A stretch of DNA of 45,566 nucleotides from Clostridiales bacterium. Lineage in GTDB: Bacteria > Bacillota > Clostridia > Lachnospirales > JAQSXR01. Below the pieces are notes generated by a model. It ran no database searches. It was not told the origin of the DNA and saw only the letters and a list, made by a program, of their open reading frames with translations. The translations under genes and the position numbers were made by a program. Below, in pieces: positions 1-45,566 of the stretch. Position 1 is the stretch's first letter. Every line of letters begins with the position of its first letter. The stretch spans positions 1 through 45,566 of the forward strand of contig JAQSXR010000016.1 of assembly GCA_029256575.1 (NCBI GenBank), given 5' to 3'.

Positions 1-35
1 ATAATAGAAACCGCCATTGCGAAGATACTATATCT

Positions 36-63
36 AAGAGCTTATTTTTATAAGCTCTTTTTA
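36..63 (+). terminator. Intrinsic terminator or attenuator upstream of the ABC-F gene
   Basis: A perfect 9-bp stem (AAGAGCTTA / TAAGCTCTT) with a 6-nt loop is followed by a T run. It ends about 22 nt before the ABC-F start codon, leaving no room for a separate promoter between hairpin and gene. It either ends an upstream gene whose read-through serves the ABC-F gene, or it is an attenuator in that gene's leader. Confidence 0.75.
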
Positions 64-85
64 ATTGATAACGAAAGGTAATAAC

Positions 86-1825
86 ATGATAAAAGTTGAA
101 AACTTGTCCTACTCATTTCCCCAAAAAGATTTATATAACAACATTTCATTCATCTTAGAAGACAATCAACACTGCGCATTTATAGGCACTAGTGGCAGTG
201 GAAAAAGCACACTCATAGATATCATTATGGATCCAGAGAGATATATGTTTGATGGAACGTTGGAGATAGACCCAAATTGTAGAATTGGGTATGTAAGTCA
301 GTTCTCACAACTCGACAAAACAAAGAAAATTACAGTATTCGAATATATTGGAGAAGAATTTATTAAACTACAAAAAGAAATAGCTGCTATATGTACAGAA
401 ATGGAAACCTCTTCGGAGATTGATTCTTTACTAGAAAAATATCAACAAAATACAGACGCTTTGGATGCAATCGGTGGAGATGATTTCGAAAGTCTCATTA
501 ATAAGAAACTTAATCTAGCAAACCTACTCAAGTTTAAAGATCAGTTGGTATCTGAGCTTAGCGGTGGTGAATTCAAACTGATTCAAGTGATTAAGGAAAT
601 GCTGAAGCGTCCAGACCTTATGATTATGGATGAGCCAGATGTTTTTTTGGACTTTGAAAATCTGAATGCTCTGAAAAACCTAATCAATTCTCACAAAGGA
701 ATACTGTTAATTATTACGCATAACAGATATCTATTGAATCATTGTTTTAATAAAATTATTCACCTTGAAAATATGGAGCTTCAAGAATTTAATGGCAGTT
801 ATATTGATTATAACTTCTCATTACTTCAAACCAAAATTGAGTTACAAGAATTAGCGACTGCTGATACGGAAGAGATTGAACGAAATAATGTTTTAATCGG
901 AAAGTTAAGAGGAATCGCCACTCGTAATTCGGAATCTGCTAGAGGAAAATCCCTAAACGCTAGAGTTAAGATTCAAGAAAGATTAGAAGCGCGTCGAATT
1001 AAAGCCCCATTCGTAGCGATTAAGCAACCAGATATTTGTTTTGGAACTGAACTTGAAGTAGAAGATGTAATTGCTCTAAAAGTTATTGATTACAGTGTTT
1101 CCTTTGAGGAAGTTCTTCTAGAAAATGTTAACTTCGAGATTAAATCTACGGATAAAGTTGCTCTTATCGGATCCAATGGTACCGGGAAAACTACCTTATT
1201 AAAAGACATCTTTAAAAATAATCATCCTGCGATTCAAATAAATAATGATGTAAAAATAGCTTATCTATCCCAGCTTCAAGGTGAAGTACTAAATGAAACA
1301 AATACCATACTAGAAGAGTTCTTCGATGCCGGATTTAAGACTTATGGTGAGATTAGTTCCTATATTTCTAGCTTTGGTTTTGATGAAGAAATCTTAAATC
1401 AAAAAATTGCATCTTTATCTGGTGGAGAAAAGAATATTCTTCAATTGGCAAAAGTTTCAGCAAGTAATGCAACCTTTTTACTTCTTGACGAGCCGACAAG
1501 TCATTTAGATACTTATTCTCAAATTGCACTCGAAAAAGCCATAGAAAACTATAAAGGAGCGATTCTAATGATATCTCATGATTATTATTCTATCGCTAAC
1601 TGTATGGATTATGTTTTAATCATTGAAGATAAGACGATTCGAAAAATGAGTATGCGTAAATTTAGAAAGATGATTTATGTAAGTCATTTTGATAAAGACT
1701 ATTTAGAAATTGAACAAAAGAAAAAATCTGTAGAAATTAAAATTGAGTTGGCTTTAAAAGATAATGATTTTGAGCTTGCAAAGATATTATCGGAAGAGTT
1801 AGAAACTCTGATTAAGTTACTCTAA
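86..1825 (+). CDS. ABC-F family ATPase (ribosome-associated; possible antibiotic ribosome protection)
   Basis: Soluble twin-ATPase protein of about 579 residues with no membrane segments, which is the ABC-F architecture. NBD1 has Walker A GTSGSGKST (about residues 34-42), signature LSGGE (about 158) and Walker B LMIMDEP. NBD2 has Walker A GSNGTGKT (about 362), signature LSGGEKN (about 444) and LLLDEPTSHLD. A charged linker of roughly 90 residues joins them, where ABC-F proteins reach into the ribosome. The NBD1 D-loop reads DEPDVFLDFEN instead of the usual DEPTNHLD. A short charged tail of about 50 residues ends the protein. I chose the ATG at 86 rather than the TTG at 65 because AAAGG at 74-78 is well spaced for it. 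The family includes both housekeeping translation factors and antibiotic-resistance proteins, and the sequence alone does not decide which; the hairpin just upstream hints at inducible expression. Confidence 0.88.
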   Translation: MIKVENLSYSFPQKDLYNNISFILEDNQHCAFIGTSGSGKSTLIDIIMDPERYMFDGTLEIDPNCRIGYVSQFSQLDKTKKITVFEYIGEEFIKLQKEIAAICTEMETSSEIDSLLEKYQQNTDALDAIGGDDFESLINKKLNLANLLKFKDQLVSELSGGEFKLIQVIKEMLKRPDLMIMDEPDVFLDFENLNALKNLINSHKGILLIITHNRYLLNHCFNKIIHLENMELQEFNGSYIDYNFSLLQTKIELQELATADTEEIERNNVLIGKLRGIATRNSESARGKSLNARVKIQERLEARRIKAPFVAIKQPDICFGTELEVEDVIALKVIDYSVSFEEVLLENVNFEIKSTDKVALIGSNGTGKTTLLKDIFKNNHPAIQINNDVKIAYLSQLQGEVLNETNTILEEFFDAGFKTYGEISSYISSFGFDEEILNQKIASLSGGEKNILQLAKVSASNATFLLLDEPTSHLDTYSQIALEKAIENYKGAILMISHDYYSIANCMDYVLIIEDKTIRKMSMRKFRKMIYVSHFDKDYLEIEQKKKSVEIKIELALKDNDFELAKILSEELETLIKLL

Positions 1826-1838
1826 ATTAGGAAAAAAA

Positions 1839-2023
1839 CATTTTAGAGGCATAGCTGCTGAGTTACAAATGGCAGATGTCCGTGCACAAAGTTTCTTTCA
1901 CTTTTCACTGATTTCGTGAATATGAGCGAAATTAAACCTGCTGCAATGGATGAAGATTTTGCAGGTAGCCTGTTCGATCAAGTTATTGCTTGGAGCAATG
2001 CATTAAAAACTTTACATCAATAA
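1839..2023 (+). pseudogene. Remnant of an NAD(P)H-dependent FMN reductase-like protein (C-terminal part)
   Basis: Two reading frames together encode about 60 residues without a usable start. The first gives HFRGIAAELQMADVRAQSFF. After a frame change near 1905 the next gives FTDFVNMSEI and ends DQVIAWSNALKTLHQ. The pattern (small-residue helix with VRAQ, then FTDF, then a closing helix W..ALK.L) resembles the C-terminus of flavodoxin-fold NADPH-dependent FMN reductases. The N-terminal FMN-binding half is absent. The assignment rests on motif memory only. Confidence 0.5.
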
Positions 2024-2030
2024 AAATAGC

Positions 2031-2064
2031 AAAACCAGCATTCTTAGGATGTTGGTTTTTTCTT
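2031..2064 (+). terminator. Intrinsic terminator after the FMN reductase relic
   Basis: Stem AAACCAGCAT / ATGTTGGTTT with a 7-nt loop, followed by TTTTCTTT. It lies 8 nt after the stop codon of the relic, so it was probably that gene's own terminator. Confidence 0.75.
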
Positions 2065-2073
2065 TAACCTATT

Positions 2074-2235
2074 TTAAAATTGACTTGGTGAATATTTTAC
2101 AGTTATAACTATTACTGTTTTATTTACCTTTTCAATTCGATATACAATAGTGTAGTTTCCAATAAAAATTTGTCGATAACCACTTCCCATATATGCTCCA
2201 ATTCTTCTTGGAGCACCACGCTCTGGAAATACTAT
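2074..2235 (-). pseudogene. C-terminal remnant of a RelE/ParE-family toxin
   Basis: The minus strand encodes about 50 residues beginning VFPERGAPRRIGAYMGSGYR, continuing QIFIGNYTIVYRIE and ending VKYSPSQF. This is the typical C-terminal half of RelE/ParE toxins (GYR, then [IV]GNY.I.YR). An in-frame TAA lies just upstream of the conserved part and there is no start codon, so the N-terminal half is lost. No antitoxin gene is visible beside it, so this is a dead toxin-antitoxin relic. Confidence 0.7.
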
Positions 2236-2245
2236 TTAAAACGTA

Positions 2246-2274
2246 TTGTTGATTATGGTAATACATGGTATATT
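2246..2274 (+). promoter_or_regulatory. Candidate sigma-A promoter for the TraB-like gene
   Basis: TTGTTG - 17 nt - TATATT, about 70 nt upstream of the start at 2342. Just downstream is a near-tandem repeat of TATGTATGTGAT. The promoter is inferred from spacing and consensus only. Confidence 0.45.
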
Positions 2275-2341
2275 TATGTATGTGATTATGTATGTGATTA
2301 CGTATCTTTTTTAAGTAAAATACAGAAAGTGGGGCTATAAA

Positions 2342-3079
2342 ATGACAAAAGTTTTTATGTTAGGATCATTTCATTTTTTAGAAAGCAATATTGATTTTTA
2401 TTCGAAAGAGACGCAACAAGAACTACAAAGCATAGTTGAAAAAATTGCACTTTTTAACCCTGATAAGATTGCAGTTGAAGCTGTGACGCGTGAACAAAAA
2501 GCGGTTGATGATAGTTATTCTAAATTCAACCTAGCTGATTTAAACGATTCTACGAAGATGCAAACTGATAACCTGGGAACCATTGAAATGTACGGAAATA
2601 CATATCCTATTACATACAATAATGAGTCAATACAAATTGGATATCGTTTAGGAAAACTGCTAAACAATGATAAAATTTATGCAATTGATGATGATACTAT
2701 GATGGATATGAGCTCTTTAGGAAATAATAAAGATGACGTTGATAAAAAAGTAAAAGATTTGATGGATGATATGGCGAAACATGAAAATGACTCAATTTTA
2801 GATTTATATAAGTATTATAACAGTAAAGAATGGTCCTATAAGAATCATCAAATATACATTGAAACGAATCGTATTAATTTGGATAACAATTATGCCGGTG
2901 CTGTTTGCGTATCGAAATGGTATGAACGTAATCTAAAGATATTTTCAAATATACAAAATATGAGCAAGGATTGCGATCGATTGTTTGTTATTTATGGTGC
3001 TGGGCATTTACAAATATTACGAGATTTAATTAATTCAAGTGATAATTTAGAGCTTGTAGATGTTTATAGTTATTTATAA
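2342..3079 (+). CDS. DUF5694/TraB-like (Tiki-superfamily) protein
   Basis: A 245-residue soluble protein. It opens with a strand and the motif MLGSFHF, has an early AVEA glutamate, and closes with YGAGH followed by a helix and LVDV. The paired G(S/T)FHF and YGAGH histidine motifs resemble DUF5694 and the wider TraB/GumN/Tiki fold, some members of which are metal-dependent peptidases. No signal peptide is seen, so it probably acts in the cytoplasm. An AAAGTGGGG ribosome site precedes the ATG. It stands alone with its own candidate promoter. The substrate is unknown. Confidence 0.65.
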   Translation: MTKVFMLGSFHFLESNIDFYSKETQQELQSIVEKIALFNPDKIAVEAVTREQKAVDDSYSKFNLADLNDSTKMQTDNLGTIEMYGNTYPITYNNESIQIGYRLGKLLNNDKIYAIDDDTMMDMSSLGNNKDDVDKKVKDLMDDMAKHENDSILDLYKYYNSKEWSYKNHQIYIETNRINLDNNYAGAVCVSKWYERNLKIFSNIQNMSKDCDRLFVIYGAGHLQILRDLINSSDNLELVDVYSYL

Positions 3080-3198
3080 TATGTTATAAATTAGGTAACA
3101 ATGAGAAATGTGACCATTGCAGGCATCCGTTGCACAGTCAAAAATGTTGCCAATCCACATAATCAAATCCAATAGTAGCTACTTCTATTAAGCGATAG

Positions 3199-3227
3199 AC
3201 TTCCATGCGGAAGTGGTTTCTTTTTTT
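3199..3227 (+). terminator. Intrinsic terminator downstream of the TraB-like gene
   Basis: Stem ACTTCC / GGAAGT with a 4-nt loop, followed by GGTTTC and seven T. It is about 120 nt after the stop codon at 3079 and before the next gene at 3334. Confidence 0.65.
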
Positions 3228-3333
3228 AATACAATTATATTAGAAGGAAATGATGTATGCCTAAAATCGTAGTTTTGGGGTAACAGAAGAATAAGATTGT
3301 GTCATATATATTATACGAGGAAGGAGTCTTTTT

Positions 3334-3849
3334 ATGAAAAAAAAAGGGGGGTTGCTTCTATTTATGTCATTATGTTTGATTTTAACATTATCCCAAAGTA
3401 CAGACATAAATGCATTGGAAGAAGAAAGAAATATTAATATTGAAAACATAATTAAAATACAAGGAAACGAACTAGTTAAATACGAAAAAATACAAAGCAA
3501 ATTAATTGAGGACAAAAATTTCAATGATAATTATGCTGGAACGTTCATTGATGAATTAGGAGAGCTAAATGTTAATTATGCTGGTGATATAAAATATATT
3601 GAAAAAGAAATTATCGGTGTGAAATTTCACGAAGTAAAATACACTAAGAAATATTTGGAGAAAACACAAGAAACATTATCCCCGAAAATGAATGAATTAG
3701 GCATCTTAGCAATGAGACTTGATGAAGAGAACAATAAAGTAATCATTTATTCAACTTCTAAAATATTAAATAAAGCAAAGATTCAAGAGATAGTAGATAT
3801 TGATGCTATAGAATTTAAGCTACAAGAATTAATAATCCAATTTAACTGA
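3334..3849 (+). CDS. Secreted protein resembling the N-terminal pro-region of clostridial/bacilli trypsin-like proteins
   Basis: A 171-residue protein with a Sec signal peptide (MKKKGG, a hydrophobic core LLLFMSLCLILTL, then a small-residue region near 25). The mature part contains NDNYAGTFIDELGELNVNYAG, a strand-turn-strand motif found, as far as I recall, in the N-terminal domain of secreted Firmicutes proteins with a downstream serine-protease domain. Here no protease domain follows: the frame stops at 3847-3849. The ATG has an AGGAAGGAG site with good spacing. The next, damaged gene lies in the same frame just after the stop. Function unknown; homology is by recall only. Confidence 0.6.
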   Translation: MKKKGGLLLFMSLCLILTLSQSTDINALEEERNINIENIIKIQGNELVKYEKIQSKLIEDKNFNDNYAGTFIDELGELNVNYAGDIKYIEKEIIGVKFHEVKYTKKYLEKTQETLSPKMNELGILAMRLDEENNKVIIYSTSKILNKAKIQEIVDIDAIEFKLQELIIQFN

Positions 3850-4258
3850 AATCGAGGTAATCAACAGACATGGGGGAGATTGATTGCTATAGTTTCTACA
3901 GCAGCATTGTTTAACAAACAAAATAATCAGTTAGTATACGAATATAAGCAAAGTTATCATACTGATTTTTATATTGATATTGATAATAGTTATGTTGTTT
4001 TTGAAAGTTCAATAAAGGTAAAGAACACTACTTCTAAAGATTTAGATTTTTATATGTCTGCTGATGTAAGTGAAGATTTTGGTCTTGTATCTGAATATAC
4101 TGCAATTGCCTGCAATAAAGATACTCTCGATAAGAAAGTATTCATTATTAAAGCAAATTCAGAACAATCATATATAGTATATTTTAAAGCTAAGAAGGGA
4201 GAAAAAGATACAAAGTTAAATAGGATCTGAGAAAATTTCTTTTGAGACAGTAGAATAG
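3850..4258 (+). pseudogene. Broken gene for a membrane-anchored extracellular protein
   Basis: The largest open stretch (3880-4230) encodes a hydrophobic start (LIAIVSTAALF) and an extracellular-looking domain (VVFESSIKVKNTTSKDLDFY, then YMSADVSEDFGLV). There is no convincing start: the only nearby candidate is a TTG directly abutting GGGGGAGA, and upstream codons run back in frame to the stop of the preceding gene. At the 3' end the frame stops at 4230, but a +1 frame continues sensibly with GSEKISFETVE to a TAG at 4256-4258. Loss of the N-terminal anchor region plus a late frameshift suggests decay. The biological role is not recognised. Confidence 0.55.
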
Positions 4259-4310
4259 TTTAAGATAGACAAGTTATCAAGTGCTAAATCGATTTCCTTT
4301 GCTATAACGC

Positions 4311-4350
4311 AAAATCCTCTATCCCTTTCATAAAAGAGTAGAGGATTTTA
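4311..4350. terminator. Bidirectional terminator hairpin between convergent genes
   Basis: An 11-bp perfect stem (AAAATCCTCTA / TAGAGGATTTT) with a 17-nt loop lies between the plus-strand 3.3-4.3 kb genes and the minus-strand chemoreceptor transcript. It has only four U/A at each edge, but the convergent position fits a shared terminator. Confidence 0.6.
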
Positions 4351-4383
4351 TATTGCTATTTATTATACTATATGATTCTTACA

Positions 4384-4461
4384 TTACAACAAATCCGTTA
4401 CTCCATTTACATTTGCATGTTCATCATCCGATTTTAACTCAAATACTTCTTTTTTGTTCAT
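4384..4461 (-). CDS. 25-aa small ORF behind the chemoreceptor gene
   Basis: ATG at 4461 with a near-ideal GGAGGAAAG ribosome site 5-8 nt upstream. It encodes MNKKEVFELKSDDEHANVNG followed by VTDLL and a TAA. It begins 29 nt after the chemoreceptor stop codon on the same strand and precedes the terminator at 4311-4350, so it would be the last gene of that transcript. The peptide is acidic and soluble and I recognise no family. The strong ribosome site and position are the evidence that it is translated. Confidence 0.45.
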   Translation of the reverse strand: MNKKEVFELKSDDEHANVNGVTDLL

Positions 4462-4490
4462 TCTTTCCTCCATTCATTATTGCTTTTTTG

Positions 4491-6224
4491 TTACAATTTA
4501 AATCTACGAATCACATCATTCAACTGTAATGCTAGCTGATCAATTTCTTCTACTGCCCCATTTATGGTAATCATCGAAGCTAATACTTCTTCCGTTGTAG
4601 CCGACGTTTCTTCTGTACTAGCTGCATTTTCTTGTGCGATTGCTGAAAGAGAAGTAATAATATCAAGTACCTGATTCCGGCTTTTTTCCATTTCTTCACT
4701 TACAACTTCAAGCGAATTTATTTCTAGGTTCATTTCTACCAGAGTATCCACAATCACATTATATCTCTTTTCGGTTTCTTTAACACTCTCTGCCTGAATA
4801 TCAACCGCTTTTTTCACTACATTACTTTGTTCATTTGCATACGAAATTTGTTTTTGTAACACATCTAGAATTGCTTGAATAGATTTCGTAGATTCAGCTG
4901 ACTGCTCTGCAAGTTTTCTAATTTCCTCTGCAACGACTGAAAATCCTTTTCCTGCTTCTCCCGCTCTAGCTGCTTCAATTGCTGCGTTCAAAGCTAGAAG
5001 ATTTGTCTGCTCTGCAATACCTGCAATTGCTTCACTTACGATTCCAATTTTACCAGCACTTTCATTTGTATTACTGATTGTATCAAAGATCAATTCAAAT
5101 GATTTTTTACTATTCACTGTTATATTTGAAAGTTCTGTAATGGTTGTCAATCCCTCTTTACTTATTTCTCGTAATTGGTGACTTGCATTGCTAAGAACTC
5201 TAGTGCTTTTCCCATTTTTTGCAATTACTTCTCCCAGATTTCCAAATTCATTCGCTGCATGTTCAGCATCTTCAGCCTGCTGACCAGCAGATCCTGCTAT
5301 TTCACCAACCGTATTTGCTATTTGATTCATAGAGATCGTTATTTCATCTATATTCATCTTCATGGAAGAGGACGAATCTGTAATCTTCGACGACGTTGTA
5401 TTTAAAAGTATAAGAATTCCACGTAAAGATTTAACTACTTCATTTACTGAAGAGGATAGATTACCCAACTCATCTTTAGAGGATACCTGATATAGATTAA
5501 AGGATAAATCATTATGTGATAGAAGGTCCATATCTTTTGTTGTATACAAAATGCTCCTTCTTAAATATTTAATGATAAAGACTGCAAGTATAGAAATAAT
5601 AATAATTAAACTACTTATAATAATTGACCATACTATCACACTGTTATTAATTTCCTTACTAATCTCAATCGATTTAGATTTTGCATATTTATCTAATAAT
5701 TCTGTCATCCCATTGATTTCTTCTCTCGCATTGCTAAATGCAGTCAGATGAAAATCTATATCTCCTAACGAAGTACTTATATCATAAGAAGTTTTCCATT
5801 CTTCCATATGTACAACAAATTTACTATACATCATTTCCAATGTCTTACCCGATACTACATGTTTAAACTCTGTATATAGTTCGTCATTTGTCTTGATATT
5901 ATCAATCGCCTGACTCATACGTTCCTCAACTTGCGTAATATTTTCACTATAACTATCCAAAAGTTCCTTTTTACGTATATCTGACAAATTTGTACTTAAA
6001 TATAGTTCTTTCTCTTCTGTCGCCGCCTGATATAAGTCACGGTCTGCATTTAATATCAAGGAAGTACTTACATAAGTTTCATCATAATATATTCTTTTGG
6101 TTTTCTGGTTAATATAATTGGTATCCAAAATAAAGATAGCCAACAACATAACCAAGGCAAAAAGTGTAGGAACATAAAGCAATAATAATTTTTTTCTAAT
6201 TTTAAAATTCTGAATAATTTTCAT
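4491..6224 (-). CDS. Methyl-accepting chemotaxis protein
   Basis: A 577-residue chemoreceptor. Membrane segment 1 is at about 13-34, an extracytoplasmic helical sensor region at about 35-192 (four-helix-bundle type, no PAS or Cache motifs), membrane segment 2 at about 195-218, then a HAMP linker ([13 protein letters not shown]). The cytoplasmic coiled coil has the conserved hairpin tip [20 protein letters not shown] and [13 protein letters not shown], which contacts CheA and CheW. It lacks a C-terminal pentapeptide tether for CheR. A GGAGGATATAC site precedes the ATG. The sensed ligand cannot be read from the sequence. Confidence 0.95.
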
Positions 6225-6295
6225 GTATATCCTCCATTAAGATCATTGAGCTCTTTGTTACAAGGCATTCTTTTTCAAGAAAAGATTTAATATCA

Positions 6296-6324
6296 TTATA
6301 TCATAATTCCATATCATGATATAA
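6296..6324 (-). promoter_or_regulatory. Dyad in the chemoreceptor upstream region
   Basis: A 9-bp inverted repeat TTATATCAT / ATGATATAA separated by 11 nt overlaps a minus-strand TATAAT about 80 nt upstream of the chemoreceptor ATG. It also contains the 12-bp palindrome ATATCATGATAT. It may be an operator over the promoter, but the -35 element is unclear. Confidence 0.3.
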
Positions 6325-6377
6325 TAAGATAATAGTTTTAATTAGCGAAATTAGTCGTAATCTTCTTTCTTTATGGG

Positions 6378-6416
6378 CAGTGGGAAAGCCATCTAAATTA
6401 GATGGCTTTCCCACTG
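6378..6416. repeat. 39-bp perfect palindrome
   Basis: Two 19-bp arms (one arm starts CAGTGGGAAAGCC and ends ATCTAA) meet around a single central A. Neither strand has a T run after it, so it is not a classical terminator. It lies between the chemoreceptor upstream region and the end of the MerR gene, and could cruciform in DNA or fold in RNA. Confidence 0.6.
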
Positions 6417-6462
6417 TTATATGCCATTAGTGAAAATAGAATTGATGAAAGGTCATACTAAG

Positions 6463-6497
6463 AAGGAATGAGACATGAATTTCATCTCATTCCTTTT
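6463..6497 (-). terminator. Terminator-like hairpin after the MerR regulator gene
   Basis: Perfect 11-bp stem AAGGAATGAGA / TCTCATTCCTT with an 11-nt loop, about 43 nt past the stop codon of the MerR gene. The T tail on the minus strand is weak, so termination efficiency is uncertain. Confidence 0.5.
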
Positions 6498-6539
6498 CAC
6501 TAAATATTGTTACCTCAAACTAACTACAACCTCTTCACA

Positions 6540-7511
6540 CTATTTCTGTTTTATCGGTATAAGTAAATCTATCTGTGCGAACTTTGCTTTATTCCTATCC
6601 ATATTATAATATGTATAAGCATTCAAGTGCTCTTCAATAGATCCATCCATTCCAAGGGGTTCTCTTAGTTCACGTTCATATTCTTCGCTTTCGCATACAC
6701 ACTTATAAAATAACGGCCATTCATTGAAATCACCCATCTTAATACAATGTGCAGCGTACAATCCCCCTTCAAAATGTTTCTTTATACCAGGTTCAGATAC
6801 TTCCATGTCCTCAGGTATTGTTACCCAGAATTCATATCCATGCTTTCCTGTTTCATCCGGATTCGGATTATTAAATCCTAAAACTCGGATATCCTGTTTC
6901 TTAATATGTAACTGATTCGCATGTACAAATTGATTCATAAGCTCATTAGCTCTGTCTTCTGGATTCTCTCCCTCACATTGAAATGATGCAACCGTTAGAG
7001 ATGGAATATGTAAGATTCGTATGTCTTGTAATTTTGTTAATACCTCATTTGCTTTGTTTAAATCATTCATTGATTTATCCTCCTTAAGATTGAGTTTAGT
7101 AACTGCTAATTCCTCAACAATTTTAAGGATGGTTTCATCTCCAAGTAAATCTAATACCATATTCATTTCTTTATTTTCACTAAGCTTATTAGTAAAAGTT
7201 TTCAAAATTGATCGAATTAATGAGAGTGCTTTGATTTCCTCATCAATCTCATATAGACTTTTACGAAATACTTCTAGTGCTATCAAAGTATCCTTGTTTT
7301 CTAGAATATTGCCTATTTGCTTCAGCGGTATTCTTAGTTTTCTTAAGATAATAACCTGCTGTAAGCGTACGATTGTGTTCATGTCGTAGGTACGATAAGC
7401 ATAATCTTCCTTCTTGACACTCGGTAAAAGTCCTATCTGTTCATAATAGCGAAGTGTTCTTGTTGAAATGTTGTATTCCTTTGATACTTGGCTTATGGTC
7501 TGCAGTTCCAT
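6540..7511 (-). CDS. MerR-family regulator with GyrI-like effector-binding domain
   Basis: A 323-residue DNA-binding regulator of the BmrR type. The winged helix is at about 1-70: QTISQVSKEYNISTRTLRYY, then EQIGLLPS, Y.Y..Y, and a helix IPLKQIG. A coiled-coil dimerisation helix spans about 75-130. The C-terminal half, about 160-323, looks like a GyrI-like/AraC-effector-binding domain (SLTVASFQCEGE, YEFWVTIPED, GGLYAAHCIKMGDFNEWP, ending IDLLIPIK), which binds small hydrophobic or cationic ligands in this family. The ATG follows GGGAGGAGGG. It has its own MerR-type promoter (7534-7564), so autoregulation is likely. No transporter gene is adjacent, so the regulated target may be elsewhere. Confidence 0.9.
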   Translation of the reverse strand: MELQTISQVSKEYNISTRTLRYYEQIGLLPSVKKEDYAYRTYDMNTIVRLQQVIILRKLRIPLKQIGNILENKDTLIALEVFRKSLYEIDEEIKALSLIRSILKTFTNKLSENKEMNMVLDLLGDETILKIVEELAVTKLNLKEDKSMNDLNKANEVLTKLQDIRILHIPSLTVASFQCEGENPEDRANELMNQFVHANQLHIKKQDIRVLGFNNPNPDETGKHGYEFWVTIPEDMEVSEPGIKKHFEGGLYAAHCIKMGDFNEWPLFYKCVCESEEYERELREPLGMDGSIEEHLNAYTYYNMDRNKAKFAQIDLLIPIKQK

Positions 7512-7533
7512 TGAAACCCTCCTCCCATATGTA

Positions 7534-7564
7534 AGTATAGTAGTTTACGCGACGTCAAAGTCAA
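7534..7564 (-). promoter_or_regulatory. MerR-type promoter with 19-bp spacer and dyad
   Basis: On the minus strand TTGACT and TATACT are separated by 19 nt, the over-long spacer typical of MerR-activated promoters. The spacer carries an imperfect dyad (ACTTTGACG ... CGTAAACT). It sits 22 nt upstream of the regulator's own ATG. Confidence 0.8.
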
Positions 7565-7642
7565 GGTTTATTTTTAGAATAAAAAGTTTAATATTCTCCC
7601 ATCACTACTATATTGCAAATAATCACCATCTTCTATTAAGTA

Positions 7643-7671
7643 AATGGACCTCCAATATACAGAAGTCCATT
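7643..7671 (-). terminator. Hairpin after the first GNAT gene
   Basis: Stem AATGGAC / GTCCATT, with a further TC/GA pairing, about 16 nt past the stop codon of the GNAT gene. The T tail is poor. Confidence 0.4.
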
Positions 7672-7686
7672 GCTTATATGTATCTC

Positions 7687-8217
7687 CTATACCCCGGCAC
7701 AGTCCAACGCATATACTTGATGAAGATAATCCCTGCCTCTGAACGTATAGTTATATTCTTTTTCGCTATTAATAAATCCTAGCTTTTCGGTAAGTGCAAT
7801 TGATTTGAGATTTCCATGGTATATATGGGCATTAATTACTTTAAGGTGTAGTTCATCCATTCCAAAAGAAATGATTTCCTTTAACGCCTCTTGCATATAG
7901 CCTTTACCCCAAAAATCTTCTTGTAAATCATACCCCATTTCAATTGATCCCTCTTCACTGTTCCAACAGTGAAATCCGCACGTCCCCATTTTTGTATTGT
8001 CCGTTTTTCTTACTAATATCCAGCGATACAGTCCGGGATGTTTTGGATGTAAATAGGTATCAATAATTTCATCCGCCTCTTCTAATTTGGTCAGGGGCTC
8101 CTCATCAAACAAGTATTTGGTTATTATTGTATCTGAAAACTCTGAAAAAATAAAATCTCTATCCTCTTTTGAAATACTTTTTAAAATCATTCTATCTGTT
8201 ATTAAATTATTATTCAT
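7687..8217 (-). CDS. GNAT N-acetyltransferase (RimJ/RimL type)
   Basis: A 176-residue acetyl-CoA-dependent acetyltransferase. The N-terminus ITDRMILKSISKEDRDFIF is the usual RimJ/RimL opening. Motif D/A follows: MGTCGFHCW, then IEMGYDLQEDFWGKGYMQEA with the acetyl-CoA pyrophosphate loop FWGKGYM, then INAHIYHGNLKSIALTEKLG, the family's NxxS...KLGF signature. The acceptor (protein N-terminus or small molecule) is unknown. An AAGGTAG site precedes the ATG. It is followed by a hairpin and appears to be monocistronic. Confidence 0.9.
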   Translation of the reverse strand: MNNNLITDRMILKSISKEDRDFIFSEFSDTIITKYLFDEEPLTKLEEADEIIDTYLHPKHPGLYRWILVRKTDNTKMGTCGFHCWNSEEGSIEMGYDLQEDFWGKGYMQEALKEIISFGMDELHLKVINAHIYHGNLKSIALTEKLGFINSEKEYNYTFRGRDYLHQVYALDCAGV

Positions 8218-8291
8218 CTATCTACCTTATCCTTTACCAAATATTTTCCCTTACCTAAACCAACGTTCGGACTATCAAACCATTCATCACT

Positions 8292-8740
8292 TTATTCTAT
8301 AAGCCAACCATCTAGAAAGTTTTCCCATATTTTCAAAAGAAAATTACACAATAACTCTGATAGTTTTCCAAACTTCCTATAAAGAAAGTTAAAAGATAAA
8401 TATGGAAGCCATTGTTTTTTAGATTGTGGTAGTCTTTTCATTATATTCTTAAACGAGTACACCTCTTTATATATCCATAGATAGCCCTTATATAATTCTT
8501 CTGCAGTCATCCCCTTAGGTTGAAATACGACATGAGCGGTATTATATTTAGACAACGTATAATCTACGATTCTATTTTCCTCTAATAAGGCTGCGTATAA
8601 CTTTGTTCCAGGGTAGGGGGTAAGTCTTTCGGTGTAAGATTCGCTAATGTTAATAAAGCTAAGGATGGTGCCATTCTTGTTTTCAATTTAGTATCCATAG
8701 GTCTTGGTAACATAGCTGGTTGAATTAATTTAATTTTCAT
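8292..8740 (-). pseudogene. Internally deleted B12-binding radical SAM protein (DUF4070 type)
   Basis: The gene starts at ATG 8740 behind GGAGGGG and encodes the normal N-terminus (MKIKLIQPAMLPRPM, then APSLALLTLANLTP). The sequence then jumps, with a frame change near 8618-8625, straight to the far C-terminal part: LTPYPGTKLYAALLEENRIV, then NTAHVVFQPKGMTAEELYKG and the DUF4070-like tail ending at 8292. The entire B12-binding and CxxxCxxC radical SAM core is missing. Related full proteins are about 430-450 aa; here only about 40 plus 120 remain. The product cannot be a radical SAM enzyme. Confidence 0.8.
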
Positions 8741-8772
8741 ATATCCCCTCCGCCGTAAACTTCACTCATTCA

Positions 8773-8889
8773 TTAACGAACATTCATATGGTATTTTCTT
8801 TCCCCTTTTAGATAAAACCATTGGCCAAAAATATATCGATACTCCATTGCATCATTCCTGAGTTTTAAATATGATTCATTTTCTACCAT
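8773..8889 (-). CDS. 38-aa small ORF overlapping the hydrolase stop codon
   Basis: ATG at 8889 overlaps the last codons of the preceding metallo-hydrolase gene (stop at 8883-8885), an arrangement that would allow translational coupling. It encodes MVENESYLKLRNDAMEYRYI, then FGQWFYLKGERKYHMNVR. The sequence is aromatic and basic with no signal peptide. It may be a real small protein, or the tail of a longer protein lost in the same decay that damaged the neighbouring radical SAM gene. No family is recognised. Confidence 0.3.
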   Translation of the reverse strand: MVENESYLKLRNDAMEYRYIFGQWFYLKGERKYHMNVR

Positions 8890-9515
8890 TTGCGGTTAGA
8901 AACCGGCTTTCCATGTCCAAAATGAATTGTCTTTTTTCCAAGGCTACTTATCTTGTTAGCACTTTCATCCATTCTGCTACGTTCTCCATACAACATTGAT
9001 TTTGTCGGATAAAACATATTCATCAACGCATCGCCCACAAACAAATCTGAATCCCAAACATTTAATCCTATTGAACCTTTTGTGTGACCTGGCAGTTCAA
9101 CTACAGTTGCATTAATCCCAAATGCTTGCAGCGAGTCCCCCTCTTGCAAAAATATTTCTGGCTCAAACGGTTCAATTATATCATTATGAAAGCTTTTTAT
9201 AGATAATGCTAGGATTAATTTCCCCAGCAATTTATGGGCAACTAATGGCTCTATCATATTATTTTTAGTCAATTCATAATCTGCTTTATGCATAGCGATC
9301 GGTACCTTTAGTTCTTGTGAAAGGTATAAAGCATTTTGAATATGATCCATATGACCATGTGTTAGTATAATAAGTTTTACATTTGATTTTTTACAAATTT
9401 TCAATATATTGTCTCTGTATTGTGTACGGGAGGTATCAACTAAAATCGCACTTTCTTTTTCTTGAATAAGATAGCAATTTCCATTTCCGCATTTAATTCT
9501 TTCTACTTTTCTCAT
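8883..9515 (-). CDS. Metallo-beta-lactamase-fold hydrolase
   Basis: A 210-residue MBL-fold protein with the metal-binding motif THGHMDH at about 52-58 (two histidines plus Asp-His), a further zinc ligand in LPGHTKGSIGL at about 141-151, an Asp in the FVGDALM strand, and a closing histidine in HFGHGKP. This is the glyoxalase II-like/general MBL arrangement, a metal-dependent hydrolase of (thio)esters or similar bonds; the substrate is unknown. AGGGAAAG precedes the ATG. It lies between the Fpg-like gene and the decayed radical SAM gene, all on the minus strand. Confidence 0.9.
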   Translation of the reverse strand: MRKVERIKCGNGNCYLIQEKESAILVDTSRTQYRDNILKICKKSNVKLIILTHGHMDHIQNALYLSQELKVPIAMHKADYELTKNNMIEPLVAHKLLGKLILALSIKSFHNDIIEPFEPEIFLQEGDSLQAFGINATVVELPGHTKGSIGLNVWDSDLFVGDALMNMFYPTKSMLYGERSRMDESANKISSLGKKTIHFGHGKPVSNRKW

Positions 9516-9612
9516 ATTAATACTTTCCCTTCATTACTATATTCCATATAACCATCATCGATTTTACTGTTACAAAGTAATTGATCTAAAATTTGCTTCG
9601 TCTTTTCCTAAA

Positions 9613-10440
9613 TTACTGCTCTAAACTTTGGCATACAGGACAAAAATAAATATTACCGCCAAGATAAGATTCGCGAATAACTTCACTTTGACATATAGGG
9701 CATGGTAATCCTTTCGTCTTCTTTGAAAGTATTGTTTTATATCCACCACTACAACCAAATAAATCCTTTTCTGTATCACGACCTCCACGGGCAGTCATTT
9801 CAAACAATGTATTTTTCAACGATTTATACATTGCTTCTAATTCTTCGTCACTAAGAGAACTCATTTTACGTTTTGGATGTAACCGTGCATTAAAAAGTAT
9901 ATCTTGTAAAACACCGTTTCCTAGTCCGGGTATACGCTGTTTTGTTGCTAAAAAAGCTTTCGTGCTTAGTTTATTATCCATTTGCGTAAAAAGTGAATTA
10001 AAATAATTCTCATTAAAATCATCCGATAGTACACTTATCTTTTCTTCTGAAATTTGACAATACCCTTCCGTTTGATCTAAATTGAGTGCCCATATACCAC
10101 CATACATCTGTACGCTACAAACTATATTCGAAAAATCATCAAACTCAATCTGTAGCTGATGCTTTAATGGAACTTCCTCCCCTGCCTGGTAATAACGGAT
10201 ATTCGTTCCATCACAAAAAATAAGACGCATTTCTTCCGCCTTAATTTCCACCATACCGCCATAGGCTTTCGCTCCTTCTATTATCTTGCCGCTAAGCAAA
10301 TTATGATAATTTCCAGGATCGCCCCTAAACCATGCGAATTTATGGGGAGATTTATTGGCATAAACATTCAAAATGGTTTTACCTTTTACAATCTCATTTA
10401 TTTGACCTGCAAGAGTTCTACTTTCTGGTAATTCTATCAT
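9613..10440 (-). CDS. Fpg/Nei-like protein lacking the catalytic N-terminal proline
   Basis: A 275-residue protein with the Fpg/Nei layout: N-terminal beta-sandwich, helix-two-turn-helix (IPGLGNGVLQDILFNARLHP at about 172-191) and a C-terminal zinc finger (CPIC ... CPVC). Known members start M-P-E-L-P-E, with Pro2 as the Schiff-base nucleophile. This one starts MIELPES, with Ile at that position and the Glu kept. The lysine of the RGK motif appears replaced (AKAYGGM), and the zinc-finger arginine of the GR.T..C pattern reads GGNIYFC. The start is well supported by AAAAGGGG 9 nt upstream, so a missed proline is unlikely. DNA binding is plausible; ordinary glycosylase/lyase activity is doubtful. 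I recall similar sequences in Clostridia, so this may be a distinct subfamily. Confidence 0.8.
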   Translation of the reverse strand: MIELPESRTLAGQINEIVKGKTILNVYANKSPHKFAWFRGDPGNYHNLLSGKIIEGAKAYGGMVEIKAEEMRLIFCDGTNIRYYQAGEEVPLKHQLQIEFDDFSNIVCSVQMYGGIWALNLDQTEGYCQISEEKISVLSDDFNENYFNSLFTQMDNKLSTKAFLATKQRIPGLGNGVLQDILFNARLHPKRKMSSLSDEELEAMYKSLKNTLFEMTARGGRDTEKDLFGCSGGYKTILSKKTKGLPCPICQSEVIRESYLGGNIYFCPVCQSLEQ

Positions 10441-10469
10441 ATCATTCAGCCCCTTTTCTTGATTCTAAA

Positions 10470-11453
10470 TCATTCAACAATCTGCGTATCGACATTACCT
10501 TCTGTGAGTGGAATTGTATCAAGAATCTCATTTATTTTATCCATCTCAAGTCCTTTGAATTGTATCATCATCCGTCCGTTTCCTATTGTTTCACTGTCAA
10601 AACTTATATGAACTATTATACTGTTCCTATCTACCTCCTCAAGAATGGAACATATGATACCTCCTTTAGTTGTGTAGCTAGAGTAAATATAATTGTCATC
10701 ATTTTCATCATAACTCATGTGAATACTTTTACTATCTTTGACAGATGTTTCACTTGAATGAAATGTTATCCAAATATTTTCCTTCAAAAAGTCTCCCGTA
10801 TCATAAGCATCCGTGAAAAATTCTACCATAATCTCCTTAAGGACCACCTTATTTTCCTGGGTTATCATCGTATATACGAAGCCATCTACACCAAGAACAT
10901 AGTTATCATATAGATAGGTCGGCACTAGATTGGGGTAATCAATCTCTGCGAACGCTTCATCACCACTTTTTCGGGCATTTTCATGACGATTGGGATCGGG
11001 TATATAAGGTGCTAGAAACTTAGATCCATCTTCAAAAACATAATAACCATCTGCATCTATTTCTGGTATATTTCCATTCATATCCTTTAGCAACCCTATC
11101 ATCTTATTCCCTGTACCAAATCTCTTCCGAGTTGCATTCTCTCGATCAAATCTAATTACTAAATCACTTTCATCCTCAATTTCCTCTTCTGTCATTACTT
11201 TTATATCAGTGAAATACGATTTTACATATAATCCGGCAGCCCATGCGGATCCTACTCCAACTATGGCCAGTAGAAAGATTAAAACAGCAATCTTTGAAAT
11301 ACTAAACCTTAAAGTTTTTTGTGTGAATAGTCGCCTCCAGCCAACATTATTAATGTTTGCATCATGATATAGTAAAGAATCGGCAATCTTCTGATCCATG
11401 GTCTGATCCATGACCGGCTTTGTTAATATCTTCTTTAATTCGCTTTCCTTCAT
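10470..11453 (-). CDS. Membrane-anchored probable anti-sigma factor
   Basis: A 327-residue protein: a cytoplasmic N-terminus of about 50 residues, one membrane segment at about 52-74 (ISKIAVLIFLLAIVGVGSAW) and a large extracytoplasmic domain rich in acidic residues and aromatics. It overlaps the ECF sigma gene by 4 nt (ATGA), the usual coupled arrangement of a sigma factor and its membrane-bound antagonist. There is no recognisable zinc-binding anti-sigma (HXXXCXXC) motif, so it would belong to another class. The role is inferred from operon position and topology. Confidence 0.7.
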   Translation of the reverse strand: MKESELKKILTKPVMDQTMDQKIADSLLYHDANINNVGWRRLFTQKTLRFSISKIAVLIFLLAIVGVGSAWAAGLYVKSYFTDIKVMTEEEIEDESDLVIRFDRENATRKRFGTGNKMIGLLKDMNGNIPEIDADGYYVFEDGSKFLAPYIPDPNRHENARKSGDEAFAEIDYPNLVPTYLYDNYVLGVDGFVYTMITQENKVVLKEIMVEFFTDAYDTGDFLKENIWITFHSSETSVKDSKSIHMSYDENDDNYIYSSYTTKGGIICSILEEVDRNSIIVHISFDSETIGNGRMMIQFKGLEMDKINEILDTIPLTEGNVDTQIVE

Positions 11454-11947
11454 TTTACATCCTCCAATTCAATTCTTAATAATTCCCTTCCACGCTTTAA
11501 TCGCATTTTAACCGCAGATTCAGTCAAGTTAAGTATTTCGGAAATTTCAGATATTTTGTACCCAACGATATAGTGCAGAAGTATAGTCGTTTTATATTTT
11601 ACTGGTAAGCGTATAATGTCAGACATGATTTCTATTTCTTCCTCCTGGCCAAAGTATTCTTCGAGTCCATCGATTGGTACCTTCATTCTATTCCAAAAGC
11701 TCTTTGTTTGGTTTTTGCATAGGTTTATTGTTATTCGTATTAACCATCTTTTTTCATTTTCATCCTGCTCGAATTCCGGAGCCTGATAACACAATCTTAT
11801 GAAAGCTTCTTGAATTACATCTTCACAGTCATATTTATTGCCTAAATATGAAATAGCAATTTGAAACAGGATGTTCTTGTATAAATTGTACTTTTCTAAA
11901 ATCCATTCATCCGAAATCCATTGTTCCGTGTACTGTACATTATCCAT
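11450..11947 (-). CDS. ECF-family RNA polymerase sigma factor
   Basis: About 165 residues from the chosen start. Region 2 contains YKNILFQIAISYLGNKYDCE followed by DVIQEAFIRL, the -10 recognition helix. Region 4 contains LPVKYKTTILLHYIVGYKIS, then EISEILNLTESAVKMRLKRG, a helix-turn-helix for the -35 element. I place the start at the ATG at 11947 (MDNVQYTEQ) because AAGGGG lies 7 nt upstream; an in-frame ATG 11 codons earlier has no ribosome site. It is coupled to the following membrane protein by a 4-nt overlap. The stimulus is unknown. Confidence 0.92.
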   Translation of the reverse strand: MDNVQYTEQWISDEWILEKYNLYKNILFQIAISYLGNKYDCEDVIQEAFIRLCYQAPEFEQDENEKRWLIRITINLCKNQTKSFWNRMKVPIDGLEEYFGQEEEIEIMSDIIRLPVKYKTTILLHYIVGYKISEISEILNLTESAVKMRLKRGRELLRIELEDVK

Positions 11948-12167
11948 CTCATTACCCCTTTCATATATAAGACAATCCATAACGAAAAAAGGTCACATTT
12001 TATCTTTTTAAAATATTATAGCAAATTGTCCAGAAATCGGATAAGTTAACTAATCTCTCTATTCCCTGATTATAAGAAAAATAATATATATTGTCTATCA
12101 AAAATCCACCCTTGATTCTCGTATAATTCCTTTGTTACGTTATAATTTTATGTTATTCAAAATACAA

Positions 12168-12196
12168 TTGTATCATGATTTTGTCTGATATATAAT
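12168..12196 (+). promoter_or_regulatory. Sigma-A promoter of the tautomerase gene
   Basis: TTGTAT - 17 nt - TATAAT, 57 nt upstream of the ATG at 12254. The rest of the AT-rich 11948-12253 intergenic stretch, which must also hold the divergent sigma-factor promoter, shows no other clear element. Confidence 0.7.
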
Positions 12197-12253
12197 AGAC
12201 TTAGAATATAATTGTAAAATAAAGTAAAAATAAATTATAACTTAGGAGGATTT

Positions 12254-12625
12254 ATGCCATTAGTCAAAATTGAAATGATGAAAGGTCATACCAAGGAATA
12301 TAAAAAAACATATTTACAGGCAGTGCATGATGCTTTGGTAAAAGTATTATGTATTCCCGATGATGACCGTTTTCAGCGGCTGTATGAAATTGATGCTGAT
12401 TATTTTGAAACGAACGAGTCCAAAACTGATAAATTTTCAATTATCGAATTAACACTTTTCCCTGGTCGCAGTAAAGATATTAAGGGAAATATTATAAAAG
12501 AAATTGCAAAACAGTTAGGTGATAGGCTAGAAATTCAACCAACTGATATTTTTGTTATTATCAATGAACCAATACTTGATAATTGGGGCTTTCGAGGTGA
12601 ACAAGCAAGTAACTTTATGGGTTAA
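12254..12625 (+). CDS. Tautomerase-family protein
   Basis: A 123-residue protein of the 4-oxalocrotonate tautomerase/MSAD superfamily. It begins M-P-L-V-K-I-E, so removal of Met leaves the catalytic N-terminal proline. The length of about 120 and two beta-alpha-beta halves (second half after about 60, FSIIELTLFPGRSKDIKGN) fit the fused tautomerase type. The C-terminal FVIINEPILDNWGFRGEQAS is common in these proteins. AGGAGGA sits before the ATG, with a strong upstream promoter. The substrate is not predictable. Single gene, closed by a strong hairpin. Confidence 0.88.
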   Translation: MPLVKIEMMKGHTKEYKKTYLQAVHDALVKVLCIPDDDRFQRLYEIDADYFETNESKTDKFSIIELTLFPGRSKDIKGNIIKEIAKQLGDRLEIQPTDIFVIINEPILDNWGFRGEQASNFMG

Positions 12626-12685
12626 TATAATTTAATTATAGAATTTTGACTAGAAGAACTAAAAATCTTATTATCTGGTACTATA

Positions 12686-12725
12686 AAACGGTCAATAGAT
12701 TATCTCAATAATCTATTGACCGTTT
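12686..12725. terminator. Bidirectional terminator between tautomerase and DUF2249 genes
   Basis: A perfect 18-bp stem (one arm starts AAACGGTCAATAG) with a 4-nt loop lies between the convergent genes. The minus-strand copy is followed by TTTT; the plus-strand tail is poor. Confidence 0.8.
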
Positions 12726-12734
12726 CTCAAATAC

Positions 12735-12971
12735 TTATTTTAGTTTCTTAATAGCAACACGCCATACTTCAGGACCTTGTTCTAGGTATTCCCATTCAAA
12801 CTGTCCTTCCATCTCTGCCATAAATTGATATTGAAGAGGACGTGGATCGTGATCGTTAATTAATTCCATTGTTTCTCCTGGATTTAAATCCGAAAAAGTA
12901 TTAAATATTACTGGATGTTTATCTTTAGGTTCGTATTTTCGAGCATCTACTTGAGAAGTGAATTCTTCCAT
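12735..12971 (-). CDS. DUF2249 (TusA-like fold) protein
   Basis: A 78-residue protein with the DUF2249 signature: VDARKYEPKDKHPVIFNTFS, then LNPGETMELINDHDPRPLQY and a final FEWEYLEQGPEVWRVAI. The family shares the small sulfur-carrier-like fold and is often found near redox or respiratory genes; its biochemical role is not settled. Here it is a single gene on the minus strand with a terminator behind it. Coding fit to the family is end to end, so it is probably intact. Confidence 0.9.
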   Translation of the reverse strand: MEEFTSQVDARKYEPKDKHPVIFNTFSDLNPGETMELINDHDPRPLQYQFMAEMEGQFEWEYLEQGPEVWRVAIKKLK

Positions 12972-13193
12972 ATTAATCTCCTTATCCTATACTATTAATA
13001 AATGATATCTCTATCTTACCAAATTAGTATCCCTATGTTTCACAAAAAAAACCTTGTATTTAATATATTCCATATTCCTCAAGATTTTGTTTTTTTATCG
13101 ATCCATAGATGTAGTATAGACAAATTACATTATACAATGCAGGATTTTATAGTGCCCTCCTTACATTACATTACTTAACTTTACTTTACTTTC

Positions 13194-13343
13194 TTAATTA
13201 ACATCCTCTTTATCATAATAATTATTCGTTGTATTACCAGAATTATTTCCAATTCCTTGTTTTATAGGAGAAATTAAAAACCCTAATACTAAACCAAGTA
13301 AAAACCAAAATGTTGAAATGAAAAATACTTTACTTTTACTCAT
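13194..13343 (-). CDS. 49-aa single-pass membrane protein
   Basis: ATG at 13343 behind GGAGGTAAG. The product starts MSKSKVFFISTFWFLLGLVL, continues GFLISPIKQGIGNN, and has a polar Asn/Thr-rich, acidic tail ending YYDKEDVN. One membrane helix at about 6-25 is clear, with a basic N-terminus, so the tail is probably outside. No family is recognised. The excellent ribosome site, sensible composition and isolated position support a real small gene. Confidence 0.6.
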   Translation of the reverse strand: MSKSKVFFISTFWFLLGLVLGFLISPIKQGIGNNSGNTTNNYYDKEDVN

Positions 13344-13496
13344 ACTTACCTCCATTCTGTGCTTCGCTTACAGCACAATATATTAATTAATAAATTAAAC
13401 TCTTCACAACTCATAGTTGAAATTTAGTATTTTTAACTGAGTTAATTATTAGCTCATGGCAAATTTGTTAATCAAATTATCTTTACAAATTGGAAT

Positions 13497-13997
13497 TTAT
13501 TTTATCAAAGTATCTACAATCTGTAATGAGCATTCATATGCTGATGATTCTGACGTATCGACTGTTATATCATAACCTTGTTTTGGATACAAATATTCAT
13601 AAGATGCTTCTGCAGATCCTAGACATCTATTTTTTCTTTCTTCTTCTCTTCTCTTTAGTACCTGCAAAGGGCAAGTTACGTGAATCAAATAAATATCATA
13701 AATTTTTAGACTTTCTATTAATTCCTTAAATATTCGTTCACTTGTAATTACGTGGTCAATGATAATACCTTGCTTTAAACGAAGTGTTTCTATAGACTTT
13801 GTACAGATTTTTGAAGATATTTCAAATACATCATCTTCATATATTACCTCATTTTTCGCCATTTCTAGAAAATCATCAATAGAAATTATATCAAATTCTT
13901 CGCTATTTTTATCTTTAATAAGTGTTTGCAAGGTTCTTGCCAAAGTTGATTTCCCACTACTTGAGGGGCCATTAAGTAATATAATTTTCTTACTCAT
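13497..13997 (-). CDS. Chloramphenicol phosphotransferase-like P-loop kinase
   Basis: About 166 residues. The N-terminal Walker A is IILLNGPSSSGKST. A catalytic-region DD follows in IISIDDFLEMAK, then IIDHVI, and the later motif RCLGSAEAS matches the CPT-like family pattern (R...GxAxxS). CPT family members phosphorylate small molecules and some confer chloramphenicol resistance; the substrate here is not shown. Start at 13997 (MSKKIILLNG): GGAG lies 9 nt upstream, inside the longer frame that begins at 14012. Monocistronic, between two other minus-strand genes. Confidence 0.8.
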   Translation of the reverse strand: MSKKIILLNGPSSSGKSTLARTLQTLIKDKNSEEFDIISIDDFLEMAKNEVIYEDDVFEISSKICTKSIETLRLKQGIIIDHVITSERIFKELIESLKIYDIYLIHVTCPLQVLKRREEERKNRCLGSAEASYEYLYPKQGYDITVDTSESSAYECSLQIVDTLIK

Positions 13998-14103
13998 ATC
14001 ATCATTCTCCATTATTATTCGATTAACAAATTAATTCTAATCAAACTCTTGATTCACCTACACTCCCCCTAACTCTATATCCCCGTGTATAAATCATTTT
14101 AAA

Positions 14104-15108
14104 TTAGCGAATAATTAATTTAGGAGATAAACAGATATCTTGAGGAATAGATTCTCGTTTTTGATCGTCTGAAACTAAACAATCTTTTAAAACCTTCCAT
14201 GAGCTGATTCCAAGTTCATTAATATCTTGATCTACACTGGAAAGTTTAATACCAAACAAAAAGTCAGACAACAAATTATCATAACTTACAATCGAGTAAT
14301 CATCAGGAACATGTATCCCACATTCATAAAATTTCTTTATTACACCTAAGGTCATCATGTCGTTACAAACAAAAATTGCAGTGCAATCCGTTTTTAATAT
14401 TTGTTCGCCAGCGAGATATCCTCCTTCTACTCTATAGTTTGCAGGGATGATATATTCTTTTGGTACTTTTATCTTATATTCGTCCATCGCTTTTTTATAA
14501 CCATTTATACGCGAAAGAGAATTTTTAGATATATAGGTATTACAAACACATGAAATTTTTCGATGTCCCTGCTCCAATAGATATTTCGTAGCAAGATAAG
14601 CTCCTGTTATGTTATCAAAATATACCTTATTACATTCAAAAGACTCCAATATTCTATCTATCATAACAAATGGAATAGGTAACTTTGTTAGTTTTTCTAC
14701 CAATTCTTCTTCATGAAGATAGGATTCATTGGATATGGCTAAGAATAACCCGTCAACACCTCTTGATATAAGCAAATCAATAAGGAGTAGGTCCTCGGAG
14801 AATTTATCATTCGAATTTACAATAATTAATGTATATCCTTCTTTACGAACTTCTATTTCAAGTATTTTTGCCAATTTGGAAAAAAAGATATTTTCGATAT
14901 CTGGTATTATGAGCCCTAATGTTTTTGTTTGTCTTGTTACTAAACTTCGAGCAATTGTATTCGGTCTATATTGGTTTTCTTCCGCTATTTTTTTAATTAA
15001 CTCTTTGGTTTGTTCAGATATTCGATTTGGTTTATTATTTAAAACAAGCGAAACACTACTTATAGAGATACCTGCTTGTTTTGCAATTTCTTTTAAGGTA
15101 ATCGGCAT
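14104..15108 (-). CDS. rbsR: LacI-family repressor, probably RbsR-like
   Basis: About 334 residues. The N-terminal LacI helix-turn-helix and hinge helix are clear: MPITLKEIAKQAGISISSVS, then LVLNNKPNRIS and PNTIARSL. The periplasmic-binding-protein-like effector domain spans about 60-330 (LGLIIPDIENIFFS, VDGLFLAIS, FVCNDMMTLG, SIVSYDN). Start at 15108 is chosen because GGAG lies 8 nt upstream; the longer frame to 15147 adds an unrelated leader. It is divergent from the ribose operon, and two identical palindromes of LacI type lie between them. The ribose ligand is inferred from context. Confidence 0.85.
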   Translation of the reverse strand: MPITLKEIAKQAGISISSVSLVLNNKPNRISEQTKELIKKIAEENQYRPNTIARSLVTRQTKTLGLIIPDIENIFFSKLAKILEIEVRKEGYTLIIVNSNDKFSEDLLLIDLLISRGVDGLFLAISNESYLHEEELVEKLTKLPIPFVMIDRILESFECNKVYFDNITGAYLATKYLLEQGHRKISCVCNTYISKNSLSRINGYKKAMDEYKIKVPKEYIIPANYRVEGGYLAGEQILKTDCTAIFVCNDMMTLGVIKKFYECGIHVPDDYSIVSYDNLLSDFLFGIKLSSVDQDINELGISSWKVLKDCLVSDDQKRESIPQDICLSPKLIIR

Positions 15109-15164
15109 ACTTACTACTCCATCCCACTGCAAATTTGTGCAGTACAATAATTTCTCTTACTACC

Positions 15165-15193
15165 ATTATAGTAATGTATCAAAAAAATAGCAA
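15165..15193 (-). promoter_or_regulatory. Promoter of the LacI-family repressor gene
   Basis: Minus-strand TTGCTA - 17 nt - TATAAT, about 57 nt upstream of the ATG at 15108. The distal operator at 15210-15225 lies just upstream of its -35 element, so the repressor may affect its own gene. Confidence 0.6.
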
Positions 15194-15209
15194 TAGCAAA
15201 TTAATATTT

Positions 15210-15225
15210 GATAAAACGTTTTATC
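15210..15225. promoter_or_regulatory. Distal LacI-type operator of the rbs region
   Basis: Perfect 16-bp palindrome GATAAAACGTTTTATC with the central CG typical of LacI/CcpA-family sites. An identical copy lies at 15286-15301, 76 nt away centre to centre, on the other side of the rbs promoter. Confidence 0.85.
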
Positions 15226-15242
15226 TTGGTAAATTATACATT

Positions 15243-15271
15243 TTGACAATTATCAAAAAGTATTATAGTAT
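15243..15271 (+). promoter_or_regulatory. Promoter of the ribose operon
   Basis: TTGACA - 17 nt - TAGTAT, about 80 nt upstream of rbsK. The proximal operator starts 14 nt past the -10 element, so bound repressor would cover the early transcribed region. Confidence 0.8.
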
Positions 15272-15285
15272 ATACATACAGAGAT

Positions 15286-15301
15286 GATAAAACGTTTTAT
15301 C
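15286..15301. promoter_or_regulatory. Proximal LacI-type operator of the rbs operon
   Basis: A second exact copy of GATAAAACGTTTTATC, just downstream of the predicted start of transcription. The pair of sites flanking the promoter allows cooperative or looped repression. Confidence 0.85.
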
Positions 15302-15350
15302 AACGTGGTGTCAATAAAAACAAGAAAAATAGAGAATGGAGGAACTGTGA

Positions 15351-16268
15351 ATGAAAATTGGAGTAATCGGAAGTATCAATATGGACTTGACAGTAACCGC
15401 TGAAAGAATCCCTTTAAAAGGGGAAACCTTAAAAGGAAATGAAATTAAACATATACCAGGAGGAAAGGGAGCTAATCAAGCGGTAGCGATTGCTAGGTTA
15501 GGTTCTGAAGTAGAGATGTTTGGTTGCATTGGTAATGACGATGCAGGAAAGATGCTACTAAAAAACTTAGAAAACGAAGGTGTCTTAACAAGTCAGATTA
15601 ATGTGGTTGATAATGTTCCAACGGGGCTTGCACTTATAACTATAGGTGAAAATGATAATACTATTATTGTAGTAGCAGGCGCAAATGACTATGTAAACAA
15701 GACATATGTAGATAGTATTACAAATGAATTACTAAAATGCGATATGGTATTATTACAACATGAAATTCCACAAGAAACCATAGAATATGTAATTGAGCTA
15801 TGTTTTCAGCACAACGTTAAAGTTATATTAAATCCAGCACCCGCAAGACATGTAACAAAGGAATTCATTGAGAAAATTGATTATCTAACACCAAATGAAC
15901 ATGAGGCTATTATTTTATTTGGCTCTGAAGTTAGTTCCGATGAATTATTAAAACAATATCCTGAAAAACTAGTAATTACACAAGGTGAAAAAGGTGTTAG
16001 TGTTTGCTTAAAAACCGGTGAAGTTTTATTAGTACCTGCAAGAAAAGCAAAAGTTGTAGACACTACTGGAGCTGGTGACACGCTAAATGGAGCTTTTGCC
16101 GTAGCTATAGCAAATGGTAACGATATTACAACTGCCCTACAATTTGCTAATATTGCAGCAAGTTTATCTACTGAAAAATTTGGTGCACAAGGCGGAATGC
16201 CTAGATATCAAGAAGTAATTAATGAAATGGAGGCATATCAAAATGAAAAAAGCAGGAATTTTAAATAG
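15351..16268 (+). CDS. rbsK: Ribokinase
   Basis: A 305-residue PfkB-family kinase that phosphorylates D-ribose to ribose 5-phosphate. The N-terminus GVIGSINMDLTV has the substrate-binding Asn-Met-Asp. PfkB signature 1 is GGKGANQAVAIARLG (about 38-52). Signature 2 is DTTGAGDTLNGAFAVAI (about 237-253), with the catalytic Asp and anion-hole GAGD. Length is normal for RbsK. First gene of the operon; a GGAGG site precedes the ATG. Its 3' end overlaps rbsD by 26 nt. Confidence 0.97.
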   Translation: MKIGVIGSINMDLTVTAERIPLKGETLKGNEIKHIPGGKGANQAVAIARLGSEVEMFGCIGNDDAGKMLLKNLENEGVLTSQINVVDNVPTGLALITIGENDNTIIVVAGANDYVNKTYVDSITNELLKCDMVLLQHEIPQETIEYVIELCFQHNVKVILNPAPARHVTKEFIEKIDYLTPNEHEAIILFGSEVSSDELLKQYPEKLVITQGEKGVSVCLKTGEVLLVPARKAKVVDTTGAGDTLNGAFAVAIANGNDITTALQFANIAASLSTEKFGAQGGMPRYQEVINEMEAYQNEKSRNFK

Positions 16269-16641
16269 TGATATTTCCAGAGTCTTATCTTATATGGGAC
16301 ACACAGATACAATAGGAATTGGAGACTGTGGATTGCCAATACCGGAAGAAACTGAACGAATCGATTTAGCAGTACGATTTGGTATTCCCTCTTTTATGGA
16401 AGTCTTAAAATCAGTATCTGATGATATGGTAATACAAAAAATTATACTAGCAGAAGAAATTAAAAAAGCAAATCCTGTAATCCTAAAACAAATACAGGAA
16501 TTATATACAGAAATCGAAATTGAGTTTGTTTCTCATAATGAATTAAAAGAGAGAACAAAACAATGTAGTGCAGTAATTAGAACTGGAGAAACTACTCCTT
16601 ACGCGAATATTATACTTGAAGCCGGTTGTATATTTGCATAA
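16243..16641 (+). CDS. rbsD: D-ribose pyranase
   Basis: A 132-residue RbsD that interconverts pyranose and furanose forms of ribose, supplying the furanose for RbsK. It has MKKAGILNSDISRVLSYMGH with the catalytic His20, then IGIGDCGLPIP, and the C-terminal ATPYAN-like region reads TGETTPYANIIL. Start at 16243: GGAGG lies inside the end of rbsK and the two genes overlap by 26 nt, suggesting coupling. An upstream ATG at 16222 has no ribosome site. Confidence 0.96.
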   Translation: MKKAGILNSDISRVLSYMGHTDTIGIGDCGLPIPEETERIDLAVRFGIPSFMEVLKSVSDDMVIQKIILAEEIKKANPVILKQIQELYTEIEIEFVSHNELKERTKQCSAVIRTGETTPYANIILEAGCIFA

Positions 16642-16662
16642 GTGTGATTGGAGGAATGCAAA

Positions 16663-18153
16663 GTGAAAATTGAAATGCGAGGAATTTGCAAATCATTTGG
16701 TCAAAATCAAGTGTTAAAGGATGCTGGCTTTTCTCTACAAAGTGGCGAGGTTCATGCACTTATGGGAGAAAACGGTGCAGGAAAATCTACATTAATGAAA
16801 ATACTAACGGGCGTTTACACGAAGGATGTAGGTACTATCCTAGTAGATGGAAAAGAAGTTATGTATAAAAATCCGCAGGAAGCTGAAAAGGCAGGAATTG
16901 TTTTCATTCATCAAGAATTAAATGTAGTTTTTGATTTAACGGTTGAAGAGAATCTTTTCTTAGGGAAAGAAATAACCACATATTTTGGTTTTTGTAACAA
17001 TAAAGCAATGCGAGAAAAATCAGAACAAATTCTAGCCATGTTAGGTGTAAAGATACCAACCAATATGCTTATGTCAGAGCTTTCAATTGGGCAACAACAA
17101 ATGATTGAAATTTGCAAAGCTCTCATGGTAGATGCGAAAGCAATCATAATGGATGAACCAACTGCTGCTCTTTCTCAAAGTGAAACAAAAGTCCTTTTTG
17201 AAGTCATTCATAATTTGCGAAAAAGAGGAGTTTCTATTGTATATATTTCTCATAGAATGGAAGAAATTTTTGAACTATGTGATCGAATTACTGTGTTACG
17301 AGACGGTGGGTATGTTGGGATAAAAGATATCCCAAAAACAAATATGAATGAAATTGTAAAAATGATGATTGGCCGAGAAATCGGAGAAAGATATCCCGGT
17401 CGTGAATTTAACACAGGAAAAGAGATTCTTAAAGTGGAGGGTCTTACCAAAAAAGGCATTTTTGAGAATATCAACTTTACCGTTCATGCAGGAGAAGTAT
17501 TAGGAATCTCCGGACTTATGGGTGCTGGTCGTACCGAGATTATGCAAGCGATTTTTGGAAATCTATCGTATGAAGAAGGTAATATCTACATAGATAACAA
17601 AAAATGTACAATTAAGAATCCTGAACAAGCGATTGATCTTGGAATTGGTTATATTACAGAAGATAGAAAAAGCGAAGGACTTATGTTAGAAGAAAGTATA
17701 CAAAAAAATATTACTTTAACCAATTTAGGAAGCGTTTCCAATAAAATAGGTGTGATAAATAAATCTACAGAAGATGACCTTATTGCAAAAGCAATTAAAG
17801 AGTTGCATATCAAATGTTTTGGACCACAGCACGAATGCCATAACTTAAGTGGTGGAAATCAACAGAAGGTAGTGTTTGCGAAATGGATTTATACAAACCC
17901 AAAAATACTTATCCTAGATGAACCAACTAGAGGTGTCGATGTCGGTGCTAAAAAGGAAATATACAATATTATAAATGAATTGGCTCAAAAAGGAGTAGCA
18001 ATAATTATGGTTTCTTCTGAATTAACTGAGGTTTTAGGAATGAGTGATAGAATCATGGTTGTTAGAGAAGGAACGATTCGAGGAATAATTACGAAAGAGG
18101 AAGCAAATCAAGAAAAAATAATGACGTTAGCTACTGGGGGTATAATAGAATGA
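16663..18153 (+). CDS. rbsA: Ribose ABC transporter ATP-binding protein
   Basis: About 496 residues with two fused ATPase domains, the sugar-importer (RbsA/MglA) type. Domain 1 has Walker A GENGAGKST, signature LSIGQQQ and Walker B IIMDEPTAALS. Domain 2 has the degenerate P-loop GLMGAGRTE, signature LSGGNQQK and LILDEPTRGVD, as expected for this family. GTG at 16663 is taken as the start, since GGAGG at 16650-16654 is 8 nt upstream; a frame beginning at TTG 16648 would overlap the ribosome site. It ends with ATGA, overlapping rbsC by 4 nt. Confidence 0.96.
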   Translation: MKIEMRGICKSFGQNQVLKDAGFSLQSGEVHALMGENGAGKSTLMKILTGVYTKDVGTILVDGKEVMYKNPQEAEKAGIVFIHQELNVVFDLTVEENLFLGKEITTYFGFCNNKAMREKSEQILAMLGVKIPTNMLMSELSIGQQQMIEICKALMVDAKAIIMDEPTAALSQSETKVLFEVIHNLRKRGVSIVYISHRMEEIFELCDRITVLRDGGYVGIKDIPKTNMNEIVKMMIGREIGERYPGREFNTGKEILKVEGLTKKGIFENINFTVHAGEVLGISGLMGAGRTEIMQAIFGNLSYEEGNIYIDNKKCTIKNPEQAIDLGIGYITEDRKSEGLMLEESIQKNITLTNLGSVSNKIGVINKSTEDDLIAKAIKELHIKCFGPQHECHNLSGGNQQKVVFAKWIYTNPKILILDEPTRGVDVGAKKEIYNIINELAQKGVAIIMVSSELTEVLGMSDRIMVVREGTIRGIITKEEANQEKIMTLATGGIIE

Positions 18154-19091
18154 ATATAAATAAAAACAAATTATCATACTATGCACAAGATTTCGGTGCA
18201 CTAATAGCCTTAATCTTATTAGTATTTGGAATTAGTATTTTAAGTCCCGAATTTAGAACTTTTAATAACTTCTTATCTCTACTTCGACAATCTTCTATCA
18301 ATGGGCTTATTGCCTTTGGTATGACATTTGTAATCTTAACAGGTGCAATTGATTTATCCGTAGGTTCCGTATTAGCATTAACGACGGTATTGTGTGCAAG
18401 TATGATAACTTCTGGTGTTCCAGTAGGTATCGCCATGATTCTAGCTTTACTAATAGGTGCAGGATTAGGATTAGTGAGTGGATTACTAGTAACGAAAGGT
18501 AGATTACAACCATTTATAGCAACCCTAATTACGATGACGGTATATCGTGGGTTAACGATGATCTTCTCAAATGGAAAACCAATTTCTAAATTAGGAAATA
18601 GTGCTATTTTAAAATTTGTTGGAAAAGGAAATATATTTGGTATTCCAATTCCCGTTATTATACTTGTTGTAATTTTCATTATATTTTTCATAGTCTTAAA
18701 TAAAACAACATTTGGGCGACGTGTCTATGCAACCGGTAGCAACTGGAAATCCGCTAGACTTGCAGGTGTTAACATTCGTCAAACAAAGACGATAGCTTAT
18801 ATTATTTCTGGAACGATGGCTGCTTTATCAGGGTTAATTCTTCTATCAAGACTTAATTCCGCACAACCTACGCTTGGTATGGGATATGAATTAGATGCTA
18901 TCGCTGCTGTAGCACTGGGTGGTACAAGTATGAGTGGTGGTCGCGGTAAGATATTCGGAACTTTTATCGGAGTACTCATTATTGCAGTATTAAATAACGG
19001 ATTAAACATCGTTGGTGTATCTTCCTATTATCAAGATGTTATAAAAGGTCTTGTTATATTAATTGCTGTTCTATCAGATAGAAAACGTTAG
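18150..19091 (+). CDS. rbsC: Ribose ABC transporter permease
   Basis: A 313-residue integral membrane protein of the BPD_transp_2 family with about 8-10 hydrophobic segments. Conserved permease stretches are visible: GMTFVILTGAIDLSVGSVLA near the N-terminal third, FGRRVYATGSNWKSARLAGV near the middle (contact loop for the ATPase) and AAVALGGTSMSGGRGKIFGT. It starts 4 nt inside the end of rbsA, indicating tight coupling. It forms the membrane channel with RbsA and receives ribose from RbsB. Confidence 0.96.
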   Translation: MNINKNKLSYYAQDFGALIALILLVFGISILSPEFRTFNNFLSLLRQSSINGLIAFGMTFVILTGAIDLSVGSVLALTTVLCASMITSGVPVGIAMILALLIGAGLGLVSGLLVTKGRLQPFIATLITMTVYRGLTMIFSNGKPISKLGNSAILKFVGKGNIFGIPIPVIILVVIFIIFFIVLNKTTFGRRVYATGSNWKSARLAGVNIRQTKTIAYIISGTMAALSGLILLSRLNSAQPTLGMGYELDAIAAVALGGTSMSGGRGKIFGTFIGVLIIAVLNNGLNIVGVSSYYQDVIKGLVILIAVLSDRKR

Positions 19092-19156
19092 ACCAAAAGT
19101 CTAAAAAACTTTTAATATAAATTTTATGCCTAATAAGAGGCAGGAAGGAATTAAAT

Positions 19157-20074
19157 ATGAAAACAAAAAAATTATTTGCAATATTATTAGCAGTATTAAT
19201 TATGGTAAGTTTAGTAGGTTGTAAGGAGGATGCAGAAGGCGATAACAACACCCCTGATGCAAAAAACAAATCTGTAGGATTTTCTGTATCAACACTCAAT
19301 AACCCTTTCTTCGTAACTTTAGTTGATGGAGCAAAAGCTGCAGCAAAAGAAAATAATATCGATCTTATTGTTGTAGATGCAGGCGATGACGCAGCAAAAC
19401 AAGCAAGTGATATTGAAGATTTAATGTCTAAAAACGTTGGTGTACTTATCGTTAACCCTGTAGATTCTGATGCTGTCGCACCAGCAATAACAGACGCAAT
19501 CGAACAAGGTATTAAGGTAATATCAGTTGACCGTGCAGTAAATGGCGTAGAAGTAGATTCACAAATAGCATCTGACAATGTTGCAGGTGCAAGAATGGCA
19601 ACTGAGTATTTAAGAGATCTTCTTGGTGAAGGTGCAAAAGTTGCTGAACTTCAAGGAGTTCCAGGAGCATCTGCAACAATCGACCGTGGTTTAGGTTTCC
19701 ACGAAATAGCGGATACAGATTTAGAAGTAGTTGCAAGTCAAACAGCAAACTTTAATAGAGCACAAGGAATGACTGTTATGGAAAACATTTTACAATCTGA
19801 TAATACTATTCTAGGTGTTTTCGCACACAATGATGAAATGGCTTTAGGTGCAATCGAAGCAATTACTGCTTCAGGGAAAAATATTTTAGTAATAGGTTTT
19901 GATGCTACCGATGATGCAGTTGCTGCTGTCAATGCAGGAACAATGACTGCTACTGTAGCTCAAAAACCAGATGAAATGGGAAAAACGGCAGTTAATACAG
20001 CAGTTAAATTACTTGCTGGAGAACAAGTAGAAAAATCGATACCAGTTGAAGTTGAATTAATTAAAAGCAAATAA
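19157..20074 (+). CDS. rbsB: Ribose-binding lipoprotein
   Basis: A 305-residue extracellular solute-binding protein. The signal peptide ends in a lipobox (SLVGC, Cys22), so it is lipid-anchored. The mature protein has the type-I periplasmic-binding fold: GFSVSTLNNPFFVTLVDGA, then NPVDSDAV, VISVDRAV, ASDNVAGA and VFAHNDEMALGAIEA, closing with IGFDATDDAV. Arg and Asp residues at these positions bind ribose in RbsB proteins. Last gene of the operon, 65 nt after rbsC with an AGGAAGGA site, followed by two hairpins. Confidence 0.95.
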   Translation: MKTKKLFAILLAVLIMVSLVGCKEDAEGDNNTPDAKNKSVGFSVSTLNNPFFVTLVDGAKAAAKENNIDLIVVDAGDDAAKQASDIEDLMSKNVGVLIVNPVDSDAVAPAITDAIEQGIKVISVDRAVNGVEVDSQIASDNVAGARMATEYLRDLLGEGAKVAELQGVPGASATIDRGLGFHEIADTDLEVVASQTANFNRAQGMTVMENILQSDNTILGVFAHNDEMALGAIEAITASGKNILVIGFDATDDAVAAVNAGTMTATVAQKPDEMGKTAVNTAVKLLAGEQVEKSIPVEVELIKSK

Positions 20075-20120
20075 TATTCAATAATATCACTTTAAAGCGG
20101 CTACGCCGCACCAGTGAAAC

Positions 20121-20159
20121 AGGAAAGTTTGGTCTTTTGCGAGCAAGACAAACTTTCCT
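20121..20159 (+). terminator. Hairpin downstream of rbsB
   Basis: A long stem of about 15 bp (AGGAAAGTTT ... AAACTTTCCT plus GTCTT / AAGAC, one bulged G) with an 8-nt loop but no T run. It may stabilise the end of the operon mRNA or assist the following terminator. Confidence 0.55.
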
Positions 20160-20170
20160 ATTTCAAAATA

Positions 20171-20224
20171 AAAGTAACTATAAAATATACTGTTATTCCA
20201 CAGTATTTTATAGTTACTTTTTTT
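20171..20224 (+). terminator. Intrinsic terminator of the ribose operon
   Basis: A perfect 17-bp stem (arm AAAGTAACTATAAAATA) with further TACTG/CAGTA-type pairing inside, followed by seven T. It ends the rbs transcription unit. Confidence 0.85.
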
Positions 20225-20311
20225 ATAATTTGTATGCATAGCATCTTCACACTAGAGAAAACTAACATGAAGTAATTTATATCAAACAAAGGCAATTACT
20301 TATTTATTTTA

Positions 20312-20330
20312 AAGGTATCTAGGTTACCTT
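20312..20330. promoter_or_regulatory. Inverted repeat upstream of the azoreductase gene (HxlR-like spacing)
   Basis: AAGGTA - 7 nt - TACCTT. The GGTA-N7-TACC form has the same arm spacing as sites of HxlR/YodB-type regulators that control quinone and azo-compound reductases in Firmicutes. It lies 37 nt before the ATG. No HxlR gene is in the window, so the match is an inference. Confidence 0.4.
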
Positions 20331-20366
20331 CACCCACCTAACTATATTAGAAAAGGAAACTATCAG

Positions 20367-21014
20367 ATGAAAAAATTACTTTATATCCCTGTTAACACAA
20401 AACCAGAACATCTATCCACAAGCAAGACGGTAAGCAGAGAATTTGTGAACCGATTTCTTGCAAAGAATCCTACTTTTGAGCTTATGGAAATAGATATTTG
20501 CAATGAGTATGTACCAGAGTTAAATTACAAATACTACAATGGTAGAGCCGAACTTGTTTCTAGTGATGAGTATGCGAAGCTTAATACAGAAGAACAACAA
20601 GCTGTTGCAAGAATAAAAGAACTTAGCAACCAATTTGTAAGTGCAGATGCTTATGTAATTGCTGCCCCTATGTGGAGTTCATTTTTCCCCGCAAGGCTAA
20701 TAACTTATATCGACTGCGTTATTCAAAAAGATAAAGTTCTAAAAATCAACGAAGATAAAGTTGAAGGTCTTCTAGATGATAAGAAAAGAACAGCTGTATA
20801 TATCCAATCCTCTGGTGGCGTATTTCCTAAGCTATTATCTGGTCAAATTAATCACGGTACTACTTACATTGAAGATATTTTTAAATTTATTGGAATTAAG
20901 GATTTCCACAAATTGATGGTTGAGGGTACTGGCAAGGATAATATCGGTGTTGAGGGTGCCGAGAAGAAGGCTTTTGAAGATATGGATAAGATAATTGATA
21001 AGATGAGTGAATAA
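20367..21014 (+). CDS. azoR: FMN-dependent NADH-azoreductase
   Basis: A 215-residue flavodoxin-fold protein. The N-terminal KLLYIPVNTKPEHLSTSKTV is the phosphate-binding loop region of AzoR/AcpD (with some deviation: Thr-Lys-Pro for the usual Ser-Pro-Arg). Further family motifs are VIAAPMWSSFFPARLITYID (FMN isoalloxazine contact) and YIQSSGGVF. The enzyme reduces quinones and azo compounds using NAD(P)H. AAAAGGAAAC precedes the ATG. Single gene between the rbs terminator and its own terminator, with a palindromic candidate operator upstream. Confidence 0.9.
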   Translation: MKKLLYIPVNTKPEHLSTSKTVSREFVNRFLAKNPTFELMEIDICNEYVPELNYKYYNGRAELVSSDEYAKLNTEEQQAVARIKELSNQFVSADAYVIAAPMWSSFFPARLITYIDCVIQKDKVLKINEDKVEGLLDDKKRTAVYIQSSGGVFPKLLSGQINHGTTYIEDIFKFIGIKDFHKLMVEGTGKDNIGVEGAEKKAFEDMDKIIDKMSE

Positions 21015-21031
21015 TGTAAAAATAATAAAAA

Positions 21032-21076
21032 AAAAGCAATTAATAATTTGCCACAACGGCCATATTAATTGCTTTT
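21032..21076. terminator. Terminator between azoreductase and the giant SLH gene
   Basis: A perfect 14-bp stem AAAAGCAATTAATA / TATTAATTGCTTTT with a 17-nt loop and an A run upstream, usable from both directions between convergent genes. Confidence 0.75.
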
Positions 21077-21160
21077 CATTTATTCACTCATATTTTCCGG
21101 ATATAAGGTTCTATGAATTTTTAAATATTTGTTTCTAAATCCAACCTTTATAATTTAATT

Positions 21161-24100
21161 TTAAATCAAATTTGCTTTTTTTAACAATCTTCTTACAATA
21201 GCTGCTGTTTCTGCTCTTGTGATATTTTCCTTACCTGACAGCAACTTATTGTAACCAGTTATAATATCCTTATCTATACAGATTGCTGCTGACTGCTTTG
21301 CCCAACTATCTAATTTATCACTGTCTGTGTATTCACCTAACAAGGTTGTGATCTCTTGCGATGCTAACGTCATATCTATCTTTTTTATAACCTTCATTGC
21401 ACGTGAAATCATAACCATTGCTTCTTGCCTCGTTATTTTATTATTCGGGTTAAAATTATTGCCTCCAACTCCTTCAATAATACCGTACTCATAAGCAATA
21501 CTTACTGCTTCATAATACCAATCCGTTTGATAAACATCCTGGAATACAGTTTCACCTACGTTCGATCTCATAAGTCCAAGAGCTCTAACAATGATAGCTG
21601 CAAATTCAGCTCTCGTAATGTCTTTGTTAGGATCATATATATCATTATTTATCCCACTAACAATTAATCTTGAGCCCATATCATTGATATCTTCTTGTGC
21701 CCAGTGCCCTTCTAAGTCTGCAAATTCCTTCGGACTATAGATAACAGAATATGTGCTATTTGTTAAACTATTAATCTTTGCATAATGTTTTCCATCAACT
21801 ACTATAATAGTTGTTGGTACATGGGAGAAGGTTCCGTCTTCATTAAGTACAATTCCAGTCGTAATCTTCGATGAATCTATTCCATCTGGGATAGCAACCA
21901 ATCTCTCAACATACCCGTTAAACTTTGATACTGTAACCGTTTGATTATCATATGTACAGGTTATTTCAAATTCTATAGGCTTAACAACGATCCTATAATT
22001 ATTTGTGTTGGCTGTTTTCTCAATAATCTCCACTGTATCTTTGGATGGATTTGCTATGGTAACCTTCACTTGAATATCCTTTAATTCAACACCTACACCT
22101 AAATCTTCCGAAATTTTATCAATTTTGATTTGAGATGCTGGGATTGTATAGGTGACATTCTCTGTTCTCACCTCAAGAATTGCCTCTACGTTTTCCATAT
22201 CCTTAACTGTCTGTCCATTAAGCTGTCCTACTATAACATCTGATTCTGAAGCAACCGGTATTGTAACAACTGCTCCTACCCCTTCTTCTTCAAGTCTGTC
22301 TTGAATGATTTTTGCATCAACTAAAAGTGTCGTAGTCGTTCGCCCATTTTCATCTTCTGTTTCTTCTCTATTTCCTGCATTCACTTCTTTTCCGTTCACC
22401 AGGACATTCGTATATTTTTGTTCTTCTGTTGTATTCGTATTCGTGGACAATGATGTCGTTGTAAAACTCCATCTTGTTTTATCCATTATTCCAGAATAGC
22501 TATTTCCTGCTGTATCTTTAAATGCTGAGACAGCAATCTGTATATAATACTCTGTTGAACCATTCAACTCATTTGTTGGGTTAACTGTAATTACAGTTGT
22601 CCCACTACCAGTTACTTGTCCACTTGTAACATCTATTACCTCGAAAACACTGTTGTCCGATGTTTTTCTAATTGTTATGTCACCCGTTCCTTTAACTACC
22701 TTTTCATTAAATGTAATTACTAGATTGGTATTTTTGTCAACCTCTACGCTGTCATCCGTTGGAGTCACACTAGACACCATTGGAAGTACTTTGTCATTCA
22801 ATGTTTTAATTCCTGTTGTTAGTGTTGGTGATGAAGCATTTCCGGCCTGATCATAGATTGATGAGGCATCCGCTGGTTTAATTTCTATCGTTTCTGTTCC
22901 GTTTGGAATACCGCTAATTGTGAGGAAAATTCTTACGACATTTTCCCCTCCTGTCAATGCCAAAGCAGCTCCTTCGTCTTCATTATTTGCTTTCTTTATG
23001 GAGCTTATCGATACATTTGTCGCAGTCCCTGTGTTCTGAGTAAAGATTAGCACAAATTTAGCTGGTGTTAAAGCTGTCGTTCCATCACTTGCTCCATACA
23101 CTCCTTCATCAAAGATAATGTCTATGTAACCATTATTTTGAGCTAAGGTATTTGTCGCAAGGTTGGAAACATTTGGCGCTACAGAATCATATATTCTTTT
23201 CAACTGTATCGCAACGATATTATTATTTCCGGCTAAGTCTTGTGCCACTCTTTCAGATACATCTACTGTAACAATTCCTTGTCCTGATGGTGTGATTTCT
23301 GCTGTATATGTATAAGCGTTCACAATCTTGAAATTCTCTGCTATTCCATTTCCAACCGTGATGTCGCTAATTGAAAAGTCTGTCACATCCTCATCAAAAG
23401 TAAACGTAACGGATACAGGAGAAACGTTACTTAAACTAGATGCCGCTGATGTAATAGCAAGTGTCGGGGCAACTGTATCAATTAAAACGCTATTCGTAAT
23501 ACCAATATTATTTAAAGTAAGTGTCGCATTATTTGCTCCACTATCTTTTATTGTCCCACCATTTAAATCTATGTTTTGACCTATCTCAATTCCATTTGAA
23601 TCCATATTTCCAACTTGTATTATATATCTAAATTTTAGTTCATTTGTACCTGAACCACTTACATAAGTTGCATTAACCAAACCTCCCGTATTAAGAGTAA
23701 GAGCAATTGATGGTGTACCACCTGATGTATTCACTATAACTGTTTCCGAATATTTTATAATGAAGTCAAGGTTTTGTTCTGACATATAACTCCTGTTTGC
23801 AGGAACACCTACAGATGATACATTAGGTGCCACCGCATCTACAAGAACTGTAGTTAGATCACCAATCCCATTTAATGTTAGTATCGCATCATTTGTTCCA
23901 ATATCTTTTAACATTGCACCATTTAAGTTGATTTCACTACCAACTGCAACTCCATCTGTATCAAGGTTGCCTTCTTGTATCGTATATCGGAAAACAAGAG
24001 CACTTGTTCCTGTCCCCCCTATGTATGATGCATTGACTACACCACCCGTTTCGAGGGTAAGTGTTATGTATGGGGTACCACTTACAATTAAATTCTCATT

Positions 24101-27100
24101 AAAGTTAACAGTGAAGTCCATGTTTTGACCTGCTATATAAGAACCATTTGCTGGAACACTCACCGAAGATACGATCGGAGATATTGTGTCTATTTGTACT
24201 AAGGTTGTATCTCCAATATTATATAAAATTAATATTGCATTATTTGTCGCAGCATCTTTAATCGTAGCACCATTTAAGTTAATTTCAGTACCAACTATAA
24301 CGCCATCCGTATCTAGATCACCATCTTGTACCGTATATCGGAAAACAAGAGCCTTTGTACCTGTACCACCCACATATAACGCATTAACAATATCACCTGA
24401 ATCAAGTGTAATTGCAATTGATGGAATTCCTCCAACTACCAATACATTTTCATTGTACTTAACGGTAAATTCCATAATATATCCTATATTATAAATTAAA
24501 TTGGTTGGAACTGATACTGAAGAAACCATTGGTCTCGCTGCATCAACCAAAACTCCGGTTGTATTTCCAATACTATTTAATGTTAGTATTGCATTGTTTG
24601 ATACTAAATCTATAATTGTTCCACCGTTAAGATTTATAGCCTCTATAGAAATACCATTGGTATCGACATTTCCTTCTTTAACTGTATAGCGAAATGTAGG
24701 AGCACTTGTCCCTGTACCAGTTAGATAAAAAGCGTTTACAACAACACCATTATCTAAAGTGATTGGTATAAATGGTGTGCCGATAATTAATACATTTTCA
24801 TTATAATTTATAGTAAAGTCAAGATATTCACCTATTTTGTATGTCCCATTTGCCGGAACCTCTACAGAAATAACTTCTGGAGCTTTCGTATCAATAAGGA
24901 TACCAATTGTATTTCCTGTGTTATTTAGTGTTAATACGGTATTGTTTGATGCATTATCTTTTATCGTTCCTCCGTTTAATACGATCTGTGATCCAACTTC
25001 AATTCCATTTGGATCATAATTATTTGCTTCAATCGTGTATTGAAATACCAAAATATTGCTTCCGGAACCGTTCACATAAGATGCGTTCACTATACCACTG
25101 GCAAAGGTAACTGGAATATATGGTGTCCCTCCACTTGTATCTACTATTACCGCCTCATTGAAATTCAGTGTAAAACTTATATTATTGCCTGATATATATG
25201 TACCATGTGGTGGAACATCTACAGAAGATATTGTTGGTAACACCCCATCTATAAGAACTGCAGTTGGATTTCCAATCCCATTCAATGTTAATATCGCATC
25301 ATTTGTTCCAATATCTTTTATTGTTGCTCCATTTAAGTTAATTTCAGTACCAACTGTAACTCCATCCGCATCAAGGTTTCCTGCTTGTACCGTATATCGA
25401 AAAACAAGAGCACTGGTTCCTGTCCCACCAATGTATGATGCATTAACTACACCACCTGTTTCGAGGGTAAGTGCTATATATGGAGTACCACTTACTGTTA
25501 CATTCTCATTAAAGTTAACAGTGAAGTCCATATTTTGACCTGCTATATAAGAACCATCTGCTGGAACACTCGCCGAAGATACGATTGGAGATACTGTGTC
25601 TATTTGTACTAAGGTCGTGTCTCCAATATTTTTCAAATTTAACGTTGCATTATTTGTTGCAGCATCTTTAATCGTAGCACCATTTAAGTTGATCTCCGTA
25701 CCAACTATAACTCCATCCGTATCAAGATCACCATTTTGAATGGTATATCGAAAAACAAGAGCACTTGTTCCTGTACCTCCTACGTATGACGCATTGACAA
25801 TATCTCCTGAATCAAGTGTAATTGCAATTGTTGGGGTTCCTCCAACTACCAATATGTTTTCGCTGTAATTAACGGTAAACTGCAGGATATTTCCTGTGTT
25901 ATATGTTGCATTGGCTGGAACCGATACTGATGATATCGTTGGTCTCACTGCATCAATGAGAACTGAGGTTGTATTGCCAATACTATTTAATGTTAGTGTC
26001 GCATTGTTTGTTACTATATCTTTAATTGTTCCATCGTTTAGATTTATAGCCCCTATAGAAATCCCATTTGTATCTACATTTCCTTCTTGAACTGTGTAGC
26101 CAAATGTAAGAGTACTAGTCCCTGACCCAGATAGATATGTAGCGTTAACTACAACCTCATTATCTAGAGTGATTGGGATAAATGGTGTACCGGTAATAAT
26201 AACATTTTCATTGAAAGTAACCGTAAAGTCAAGATTATCACCTTCACAGTACTTCCCATTTACCGGAACCCCTACAGAAGTAACTTCTGGAACTTTCGCA
26301 TCAATTAGGATATCAGTCGTACTTCCTACGCTATTAAGTGTTAATACAGTATTGTTTGGTGCACTATCTCTTATCGTTCCACCGTTTAAAATTATCTGTG
26401 ATCCAACTTCAATTCCATTTGGATCATAATTATTCGCCTGAATCGTGTATCGAAATACCAAGATATTGCTTCCAGACCCGCTCACATAAGGTACGTTCAC
26501 TATACCACTGTCAAAGGTAATTGGAATATATGGTGTTCCACCACCTATGTTAACTATTACCGCCTCATTGAAATTCAGTGTAAAACTTATGTTATCGCCT
26601 GATATGTATGTACCGTTTGTAGGAACACCTACAGAAGATATTGTTGGTAACACCCCATCTATAAGAACTGTAGTTAAATCACCAATACTATTCAATGTTA
26701 GTAGTGCATCATTTGATCCAATATCTTTTATCGTTGCTCCATTTAAGTTAATCTCCGTACCAACTGCAACTCCATCCGCATCAAGGTTACCTGCTTGTAC
26801 TGTATATCGGAAAACAAGAGCATTTGTTCCTGTCCCACCAATGTATGAAGCATTAACTACACCACCCGTTTCGAGGGTAAGTGCAATATATGGAGTTCCA
26901 CTTACTGTTACATTCTCATTAAAGTTAACCGTGAAGTCCATGTTTTGACCTGTTATATAAGTGCCATTTGTTGGGACACTTACCGAAGATACGATTGGTG
27001 ATACGGTGTCTATATGTACTAAGGTCGTACTTCCAATACTATTTAAATCTAATGTTGCATTATTTGATGCAGCATCTTTAATCGTAGCACCATTTAAGTT

Positions 27101-28720
27101 GATTTCCGTACCTACTATAACTCCATTCGTATCAAGATCACCATCTTGTACGGTATATTGGAAAACAAGAGCACTTGTTCCTGTACCTCCTACGTATGAC
27201 GCATTGACAACATCTCCTGAATCAAGTGTAATTGCAATTGTTGGGGTTCCTCCAACTACCAATACGTTTTCGCTGTAATTAACGGTAAACTGTAGGATAT
27301 TTCCTGTGTTATATGTTGCATTGGCTGGAACCGATACTGATGATATCGTTGGTCTCACTGCATCAATCAGAACTGAGGTTGTATTACCAATACTATTTAA
27401 TGTTAATATCGCATTATTGGTTACTATATCTTTAATTGTTCCACTGTTAAGATTTATAGCACCTATAGAAATACCATTTGTATCTACATTTCCTTCTTGA
27501 ACAGTGTATCGAAAAGTAAGAGCACTTGTCCCTGAACCCGATAGATAAGTAGCATTAACTACAATCCCACTATCTAGAGTGATTGGTATAAATGGTGTAC
27601 CGATAATTGATACATTTTCATTGAAATTTACTGTAAAGTCAAGGTTTTGACCTTCTAGGTATGTCCCATTTGCCGGAACCCCTACAGAAGTAACTTCTGG
27701 AACTTTCGCATCAATTCGGACATCAGTCGTACTTCCTACGCTATTTAATGTTAGATTTGCGATGTTTCCAATACTATCATTTATCGTTGCTCCATTAAGA
27801 ACAATAGAATCTCCTAGCGTTATTCCATCCGTATCCAAATCAGGAGATTGAATGGTATATCTAAAAACAAGTTCTGTAGTACCCGTTCCACTAACATATG
27901 CTGCGTTAACGACTCCACTATTTAGATTAAGCGGAATACTAGGTATTCCTCCAGCAGTATTCACGATTACACTTTCATCATATTTCACAGTAAATTCAAG
28001 GTTTTGCATAGAAATATATGTATTAGATGAAGGAACAGTAACGGAAGAAACTGTAGGTGAAACAGTATCGGTAGGAAATAGTCTTACATCGATACCATCA
28101 AACTCGATATAATCTCCAGTACTTCCACTATTTACTATAGCAATCATTGATACTTTAATACTTCTGGTACCAACTGGTAATGATGCAATTGTCTCTGCTT
28201 TATTTTGCCATAAATTATTCTCATTTCCATCATTACTACTCACAAAATTATATGAAGTACCAATTGGTGAGTTACCTCCATCTAGACAATCAATTCTCAA
28301 TGTTCCACTTGAAGGGTCATTCCATTCTTTAACTTCAAAGTTTAAATTCAACCCTACGCTATTAGAATCAATAGCTGATGATATACTTGAAATATCTATA
28401 ATTTGATATAATGAGGCAGTAGAATAGCCTGCACTCCCCGGATAATAATCAAATATTTTACCACTATCCGAACTATCAAACTCTATGGCTAACTCGTCCC
28501 AGGTTCCTACCATCCAAATATTGGTCGGATCATCTATCGTCCACCCATTTAAGCCTTCTTCCCCATTTCCATTAACTACAATATTTGCGTTATAAGCTGT
28601 TGCATTTACTTGGATATTGGGCATTATACTGATAACAAGCGATACAATCATTATTATCGATATTAATTCCTTCATTAGTCCTTTTTTAAACCCTAATAAC
28701 TTTTTAGAATTGATTTTCAT
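21161..28720 (-). CDS. Giant secreted S-layer-anchored protein with 13 Ig-like repeats
   Basis: A 2519-residue cell-surface protein. Residues 1-42 form a signal peptide (basic start, hydrophobic LISIIMIVSLVISIM, then VNATA). Residues about 43-215 resemble a carbohydrate-binding-like beta-sandwich (NGNGEEGLNGW opening, YIEFDGIDVRLF end). Residues 219-1748 hold 13 repeats of 116-120 aa, each starting like P.VSSVSVPANGTY and ending LN.IG.TT.VLID. After that come an Ig-like domain with FTFDEDV, another with IIFDEGVYG, and a Big_5-like domain (VSSVTPTDDSVEVDKNTNLV ... WSFTT, about 1950-2070). An acidic region precedes three SLH domains at about 2330-2519 (FADLEGHWA, FQDVYQTDWYYEAV, ITRAE motifs), which bind secondary cell-wall polymer. 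AAAGGAGGAAA precedes the ATG. Ligand and partner are unknown; an adhesion or structural role is inferred. Confidence 0.93.
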   Translation of the reverse strand: MKINSKKLLGFKKGLMKELISIIMIVSLVISIMPNIQVNATAYNANIVVNGNGEEGLNGWTIDDPTNIWMVGTWDELAIEFDSSDSGKIFDYYPGSAGYSTASLYQIIDISSISSAIDSNSVGLNLNFEVKEWNDPSSGTLRIDCLDGGNSPIGTSYNFVSSNDGNENNLWQNKAETIASLPVGTRSIKVSMIAIVNSGSTGDYIEFDGIDVRLFPTDTVSPTVSSVTVPSSNTYISMQNLEFTVKYDESVIVNTAGGIPSIPLNLNSGVVNAAYVSGTGTTELVFRYTIQSPDLDTDGITLGDSIVLNGATINDSIGNIANLTLNSVGSTTDVRIDAKVPEVTSVGVPANGTYLEGQNLDFTVNFNENVSIIGTPFIPITLDSGIVVNATYLSGSGTSALTFRYTVQEGNVDTNGISIGAINLNSGTIKDIVTNNAILTLNSIGNTTSVLIDAVRPTISSVSVPANATYNTGNILQFTVNYSENVLVVGGTPTIAITLDSGDVVNASYVGGTGTSALVFQYTVQDGDLDTNGVIVGTEINLNGATIKDAASNNATLDLNSIGSTTLVHIDTVSPIVSSVSVPTNGTYITGQNMDFTVNFNENVTVSGTPYIALTLETGGVVNASYIGGTGTNALVFRYTVQAGNLDADGVAVGTEINLNGATIKDIGSNDALLTLNSIGDLTTVLIDGVLPTISSVGVPTNGTYISGDNISFTLNFNEAVIVNIGGGTPYIPITFDSGIVNVPYVSGSGSNILVFRYTIQANNYDPNGIEVGSQIILNGGTIRDSAPNNTVLTLNSVGSTTDILIDAKVPEVTSVGVPVNGKYCEGDNLDFTVTFNENVIITGTPFIPITLDNEVVVNATYLSGSGTSTLTFGYTVQEGNVDTNGISIGAINLNDGTIKDIVTNNATLTLNSIGNTTSVLIDAVRPTISSVSVPANATYNTGNILQFTVNYSENILVVGGTPTIAITLDSGDIVNASYVGGTGTSALVFRYTIQNGDLDTDGVIVGTEINLNGATIKDAATNNATLNLKNIGDTTLVQIDTVSPIVSSASVPADGSYIAGQNMDFTVNFNENVTVSGTPYIALTLETGGVVNASYIGGTGTSALVFRYTVQAGNLDADGVTVGTEINLNGATIKDIGTNDAILTLNGIGNPTAVLIDGVLPTISSVDVPPHGTYISGNNISFTLNFNEAVIVDTSGGTPYIPVTFASGIVNASYVNGSGSNILVFQYTIEANNYDPNGIEVGSQIVLNGGTIKDNASNNTVLTLNNTGNTIGILIDTKAPEVISVEVPANGTYKIGEYLDFTINYNENVLIIGTPFIPITLDNGVVVNAFYLTGTGTSAPTFRYTVKEGNVDTNGISIEAINLNGGTIIDLVSNNAILTLNSIGNTTGVLVDAARPMVSSVSVPTNLIYNIGYIMEFTVKYNENVLVVGGIPSIAITLDSGDIVNALYVGGTGTKALVFRYTVQDGDLDTDGVIVGTEINLNGATIKDAATNNAILILYNIGDTTLVQIDTISPIVSSVSVPANGSYIAGQNMDFTVNFNENLIVSGTPYITLTLETGGVVNASYIGGTGTSALVFRYTIQEGNLDTDGVAVGSEINLNGAMLKDIGTNDAILTLNGIGDLTTVLVDAVAPNVSSVGVPANRSYMSEQNLDFIIKYSETVIVNTSGGTPSIALTLNTGGLVNATYVSGSGTNELKFRYIIQVGNMDSNGIEIGQNIDLNGGTIKDSGANNATLTLNNIGITNSVLIDTVAPTLAITSAASSLSNVSPVSVTFTFDEDVTDFSISDITVGNGIAENFKIVNAYTYTAEITPSGQGIVTVDVSERVAQDLAGNNNIVAIQLKRIYDSVAPNVSNLATNTLAQNNGYIDIIFDEGVYGASDGTTALTPAKFVLIFTQNTGTATNVSISSIKKANNEDEGAALALTGGENVVRIFLTISGIPNGTETIEIKPADASSIYDQAGNASSPTLTTGIKTLNDKVLPMVSSVTPTDDSVEVDKNTNLVITFNEKVVKGTGDITIRKTSDNSVFEVIDVTSGQVTGSGTTVITVNPTNELNGSTEYYIQIAVSAFKDTAGNSYSGIMDKTRWSFTTTSLSTNTNTTEEQKYTNVLVNGKEVNAGNREETEDENGRTTTTLLVDAKIIQDRLEEEGVGAVVTIPVASESDVIVGQLNGQTVKDMENVEAILEVRTENVTYTIPASQIKIDKISEDLGVGVELKDIQVKVTIANPSKDTVEIIEKTANTNNYRIVVKPIEFEITCTYDNQTVTVSKFNGYVERLVAIPDGIDSSKITTGIVLNEDGTFSHVPTTIIVVDGKHYAKINSLTNSTYSVIYSPKEFADLEGHWAQEDINDMGSRLIVSGINNDIYDPNKDITRAEFAAIIVRALGLMRSNVGETVFQDVYQTDWYYEAVSIAYEYGIIEGVGGNNFNPNNKITRQEAMVMISRAMKVIKKIDMTLASQEITTLLGEYTDSDKLDSWAKQSAAICIDKDIITGYNKLLSGKENITRAETAAIVRRLLKKANLI
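23477..24889 (-). repeat. Super-repeat copy 3 (Ig-like domains 10-13)
   Basis: Again A-B-C plus a D-like fourth domain, but 3 nt longer and more diverged: domain 10 opens TKAPEVISVEVP, domain 11 AARPMVSSVSVP, and domain 13 (AVAPNVSSVGVP) resembles domain 1 in its VNTSGGTPSI segment. This looks like the oldest or least homogenised copy. Confidence 0.85.
24890..26299 (-). repeat. Super-repeat copy 2 (Ig-like domains 6-9)
   Basis: Same A-B-C-D order and the same 1410-bp length as copy 1. Domains 6-9 are nearly identical to 2-5 at many positions (for example both B domains share TPTIAITLDSGD), so the unit, not the single domain, was duplicated. Confidence 0.9.
26300..27709 (-). repeat. Super-repeat copy 1 (Ig-like domains 2-5)
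   Basis: Four different Ig-like repeats (A, B, C, D types; 116, 118, 117 and 119 aa) form a 470-aa, 1410-bp unit. Type A opens AKVPEVTSVGVP, B AVRPTISSVSVP, C TVSPIVSSVSVP, D GVLPTISSVGVP. Domain 1 (27710-28066) is a separate D-like copy ahead of it. Confidence 0.9.
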
Positions 28721-28873
28721 TTCTTATTTCCTCCTTTAATCATTGTATCTTTCTTGAAACAGTGACTGCGTAATTACTTGAATTGATTTAATTTATCAAT
28801 ACTGCATCTTTCCCCCATTGGTTCTCTTAAATATTCGATGAAATACTATTACTGTATTTTATTTCCAATTTAT

Positions 28874-28902
28874 ATTTTATTGCTTTCTATTAATTTAGTC
28901 AA
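28874..28902 (-). promoter_or_regulatory. Promoter of the giant SLH gene, with long leader
   Basis: Minus-strand TTGACT - 17 nt - TAAAAT. The start of transcription would be near 28866, giving a 5' leader of about 145 nt to the ATG at 28720. The leader has a small TTGAT/ATCAA stem but matches no riboswitch I recognise. The remainder of the 28721-29034 gap shows no gene. Confidence 0.65.
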
Positions 28903-29034
28903 GATAATACAAGCAATTAACCTCCAATATCCGAAGATGCCCCAAAGTTAAACTTCAATGCCAACTCAAAATCAAAGTCAAGTACGTACATTCCCCAATT
29001 AGATTAAACACGGTACTACTTTCATATTTATTAG

Positions 29035-29874
29035 CTATTCCACGTCCCAATATACAGGCCGCCTAATTAACTTTGGTAACTTTGTATTAGAATCACCCTT
29101 AGCCGTATTTATCTGAGCTTGTGTAACAAATATACTATCTGCTAGATTCGCACTTCTAATATCAGCATCTCGCAAGTCTGCTCCAATGAGATCAGCTCCC
29201 TTCAAGTCTACTCCTCTAAGGTCAGAAGCTATAAGTAATGCACCTCTAAGGTCTGCCCCAACTAGATTCATTTTTCTAAGATCGGTTCCAATATAATCTA
29301 TCCTACGCTTATCTGTTTTTTGTTGCTGCTTTGATATTTTTTTATGATCATTCTGAGCTTTCTTACGTACTATTTCACTTGTTTTGTGCAGTAAGGTATT
29401 TACAATATCTCGAAGTTTAGTCAAATCTATTGCCATAAGATTATCCGCGTCCAGAAGCGAAAGTCGATATATTTCACTGGCCTTGTTACTTAGCTCATCT
29501 TGTATAGGTTGCCCCAAATGAAGTGTCATTGCCTCTGATAAATACCATAACATTTCATGAAGTTGTCTCATTACTAAAAATACTTCAAACATCTTATCTG
29601 AAGTATCTGCATCTTGTCTCCAATCTTGTCCTCCGTATGTAACCTGAGCTACTTTTTGCCCTGCTCCAAAACATTCATACGAAGTACAACCTTTTAGCCC
29701 ATTCTTTCTTAGATTTTGATGAATTGCACAACTAAAGTCATTTTTTAAATTAATGCAAGGTTTCCCAGCATCTTTGTTCGTTGGAAACCCATCCGAAGCC
29801 GTAAAATATAACGCTACACAGCAATATCCAAAACATTTTTGACAATCGACTCTCAGACTTTCTATATAATCCAT
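29035..29874 (-). CDS. Cys-cluster (YkgJ-like) and pentapeptide-repeat protein
   Basis: A 279-residue protein in two parts. The N-terminal 70 residues carry eight cysteines (11, 14, 18, 19, 40, 49, 63, 68 from the chosen start) spaced like the metal/Fe-S cluster of YkgJ/UPF0153-type proteins. A helical middle follows (about 80-190). The C-terminal part at about 195-245 is a pentapeptide-repeat right-handed helix (MNLVGADLRGALLIASDLRG, then VDLKGADLIGADLRDADIRS). Start at ATG 29874 has AGGAGG 8 nt upstream; the TTG before it is closer than ideal. It is 37 nt downstream of the three-Cys gene and probably co-transcribed with it. Function unknown. Confidence 0.8.
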   Translation of the reverse strand: MDYIESLRVDCQKCFGYCCVALYFTASDGFPTNKDAGKPCINLKNDFSCAIHQNLRKNGLKGCTSYECFGAGQKVAQVTYGGQDWRQDADTSDKMFEVFLVMRQLHEMLWYLSEAMTLHLGQPIQDELSNKASEIYRLSLLDADNLMAIDLTKLRDIVNTLLHKTSEIVRKKAQNDHKKISKQQQKTDKRRIDYIGTDLRKMNLVGADLRGALLIASDLRGVDLKGADLIGADLRDADIRSANLADSIFVTQAQINTAKGDSNTKLPKLIRRPVYWDVE

Positions 29875-29911
29875 CAAATGTACCTCCTATATCTACAATT
29901 TCAATCTTATA

Positions 29912-30631
29912 CTATGCCTTTTTATAGCTAATATTTGCTTTTCTAGCCTGTGAACATAGGTATTGTTTCTGAATTTTATATGTACTTCCATCTTTAATAA
30001 ATGTTGAACCAACTTGCCTAAATTCAAAACTCACATTCCGCTCTATACATTGTCGTCTTATATCCAGAACCCATTCATAGTCTAATGGTCTAACATCTTT
30101 TCCAGATTCTCCTCCTACAACCACACATTCAATTGTGTCGTCCAAGTAATCTGAAATATCTATTTTTTCAAGCATAGGTTGAATCGTAATTAATTTATGT
30201 TTGATCGGTAGTTCTCTGAAAATTGGGATTCTTTCATCTGCCATAAGCTGATTTTCAATCGTTATGCATACTGCTACATTATCAAACCCATACGCAAAAT
30301 CATCCGGGAGCCCTATCGTAAAACGTTCGATTCTCTTTGTTATAAAAAAGAAGTTTAAATCTTCACGCATTCTTATAATTTCCCATACTTCTTTTCGCCA
30401 TTCATCTGCTTCTTCAATCAAGAAATCACTATTAAAACATAAAAATACAGTTTGTCCGCTTTTTATTTTATAGTTACCCTTCTTATCTTTTTCGATTGGT
30501 TTATGTATATCTTCCGTTTTATATATGATGTCTGTATTTATACCTTTCCTTGCATTCGCCCTATGAATATAACAGTTTTCACACCCTTCACTCTTTTTAT
30601 GGCACCCTTTCCATGGATTCCAAACAGCCAT
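29912..30631 (-). CDS. Phage Gp37/Gp68-like (DUF5131) three-Cys-motif protein
   Basis: About 239 residues. The N-terminal motif MAVWNPWKGCHKKSEGCENC followed by Y is the DUF5131/Gp37-Gp68 hallmark, with Cys10, Cys17 and Cys20 (C-x6-C-x2-C). Further family motifs are FFFITKRIERF, VAVCITIENQLMADERIPIF, KLITIQPMLEKID and VVVGGESGKDVRPLDYEWV, a TIM-barrel-like order that recalls radical SAM enzymes. The cysteines may bind an Fe-S cluster; that is inference. Start at 30631 has AAGGGGG 8 nt upstream, better than the frame start at 30655. It lies directly upstream of the Cys-cluster pentapeptide gene. Confidence 0.82.
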   Translation of the reverse strand: MAVWNPWKGCHKKSEGCENCYIHRANARKGINTDIIYKTEDIHKPIEKDKKGNYKIKSGQTVFLCFNSDFLIEEADEWRKEVWEIIRMREDLNFFFITKRIERFTIGLPDDFAYGFDNVAVCITIENQLMADERIPIFRELPIKHKLITIQPMLEKIDISDYLDDTIECVVVGGESGKDVRPLDYEWVLDIRRQCIERNVSFEFRQVGSTFIKDGSTYKIQKQYLCSQARKANISYKKA

Positions 30632-30691
30632 AATTATATCCCCCTTAAAATACATAATTTTTATACTTTCTTAAATTACTTATATGTAATG

Positions 30692-31132
30692 TTATTTACA
30701 CATAACTATCAAATCATCAATTACTGTAAATCCATTTTTCTCATAAAATCTTTGTGACGGAAAATTCTTTTCTGTATTTAAAATAATTCCATTCATATTT
30801 TGCTTTTTAATATCTTCTTCAATTAATTTGATAAACCAACTGCCGACTCCGCTTCCCTGCATTTCATAACAAACACAAAATTCATCAATGTAATATTCCA
30901 AACCTTCTATCCACGGTTTTTTCATACCTATAGATAGCGCTATCATTTTATCATCCATCATAGCTACATATCCTACAAAGTAGTTATTGTTAAAATGATT
31001 ATTAAAAAAATCTACTACTTGTTGTCTTGATTTATAAACATCATTCCATGGTTCTTTCGTGAACGTCTCTATAAATAAATCCACGCACTCCTCAACCATA
31101 TTTCTTTCCATTTTTAGAATTAACTTTTCCAT
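30692..31132 (-). CDS. GNAT N-acetyltransferase (possibly AAC(6')-like)
   Basis: A 146-residue GNAT. The opening ECVDLFIETFTKEPWND, the strand MMDDKMIALSIGMKKPW, the core EFCVCYEMQGSGVGSWFIKL with the acetyl-CoA loop QGSGVG, and the C-terminal SQRFYEKNGFTVIDDLIVM fit a small-molecule acetyltransferase. The TFTKEPWN start resembles AAC(6')-type and related GNATs, but the substrate cannot be told from sequence. It is the first of three GNAT genes within about 2.5 kb. Confidence 0.85.
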   Translation of the reverse strand: MEKLILKMERNMVEECVDLFIETFTKEPWNDVYKSRQQVVDFFNNHFNNNYFVGYVAMMDDKMIALSIGMKKPWIEGLEYYIDEFCVCYEMQGSGVGSWFIKLIEEDIKKQNMNGIILNTEKNFPSQRFYEKNGFTVIDDLIVMCK

Positions 31133-31341
31133 AATACACCTACCCCATTTATTTTCTATATTTCTTTATTTAATACATAAAGATTATACTATGTATAAAA
31201 TAAAAATACTACCAGAATTACCCTTTTTCCCTAAAAGTTTAAATAGGGACCCCCTTATTAAAATGATTACATTTTAATAAAGACATCCCAAATATTCCAC
31301 TCAATATAATATTGTTTATATTCTTGATTACAAAATTCTTT

Positions 31342-31453
31342 CTATTGATTAATCGTTATTTTCATCTTTTCAAACATTGCTTCATCAATTTCACCATTTA
31401 CATAGCGTTCTGTAAATACCAAACCCTATGAGTATCCATAATAATATCATCAT
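31342..31453 (-). pseudogene. Decayed small membrane protein with SHOCT-like C-terminus
   Basis: ATG at 31453 with a GGAGG site 8 nt upstream starts MMILLWILIGFGIY, a membrane helix, but soon stops. A different frame continues FTERYVNGEIDEAMFEKMK and ends at TAG 31342-31344. ERY..GEIDE..FE is the SHOCT pattern. The linker between helix and SHOCT is missing and the frame is broken, so this is a deleted remnant of a short membrane-SHOCT protein. The surrounding 31133-31504 stretch holds nothing else I can identify. Confidence 0.6.
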
Positions 31454-31504
31454 ATCAAAAACCTCCTATAAAATTTATTTTTACTTATGTTGGGTAAGAT
31501 TTTA

Positions 31505-31886
31505 TTAATTAAATCTTCCTCCCATCATACCTTTTCTATTCTTGTTATTACCATGACAACCTCCGGATTCTCTCATATAATTATGCATTTCAATCATTTG
31601 TTCTCTCCCTATTGATTGCATCCTAGCAGCCATATCTTCATACCCGTTTTCGATCATGAAAGTTACCATTTTCTACTTCATCAATCAACTCTCCATAACC
31701 ATATTTTTGCATTATGGTAAACATATCATCTCGACCATTATCTTTTCTTCGTTCTCTTAATTCTTGCTTCTGTGTATTATTTGGTCTATTAAACATTGCT
31801 AAATCTTTTTCATTGGCATATGCAATTGTGGTTACACCTAATGTAAGAGTTATTACCGCGGCGAATGCTATCTTTTTATTTATCAT
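31505..31886 (-). pseudogene. Frameshifted small secreted protein
   Basis: ATG at 31886 behind AAGGAG encodes a signal peptide (MINKKIAFAAVITLTLGVTT, IAYA) and a charged mature part reaching MQKYGYGELIDEVENGNF. The frame stops at 31638. Shifting frame by one base near 31657-31660 restores a long reading frame: MIENGYEDMAARMQSIGREQ, then MIEMHNYMRESGG and a His/Gly/Met-rich end at TAA 31505. The intact form would be about 125 aa. No slippery site is present, so this is more likely a disabling indel, or a sequencing error, than programmed frameshifting. Confidence 0.65.
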
Positions 31887-32012
31887 AGTATTTATCTCCT
31901 TCTTGGTTAAAGTTTATTTGTTAATGTAATTATATCTTGCAATTATGACAGCAATATGACTAAATATAATTTCATTCGCTTTGAATAAGCGTTCTAGATA
32001 ATTGCTAAAAAT

Positions 32013-32085
32013 GCACCCTATCATGTACTGACCCCCTAGGTTAGATTTTGGTCTAACATTAGGAGTCCGTTACAGGATAGGGTGC
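32013..32085 (-). terminator. Terminator stem after GNAT gene, with IS-like ends in its loop
   Basis: Outer arms GCACCCTAT / ATAGGGTGC close a 73-nt hairpin; on the minus strand TTTTT follows, about 25 nt past the stop of the GNAT gene at 32110. The inside of the hairpin is a second, longer imperfect inverted repeat (32024-32074). Confidence 0.55.
32024..32074. mobile_element. Back-to-back IS3-family-like terminal repeats (remnant or MITE)
   Basis: Left end TGTACTGACCCCCTAGGTTAGA is close to the reverse complement of the right end (TCTAACATTAGGAGTCCG followed by TTACA). The TGTACTGNCCCCTA...TTAGAC pattern is, from memory, typical of IS150-group IS3 ends. Only 6 nt separate the two ends and no transposase remains. 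No clear target duplication flanks it. Confidence 0.4.
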
Positions 32086-32109
32086 TTTCTATATTCTTCT
32101 ACCATTTAT

Positions 32110-32577
32110 CTATACAATTCTACTCTTCATCATCAGACATTCCGTTATACCATTTCTATATAAATTAGGTATCTCACAAATTTCAGAATATCCTATTCTT
32201 TCATACAATCTTTTTGCATTCGGATTAAAATCACCTACTAATAAAAATATTTTTGAATATTTTGAACAATGAATATCCTCAACAAACTTTAATAGAATTT
32301 TCCCGATACCCTGACCACGATTTTCTCTATTCACAGCAATAATATGTATATATGGAAACGAATGAAAAATCCCACTTAAAATAACCCACACAAATCCCAA
32401 ACAGTTATTATCTCTGTCTATAGCTACAAATATTTCTCCTTTACTAAATCCTTCTTCTAATGTTTTCCGGGCACTTCCCTTTTCCGAAAAATATCTTTCT
32501 CCAAGTTCTGAATTTACTAATGCCTCCTCACAATCATTTATATAATTTATACTTCCTTTAATAACTGTCAAATCCAT
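32110..32577 (-). CDS. GNAT N-acetyltransferase
   Basis: A 155-residue GNAT: IFVAIDRDNNCLGFVWVILS, then IHIIAVNRENRGQGIGKILL with the acetyl-CoA loop RGQGIG, and the C-terminal NAKRLYERIGYSEI. The length and motif order are normal, so the gene looks intact. The substrate is unknown. Second of the three neighbouring GNATs; each seems separately transcribed, with its own flanking spacer. Confidence 0.88.
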   Translation of the reverse strand: MDLTVIKGSINYINDCEEALVNSELGERYFSEKGSARKTLEEGFSKGEIFVAIDRDNNCLGFVWVILSGIFHSFPYIHIIAVNRENRGQGIGKILLKFVEDIHCSKYSKIFLLVGDFNPNAKRLYERIGYSEICEIPNLYRNGITECLMMKSRIV

Positions 32578-32681
32578 AATACAATACCCCTATACCTAAT
32601 TCTATTTTATGTGCAACTCTAACCTATTGTGGTCTTATACTTAGCAAATAACACTTCGTAAAGATTATAGAATTCACCCCT

Positions 32682-33200
32682 TTACAATTTTACGAACTCA
32701 TCTATACTTGCAACTCGAGCAATTTGTTTTTCACCGTTCTTCTCAAAATATTTATAAATCTGCAAACCAATCTTCTCAGCAACTTTTTGAGATGGAGTAT
32801 TCCGTACTGTAGTATATGAGAATATTTTAGGATAATGTAAAACTTTAAATGCATACTCCTTACAGGCAAGAGCAGCTTCCGTTGCATATCCCTTATTACA
32901 ATACTCCTTAATAATATGAAAACCTATTTCTGGTATAATTTCATCACCTATGTCTTGCATTGTAATACCACAATCTCCAATAAATACATCTCCATCTTTT
33001 AATATGACAGCCCATAATCCGTGTTTATATTTCTTATAATTTTCAATATTCCATTGTATCCACTTTTCTACCCTCTCTTCACTAAACGGATTCGGATAGA
33101 ATTCCATAGATTCAGGATTAGAAAGGACTTTCATTAATTCTTTCTTGTCATTGTCTTGCAGTTCCCTAAGATATAATCTTTCTGTTTCAATTATTTTCAT
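32682..33200 (-). CDS. GNAT N-acetyltransferase (RimJ/RimL type)
   Basis: A 172-residue GNAT opening IIETERLYLRELQDNDKKEL, with the core GDEIIPEIGFHIIKEYCNKG then YATEAALACKEYAF (acetyl-CoA loop NKGYATEA) and VRNTPSQKVAEKIGL, the N.S..VAEK.G signature. This is the RimJ/RimL-like subgroup, which acetylates protein N-termini or small molecules. Third GNAT of the cluster and not closely similar to the 7.7-8.2 kb one outside the general motifs, so not a recent duplicate. Confidence 0.88.
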   Translation of the reverse strand: MKIIETERLYLRELQDNDKKELMKVLSNPESMEFYPNPFSEERVEKWIQWNIENYKKYKHGLWAVILKDGDVFIGDCGITMQDIGDEIIPEIGFHIIKEYCNKGYATEAALACKEYAFKVLHYPKIFSYTTVRNTPSQKVAEKIGLQIYKYFEKNGEKQIARVASIDEFVKL

Positions 33201-33242
33201 TTTAATTACCTCATATAATAGTTTTGTAAATTAATTAGCTGA

Positions 33243-34310
33243 CTATTTTATACACTTAATACCAAACAAGTAAGAACTTACCTTAAATCTTCGAAACAAT
33301 TCATAACAAATAATACTAATAATAAAACTTCCCATCATAATTATAGAAAATTGCATCCAAACGTTATTTACATATTTTAAAGCAAAATAACCTAACACTA
33401 CTAAGATTGATTGATGAAAATAGTAGAGAGGAAAGGCTGCCTTCGAAAAATACGTTGTTACAGCATTGGATTTATTTAAATACTTTTTACCTAAACTTAG
33501 TATCGCCAATATTCCAAACCAAGTCACCATTCTTTGCTCAATATCCCAAATTAACCCGTATCCAAGATCACTACTTTGCAAAATAATTCGCACTAACAAA
33601 GCAGTTATAAATAATAGTGTCAGCATTAAACTATTCTTTTCCACTCTTTCTTGAACCTCTTCATTACTTAGCAAAAAGAATCCAATCGCAAAACATGCAA
33701 ATGACTCACCTAATCTTTTTCCTCCTATCTCCAAAATAGGGGTACAAATCAATATCAGTATAAATAAAGGGAGTAAATAAACCATTCGTACCTTACTACC
33801 ATCTATCTTTTTATTTGAATTACTGTACTTTTTCATAAATGGCAACATTAACATTGAAACAACAAATAGAAATAACATAAACCATAGATGTCCAGGTGTA
33901 AAGCCACCATCTTGTCCGGTTAAATATGTAAATTTAGTAAAAAACACTTTGTAATGAGCAAAATATCCGCCTGAATAGCCATTATAAAAAACGTCTGCAA
34001 TATAGCTCTGTATTGGAATAATGATAACTAATCCTACTAGTAAAGGGATAAGCAATTTTTCAACTCTTTCTTTTGTATATTCTTTTATTGTACGCTTCTT
34101 TAAGGCATAAAAAGATGATATTCCAGCTATAGTAAATAATAAAGTCATCCACCACGGATAAACGATGCTAACAAAATTACTTGGCAAACTATATGATGCG
34201 CCTGTAATATAAAATATTTCTCCCCAATTATTGTAGATCATACACGTATGAAACGGAAACAAAAGCAATATACAAAAAATTCTTATATTGTCAACAAAGT
34301 CTTTTCTCAT
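33243..34310 (-). CDS. Acyltransferase-3 family membrane protein
   Basis: About 355 residues with roughly ten hydrophobic helices. The N-terminus MRKDFVDNIRIFCILLLFPF is followed by HTCMIYNN, giving the conserved His after helix 1; GHLWFMLFLFVVS and FPLYYFHQSILVVLGYFAL are further family stretches. Acyltransferase-3 (OafA/MdoC-like) proteins transfer acyl groups to surface polysaccharides. I use the ATG at 34310; the longer frame to 34418 adds a basic leader unlike the family start. The target polymer is unknown. Confidence 0.85.
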   Translation of the reverse strand: MRKDFVDNIRIFCILLLFPFHTCMIYNNWGEIFYITGASYSLPSNFVSIVYPWWMTLLFTIAGISSFYALKKRTIKEYTKERVEKLLIPLLVGLVIIIPIQSYIADVFYNGYSGGYFAHYKVFFTKFTYLTGQDGGFTPGHLWFMLFLFVVSMLMLPFMKKYSNSNKKIDGSKVRMVYLLPLFILILICTPILEIGGKRLGESFACFAIGFFLLSNEEVQERVEKNSLMLTLLFITALLVRIILQSSDLGYGLIWDIEQRMVTWFGILAILSLGKKYLNKSNAVTTYFSKAAFPLYYFHQSILVVLGYFALKYVNNVWMQFSIIMMGSFIISIICYELFRRFKVSSYLFGIKCIK

Positions 34311-34465
34311 AATAATCTCTTTTCTTATAATTATTTCTAAAGATAATCCGGATTTAATTAATCTGTTTTTTATCAAAAGTGACTTTAAAATTGTACTATA
34401 AAAGTTTTTAAATCTCAACTAATATTTGTTAATACTAATATATACTTCCATGCAAAAGCACAAAT

Positions 34466-34489
34466 GGACTTCCAATTATATGGAAGTCC
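34466..34489. other. Hairpin in the divergent intergenic region
   Basis: Perfect 9-bp stem GGACTTCCA / TGGAAGTCC with a 6-nt loop between two divergent genes, where a terminator is not expected. The arm resembles the 7643-7671 hairpin (GGACTTC). It may be a leftover terminator from a lost gene. The remainder of 34311-34584 holds only the promoter at 34524. Confidence 0.4.
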
Positions 34490-34523
34490 TTATTATACAA
34501 AATAAATTAAAATATCTTGTATG

Positions 34524-34552
34524 TTTACATAATATTCTATTTATGGTATATT
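34524..34552 (+). promoter_or_regulatory. Promoter of the 110-aa gene
   Basis: TTTACA - 17 nt - TATATT, 32 nt upstream of the ATG at 34585, followed by an AGAAGGGA ribosome site. Confidence 0.6.
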
Positions 34553-34584
34553 ATTACTATTAAATTTCAGAAGGGAATATAAAA

Positions 34585-34917
34585 ATGGGTATATATAACA
34601 TTACAAACCAAAAAAGCAATAAAAATCTTTCTATAAAATTAGGAGGTGTTTTTTCACCAGCAGATGTTGAGAATTTTATGAAAGATTTTAAAAAGGAATT
34701 AATAACTATTAATCCAATTGAATATGATATAACTTTTGATTCGAATGAATTACAAGTTTCACCACAAGAAATGCTTCCTCTTCTTGAAAATTGTTTTCAT
34801 ATGTATAAAGAAATTGGTTTTAAAAAAGTAAATATAAATATTGGTAATAGCCCAATTTTAAAGATGCAAATAAAAAGAGTTGCAAATAAAATTGGACTTA
34901 ATTTCGAAATATTATAA
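34585..34917 (+). CDS. Unrecognised 110-aa protein, possibly STAS-like
   Basis: A small soluble alpha/beta protein without signal or membrane segments: strand LSIKLGGVFS, helix PADVENFMKDFKKEL, strand YDITFDSNEL, helix QEMLPLLENCFHMYKEIGFK, strand VNINIGN, helix and a final strand LNFEIL. This order resembles STAS/SpoIIAA-like modules, but no sequence signature proves it. Clear promoter and AGAAGGGA site. It is monocistronic and lies just before IS remnants. Confidence 0.6.
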   Translation: MGIYNITNQKSNKNLSIKLGGVFSPADVENFMKDFKKELITINPIEYDITFDSNELQVSPQEMLPLLENCFHMYKEIGFKKVNINIGNSPILKMQIKRVANKIGLNFEIL

Positions 34918-34926
34918 ATTATAACT

Positions 34927-35171
34927 GAAAAAGAAATTGTTGAATACATAGATTATTACAACACTATAGATATCAGGAACGATATGATAATTTAGCCTCT
35001 ATTGAAGCGAAATAATCCCATTCAATATCCAATTCCTGATAACAAGAGTGTTTAAACGTTAGAAGTAAAGTAACAGAAACAAAATGCATAAAAAATGCGA
35101 CCAACAATGTGGCCGCATCAACTTATACATTTTTAAATATTTAACTTGTTTACTTGACAGAGGGCAGTTCA
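34927..35171 (+). mobile_element. 3' remnant of an IS3-family insertion sequence
   Basis: From 34927 the plus strand encodes EKEIVEYIDYYNT and, after one frame change, RYQERYDNLASIEAK, matching the conserved C-terminus of IS3-family OrfB transposases (YI.YYN..R.Q..L..LSP.EYR). It is followed by a GCGACC...GGCCGC hairpin (35096-35117) and ends TTGACAGAGGGCAGTTCA at 35154-35171, which looks like the right inverted repeat. The rest of the element is gone. The last bases coincide with the stop codon of the next minus-strand gene. Confidence 0.65.
35090..35118 (-). terminator. Hairpin with T run inside the IS remnant, usable by the 35.2-35.7 kb gene
   Basis: Stem TGCGACC / GGCCGCA (one mismatch) with an 8-nt loop; on the minus strand six T follow. 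It is about 50 nt past the stop codon at 35169, so it now probably ends that transcript although it came with the IS. Confidence 0.55.
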
Positions 35172-35732
35172 CTGTTTTGTGATGCCTTTTAAGTAGTCAA
35201 ATAACATCTCTCTATTCCATACTTGTGCTTCGATATAGTGCAAATCTGTCTTGTATCTAGATATTACTTCTTCAAGTTCACTATACAAATAAACAATTGG
35301 TGTATTTGTTCTTTCCCCTCCTACAATATTTCCATTACTATCTGTTACAAATCGATACATACTATCTGGGAAAGTAAATGATATTGCAGATAAATCCAAA
35401 CACTTTATAGGAATTTTTATTTCATCTGCATTTTTCTGCAAATCTACGCGTATATCAAAATCTCCTTGGGGAGATTCACCTAATGCCATATATACTGGGA
35501 CTGTATTTTGTGGATTACCACCTTTTGTAACCAGTTGGTTATAAATCCATTTTTCAATTTCTTTTCTTTGAATCAAATAATCATCTTCGGCATAAAAACC
35601 GCTAATATTGTTTCTTATGCAGTGCTTTTTCTTAATTTCACAAGCCTGCTCAAAAGGGTAATCATTTAAAGAGTTAAACGGATTTTCACCGTGCACATAA
35701 TATCGAGTTAAAAAATCGGGTATATTTTTCAT
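35169..35732 (-). CDS. Uncharacterised protein, C-terminus set by IS remnant
   Basis: A 187-residue cytoplasmic protein of a family I recognise only as conserved hypothetical in Clostridia. It opens MKNIPDFLTRYYVHGENPFN and contains GFYAEDDYLIQRKEIEKWIY, GNIVGGERTNTPIVYLYSEL and HYIEAQVWNRE. No known catalytic motif is seen. The stop codon TGA at 35169-35171 is also the outermost three bases (TGAACTGCC) of the IS3-like end, so the original C-terminus was probably cut by the insertion, by few residues judging from how complete the protein looks. Promoter at 35853. Confidence 0.7.
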   Translation of the reverse strand: MKNIPDFLTRYYVHGENPFNSLNDYPFEQACEIKKKHCIRNNISGFYAEDDYLIQRKEIEKWIYNQLVTKGGNPQNTVPVYMALGESPQGDFDIRVDLQKNADEIKIPIKCLDLSAISFTFPDSMYRFVTDSNGNIVGGERTNTPIVYLYSELEEVISRYKTDLHYIEAQVWNREMLFDYLKGITKQ

Positions 35733-35852
35733 TAGTCACCTCACAAAATATTAATAATCTTATCCAATTCTATTTTAATTTATTTTTTTCTATCTAAATT
35801 AATAATAATCCTTGTAACTCAATCTAACACAATTTCAACCTTATCCTTTAAC

Positions 35853-35881
35853 ATTATACATTTAAAAATCATTACGAACAA
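35853..35881 (-). promoter_or_regulatory. Candidate promoter of the 35.2-35.7 kb gene
   Basis: Minus-strand TTGTTC - 17 nt - TATAAT, giving a leader of about 115 nt. The rest of the 35733-36124 gap is AT-rich, with only the ppdK terminator and a possible degenerate IS end (TCTAACCTAAGTCCG near 36084). Confidence 0.45.
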
Positions 35882-36022
35882 CCATTATTTGTAATACTTT
35901 TATAATAGTATGATTCATATATGATAATATCCTCTTATACCACAAATAATTATGTCCCAAACTATAGCATATTGAAACCTCATATTAGAGAAATGAGGTG
36001 GACACAATAAGAATGGTACATT

Positions 36023-36058
36023 AAAACACCCTATCATTTTCATGATAGGGTGCTGTTT
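36023..36058 (-). terminator. Terminator of ppdK
   Basis: Perfect 11-bp stem CACCCTATCAT / ATGATAGGGTG with a 4-nt loop, followed on the minus strand by TTTT, about 70 nt past the ppdK stop. The same stem sequence is used at 32013-32085. Confidence 0.75.
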
Positions 36059-36124
36059 TATTTATTCGTTATTATCAATACAGTCTAACCTAAGTCCGAC
36101 CTCTTAAAAATATTGAAATTCAAT

Positions 36125-38752
36125 CTATTTCTTAGCGTTTAACACAGCTTGTGCTGCTGCTAATCTTGCGATTGGTACTCTAAATGGTGAACAAGAAACA
36201 TAGTTTAATCCTACATTGTGGCAGAATTCAACTGTTGATGGATCTCCACCGTGTTCTCCACAGATTCCAAGTTTGATGTTTGGTCTTGTTACTTTACCTT
36301 TTTCAACTGCTATCTTAATTAATTGGCCTACACCATCTTGGTCAAGTCTAGCAAATGGGTCTGATTCGAATATTTTGTTTGTATAGTAAGCATCTAAGAA
36401 GCTTCCTGCATCATCACGTGAGAAACCAAATGTCATTTGAGTTAAGTCATTTGTTCCGAATGAGAAAAATTCTGCTTCTTCCGCGATTTCGTTTGCAAGT
36501 AATGCTGCTCTTGGGATTTCGATCATTGTACCAATGTGGTATTCAATCTTAACGCCTTTTTCAGCGATAACTTTTTCAGCTGTTTCAACTACTACATCTT
36601 TAACGAATTTTAATTCTCTCTTTTCGCCAACAAGTGGGATCATGATTTCAGGAACGATATCAAAACCTTTTTCTTGTTTAACTTCAATAGCTGCTTCCAT
36701 AACTGCTCTTGTTTGCATAGCAGCGATTTCTGGATAAGTTACAGCTAAACGACATCCTCTGTGTCCCATCATAGGGTTGAATTCGTGTAATGAAGAACAA
36801 GTAGCTTTTACTTCTTCAACTGAGATATTCATATCTTTTGCTAATGCAACGATATCATCTTCATCAGTTGGTAAGAATTCATGAAGAGGTGGATCTAAGA
36901 AACGAATTGTAACCGGTCTTCCTTCCATAACTTCGTAGATACCTTTGAAGTCTGCTTTTTGGAAAGGTATTAATTCTTCTAATGCAGCTGTTCTAGCTTC
37001 AACAGTTTTTGAAAGAATCATTTTTCTGATCTTTGGTATTCTGTCTGGTTCAAAGAACATGTGCTCTGTACGAGTAAGGCCGATACCTTCTGCACCAAAT
37101 TTAATTGCATTAGCAGCATCTGCTGGTGTATCTGCATTTGTTCTAACTTTTAATGTTCTGATTTCATCAGCCCAAGTCATTATTCTATCAAAGTTTCCGC
37201 TTATAATAGCTTCAACTGTTGGGATGTCTCCGATATAGATGTTACCTGTTGAACCGTCAAGTGAGATGTAATCTCCTTCTTTAACAGTATTTCCAGCGAT
37301 TGTAAAGAATTTTTCTTCTTCGTTGATTGAGATTTCGCCACAACCAGATACACAAGCTGTACCCATACCACGAGCAACTACTGCTGCGTGAGATGTCATA
37401 CCACCACGAACTGTTAAGATACCTTCTGCTGCATGCATACCTTCGATATCTTCTGGTGAAGTTTCAAGTCTAACTAAGATTACTCTTTCGCCTTTTTCAT
37501 GATTTACTTTTGCATCTTTTGCTGTAAAGTAAACTTTACCTGCTGCAGCTCCTGGAGATGCTGGAAGAGCTTTTCCTACTGGTTTAGCTGCATTTAATGC
37601 TTTTACGTCAAATCCTGGGTGAAGTAATTGGTCTAAAGATTTCGCTTCGATTCTAGCGATTGCTTCTTCTTTTGTAATTTTTCCTTCGTCTACAAGGTCA
37701 CAAGCGATTTGAAGAGCTGCTGGAGCTGTTCTCTTTCCGTTACGTGTTTGTAAGAAGTATAATTTTCTATCTTCAATAGTGAATTCCATATCTTGCATAT
37801 CTTTGTAATGATTTTCAAGTTTAGTTGCAATATCCATGAATTCTTTGTAAGCTTCTGGCATATCTTGTTCAAGTCTTGAGATTGGAAGTGGAGTTCTAAT
37901 ACCTGCAACAACGTCTTCACCTTGTGCATTTATTAAGTATTCACCGTAGATAAGAGCTTCACCAGTTGATGGGTTTCTTGTGAAAGCAACACCTGTTCCT
38001 GAAGTATCTCCCATGTTACCAAATACCATTGCTTGAATATTTACTGCAGTTCCCCAGTTTCCAGGGATATCATTCATTCTTCTGTAATATATCGCACGTG
38101 GGTTATCCCATGAACGGAATACTGCTGTGATTGCTTCTATTAATTGTGTTCTTGGGTCTTGTGGGAAATCTTCTCCCATTTCTGTTTTATATAGAGCTTT
38201 GTATGCAGCAATAACTTCTTGTAAATCTTCAGCAGTTAAATCTGTATCAATATGCACACCTTTTTTTTCTTTAATTTCATCTAAAACTCTTTCGAATTTA
38301 GCTTTGCTTATTTCCATAACTACATCTGAGAACATTTGAATAAATCTTCTATATGAATCGTATGCAAATCTAGGATTTCCTGTTTTCTTAGCAAAACCTG
38401 CAACAGCTTCATCAGTTAAACCAAGATTTAAGATTGTATCCATCATACCAGGCATTGAAGCTCTCGCTCCTGAACGAACTGATACAAGAAGTGGACTTTC
38501 AGTATCACCGAATTTCTTTCCTTGTAATTCTTCTAATGCTGCTAATTGTTCAAAGATTTGTCCTTTAATTTCATCTGTGATTTTCTTGCCACTTGCATAG
38601 TAATCTGTACAAGCTTCTGTTGTTACTATAAAACCTTGTGGAATTGGTAATCCAAGGTTTGTCATCTCAGCAAGGTTTGCGCCTTTTCCTCCAAGAAGGT
38701 TTTTCATGTTAGCTTTTCCTTCTGTGAACTTATAAACCCATTTTGTACTCAT
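36125..38752 (-). CDS. ppdK: Pyruvate, phosphate dikinase
   Basis: An 875-residue enzyme interconverting pyruvate + ATP + Pi with PEP + AMP + PPi; in anaerobic Clostridia it often works in glycolysis with PPi. The N-terminal ATP-grasp part (NLLGGKGANLAEMTNLGLPI; SVRSGARASMPGMMDTILNL) is followed by the phosphohistidine domain with GGMTSHAAVVARGMGTACVS (catalytic His near 455, regulatory Thr two residues before). The C-terminal PEP/pyruvate barrel has GLTRTEHMFFE, MMGHRGCRL, FGTNDLTQMTFGFSRDD and LGICGEHGGDP with the active-site Cys. Full length; AGGAGG precedes the ATG. Confidence 0.98.
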   Translation of the reverse strand: MSTKWVYKFTEGKANMKNLLGGKGANLAEMTNLGLPIPQGFIVTTEACTDYYASGKKITDEIKGQIFEQLAALEELQGKKFGDTESPLLVSVRSGARASMPGMMDTILNLGLTDEAVAGFAKKTGNPRFAYDSYRRFIQMFSDVVMEISKAKFERVLDEIKEKKGVHIDTDLTAEDLQEVIAAYKALYKTEMGEDFPQDPRTQLIEAITAVFRSWDNPRAIYYRRMNDIPGNWGTAVNIQAMVFGNMGDTSGTGVAFTRNPSTGEALIYGEYLINAQGEDVVAGIRTPLPISRLEQDMPEAYKEFMDIATKLENHYKDMQDMEFTIEDRKLYFLQTRNGKRTAPAALQIACDLVDEGKITKEEAIARIEAKSLDQLLHPGFDVKALNAAKPVGKALPASPGAAAGKVYFTAKDAKVNHEKGERVILVRLETSPEDIEGMHAAEGILTVRGGMTSHAAVVARGMGTACVSGCGEISINEEEKFFTIAGNTVKEGDYISLDGSTGNIYIGDIPTVEAIISGNFDRIMTWADEIRTLKVRTNADTPADAANAIKFGAEGIGLTRTEHMFFEPDRIPKIRKMILSKTVEARTAALEELIPFQKADFKGIYEVMEGRPVTIRFLDPPLHEFLPTDEDDIVALAKDMNISVEEVKATCSSLHEFNPMMGHRGCRLAVTYPEIAAMQTRAVMEAAIEVKQEKGFDIVPEIMIPLVGEKRELKFVKDVVVETAEKVIAEKGVKIEYHIGTMIEIPRAALLANEIAEEAEFFSFGTNDLTQMTFGFSRDDAGSFLDAYYTNKIFESDPFARLDQDGVGQLIKIAVEKGKVTRPNIKLGICGEHGGDPSTVEFCHNVGLNYVSCSPFRVPIARLAAAQAVLNAKK

Positions 38753-38831
38753 TTGTAGTTCCTCCTGTAAAATAATTTTATTTATTGTAATAATAGAATT
38801 GATTTATTCTATTTAAAACGTACCACCTGTT

Positions 38832-38859
38832 ATTATAACATAAAATGTAAATTAGTAAA
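38832..38859 (-). promoter_or_regulatory. Promoter of ppdK with overlapping inverted repeat
   Basis: Minus-strand TTTACT - 16 nt - TATAAT. An 8-bp inverted repeat AAAATGTA / TACATTTT (38842-38868) covers the -35 element, a plausible operator for an unknown regulator. Confidence 0.5.
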
Positions 38860-38890
38860 CTACATTTTCACCAACATAGCATAGTATATG

Positions 38891-40279
38891 CTAAAATTCG
38901 AATTTATCATCAAAATATGCTTTTAAATCTTTTATAGCAATTCTTTCTTGTTCCATTGAATCACGATGTCTTACCGTTACGCAACCATCGTTTTCTGTTT
39001 CAAAATCATATGTGATACAGAAAGGTGTACCAATTTCATCTTGTCTTCTATATCTTTTACCAATATTTCCTCTTTCATCAAATTCACAATTATATCTTTT
39101 TGAAAGCATTTTATAAACTTCATTTGCTCCATCGGATAATTTCTTTGACAATGGGAAGATACCAATCTTTACTGGAGCTAAGGCTGGATGGAATCGTAAC
39201 ACTGTACGAACGTCACCTTCACCAAGTTCTTCTTCATCATATGCTTCACAAAGGAAAGCAAGTGTTACTCTATCTGCACCAAGTGATGGCTCAATAACAT
39301 AAGGAATATAGTTGATTCTCTTTTCATCATCAAAGTATTCCATACTTTCTTTTGAATGATCTTGATGTTGTTTTAAGTCGTAATCCGTTCTATCAGCGAT
39401 TCCCCATAATTCTCCCCAACCAAATGGGAATAAGAATTCTATGTCTGAGGTAGCTTTACTGTAGAAGGATAGCTCTTCTGCATCATGATCACGAACACGC
39501 ATATTTTCTTCTTTTATTCCAAGTGTTTGTAAGAAGTTAACGCATGTATTTTTCCAGTAATCAAACCATTCTAAATCTGTATCTGGTTCGCAGAAAAATT
39601 CTAATTCCATTTGCTCAAATTCTCTTGTTCTGAATGTAAAGTTTCCTGGAGTTATTTCATTTCTAAATGATTTACCAATTTGACCAATTCCAAACGGTAT
39701 TTTCTTTCTTGATGTTCTTTGAACATTTTTAAAATTTACAAAAATACCTTGTGCTGTTTCTGGTCTTAAGAATACTACATTTTTTGCATCTTCTGTAACA
39801 CCTTGGAATGTTTTAAACATAAGATTAAATTGTCTTATATCTGTAAAGTTATGAGCTCCGCAGCTTGGACACTTAATACTGTGTTCTTCAATAAAATTTT
39901 TCATTTCTTCATGAGACCAAGCATCAACGGAACCTTCTACTGCAATTCCTTTTTCAGCTGTATAATCTTCAATAACTTTGTCTGCTCTAAATCTTTCATT
40001 ACAAGCTTTACAGTCCATAAGTGGATCTGCAAATCCTCCAACGTGACCTGATGCAACCCATACTTGTGGGTTCATTAGAATAGCGCAGTCAACACCAACA
40101 TTGAATTCACTTTCTGTAACGAATTTTGACCACCAAGCTTTTTTTACATTATTCTTTAGCTCTACTCCAAGATTACCATAATCCCAAGTATTTGCAAGGC
40201 CACCATATATTTCTGAGCCAGGATAAACAAATCCTCTTGTCTTTGCTAAAGAAACTATTCTTTCCATAGTCTTTTCCAT
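38891..40279 (-). CDS. glyS: Glycyl-tRNA synthetase (single-chain, GlyQS type)
   Basis: About 462 residues, the dimeric eukaryotic-like class II GlyRS. The N-terminal [20 protein letters not shown] is diagnostic. Motif 2 is [20 protein letters not shown]; motif 3 is [14 protein letters not shown]. The anticodon-binding domain follows ([14 protein letters not shown] to the end). Start at the ATG at 40279: GAAGGGA lies about 11 nt upstream, and an upstream in-frame ATG overlaps this site. It is preceded by a T-box leader, so expression should rise when tRNA-Gly is uncharged. Confidence 0.96.
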
Positions 40280-40334
40280 TTTGTGAACCATCCCTTCTAT
40301 TCTTATTTCTATTATATCCAAGTTCTTTTAAAAA

Positions 40335-40561
40335 TAAAAAAAGAACCCCTACTCATCAAGGGACGAAATTTCTTCCGCGGTTCCACCCTTGTTGATAGTT
40401 AGTCCTATCCACTTTTAGAAATAAGGTTAATAATCCTTATTCAATGATACTCGCAAGTGCCTTTTCGTTATTATAACAGTCCTAGCTTTCACCATCCTAG
40501 ACTCGCTTTACAGCCATTTCAAACTACTTTTCTTGGTCATCATATCCATAATTCATTTGTT
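40335..40561 (-). ncRNA. T-box leader (glycine) of glyS
   Basis: The minus strand carries the conserved T-box AAGGGTGGAACCGCGG (40375-40390), a Stem I distal element (AGCGAGT ... GGTGAAAG, about 40480-40505), and a candidate specifier GGC followed by AC at 40459-40461, matching a glycine codon. A terminator-like CCCT...AGGGG element with a seven-T run (about 40336-40365) lies after the T-box. The overall fold was not computed. Confidence 0.9.
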
Positions 40562-40567
40562 AAAAGA

Positions 40568-40596
40568 AGTATAGCAAAAAGAAAACTTGGTGTCAA
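40568..40596 (-). promoter_or_regulatory. Promoter of glyS
   Basis: Minus-strand TTGACA - 17 nt - TATACT directly upstream of the T-box leader. The first transcribed base would be about 40561. Confidence 0.8.
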
Positions 40597-40776
40597 CAAA
40601 ATATTATAATACGTAGACTTAGGGACAAAGGATACCACTGCAAAAGTACATTTATTAACCTTCGAATGAAAATATGTGCATAGACTTTGATTTTAGCGTG
40701 ACCGTTTAAATGCAGTGTAGGCTTGTCTTATTCTCAATTTCAGTATAAAATTAATATTATCAAATTCAAAGGATAG

Positions 40777-41730
40777 GTGTCCACATTGATAGATATTTCA
40801 GATAAAATAAAAAATAAGCTAAAACAGTTTCCTAAACTTCCTGGAATATATAAAATGCTTGATTCCAATGGAAATATAATCTACATCGGCAAAAGCAAAT
40901 GCCTCAAAATAAGAGTAAAATCATATTTTACTAACTCGCCAAGATGGAATAAGGTAAAAACTATGGTTTTATTCATTGATGATATTGATTTTATCGTTAC
41001 TGACACTCACTTAGAGGCAAGATTACTAGAATGTGAACTTATCAAACATATCAAACCTCACTTTAATGCCCAAATGAAGAATGACAGTAAATACTTTTAT
41101 CTAAAAATAGATGACTATAATTATTTTAATTCATTATCTATTGTCTCCGAAAGAGAGGCAAATACTTATGGTCCTTTCAGAAAAATGTCATCTATCTCAA
41201 ATGTAATTGATTTATTAAAACAAATTTACCCAATTGATAAAACTGATAGAAGTTATTCCTTCGAATATCATATATTTCCAATATCTATGGAGAAAGGCAT
41301 CTTTAACCAAAATCGCTGTGTATTATTTGAATTATTTGATAATGAAAAAAATATGAAGAAACTTATTAAGGTGTTAGAATCAAAAATGAAAGAATCTGCA
41401 ACATCATATAAATTCGAAGTTGCCGCAAAATACAGAGATATTATTCAGGGGCTAAATTACTTAAGCAAAGGGATTTATCAATACAAAAAATTTATGACAA
41501 AAGAAATTGTAATGAAGATACCTATTAACCAAGGAATCAAACTTTTCTTCATATCTAATGGGAATATGCTGTTAAAGAAGTATTTTGATACCTTGAGTGA
41601 TGAAGATATTGCTAGTTTTGTTAATGAAGGTAAGCAACTAAAATCATCATTGAATGTAGACTTAAGCGAAAAAGCAAATATTGATTTTCTTGATATCTTG
41701 TATTCAGAAGTAAAAGCAAATAAGGTATAA
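40777..41730 (+). CDS. Shortened UvrC-like GIY-YIG nuclease with UVR motif
   Basis: A 317-residue protein equivalent to the N-terminal half of UvrC. The GIY-YIG domain lies at about 15-95: LPGIYKMLDSNGNIIYIGKS, catalytic Arg region LKIRVKSYF, and Glu in LEARLLECELIK. A UVR (UvrB-binding) helix pair is at about 200-230 (MKESATSYKFEVAAKYRDII). The C-terminal RNase H-like nuclease and HhH domains of full UvrC (about 600 aa) are absent. It resembles Cho-type UvrC homologues but keeps a UVR motif. The start is uncertain: GTG at 40777 is close to AAAGGA, and TTG at 40786 is better spaced from AGGTG. It probably makes the 3' incision in nucleotide excision or has a specialised role. Confidence 0.85.
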   Translation: MSTLIDISDKIKNKLKQFPKLPGIYKMLDSNGNIIYIGKSKCLKIRVKSYFTNSPRWNKVKTMVLFIDDIDFIVTDTHLEARLLECELIKHIKPHFNAQMKNDSKYFYLKIDDYNYFNSLSIVSEREANTYGPFRKMSSISNVIDLLKQIYPIDKTDRSYSFEYHIFPISMEKGIFNQNRCVLFELFDNEKNMKKLIKVLESKMKESATSYKFEVAAKYRDIIQGLNYLSKGIYQYKKFMTKEIVMKIPINQGIKLFFISNGNMLLKKYFDTLSDEDIASFVNEGKQLKSSLNVDLSEKANIDFLDILYSEVKANKV

Positions 41731-41733
41731 ATT

Positions 41734-41768
41734 GAGGAACCATATGTTAATGTGTATAGGTTCTTCTC
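41734..41768. terminator. Hairpin between the UvrC-like gene and the siderophore operon
   Basis: Imperfect stem GAGGAACCATA / TATAGGTTCTTC with a 10-nt loop lies between convergent genes, 4 nt past the UvrC-like stop. The T run is weak. Confidence 0.45.
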
Positions 41769-41817
41769 AGTGGCTTCAGTTATATATCCTTTTTTCCTTG
41801 ATTTCTATCTGGCCAAC

Positions 41818-42423
41818 TCAAACACTCGGAGCACCCTCACATACGATTTTCCCTTGTTTTAAACCAATAATATTATCTGCAAAGCGGCAAGAGTTATTCA
41901 ATTCATGAAGTACTACAACAATCGTTGTCCCTCTTTCGCGATTCATCTTTTGAAGCAATTGTAGTATTTCAAGTTGATACGACATATCAAGGTAGGTAGT
42001 TGGTTCATCCAGCAAGATGATCTCAGTTTCCTGGGCCAATGTCATAGCAATCCACGCCCAATTGATTATATCTTTATCATGTGAAGTCAATCCACCAATA
42101 GTTTTTTGATGCGGGAATCTTCCATATGCAATTAATTCTCTGACTGACAATCCATCTGGACATTTTGGCCCTTGCGGAAGTACTGCAACCTGAGTTGCTA
42201 TTTTTTTTGGTTTTTGATGTTTTATATCGTTACCATTTATGTATATCTTACCTTTTTGAGGTTTTAGAATTCGTGCTATTGTCTTAAGTAGTGTTGATTT
42301 TCCGCAACCATTGGCTCCAATAATAATCGAAACTTTTCCCGTTGGAATTGTCAAGTTCATATTATCTAATACCAAATTCTTTTCATATGCAACGGATAAA
42401 TTATTAACAGTAATTGCTTCCAT
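41818..42423 (-). pseudogene. Siderophore ABC transporter ATPase lacking its signature motif (FecE/FhuC-like)
   Basis: About 201 residues instead of the usual 250-270. The start (ITVNNLSVAYEKNLVLDNMN), Walker A GANGCGKST, Q-loop VLPQGPKCPDGLSVRELIAY, Walker B IILLDEPTTYLD and H-loop VLHELN are all intact. But the sequence runs SHDKDIINWA directly into WIAMTLAQ: the roughly 24 residues carrying the C-loop (normally LSGGQRQR) are missing, an in-frame deletion at about 42054-42057. The C-terminus also stops early after VCEGAPSV. Without the C-loop an ABC dimer cannot hydrolyse ATP normally, so the product is probably inactive. Start 42423: AAAGGAG lies just upstream. It is the last gene of the siderophore operon. 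Confidence 0.8.
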
Positions 42424-42482
42424 TATATCTCCTTTCATATATAAAAACTCATATTTCTATTCTCTCATAAATATTTCGTATT

Positions 42483-43490
42483 CTATTCCTTCATCAATAA
42501 ATATATAAAATATGGTACTCCAAAAATAGAAACTATTATTCCAACCGGTATCTCAATTGGTGAAAATAAATTCCTTGAAACTGCATCTGCAATCAGGATA
42601 ATAACAGTGCTTATCAGTGCAGAGATTATTATAAAATTCTTATGATAGGGACCAACTAACTTTCTAGCAATATGTGGTGATATCAAACCAAGGAATCCTA
42701 TATTACCTGCGAATGCCGTTGCGCATCCTGCCAAGATTACTGCACAACTAAGCATTTTCTTTCTCTCTTTTTCCACATTAATACCTAGTCCAACAGCAAT
42801 TTCGTCCGTTAAATTCATAACATCCATTGTCTTATGTTTCAATAAAACATATATAAAAACAACTGCTACAATCGGAAGTAAAATCTTTACATAAGCCCAA
42901 CTTGAGCCCCAAAGACTCCCAGCTGTCCAAACTAGTACTCGATTATAATCTCCTACACCGCCTCGAAAAGTAAAAAATGTAATAAAAGCGTTAAGCCCTG
43001 CATTTACACCAATTCCAATTAACAGCATTCTCCTTGGTTTCATACCTTTTCTACTAGATAGAAAATATATTATAAGAGCAGCACAAGTTGCTCCAATAAC
43101 TGCCATGAACGGAAGAACGTATGTAGATAATTTACCTAACTCACTATAATAGTCTACAGTTTGATAGGATATAAAGATTACTGCTGCCACTGCTGCCCCT
43201 GCATTAATTCCAATAATTCCAGAATCTGCTAGGTCATTTTTCATAATGGTTTGCAGAATACACCCAGCTGTTGACAAAGCAATTCCTACAAACATTCCAA
43301 CAAGAATTCTTGGTAATCTAATTTGCAGAATTGATATATTCTGCATCTTACTACCTTGTCCTGATAGAGTCTTAATTATATCTCTCACCGATATTTCATA
43401 ACTTCCCCAAGACAAGCAAACGATGATTGCAAGAAGGACAAGGATTCCTAAACAAATACTGACATAGATATATTTTCTATTTCTCATCAT
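42483..43490 (-). CDS. Iron-siderophore ABC transporter permease (FecCD family)
   Basis: A 335-residue membrane protein with about ten helices. FecCD family stretches are present: ILQIRLPRILVGMFVGIALS, TAGCILQTIMKNDLADSGII, GINAGAAVAAV, and NIGFLGLISPHIARKLVGP, the cytoplasmic loop that contacts the ATPase. EIPVGIIVSIFGVPYFIYLL closes it. The 5' end overlaps the upstream permease by 4 nt, so the two are coupled and probably form a heterodimeric channel. Intact, unlike the ATPase downstream. Confidence 0.95.
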   Translation of the reverse strand: MMRNRKYIYVSICLGILVLLAIIVCLSWGSYEISVRDIIKTLSGQGSKMQNISILQIRLPRILVGMFVGIALSTAGCILQTIMKNDLADSGIIGINAGAAVAAVIFISYQTVDYYSELGKLSTYVLPFMAVIGATCAALIIYFLSSRKGMKPRRMLLIGIGVNAGLNAFITFFTFRGGVGDYNRVLVWTAGSLWGSSWAYVKILLPIVAVVFIYVLLKHKTMDVMNLTDEIAVGLGINVEKERKKMLSCAVILAGCATAFAGNIGFLGLISPHIARKLVGPYHKNFIIISALISTVIILIADAVSRNLFSPIEIPVGIIVSIFGVPYFIYLLMKE

Positions 43491-44479
43491 CCTCGCTCCT
43501 TTCTCGCTATCCCAATAAAGAATGGGATTCCAATTAACGCCGTAAATATTCCAATTGGTGTCTCGTAGGGTGCGTACAACATTCTAGCCGCAATATCTGC
43601 AAACGTTAATAATACTGCTCCTAGCAAGAACGAGCAAGGAATGTTTCGTCTGTAATCTTCTCCCAAAAGCCTTCTAGTGATTTGTGGAATAATCAATCCT
43701 ACAAATCCGATGTTTTTTCCGACTGCAACAGCAGCTGCACACATAGGAATCATAACAAGTAATGTCACGAAACGAATTCGACCTGGATTCTCTCCCAATC
43801 CGATTGCTACATCATCTCCAAGACTTAATATATTTATTTTTTTTGCTAAAAGCATACCGACTAGTAAACCAGGAATACCCACTACCATAATTAATCTAAC
43901 ATCATCCCATGAGGCATTACGAAATCCCCCTGCTACCCAGAATGCAATCATCTGAGAACGATTGGTTAATAATCCTATTACTGTCGTTAGTGATATAAAA
44001 AAAGTACTCATTGCTGTTCCAGCTAATAATAGCCTTGAAATCGACATATTCCCTGGGTTTTTCGAGGTAAAGCTTATTACAATCAATCCACTCGCAAGTG
44101 CTCCGATAAGGGCAGCAATCATAACACTTTGAGTATTTATACTTATTTGGAGCGCATAAAAAATTGCAATTACAAGCGTCGCCCCTTGACTCACTCCAAG
44201 TAACGATGGCTCTGCAATCGGATTTCTCGTAACTCCCTGAATCATAGCACCCGTTGCTCCCAAAACACCCCCTGCGAATAATACGCAAAGGGCTCTTGGA
44301 ATTCGTACATCTCTAATTAGCATTAAATCTAAGGTTTCTTCATACTGAAAAATACTATTCCATATTTCTTTCACACCAATTTGTACTGCTCCTAGACTTA
44401 CCGCTAAGAATAAACCCAGAGTTAGCATCGACATACTACTGATGAAAAAAAATAGAGTTTTCTTATTTCTTAGTTCCAT
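43487..44479 (-). CDS. Iron-siderophore ABC transporter permease (FecCD family)
   Basis: A 330-residue FecCD permease with about ten helices. The DVRIPRALCVLFAGGVLGAT start of the channel domain, MIQGVTRNPIAEPSLLGVSQ (signature), NIGFVGLIIPQITRRLLGED and ETPIGIFTALIGIPFFIGIA are visible. It overlaps the binding-protein gene by 17 nt upstream and the second permease by 4 nt downstream. Its GGAG site is inside the end of the binding-protein gene. The two permeases are related but clearly diverged, as usual for heterodimers. Confidence 0.95.
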   Translation of the reverse strand: MELRNKKTLFFFISSMSMLTLGLFLAVSLGAVQIGVKEIWNSIFQYEETLDLMLIRDVRIPRALCVLFAGGVLGATGAMIQGVTRNPIAEPSLLGVSQGATLVIAIFYALQISINTQSVMIAALIGALASGLIVISFTSKNPGNMSISRLLLAGTAMSTFFISLTTVIGLLTNRSQMIAFWVAGGFRNASWDDVRLIMVVGIPGLLVGMLLAKKINILSLGDDVAIGLGENPGRIRFVTLLVMIPMCAAAVAVGKNIGFVGLIIPQITRRLLGEDYRRNIPCSFLLGAVLLTFADIAARMLYAPYETPIGIFTALIGIPFFIGIARKERG

Positions 44480-45464
44480 CTATCATCTCCAAGATTTCAT
44501 CTAATAATAATTCCCTTCCTATAGAACTATATCCTTGGTTAAAGTAAGGTGAAGATCCTAGCGTTACCACATTACCTTCTTTTACAGCCGGAAGGTTATT
44601 CCAAATTGCATTACCTTCTAATTGTGCTAAATCATCCGTAGTAGCAAGAACAAAAATATAATCTGCTTCGATTGCTGCTAACCCTTCATAAGTAACAACT
44701 GGTAAACTAATATCGCTTTGTTCTGGCATTCCAACTGGCGCTTGAAGTCCCATATCTTCATACAAAACGCTTCCAAATCCAGCTCCGTCGAATACATAAA
44801 ACTGTCCACCACTTGCAAGGAAGGATAAGTAACTAACATCATCTCCTAAACTAGCTTTAATAGTTTCTCCAGCTTTCTTTGCTTTTAAGTCGTATTCTGC
44901 AATCCAAGCTTCTGCTACCTCAACTTTACCAAAAACCTCGGCAAACGTAATAATATCGTCTTTCCAATTTAATGCTTCAAGTTGAATCATAATAGTCGGT
45001 GCAATCGCTTTTAACTGCTCATACATCTTCTCTTGAACTGTTGAGATAATGATTAAGTCTGGTTCAACATTAATAACTGCTTCAATATCCATTGTATCTT
45101 GCATGCTATAACCCAAAATACTTGCACCTTTTAAAGTTTCTTCCAAATAAGTAGGAAACTTCGTATAATCATAAGCATCACTGTTTGCTGTTCCAACTAC
45201 TGAATAACCTAAGATAGATAAAATATCACTGTTTCCACTTAAATCTACGATTCTTTCTGGGTTAGCTGGAATCTCAACTTCACCTTTTACATCAATTACT
45301 GTTACTTTATCTGCAACATTCTCATTAACATCTGAATTAGTAACTTCTCCCGTACTTCCTGTAACTACATCTTTATCCTTTGTAGTTCTACCACAACCGG
45401 CAAGCAACAAAACAGTAAGACAACCTGTAACCACTATTCTAATTAATAACCTTTTTTCTCTCAT
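44463..45464 (-). CDS. Iron-siderophore binding lipoprotein
   Basis: A 333-residue FecB/FhuD-type extracellular binding protein. The signal peptide ends in a lipobox (LLLAGC, Cys at about 24) followed by a Thr/Asp/Glu-rich spacer. The mature domain has VKGEVEIPANPERIVDLSGN, GYSVVGT, EAVINVEPDLIIIS, IMIQLEALNW and YIFVLATTDD, the two-lobed class III fold with a long linking helix. It delivers ferric siderophore to the two permeases. First gene of the operon, with GTGAGG before the ATG and promoter and operator-like palindromes upstream. Confidence 0.93.
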   Translation of the reverse strand: MREKRLLIRIVVTGCLTVLLLAGCGRTTKDKDVVTGSTGEVTNSDVNENVADKVTVIDVKGEVEIPANPERIVDLSGNSDILSILGYSVVGTANSDAYDYTKFPTYLEETLKGASILGYSMQDTMDIEAVINVEPDLIIISTVQEKMYEQLKAIAPTIMIQLEALNWKDDIITFAEVFGKVEVAEAWIAEYDLKAKKAGETIKASLGDDVSYLSFLASGGQFYVFDGAGFGSVLYEDMGLQAPVGMPEQSDISLPVVTYEGLAAIEADYIFVLATTDDLAQLEGNAIWNNLPAVKEGNVVTLGSSPYFNQGYSSIGRELLLDEILEMIDGTKK

Positions 45465-45482
45465 ATGTACCTCACTTTCTTT

Positions 45483-45498
45483 GTTAGCCTATGCTAAC
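45483..45498. promoter_or_regulatory. Palindrome at the start of the siderophore operon transcript (DtxR-like?)
   Basis: GTTAGC - CTAT - GCTAAC, positioned 10-25 nt downstream of the -10 element, where a repressor would block initiation. TTAGC....GCTAA is close to, but not identical with, the DtxR/IdeR consensus (TTAGG....CCTAA). Confidence 0.5.
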
Positions 45499-45508
45499 TT
45501 TCAAACAC

Positions 45509-45537
45509 ATTGTATCATGCGTCCCTAAATAAATCAA
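45509..45537 (-). promoter_or_regulatory. Promoter of the siderophore operon
   Basis: Minus-strand TTGATT - 17 nt - TACAAT, about 45 nt upstream of the ATG at 45464. Confidence 0.7.
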
Positions 45538-45546
45538 CCCCCTAAA

Positions 45547-45561
45547 CGATAATAATTATCA
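45547..45561. promoter_or_regulatory. Fur-type box
   Basis: CGATAATAATTATCA matches 14 of 15 positions of the 7-1-7 Fur-family consensus TGATAATNATTATCA. It lies about 10 nt upstream of the operon's -35 element and close to the window edge, so it could also serve a divergent gene outside the window. Confidence 0.75.
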
Positions 45562-45566
45562 CTTCC

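Follow-up and report, generated by a model that had tools for sequence, protein, structure and literature searches.

The ATP sites of ABC ATPases are shared between subunits, each site being completed by the signature of the partner, and in FecE/FhuC-type ATPases the helical subdomain makes the contact with the permease. This type is represented by the FecE (PRK11231) and FhuC (PRK10575) profiles and by the solved FhuC structure 7lb8. In S. aureus, FhuC powers the SirABC, HtsABC and IsdEF systems, none of which has its own ATPase (PMC10147376). The same paper reports an AxxxG motif for the IsdF coupling helix and shows that this helix does not by itself determine partner choice by FhuC. The ATPase described here is like the FecE/FhuC type in sequence, in its motifs other than the signature and in its position after two FecCD permeases. 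It differs in being without a 25-residue signature segment and the C-terminal 36–40 residues, and in scoring below the curated cut-offs. With bacterial pseudogenes generated by short-homology deletion it has in common an isolated in-frame deletion, a second lesion, intact orthologues and perhaps mildly relaxed constraint, but its frame is open over 201 codons and its overall dN is not raised. As in the S. aureus systems, a binding protein and permeases stand apparently without a working local ATPase and another intact FecCD-type ATPase is encoded in the genome; here, however, the broken local gene is still present, and ATPase sharing is a candidate.

The window (the whole stretch of 45 566 nucleotides that was analysed) carries a minus-strand siderophore-type operon close to the right contig end, in the order substrate-binding protein, two FecCD permeases and ATPase. 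About 100 bp of sequence lies upstream of the operon before the contig stops at 45566. The substrate-binding protein (44463..45464, minus strand, 333 aa; PF01497, 88 bits), the FecC-like permease (43487..44479, minus strand, 330 aa; PF01032, 304 bits) and the FecD-like permease (42483..43490, minus strand, 335 aa; PF01032, 318 bits) are all full length, and were rightly described as intact in the first-pass annotation. A Fur-box-like sequence upstream of the operon (45547..45561) has one mismatch to the consensus. It is not significant window-wide, 1.2 matches with two mismatches or fewer being expected by chance per window, so that iron control of the operon is putative. The ATPase gene is preceded by a spacer of 59 bp (42424..42482, minus strand) with its own GAAAGGAG ribosome-binding-like site. 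By comparison, the spacer measures 0–6 bp in 45 of 48 relatives and 61 and 256 bp in two others, and was not located in one. The 59-bp spacer is A+T-rich, and its ribosome-binding-like site is new with respect to the tight junction of most relatives.

The ATPase gene (41818..42423, minus strand, 201 codons and a stop) was delimited by ORF prediction, profile search and alignment with relatives. The frame 41818-42438 (minus strand) is open for 206 codons and the ATG at 42423 matches the start in relatives, which gives a protein of 201 aa; the 201 codons contain no stop or frameshift. Aligned with relatives, the protein shows a gap of exactly 25 residues, bordered by residues 1-123 on one side and 124-201 on the other. 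The missing block (25 codons, 75 bp) is in frame, lies between W122-A123 and W124 (junction at 42054..42055, minus strand) and contains the ABC signature LSGGQRQR; in relatives the lost stretch resembles AIEETGLxxFADREVENLSGGQRQR. The gap has the same size against all 43 relatives placed by breakpoint comparison, the other 7 of the 50 being unmatched by the search string. An in-frame loss of the signature segment had been claimed in the first-pass annotation and is borne out, with a measured size of 75 bp instead of the approximately 72 bp given there. Judged from relatives, the two breakpoints have little more in common than an alanine codon (GCN), and no long repeat common to both was found. 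A deletion between very short repeats would thus be the simplest origin.

The motif check, all on the minus strand, located Walker A (GANGCGKST, 42292..42318), the Q-loop (42166-42180), Walker B (IILLDEP, 42001..42021), the D-loop (TTYLD, 41986-42000) and the H-loop (VLHEL, 41899-41913). Four of the motifs expected of a functional FecE/FhuC (Walker A, Q-loop, Walker B and H-loop) are therefore kept, as had been claimed, while the LSGGQ signature is absent and the length is 201 aa against 259–275 aa in the 47 relatives with a complete frame. The best NCBIfam match is PRK11231 (FecE), in two stretches (230.6 bits against a curated cut-off of 375), and the FhuC profile gives 165 bits against a curated cut-off of 433, although distant intact members may fall short too.

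The protein also ends 36–40 residues early, as measured on relatives of 262–266 aa; the C-terminal loss had been recognized before but overestimated at about 50 residues. The place of the last 36–40 residues of relatives is taken by a non-coding stretch (41731..41817, shuffle test), and these 87 bp separate the ATPase stop from a convergent UvrC-like gene. Alignment of the 87 bp to the tails of relatives gave no significant C-terminal remnant. A candidate remnant in another frame was rejected, 49 of 200 shuffles having aligned as well. That the ATPase 3' end holds a repeat or mobile element was rejected too, no other copy having been found in the genome (best other match 31.9 bits, E 0.09).

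The UvrC-like neighbour (317 aa, 40777-41730, plus strand) has GIY-YIG and UVR motifs and is below full UvrC length. It was rejected as a second victim of the deletion, its 58–60% identical orthologues covering residues 2-312 of 317. Since orthologues at this identity occur in 4 of 146 same-order genomes, the short form is considered stable; contig C62 carries a further match of UvrC size, in a frame of 630 aa. In none of the three orthologue loci examined is the UvrC-like gene next to the siderophore operon. Elsewhere in the window, an ordinary T-box leader (40356-40549, minus strand; RF00230, 100.8 bits) precedes the glycyl-tRNA synthetase gene (38891-40321), and a 2519-aa protein (21161-28720, minus strand) with three SLH stretches and Big-type Ig-like domains is probably a cell-surface protein.

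Relatives of the operon were collected by scanning genome contigs with the upstream permease. This gave 53 loci, 52 of them at 64–77% identity and one outlier from Paenibacillus (L085) at 34%. An ATPase stands at the operon end in 50 of the 53 loci, and LSGGQ is present in all 50. The first-pass annotation had raised the case of relatives that also lack LSGGQ; there are 0 among these 50. Forty-seven of the ATPase frames are complete (259–275 aa), two run off the contig (L077, L079) and one changes frame (L078). In the last, from Cellulosilyticum ruminicola JCM 14822 (L078 6581-7287), the orthologous ATPase shifts frame right after the signature (QRQRAWIA), which is either an error of sequencing or another instance of decay. 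The same-order search matched 10 of 295 genomes at E 1e-45, G000 counted, the one genome of its genus and family in the set searched; LSGGQ is also present in the ATPase of the same-order genome L104. The lesion, which would be disabling, was thus not found in readable orthologues, as expected of a pseudogene. Among the titles listed in the literature search, none describes a siderophore importer ATPase that has naturally lost its signature segment.

The 201-aa ATPase was modelled with AlphaFold from an alignment of 31 relatives, with the intact relative L049 as control. Mean pLDDT was 75.3, with residues 85-120 (helical subdomain) under 50, against 90.2 for L049, in which only residues 106-109 were under 50. 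In the models, the helices flanking the lost block are fused into a single helix (114-130), where L049 has two (114-126 and 142-154), and the ATP-binding core is kept in both proteins. A fold search with the 201-aa protein confirmed an ABC ATPase fold and nothing further.

Selective constraint was compared between the ATPase and the permeases. For counts at invariant sites, the distant L085 was removed beforehand and subjects with a stop or less than 90% coverage were left out, so that 49 (ATPase), 51 (FecD), 52 (FecC) and 52 (binding protein) relatives were kept of 53 subjects; trees and rate tests were restricted to the 48 taxa present in all four gene sets, this operon included. Conserved sites are replaced at 13 of 117 positions in the ATPase and at 12 of 305 in the permeases (one-sided Fisher P 0.007, uncorrected for 48 looks). 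This excess is the largest among the 48 lineages, with L076, whose ATPase is intact, near in the same measure (P 0.020). The ratio of the ATPase terminal branch to the mean of the permeases is 1.34 (median 0.71 in 26 other lineages), and lineages with an intact ATPase come near (1.24, 1.21, 1.10). Six of 77 otherwise invariant ATPase sites are changed, all mildly, against 1 of 87 and 0 of 101 in the permeases. The dN to three relatives is 0.18–0.21 for the ATPase and 0.19–0.22 for the permeases; dS is saturated, so that a dN/dS comparison cannot date the loss. Taken together, the open frame, a dN like that of the permeases and the few mild changes suggest that constraint acted on the ATPase through most of its history, the lesions being young relative to the branch.

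Two separate lesions in one gene, not seen in readable relatives, make recent inactivation the best reading, together with the excess of replaced conserved sites and the low-confidence helical subdomain of the model. The gene is very probably the operon's own FecE/FhuC-type ATPase gene after a recent inactivation, and the importer is then not self-powered but either dead or powered in trans. An in-frame deletion of 75 bp would have taken out the signature segment, and a separate event would have taken off the C-terminal tail. Because each signature completes the ATP site of the partner, a homodimer without signatures may be able to bind ATP but would not be expected to hydrolyse it, as judged from knowledge of the family. 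Loss of hydrolysis would in turn leave the importer without power of its own. It would then be dead, or else served by the only further FecCD-type ATPase that the genome encodes, the former being a little more likely. Intact permeases would be explained, in a dead importer, by a young loss, and the frame open over 201 codons together with a dN that is not raised argues for such a loss. The loss of hydrolysis, the sequence in which the lesions arose and the importer's present state are all inferred. Ordinary gene decay is the most likely process; points against it are the open frame, the kept ATP-binding motifs, the ribosome-binding-like site before the ATG, the mildness of the six changes at invariant sites, a dN equal to that of the permeases and the closeness in rate measures of some lineages with an intact ATPase.

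Service in trans was considered in the light of the other systems of the genome. Three FecCD permeases are above the Pfam cut-off in the assembly: two in this operon and one on contig C36. The latter is accompanied by a binding protein and a 255-aa ATPase in which Walker A, LSGGQ and Walker B are intact. This ATPase is the top FecE-profile match of the genome outside the window (187.9 bits; next, 126.8). The earlier proposal of a dead importer or of an ATPase from another locus fits these data, and an intact ATPase of the cognate type exists; a close orphan FecE/FhuC, for which a search had been advised, was not found in the assembly, where the remaining matches are far lower and 25–47% identical over parts. 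With the assembly 95% complete, such an orphan could be missing from it. The C36 ATPase may tentatively be proposed to power the permeases of this operon, as FhuC does for Sir, Hts and Isd in S. aureus (PMC10147376), the local ATPase being redundant and decaying. This is one of the two branches of the preferred reading and is compatible with it. In its favour, the intact ATPase stands alongside its own permease and binding protein, the operon permeases are 35% and 32% identical to the C36 permease and 29% to each other, and they are conserved while the local ATPase drifts. An AxxxG motif is also present in both operon permeases and in the C36 permease, at a place matching the IsdF motif reported in PMC10147376. 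Against it, that paper shows the coupling helix to be insufficient to determine FhuC partner choice, the C36 and local ATPases share only 35% identity, and the permeases would be intact after a young loss anyway.

An assembly or strain-mixture artefact, the organism having the 75 bp and the tail, is very unlikely. The sequence does come from one draft assembly of 64 contigs, with a single genome representing the genus and family. However, the loss is exactly in frame, the breakpoints as judged from relatives have no long repeat in common, the deletion site is set back 3.5 kb from the contig end, and the 3' end of the ATPase gene carries another change unrelated to the first. Still less credit is given to the idea, already raised in the first-pass annotation, that the shortened protein is kept as a non-hydrolysing ATP-binding partner in an asymmetric dimer with another ATPase: Walker A, the Q-loop, Walker B and the H-loop are kept, the frame is open behind its own ribosome-binding-like site and overall dN is not raised, but the helical subdomain is cut and modelled at low confidence, the C-terminus is lost too, losses at conserved sites are raised and none of the 50 readable relatives has a signature-less form, which leaves the idea without positive support. 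Equally improbable is its extension, that the signature-less ATPase was selected as an ATP-binding subunit pairing with the C36-system ATPase and coupling both importers.

Recent inactivation of the operon's own ATPase is thus retained as the preferred reading. Annotation pipelines may well label this ATPase as working because its frame is open and the motifs on either side of the gap match. As a decaying gene, it is an ordinary case. If the importer is still used, the locus would capture, in nature, a siderophore importer in the course of exchanging its own ATPase for a shared one before the old gene has gone, and FhuC-served systems may have gone through such a step.
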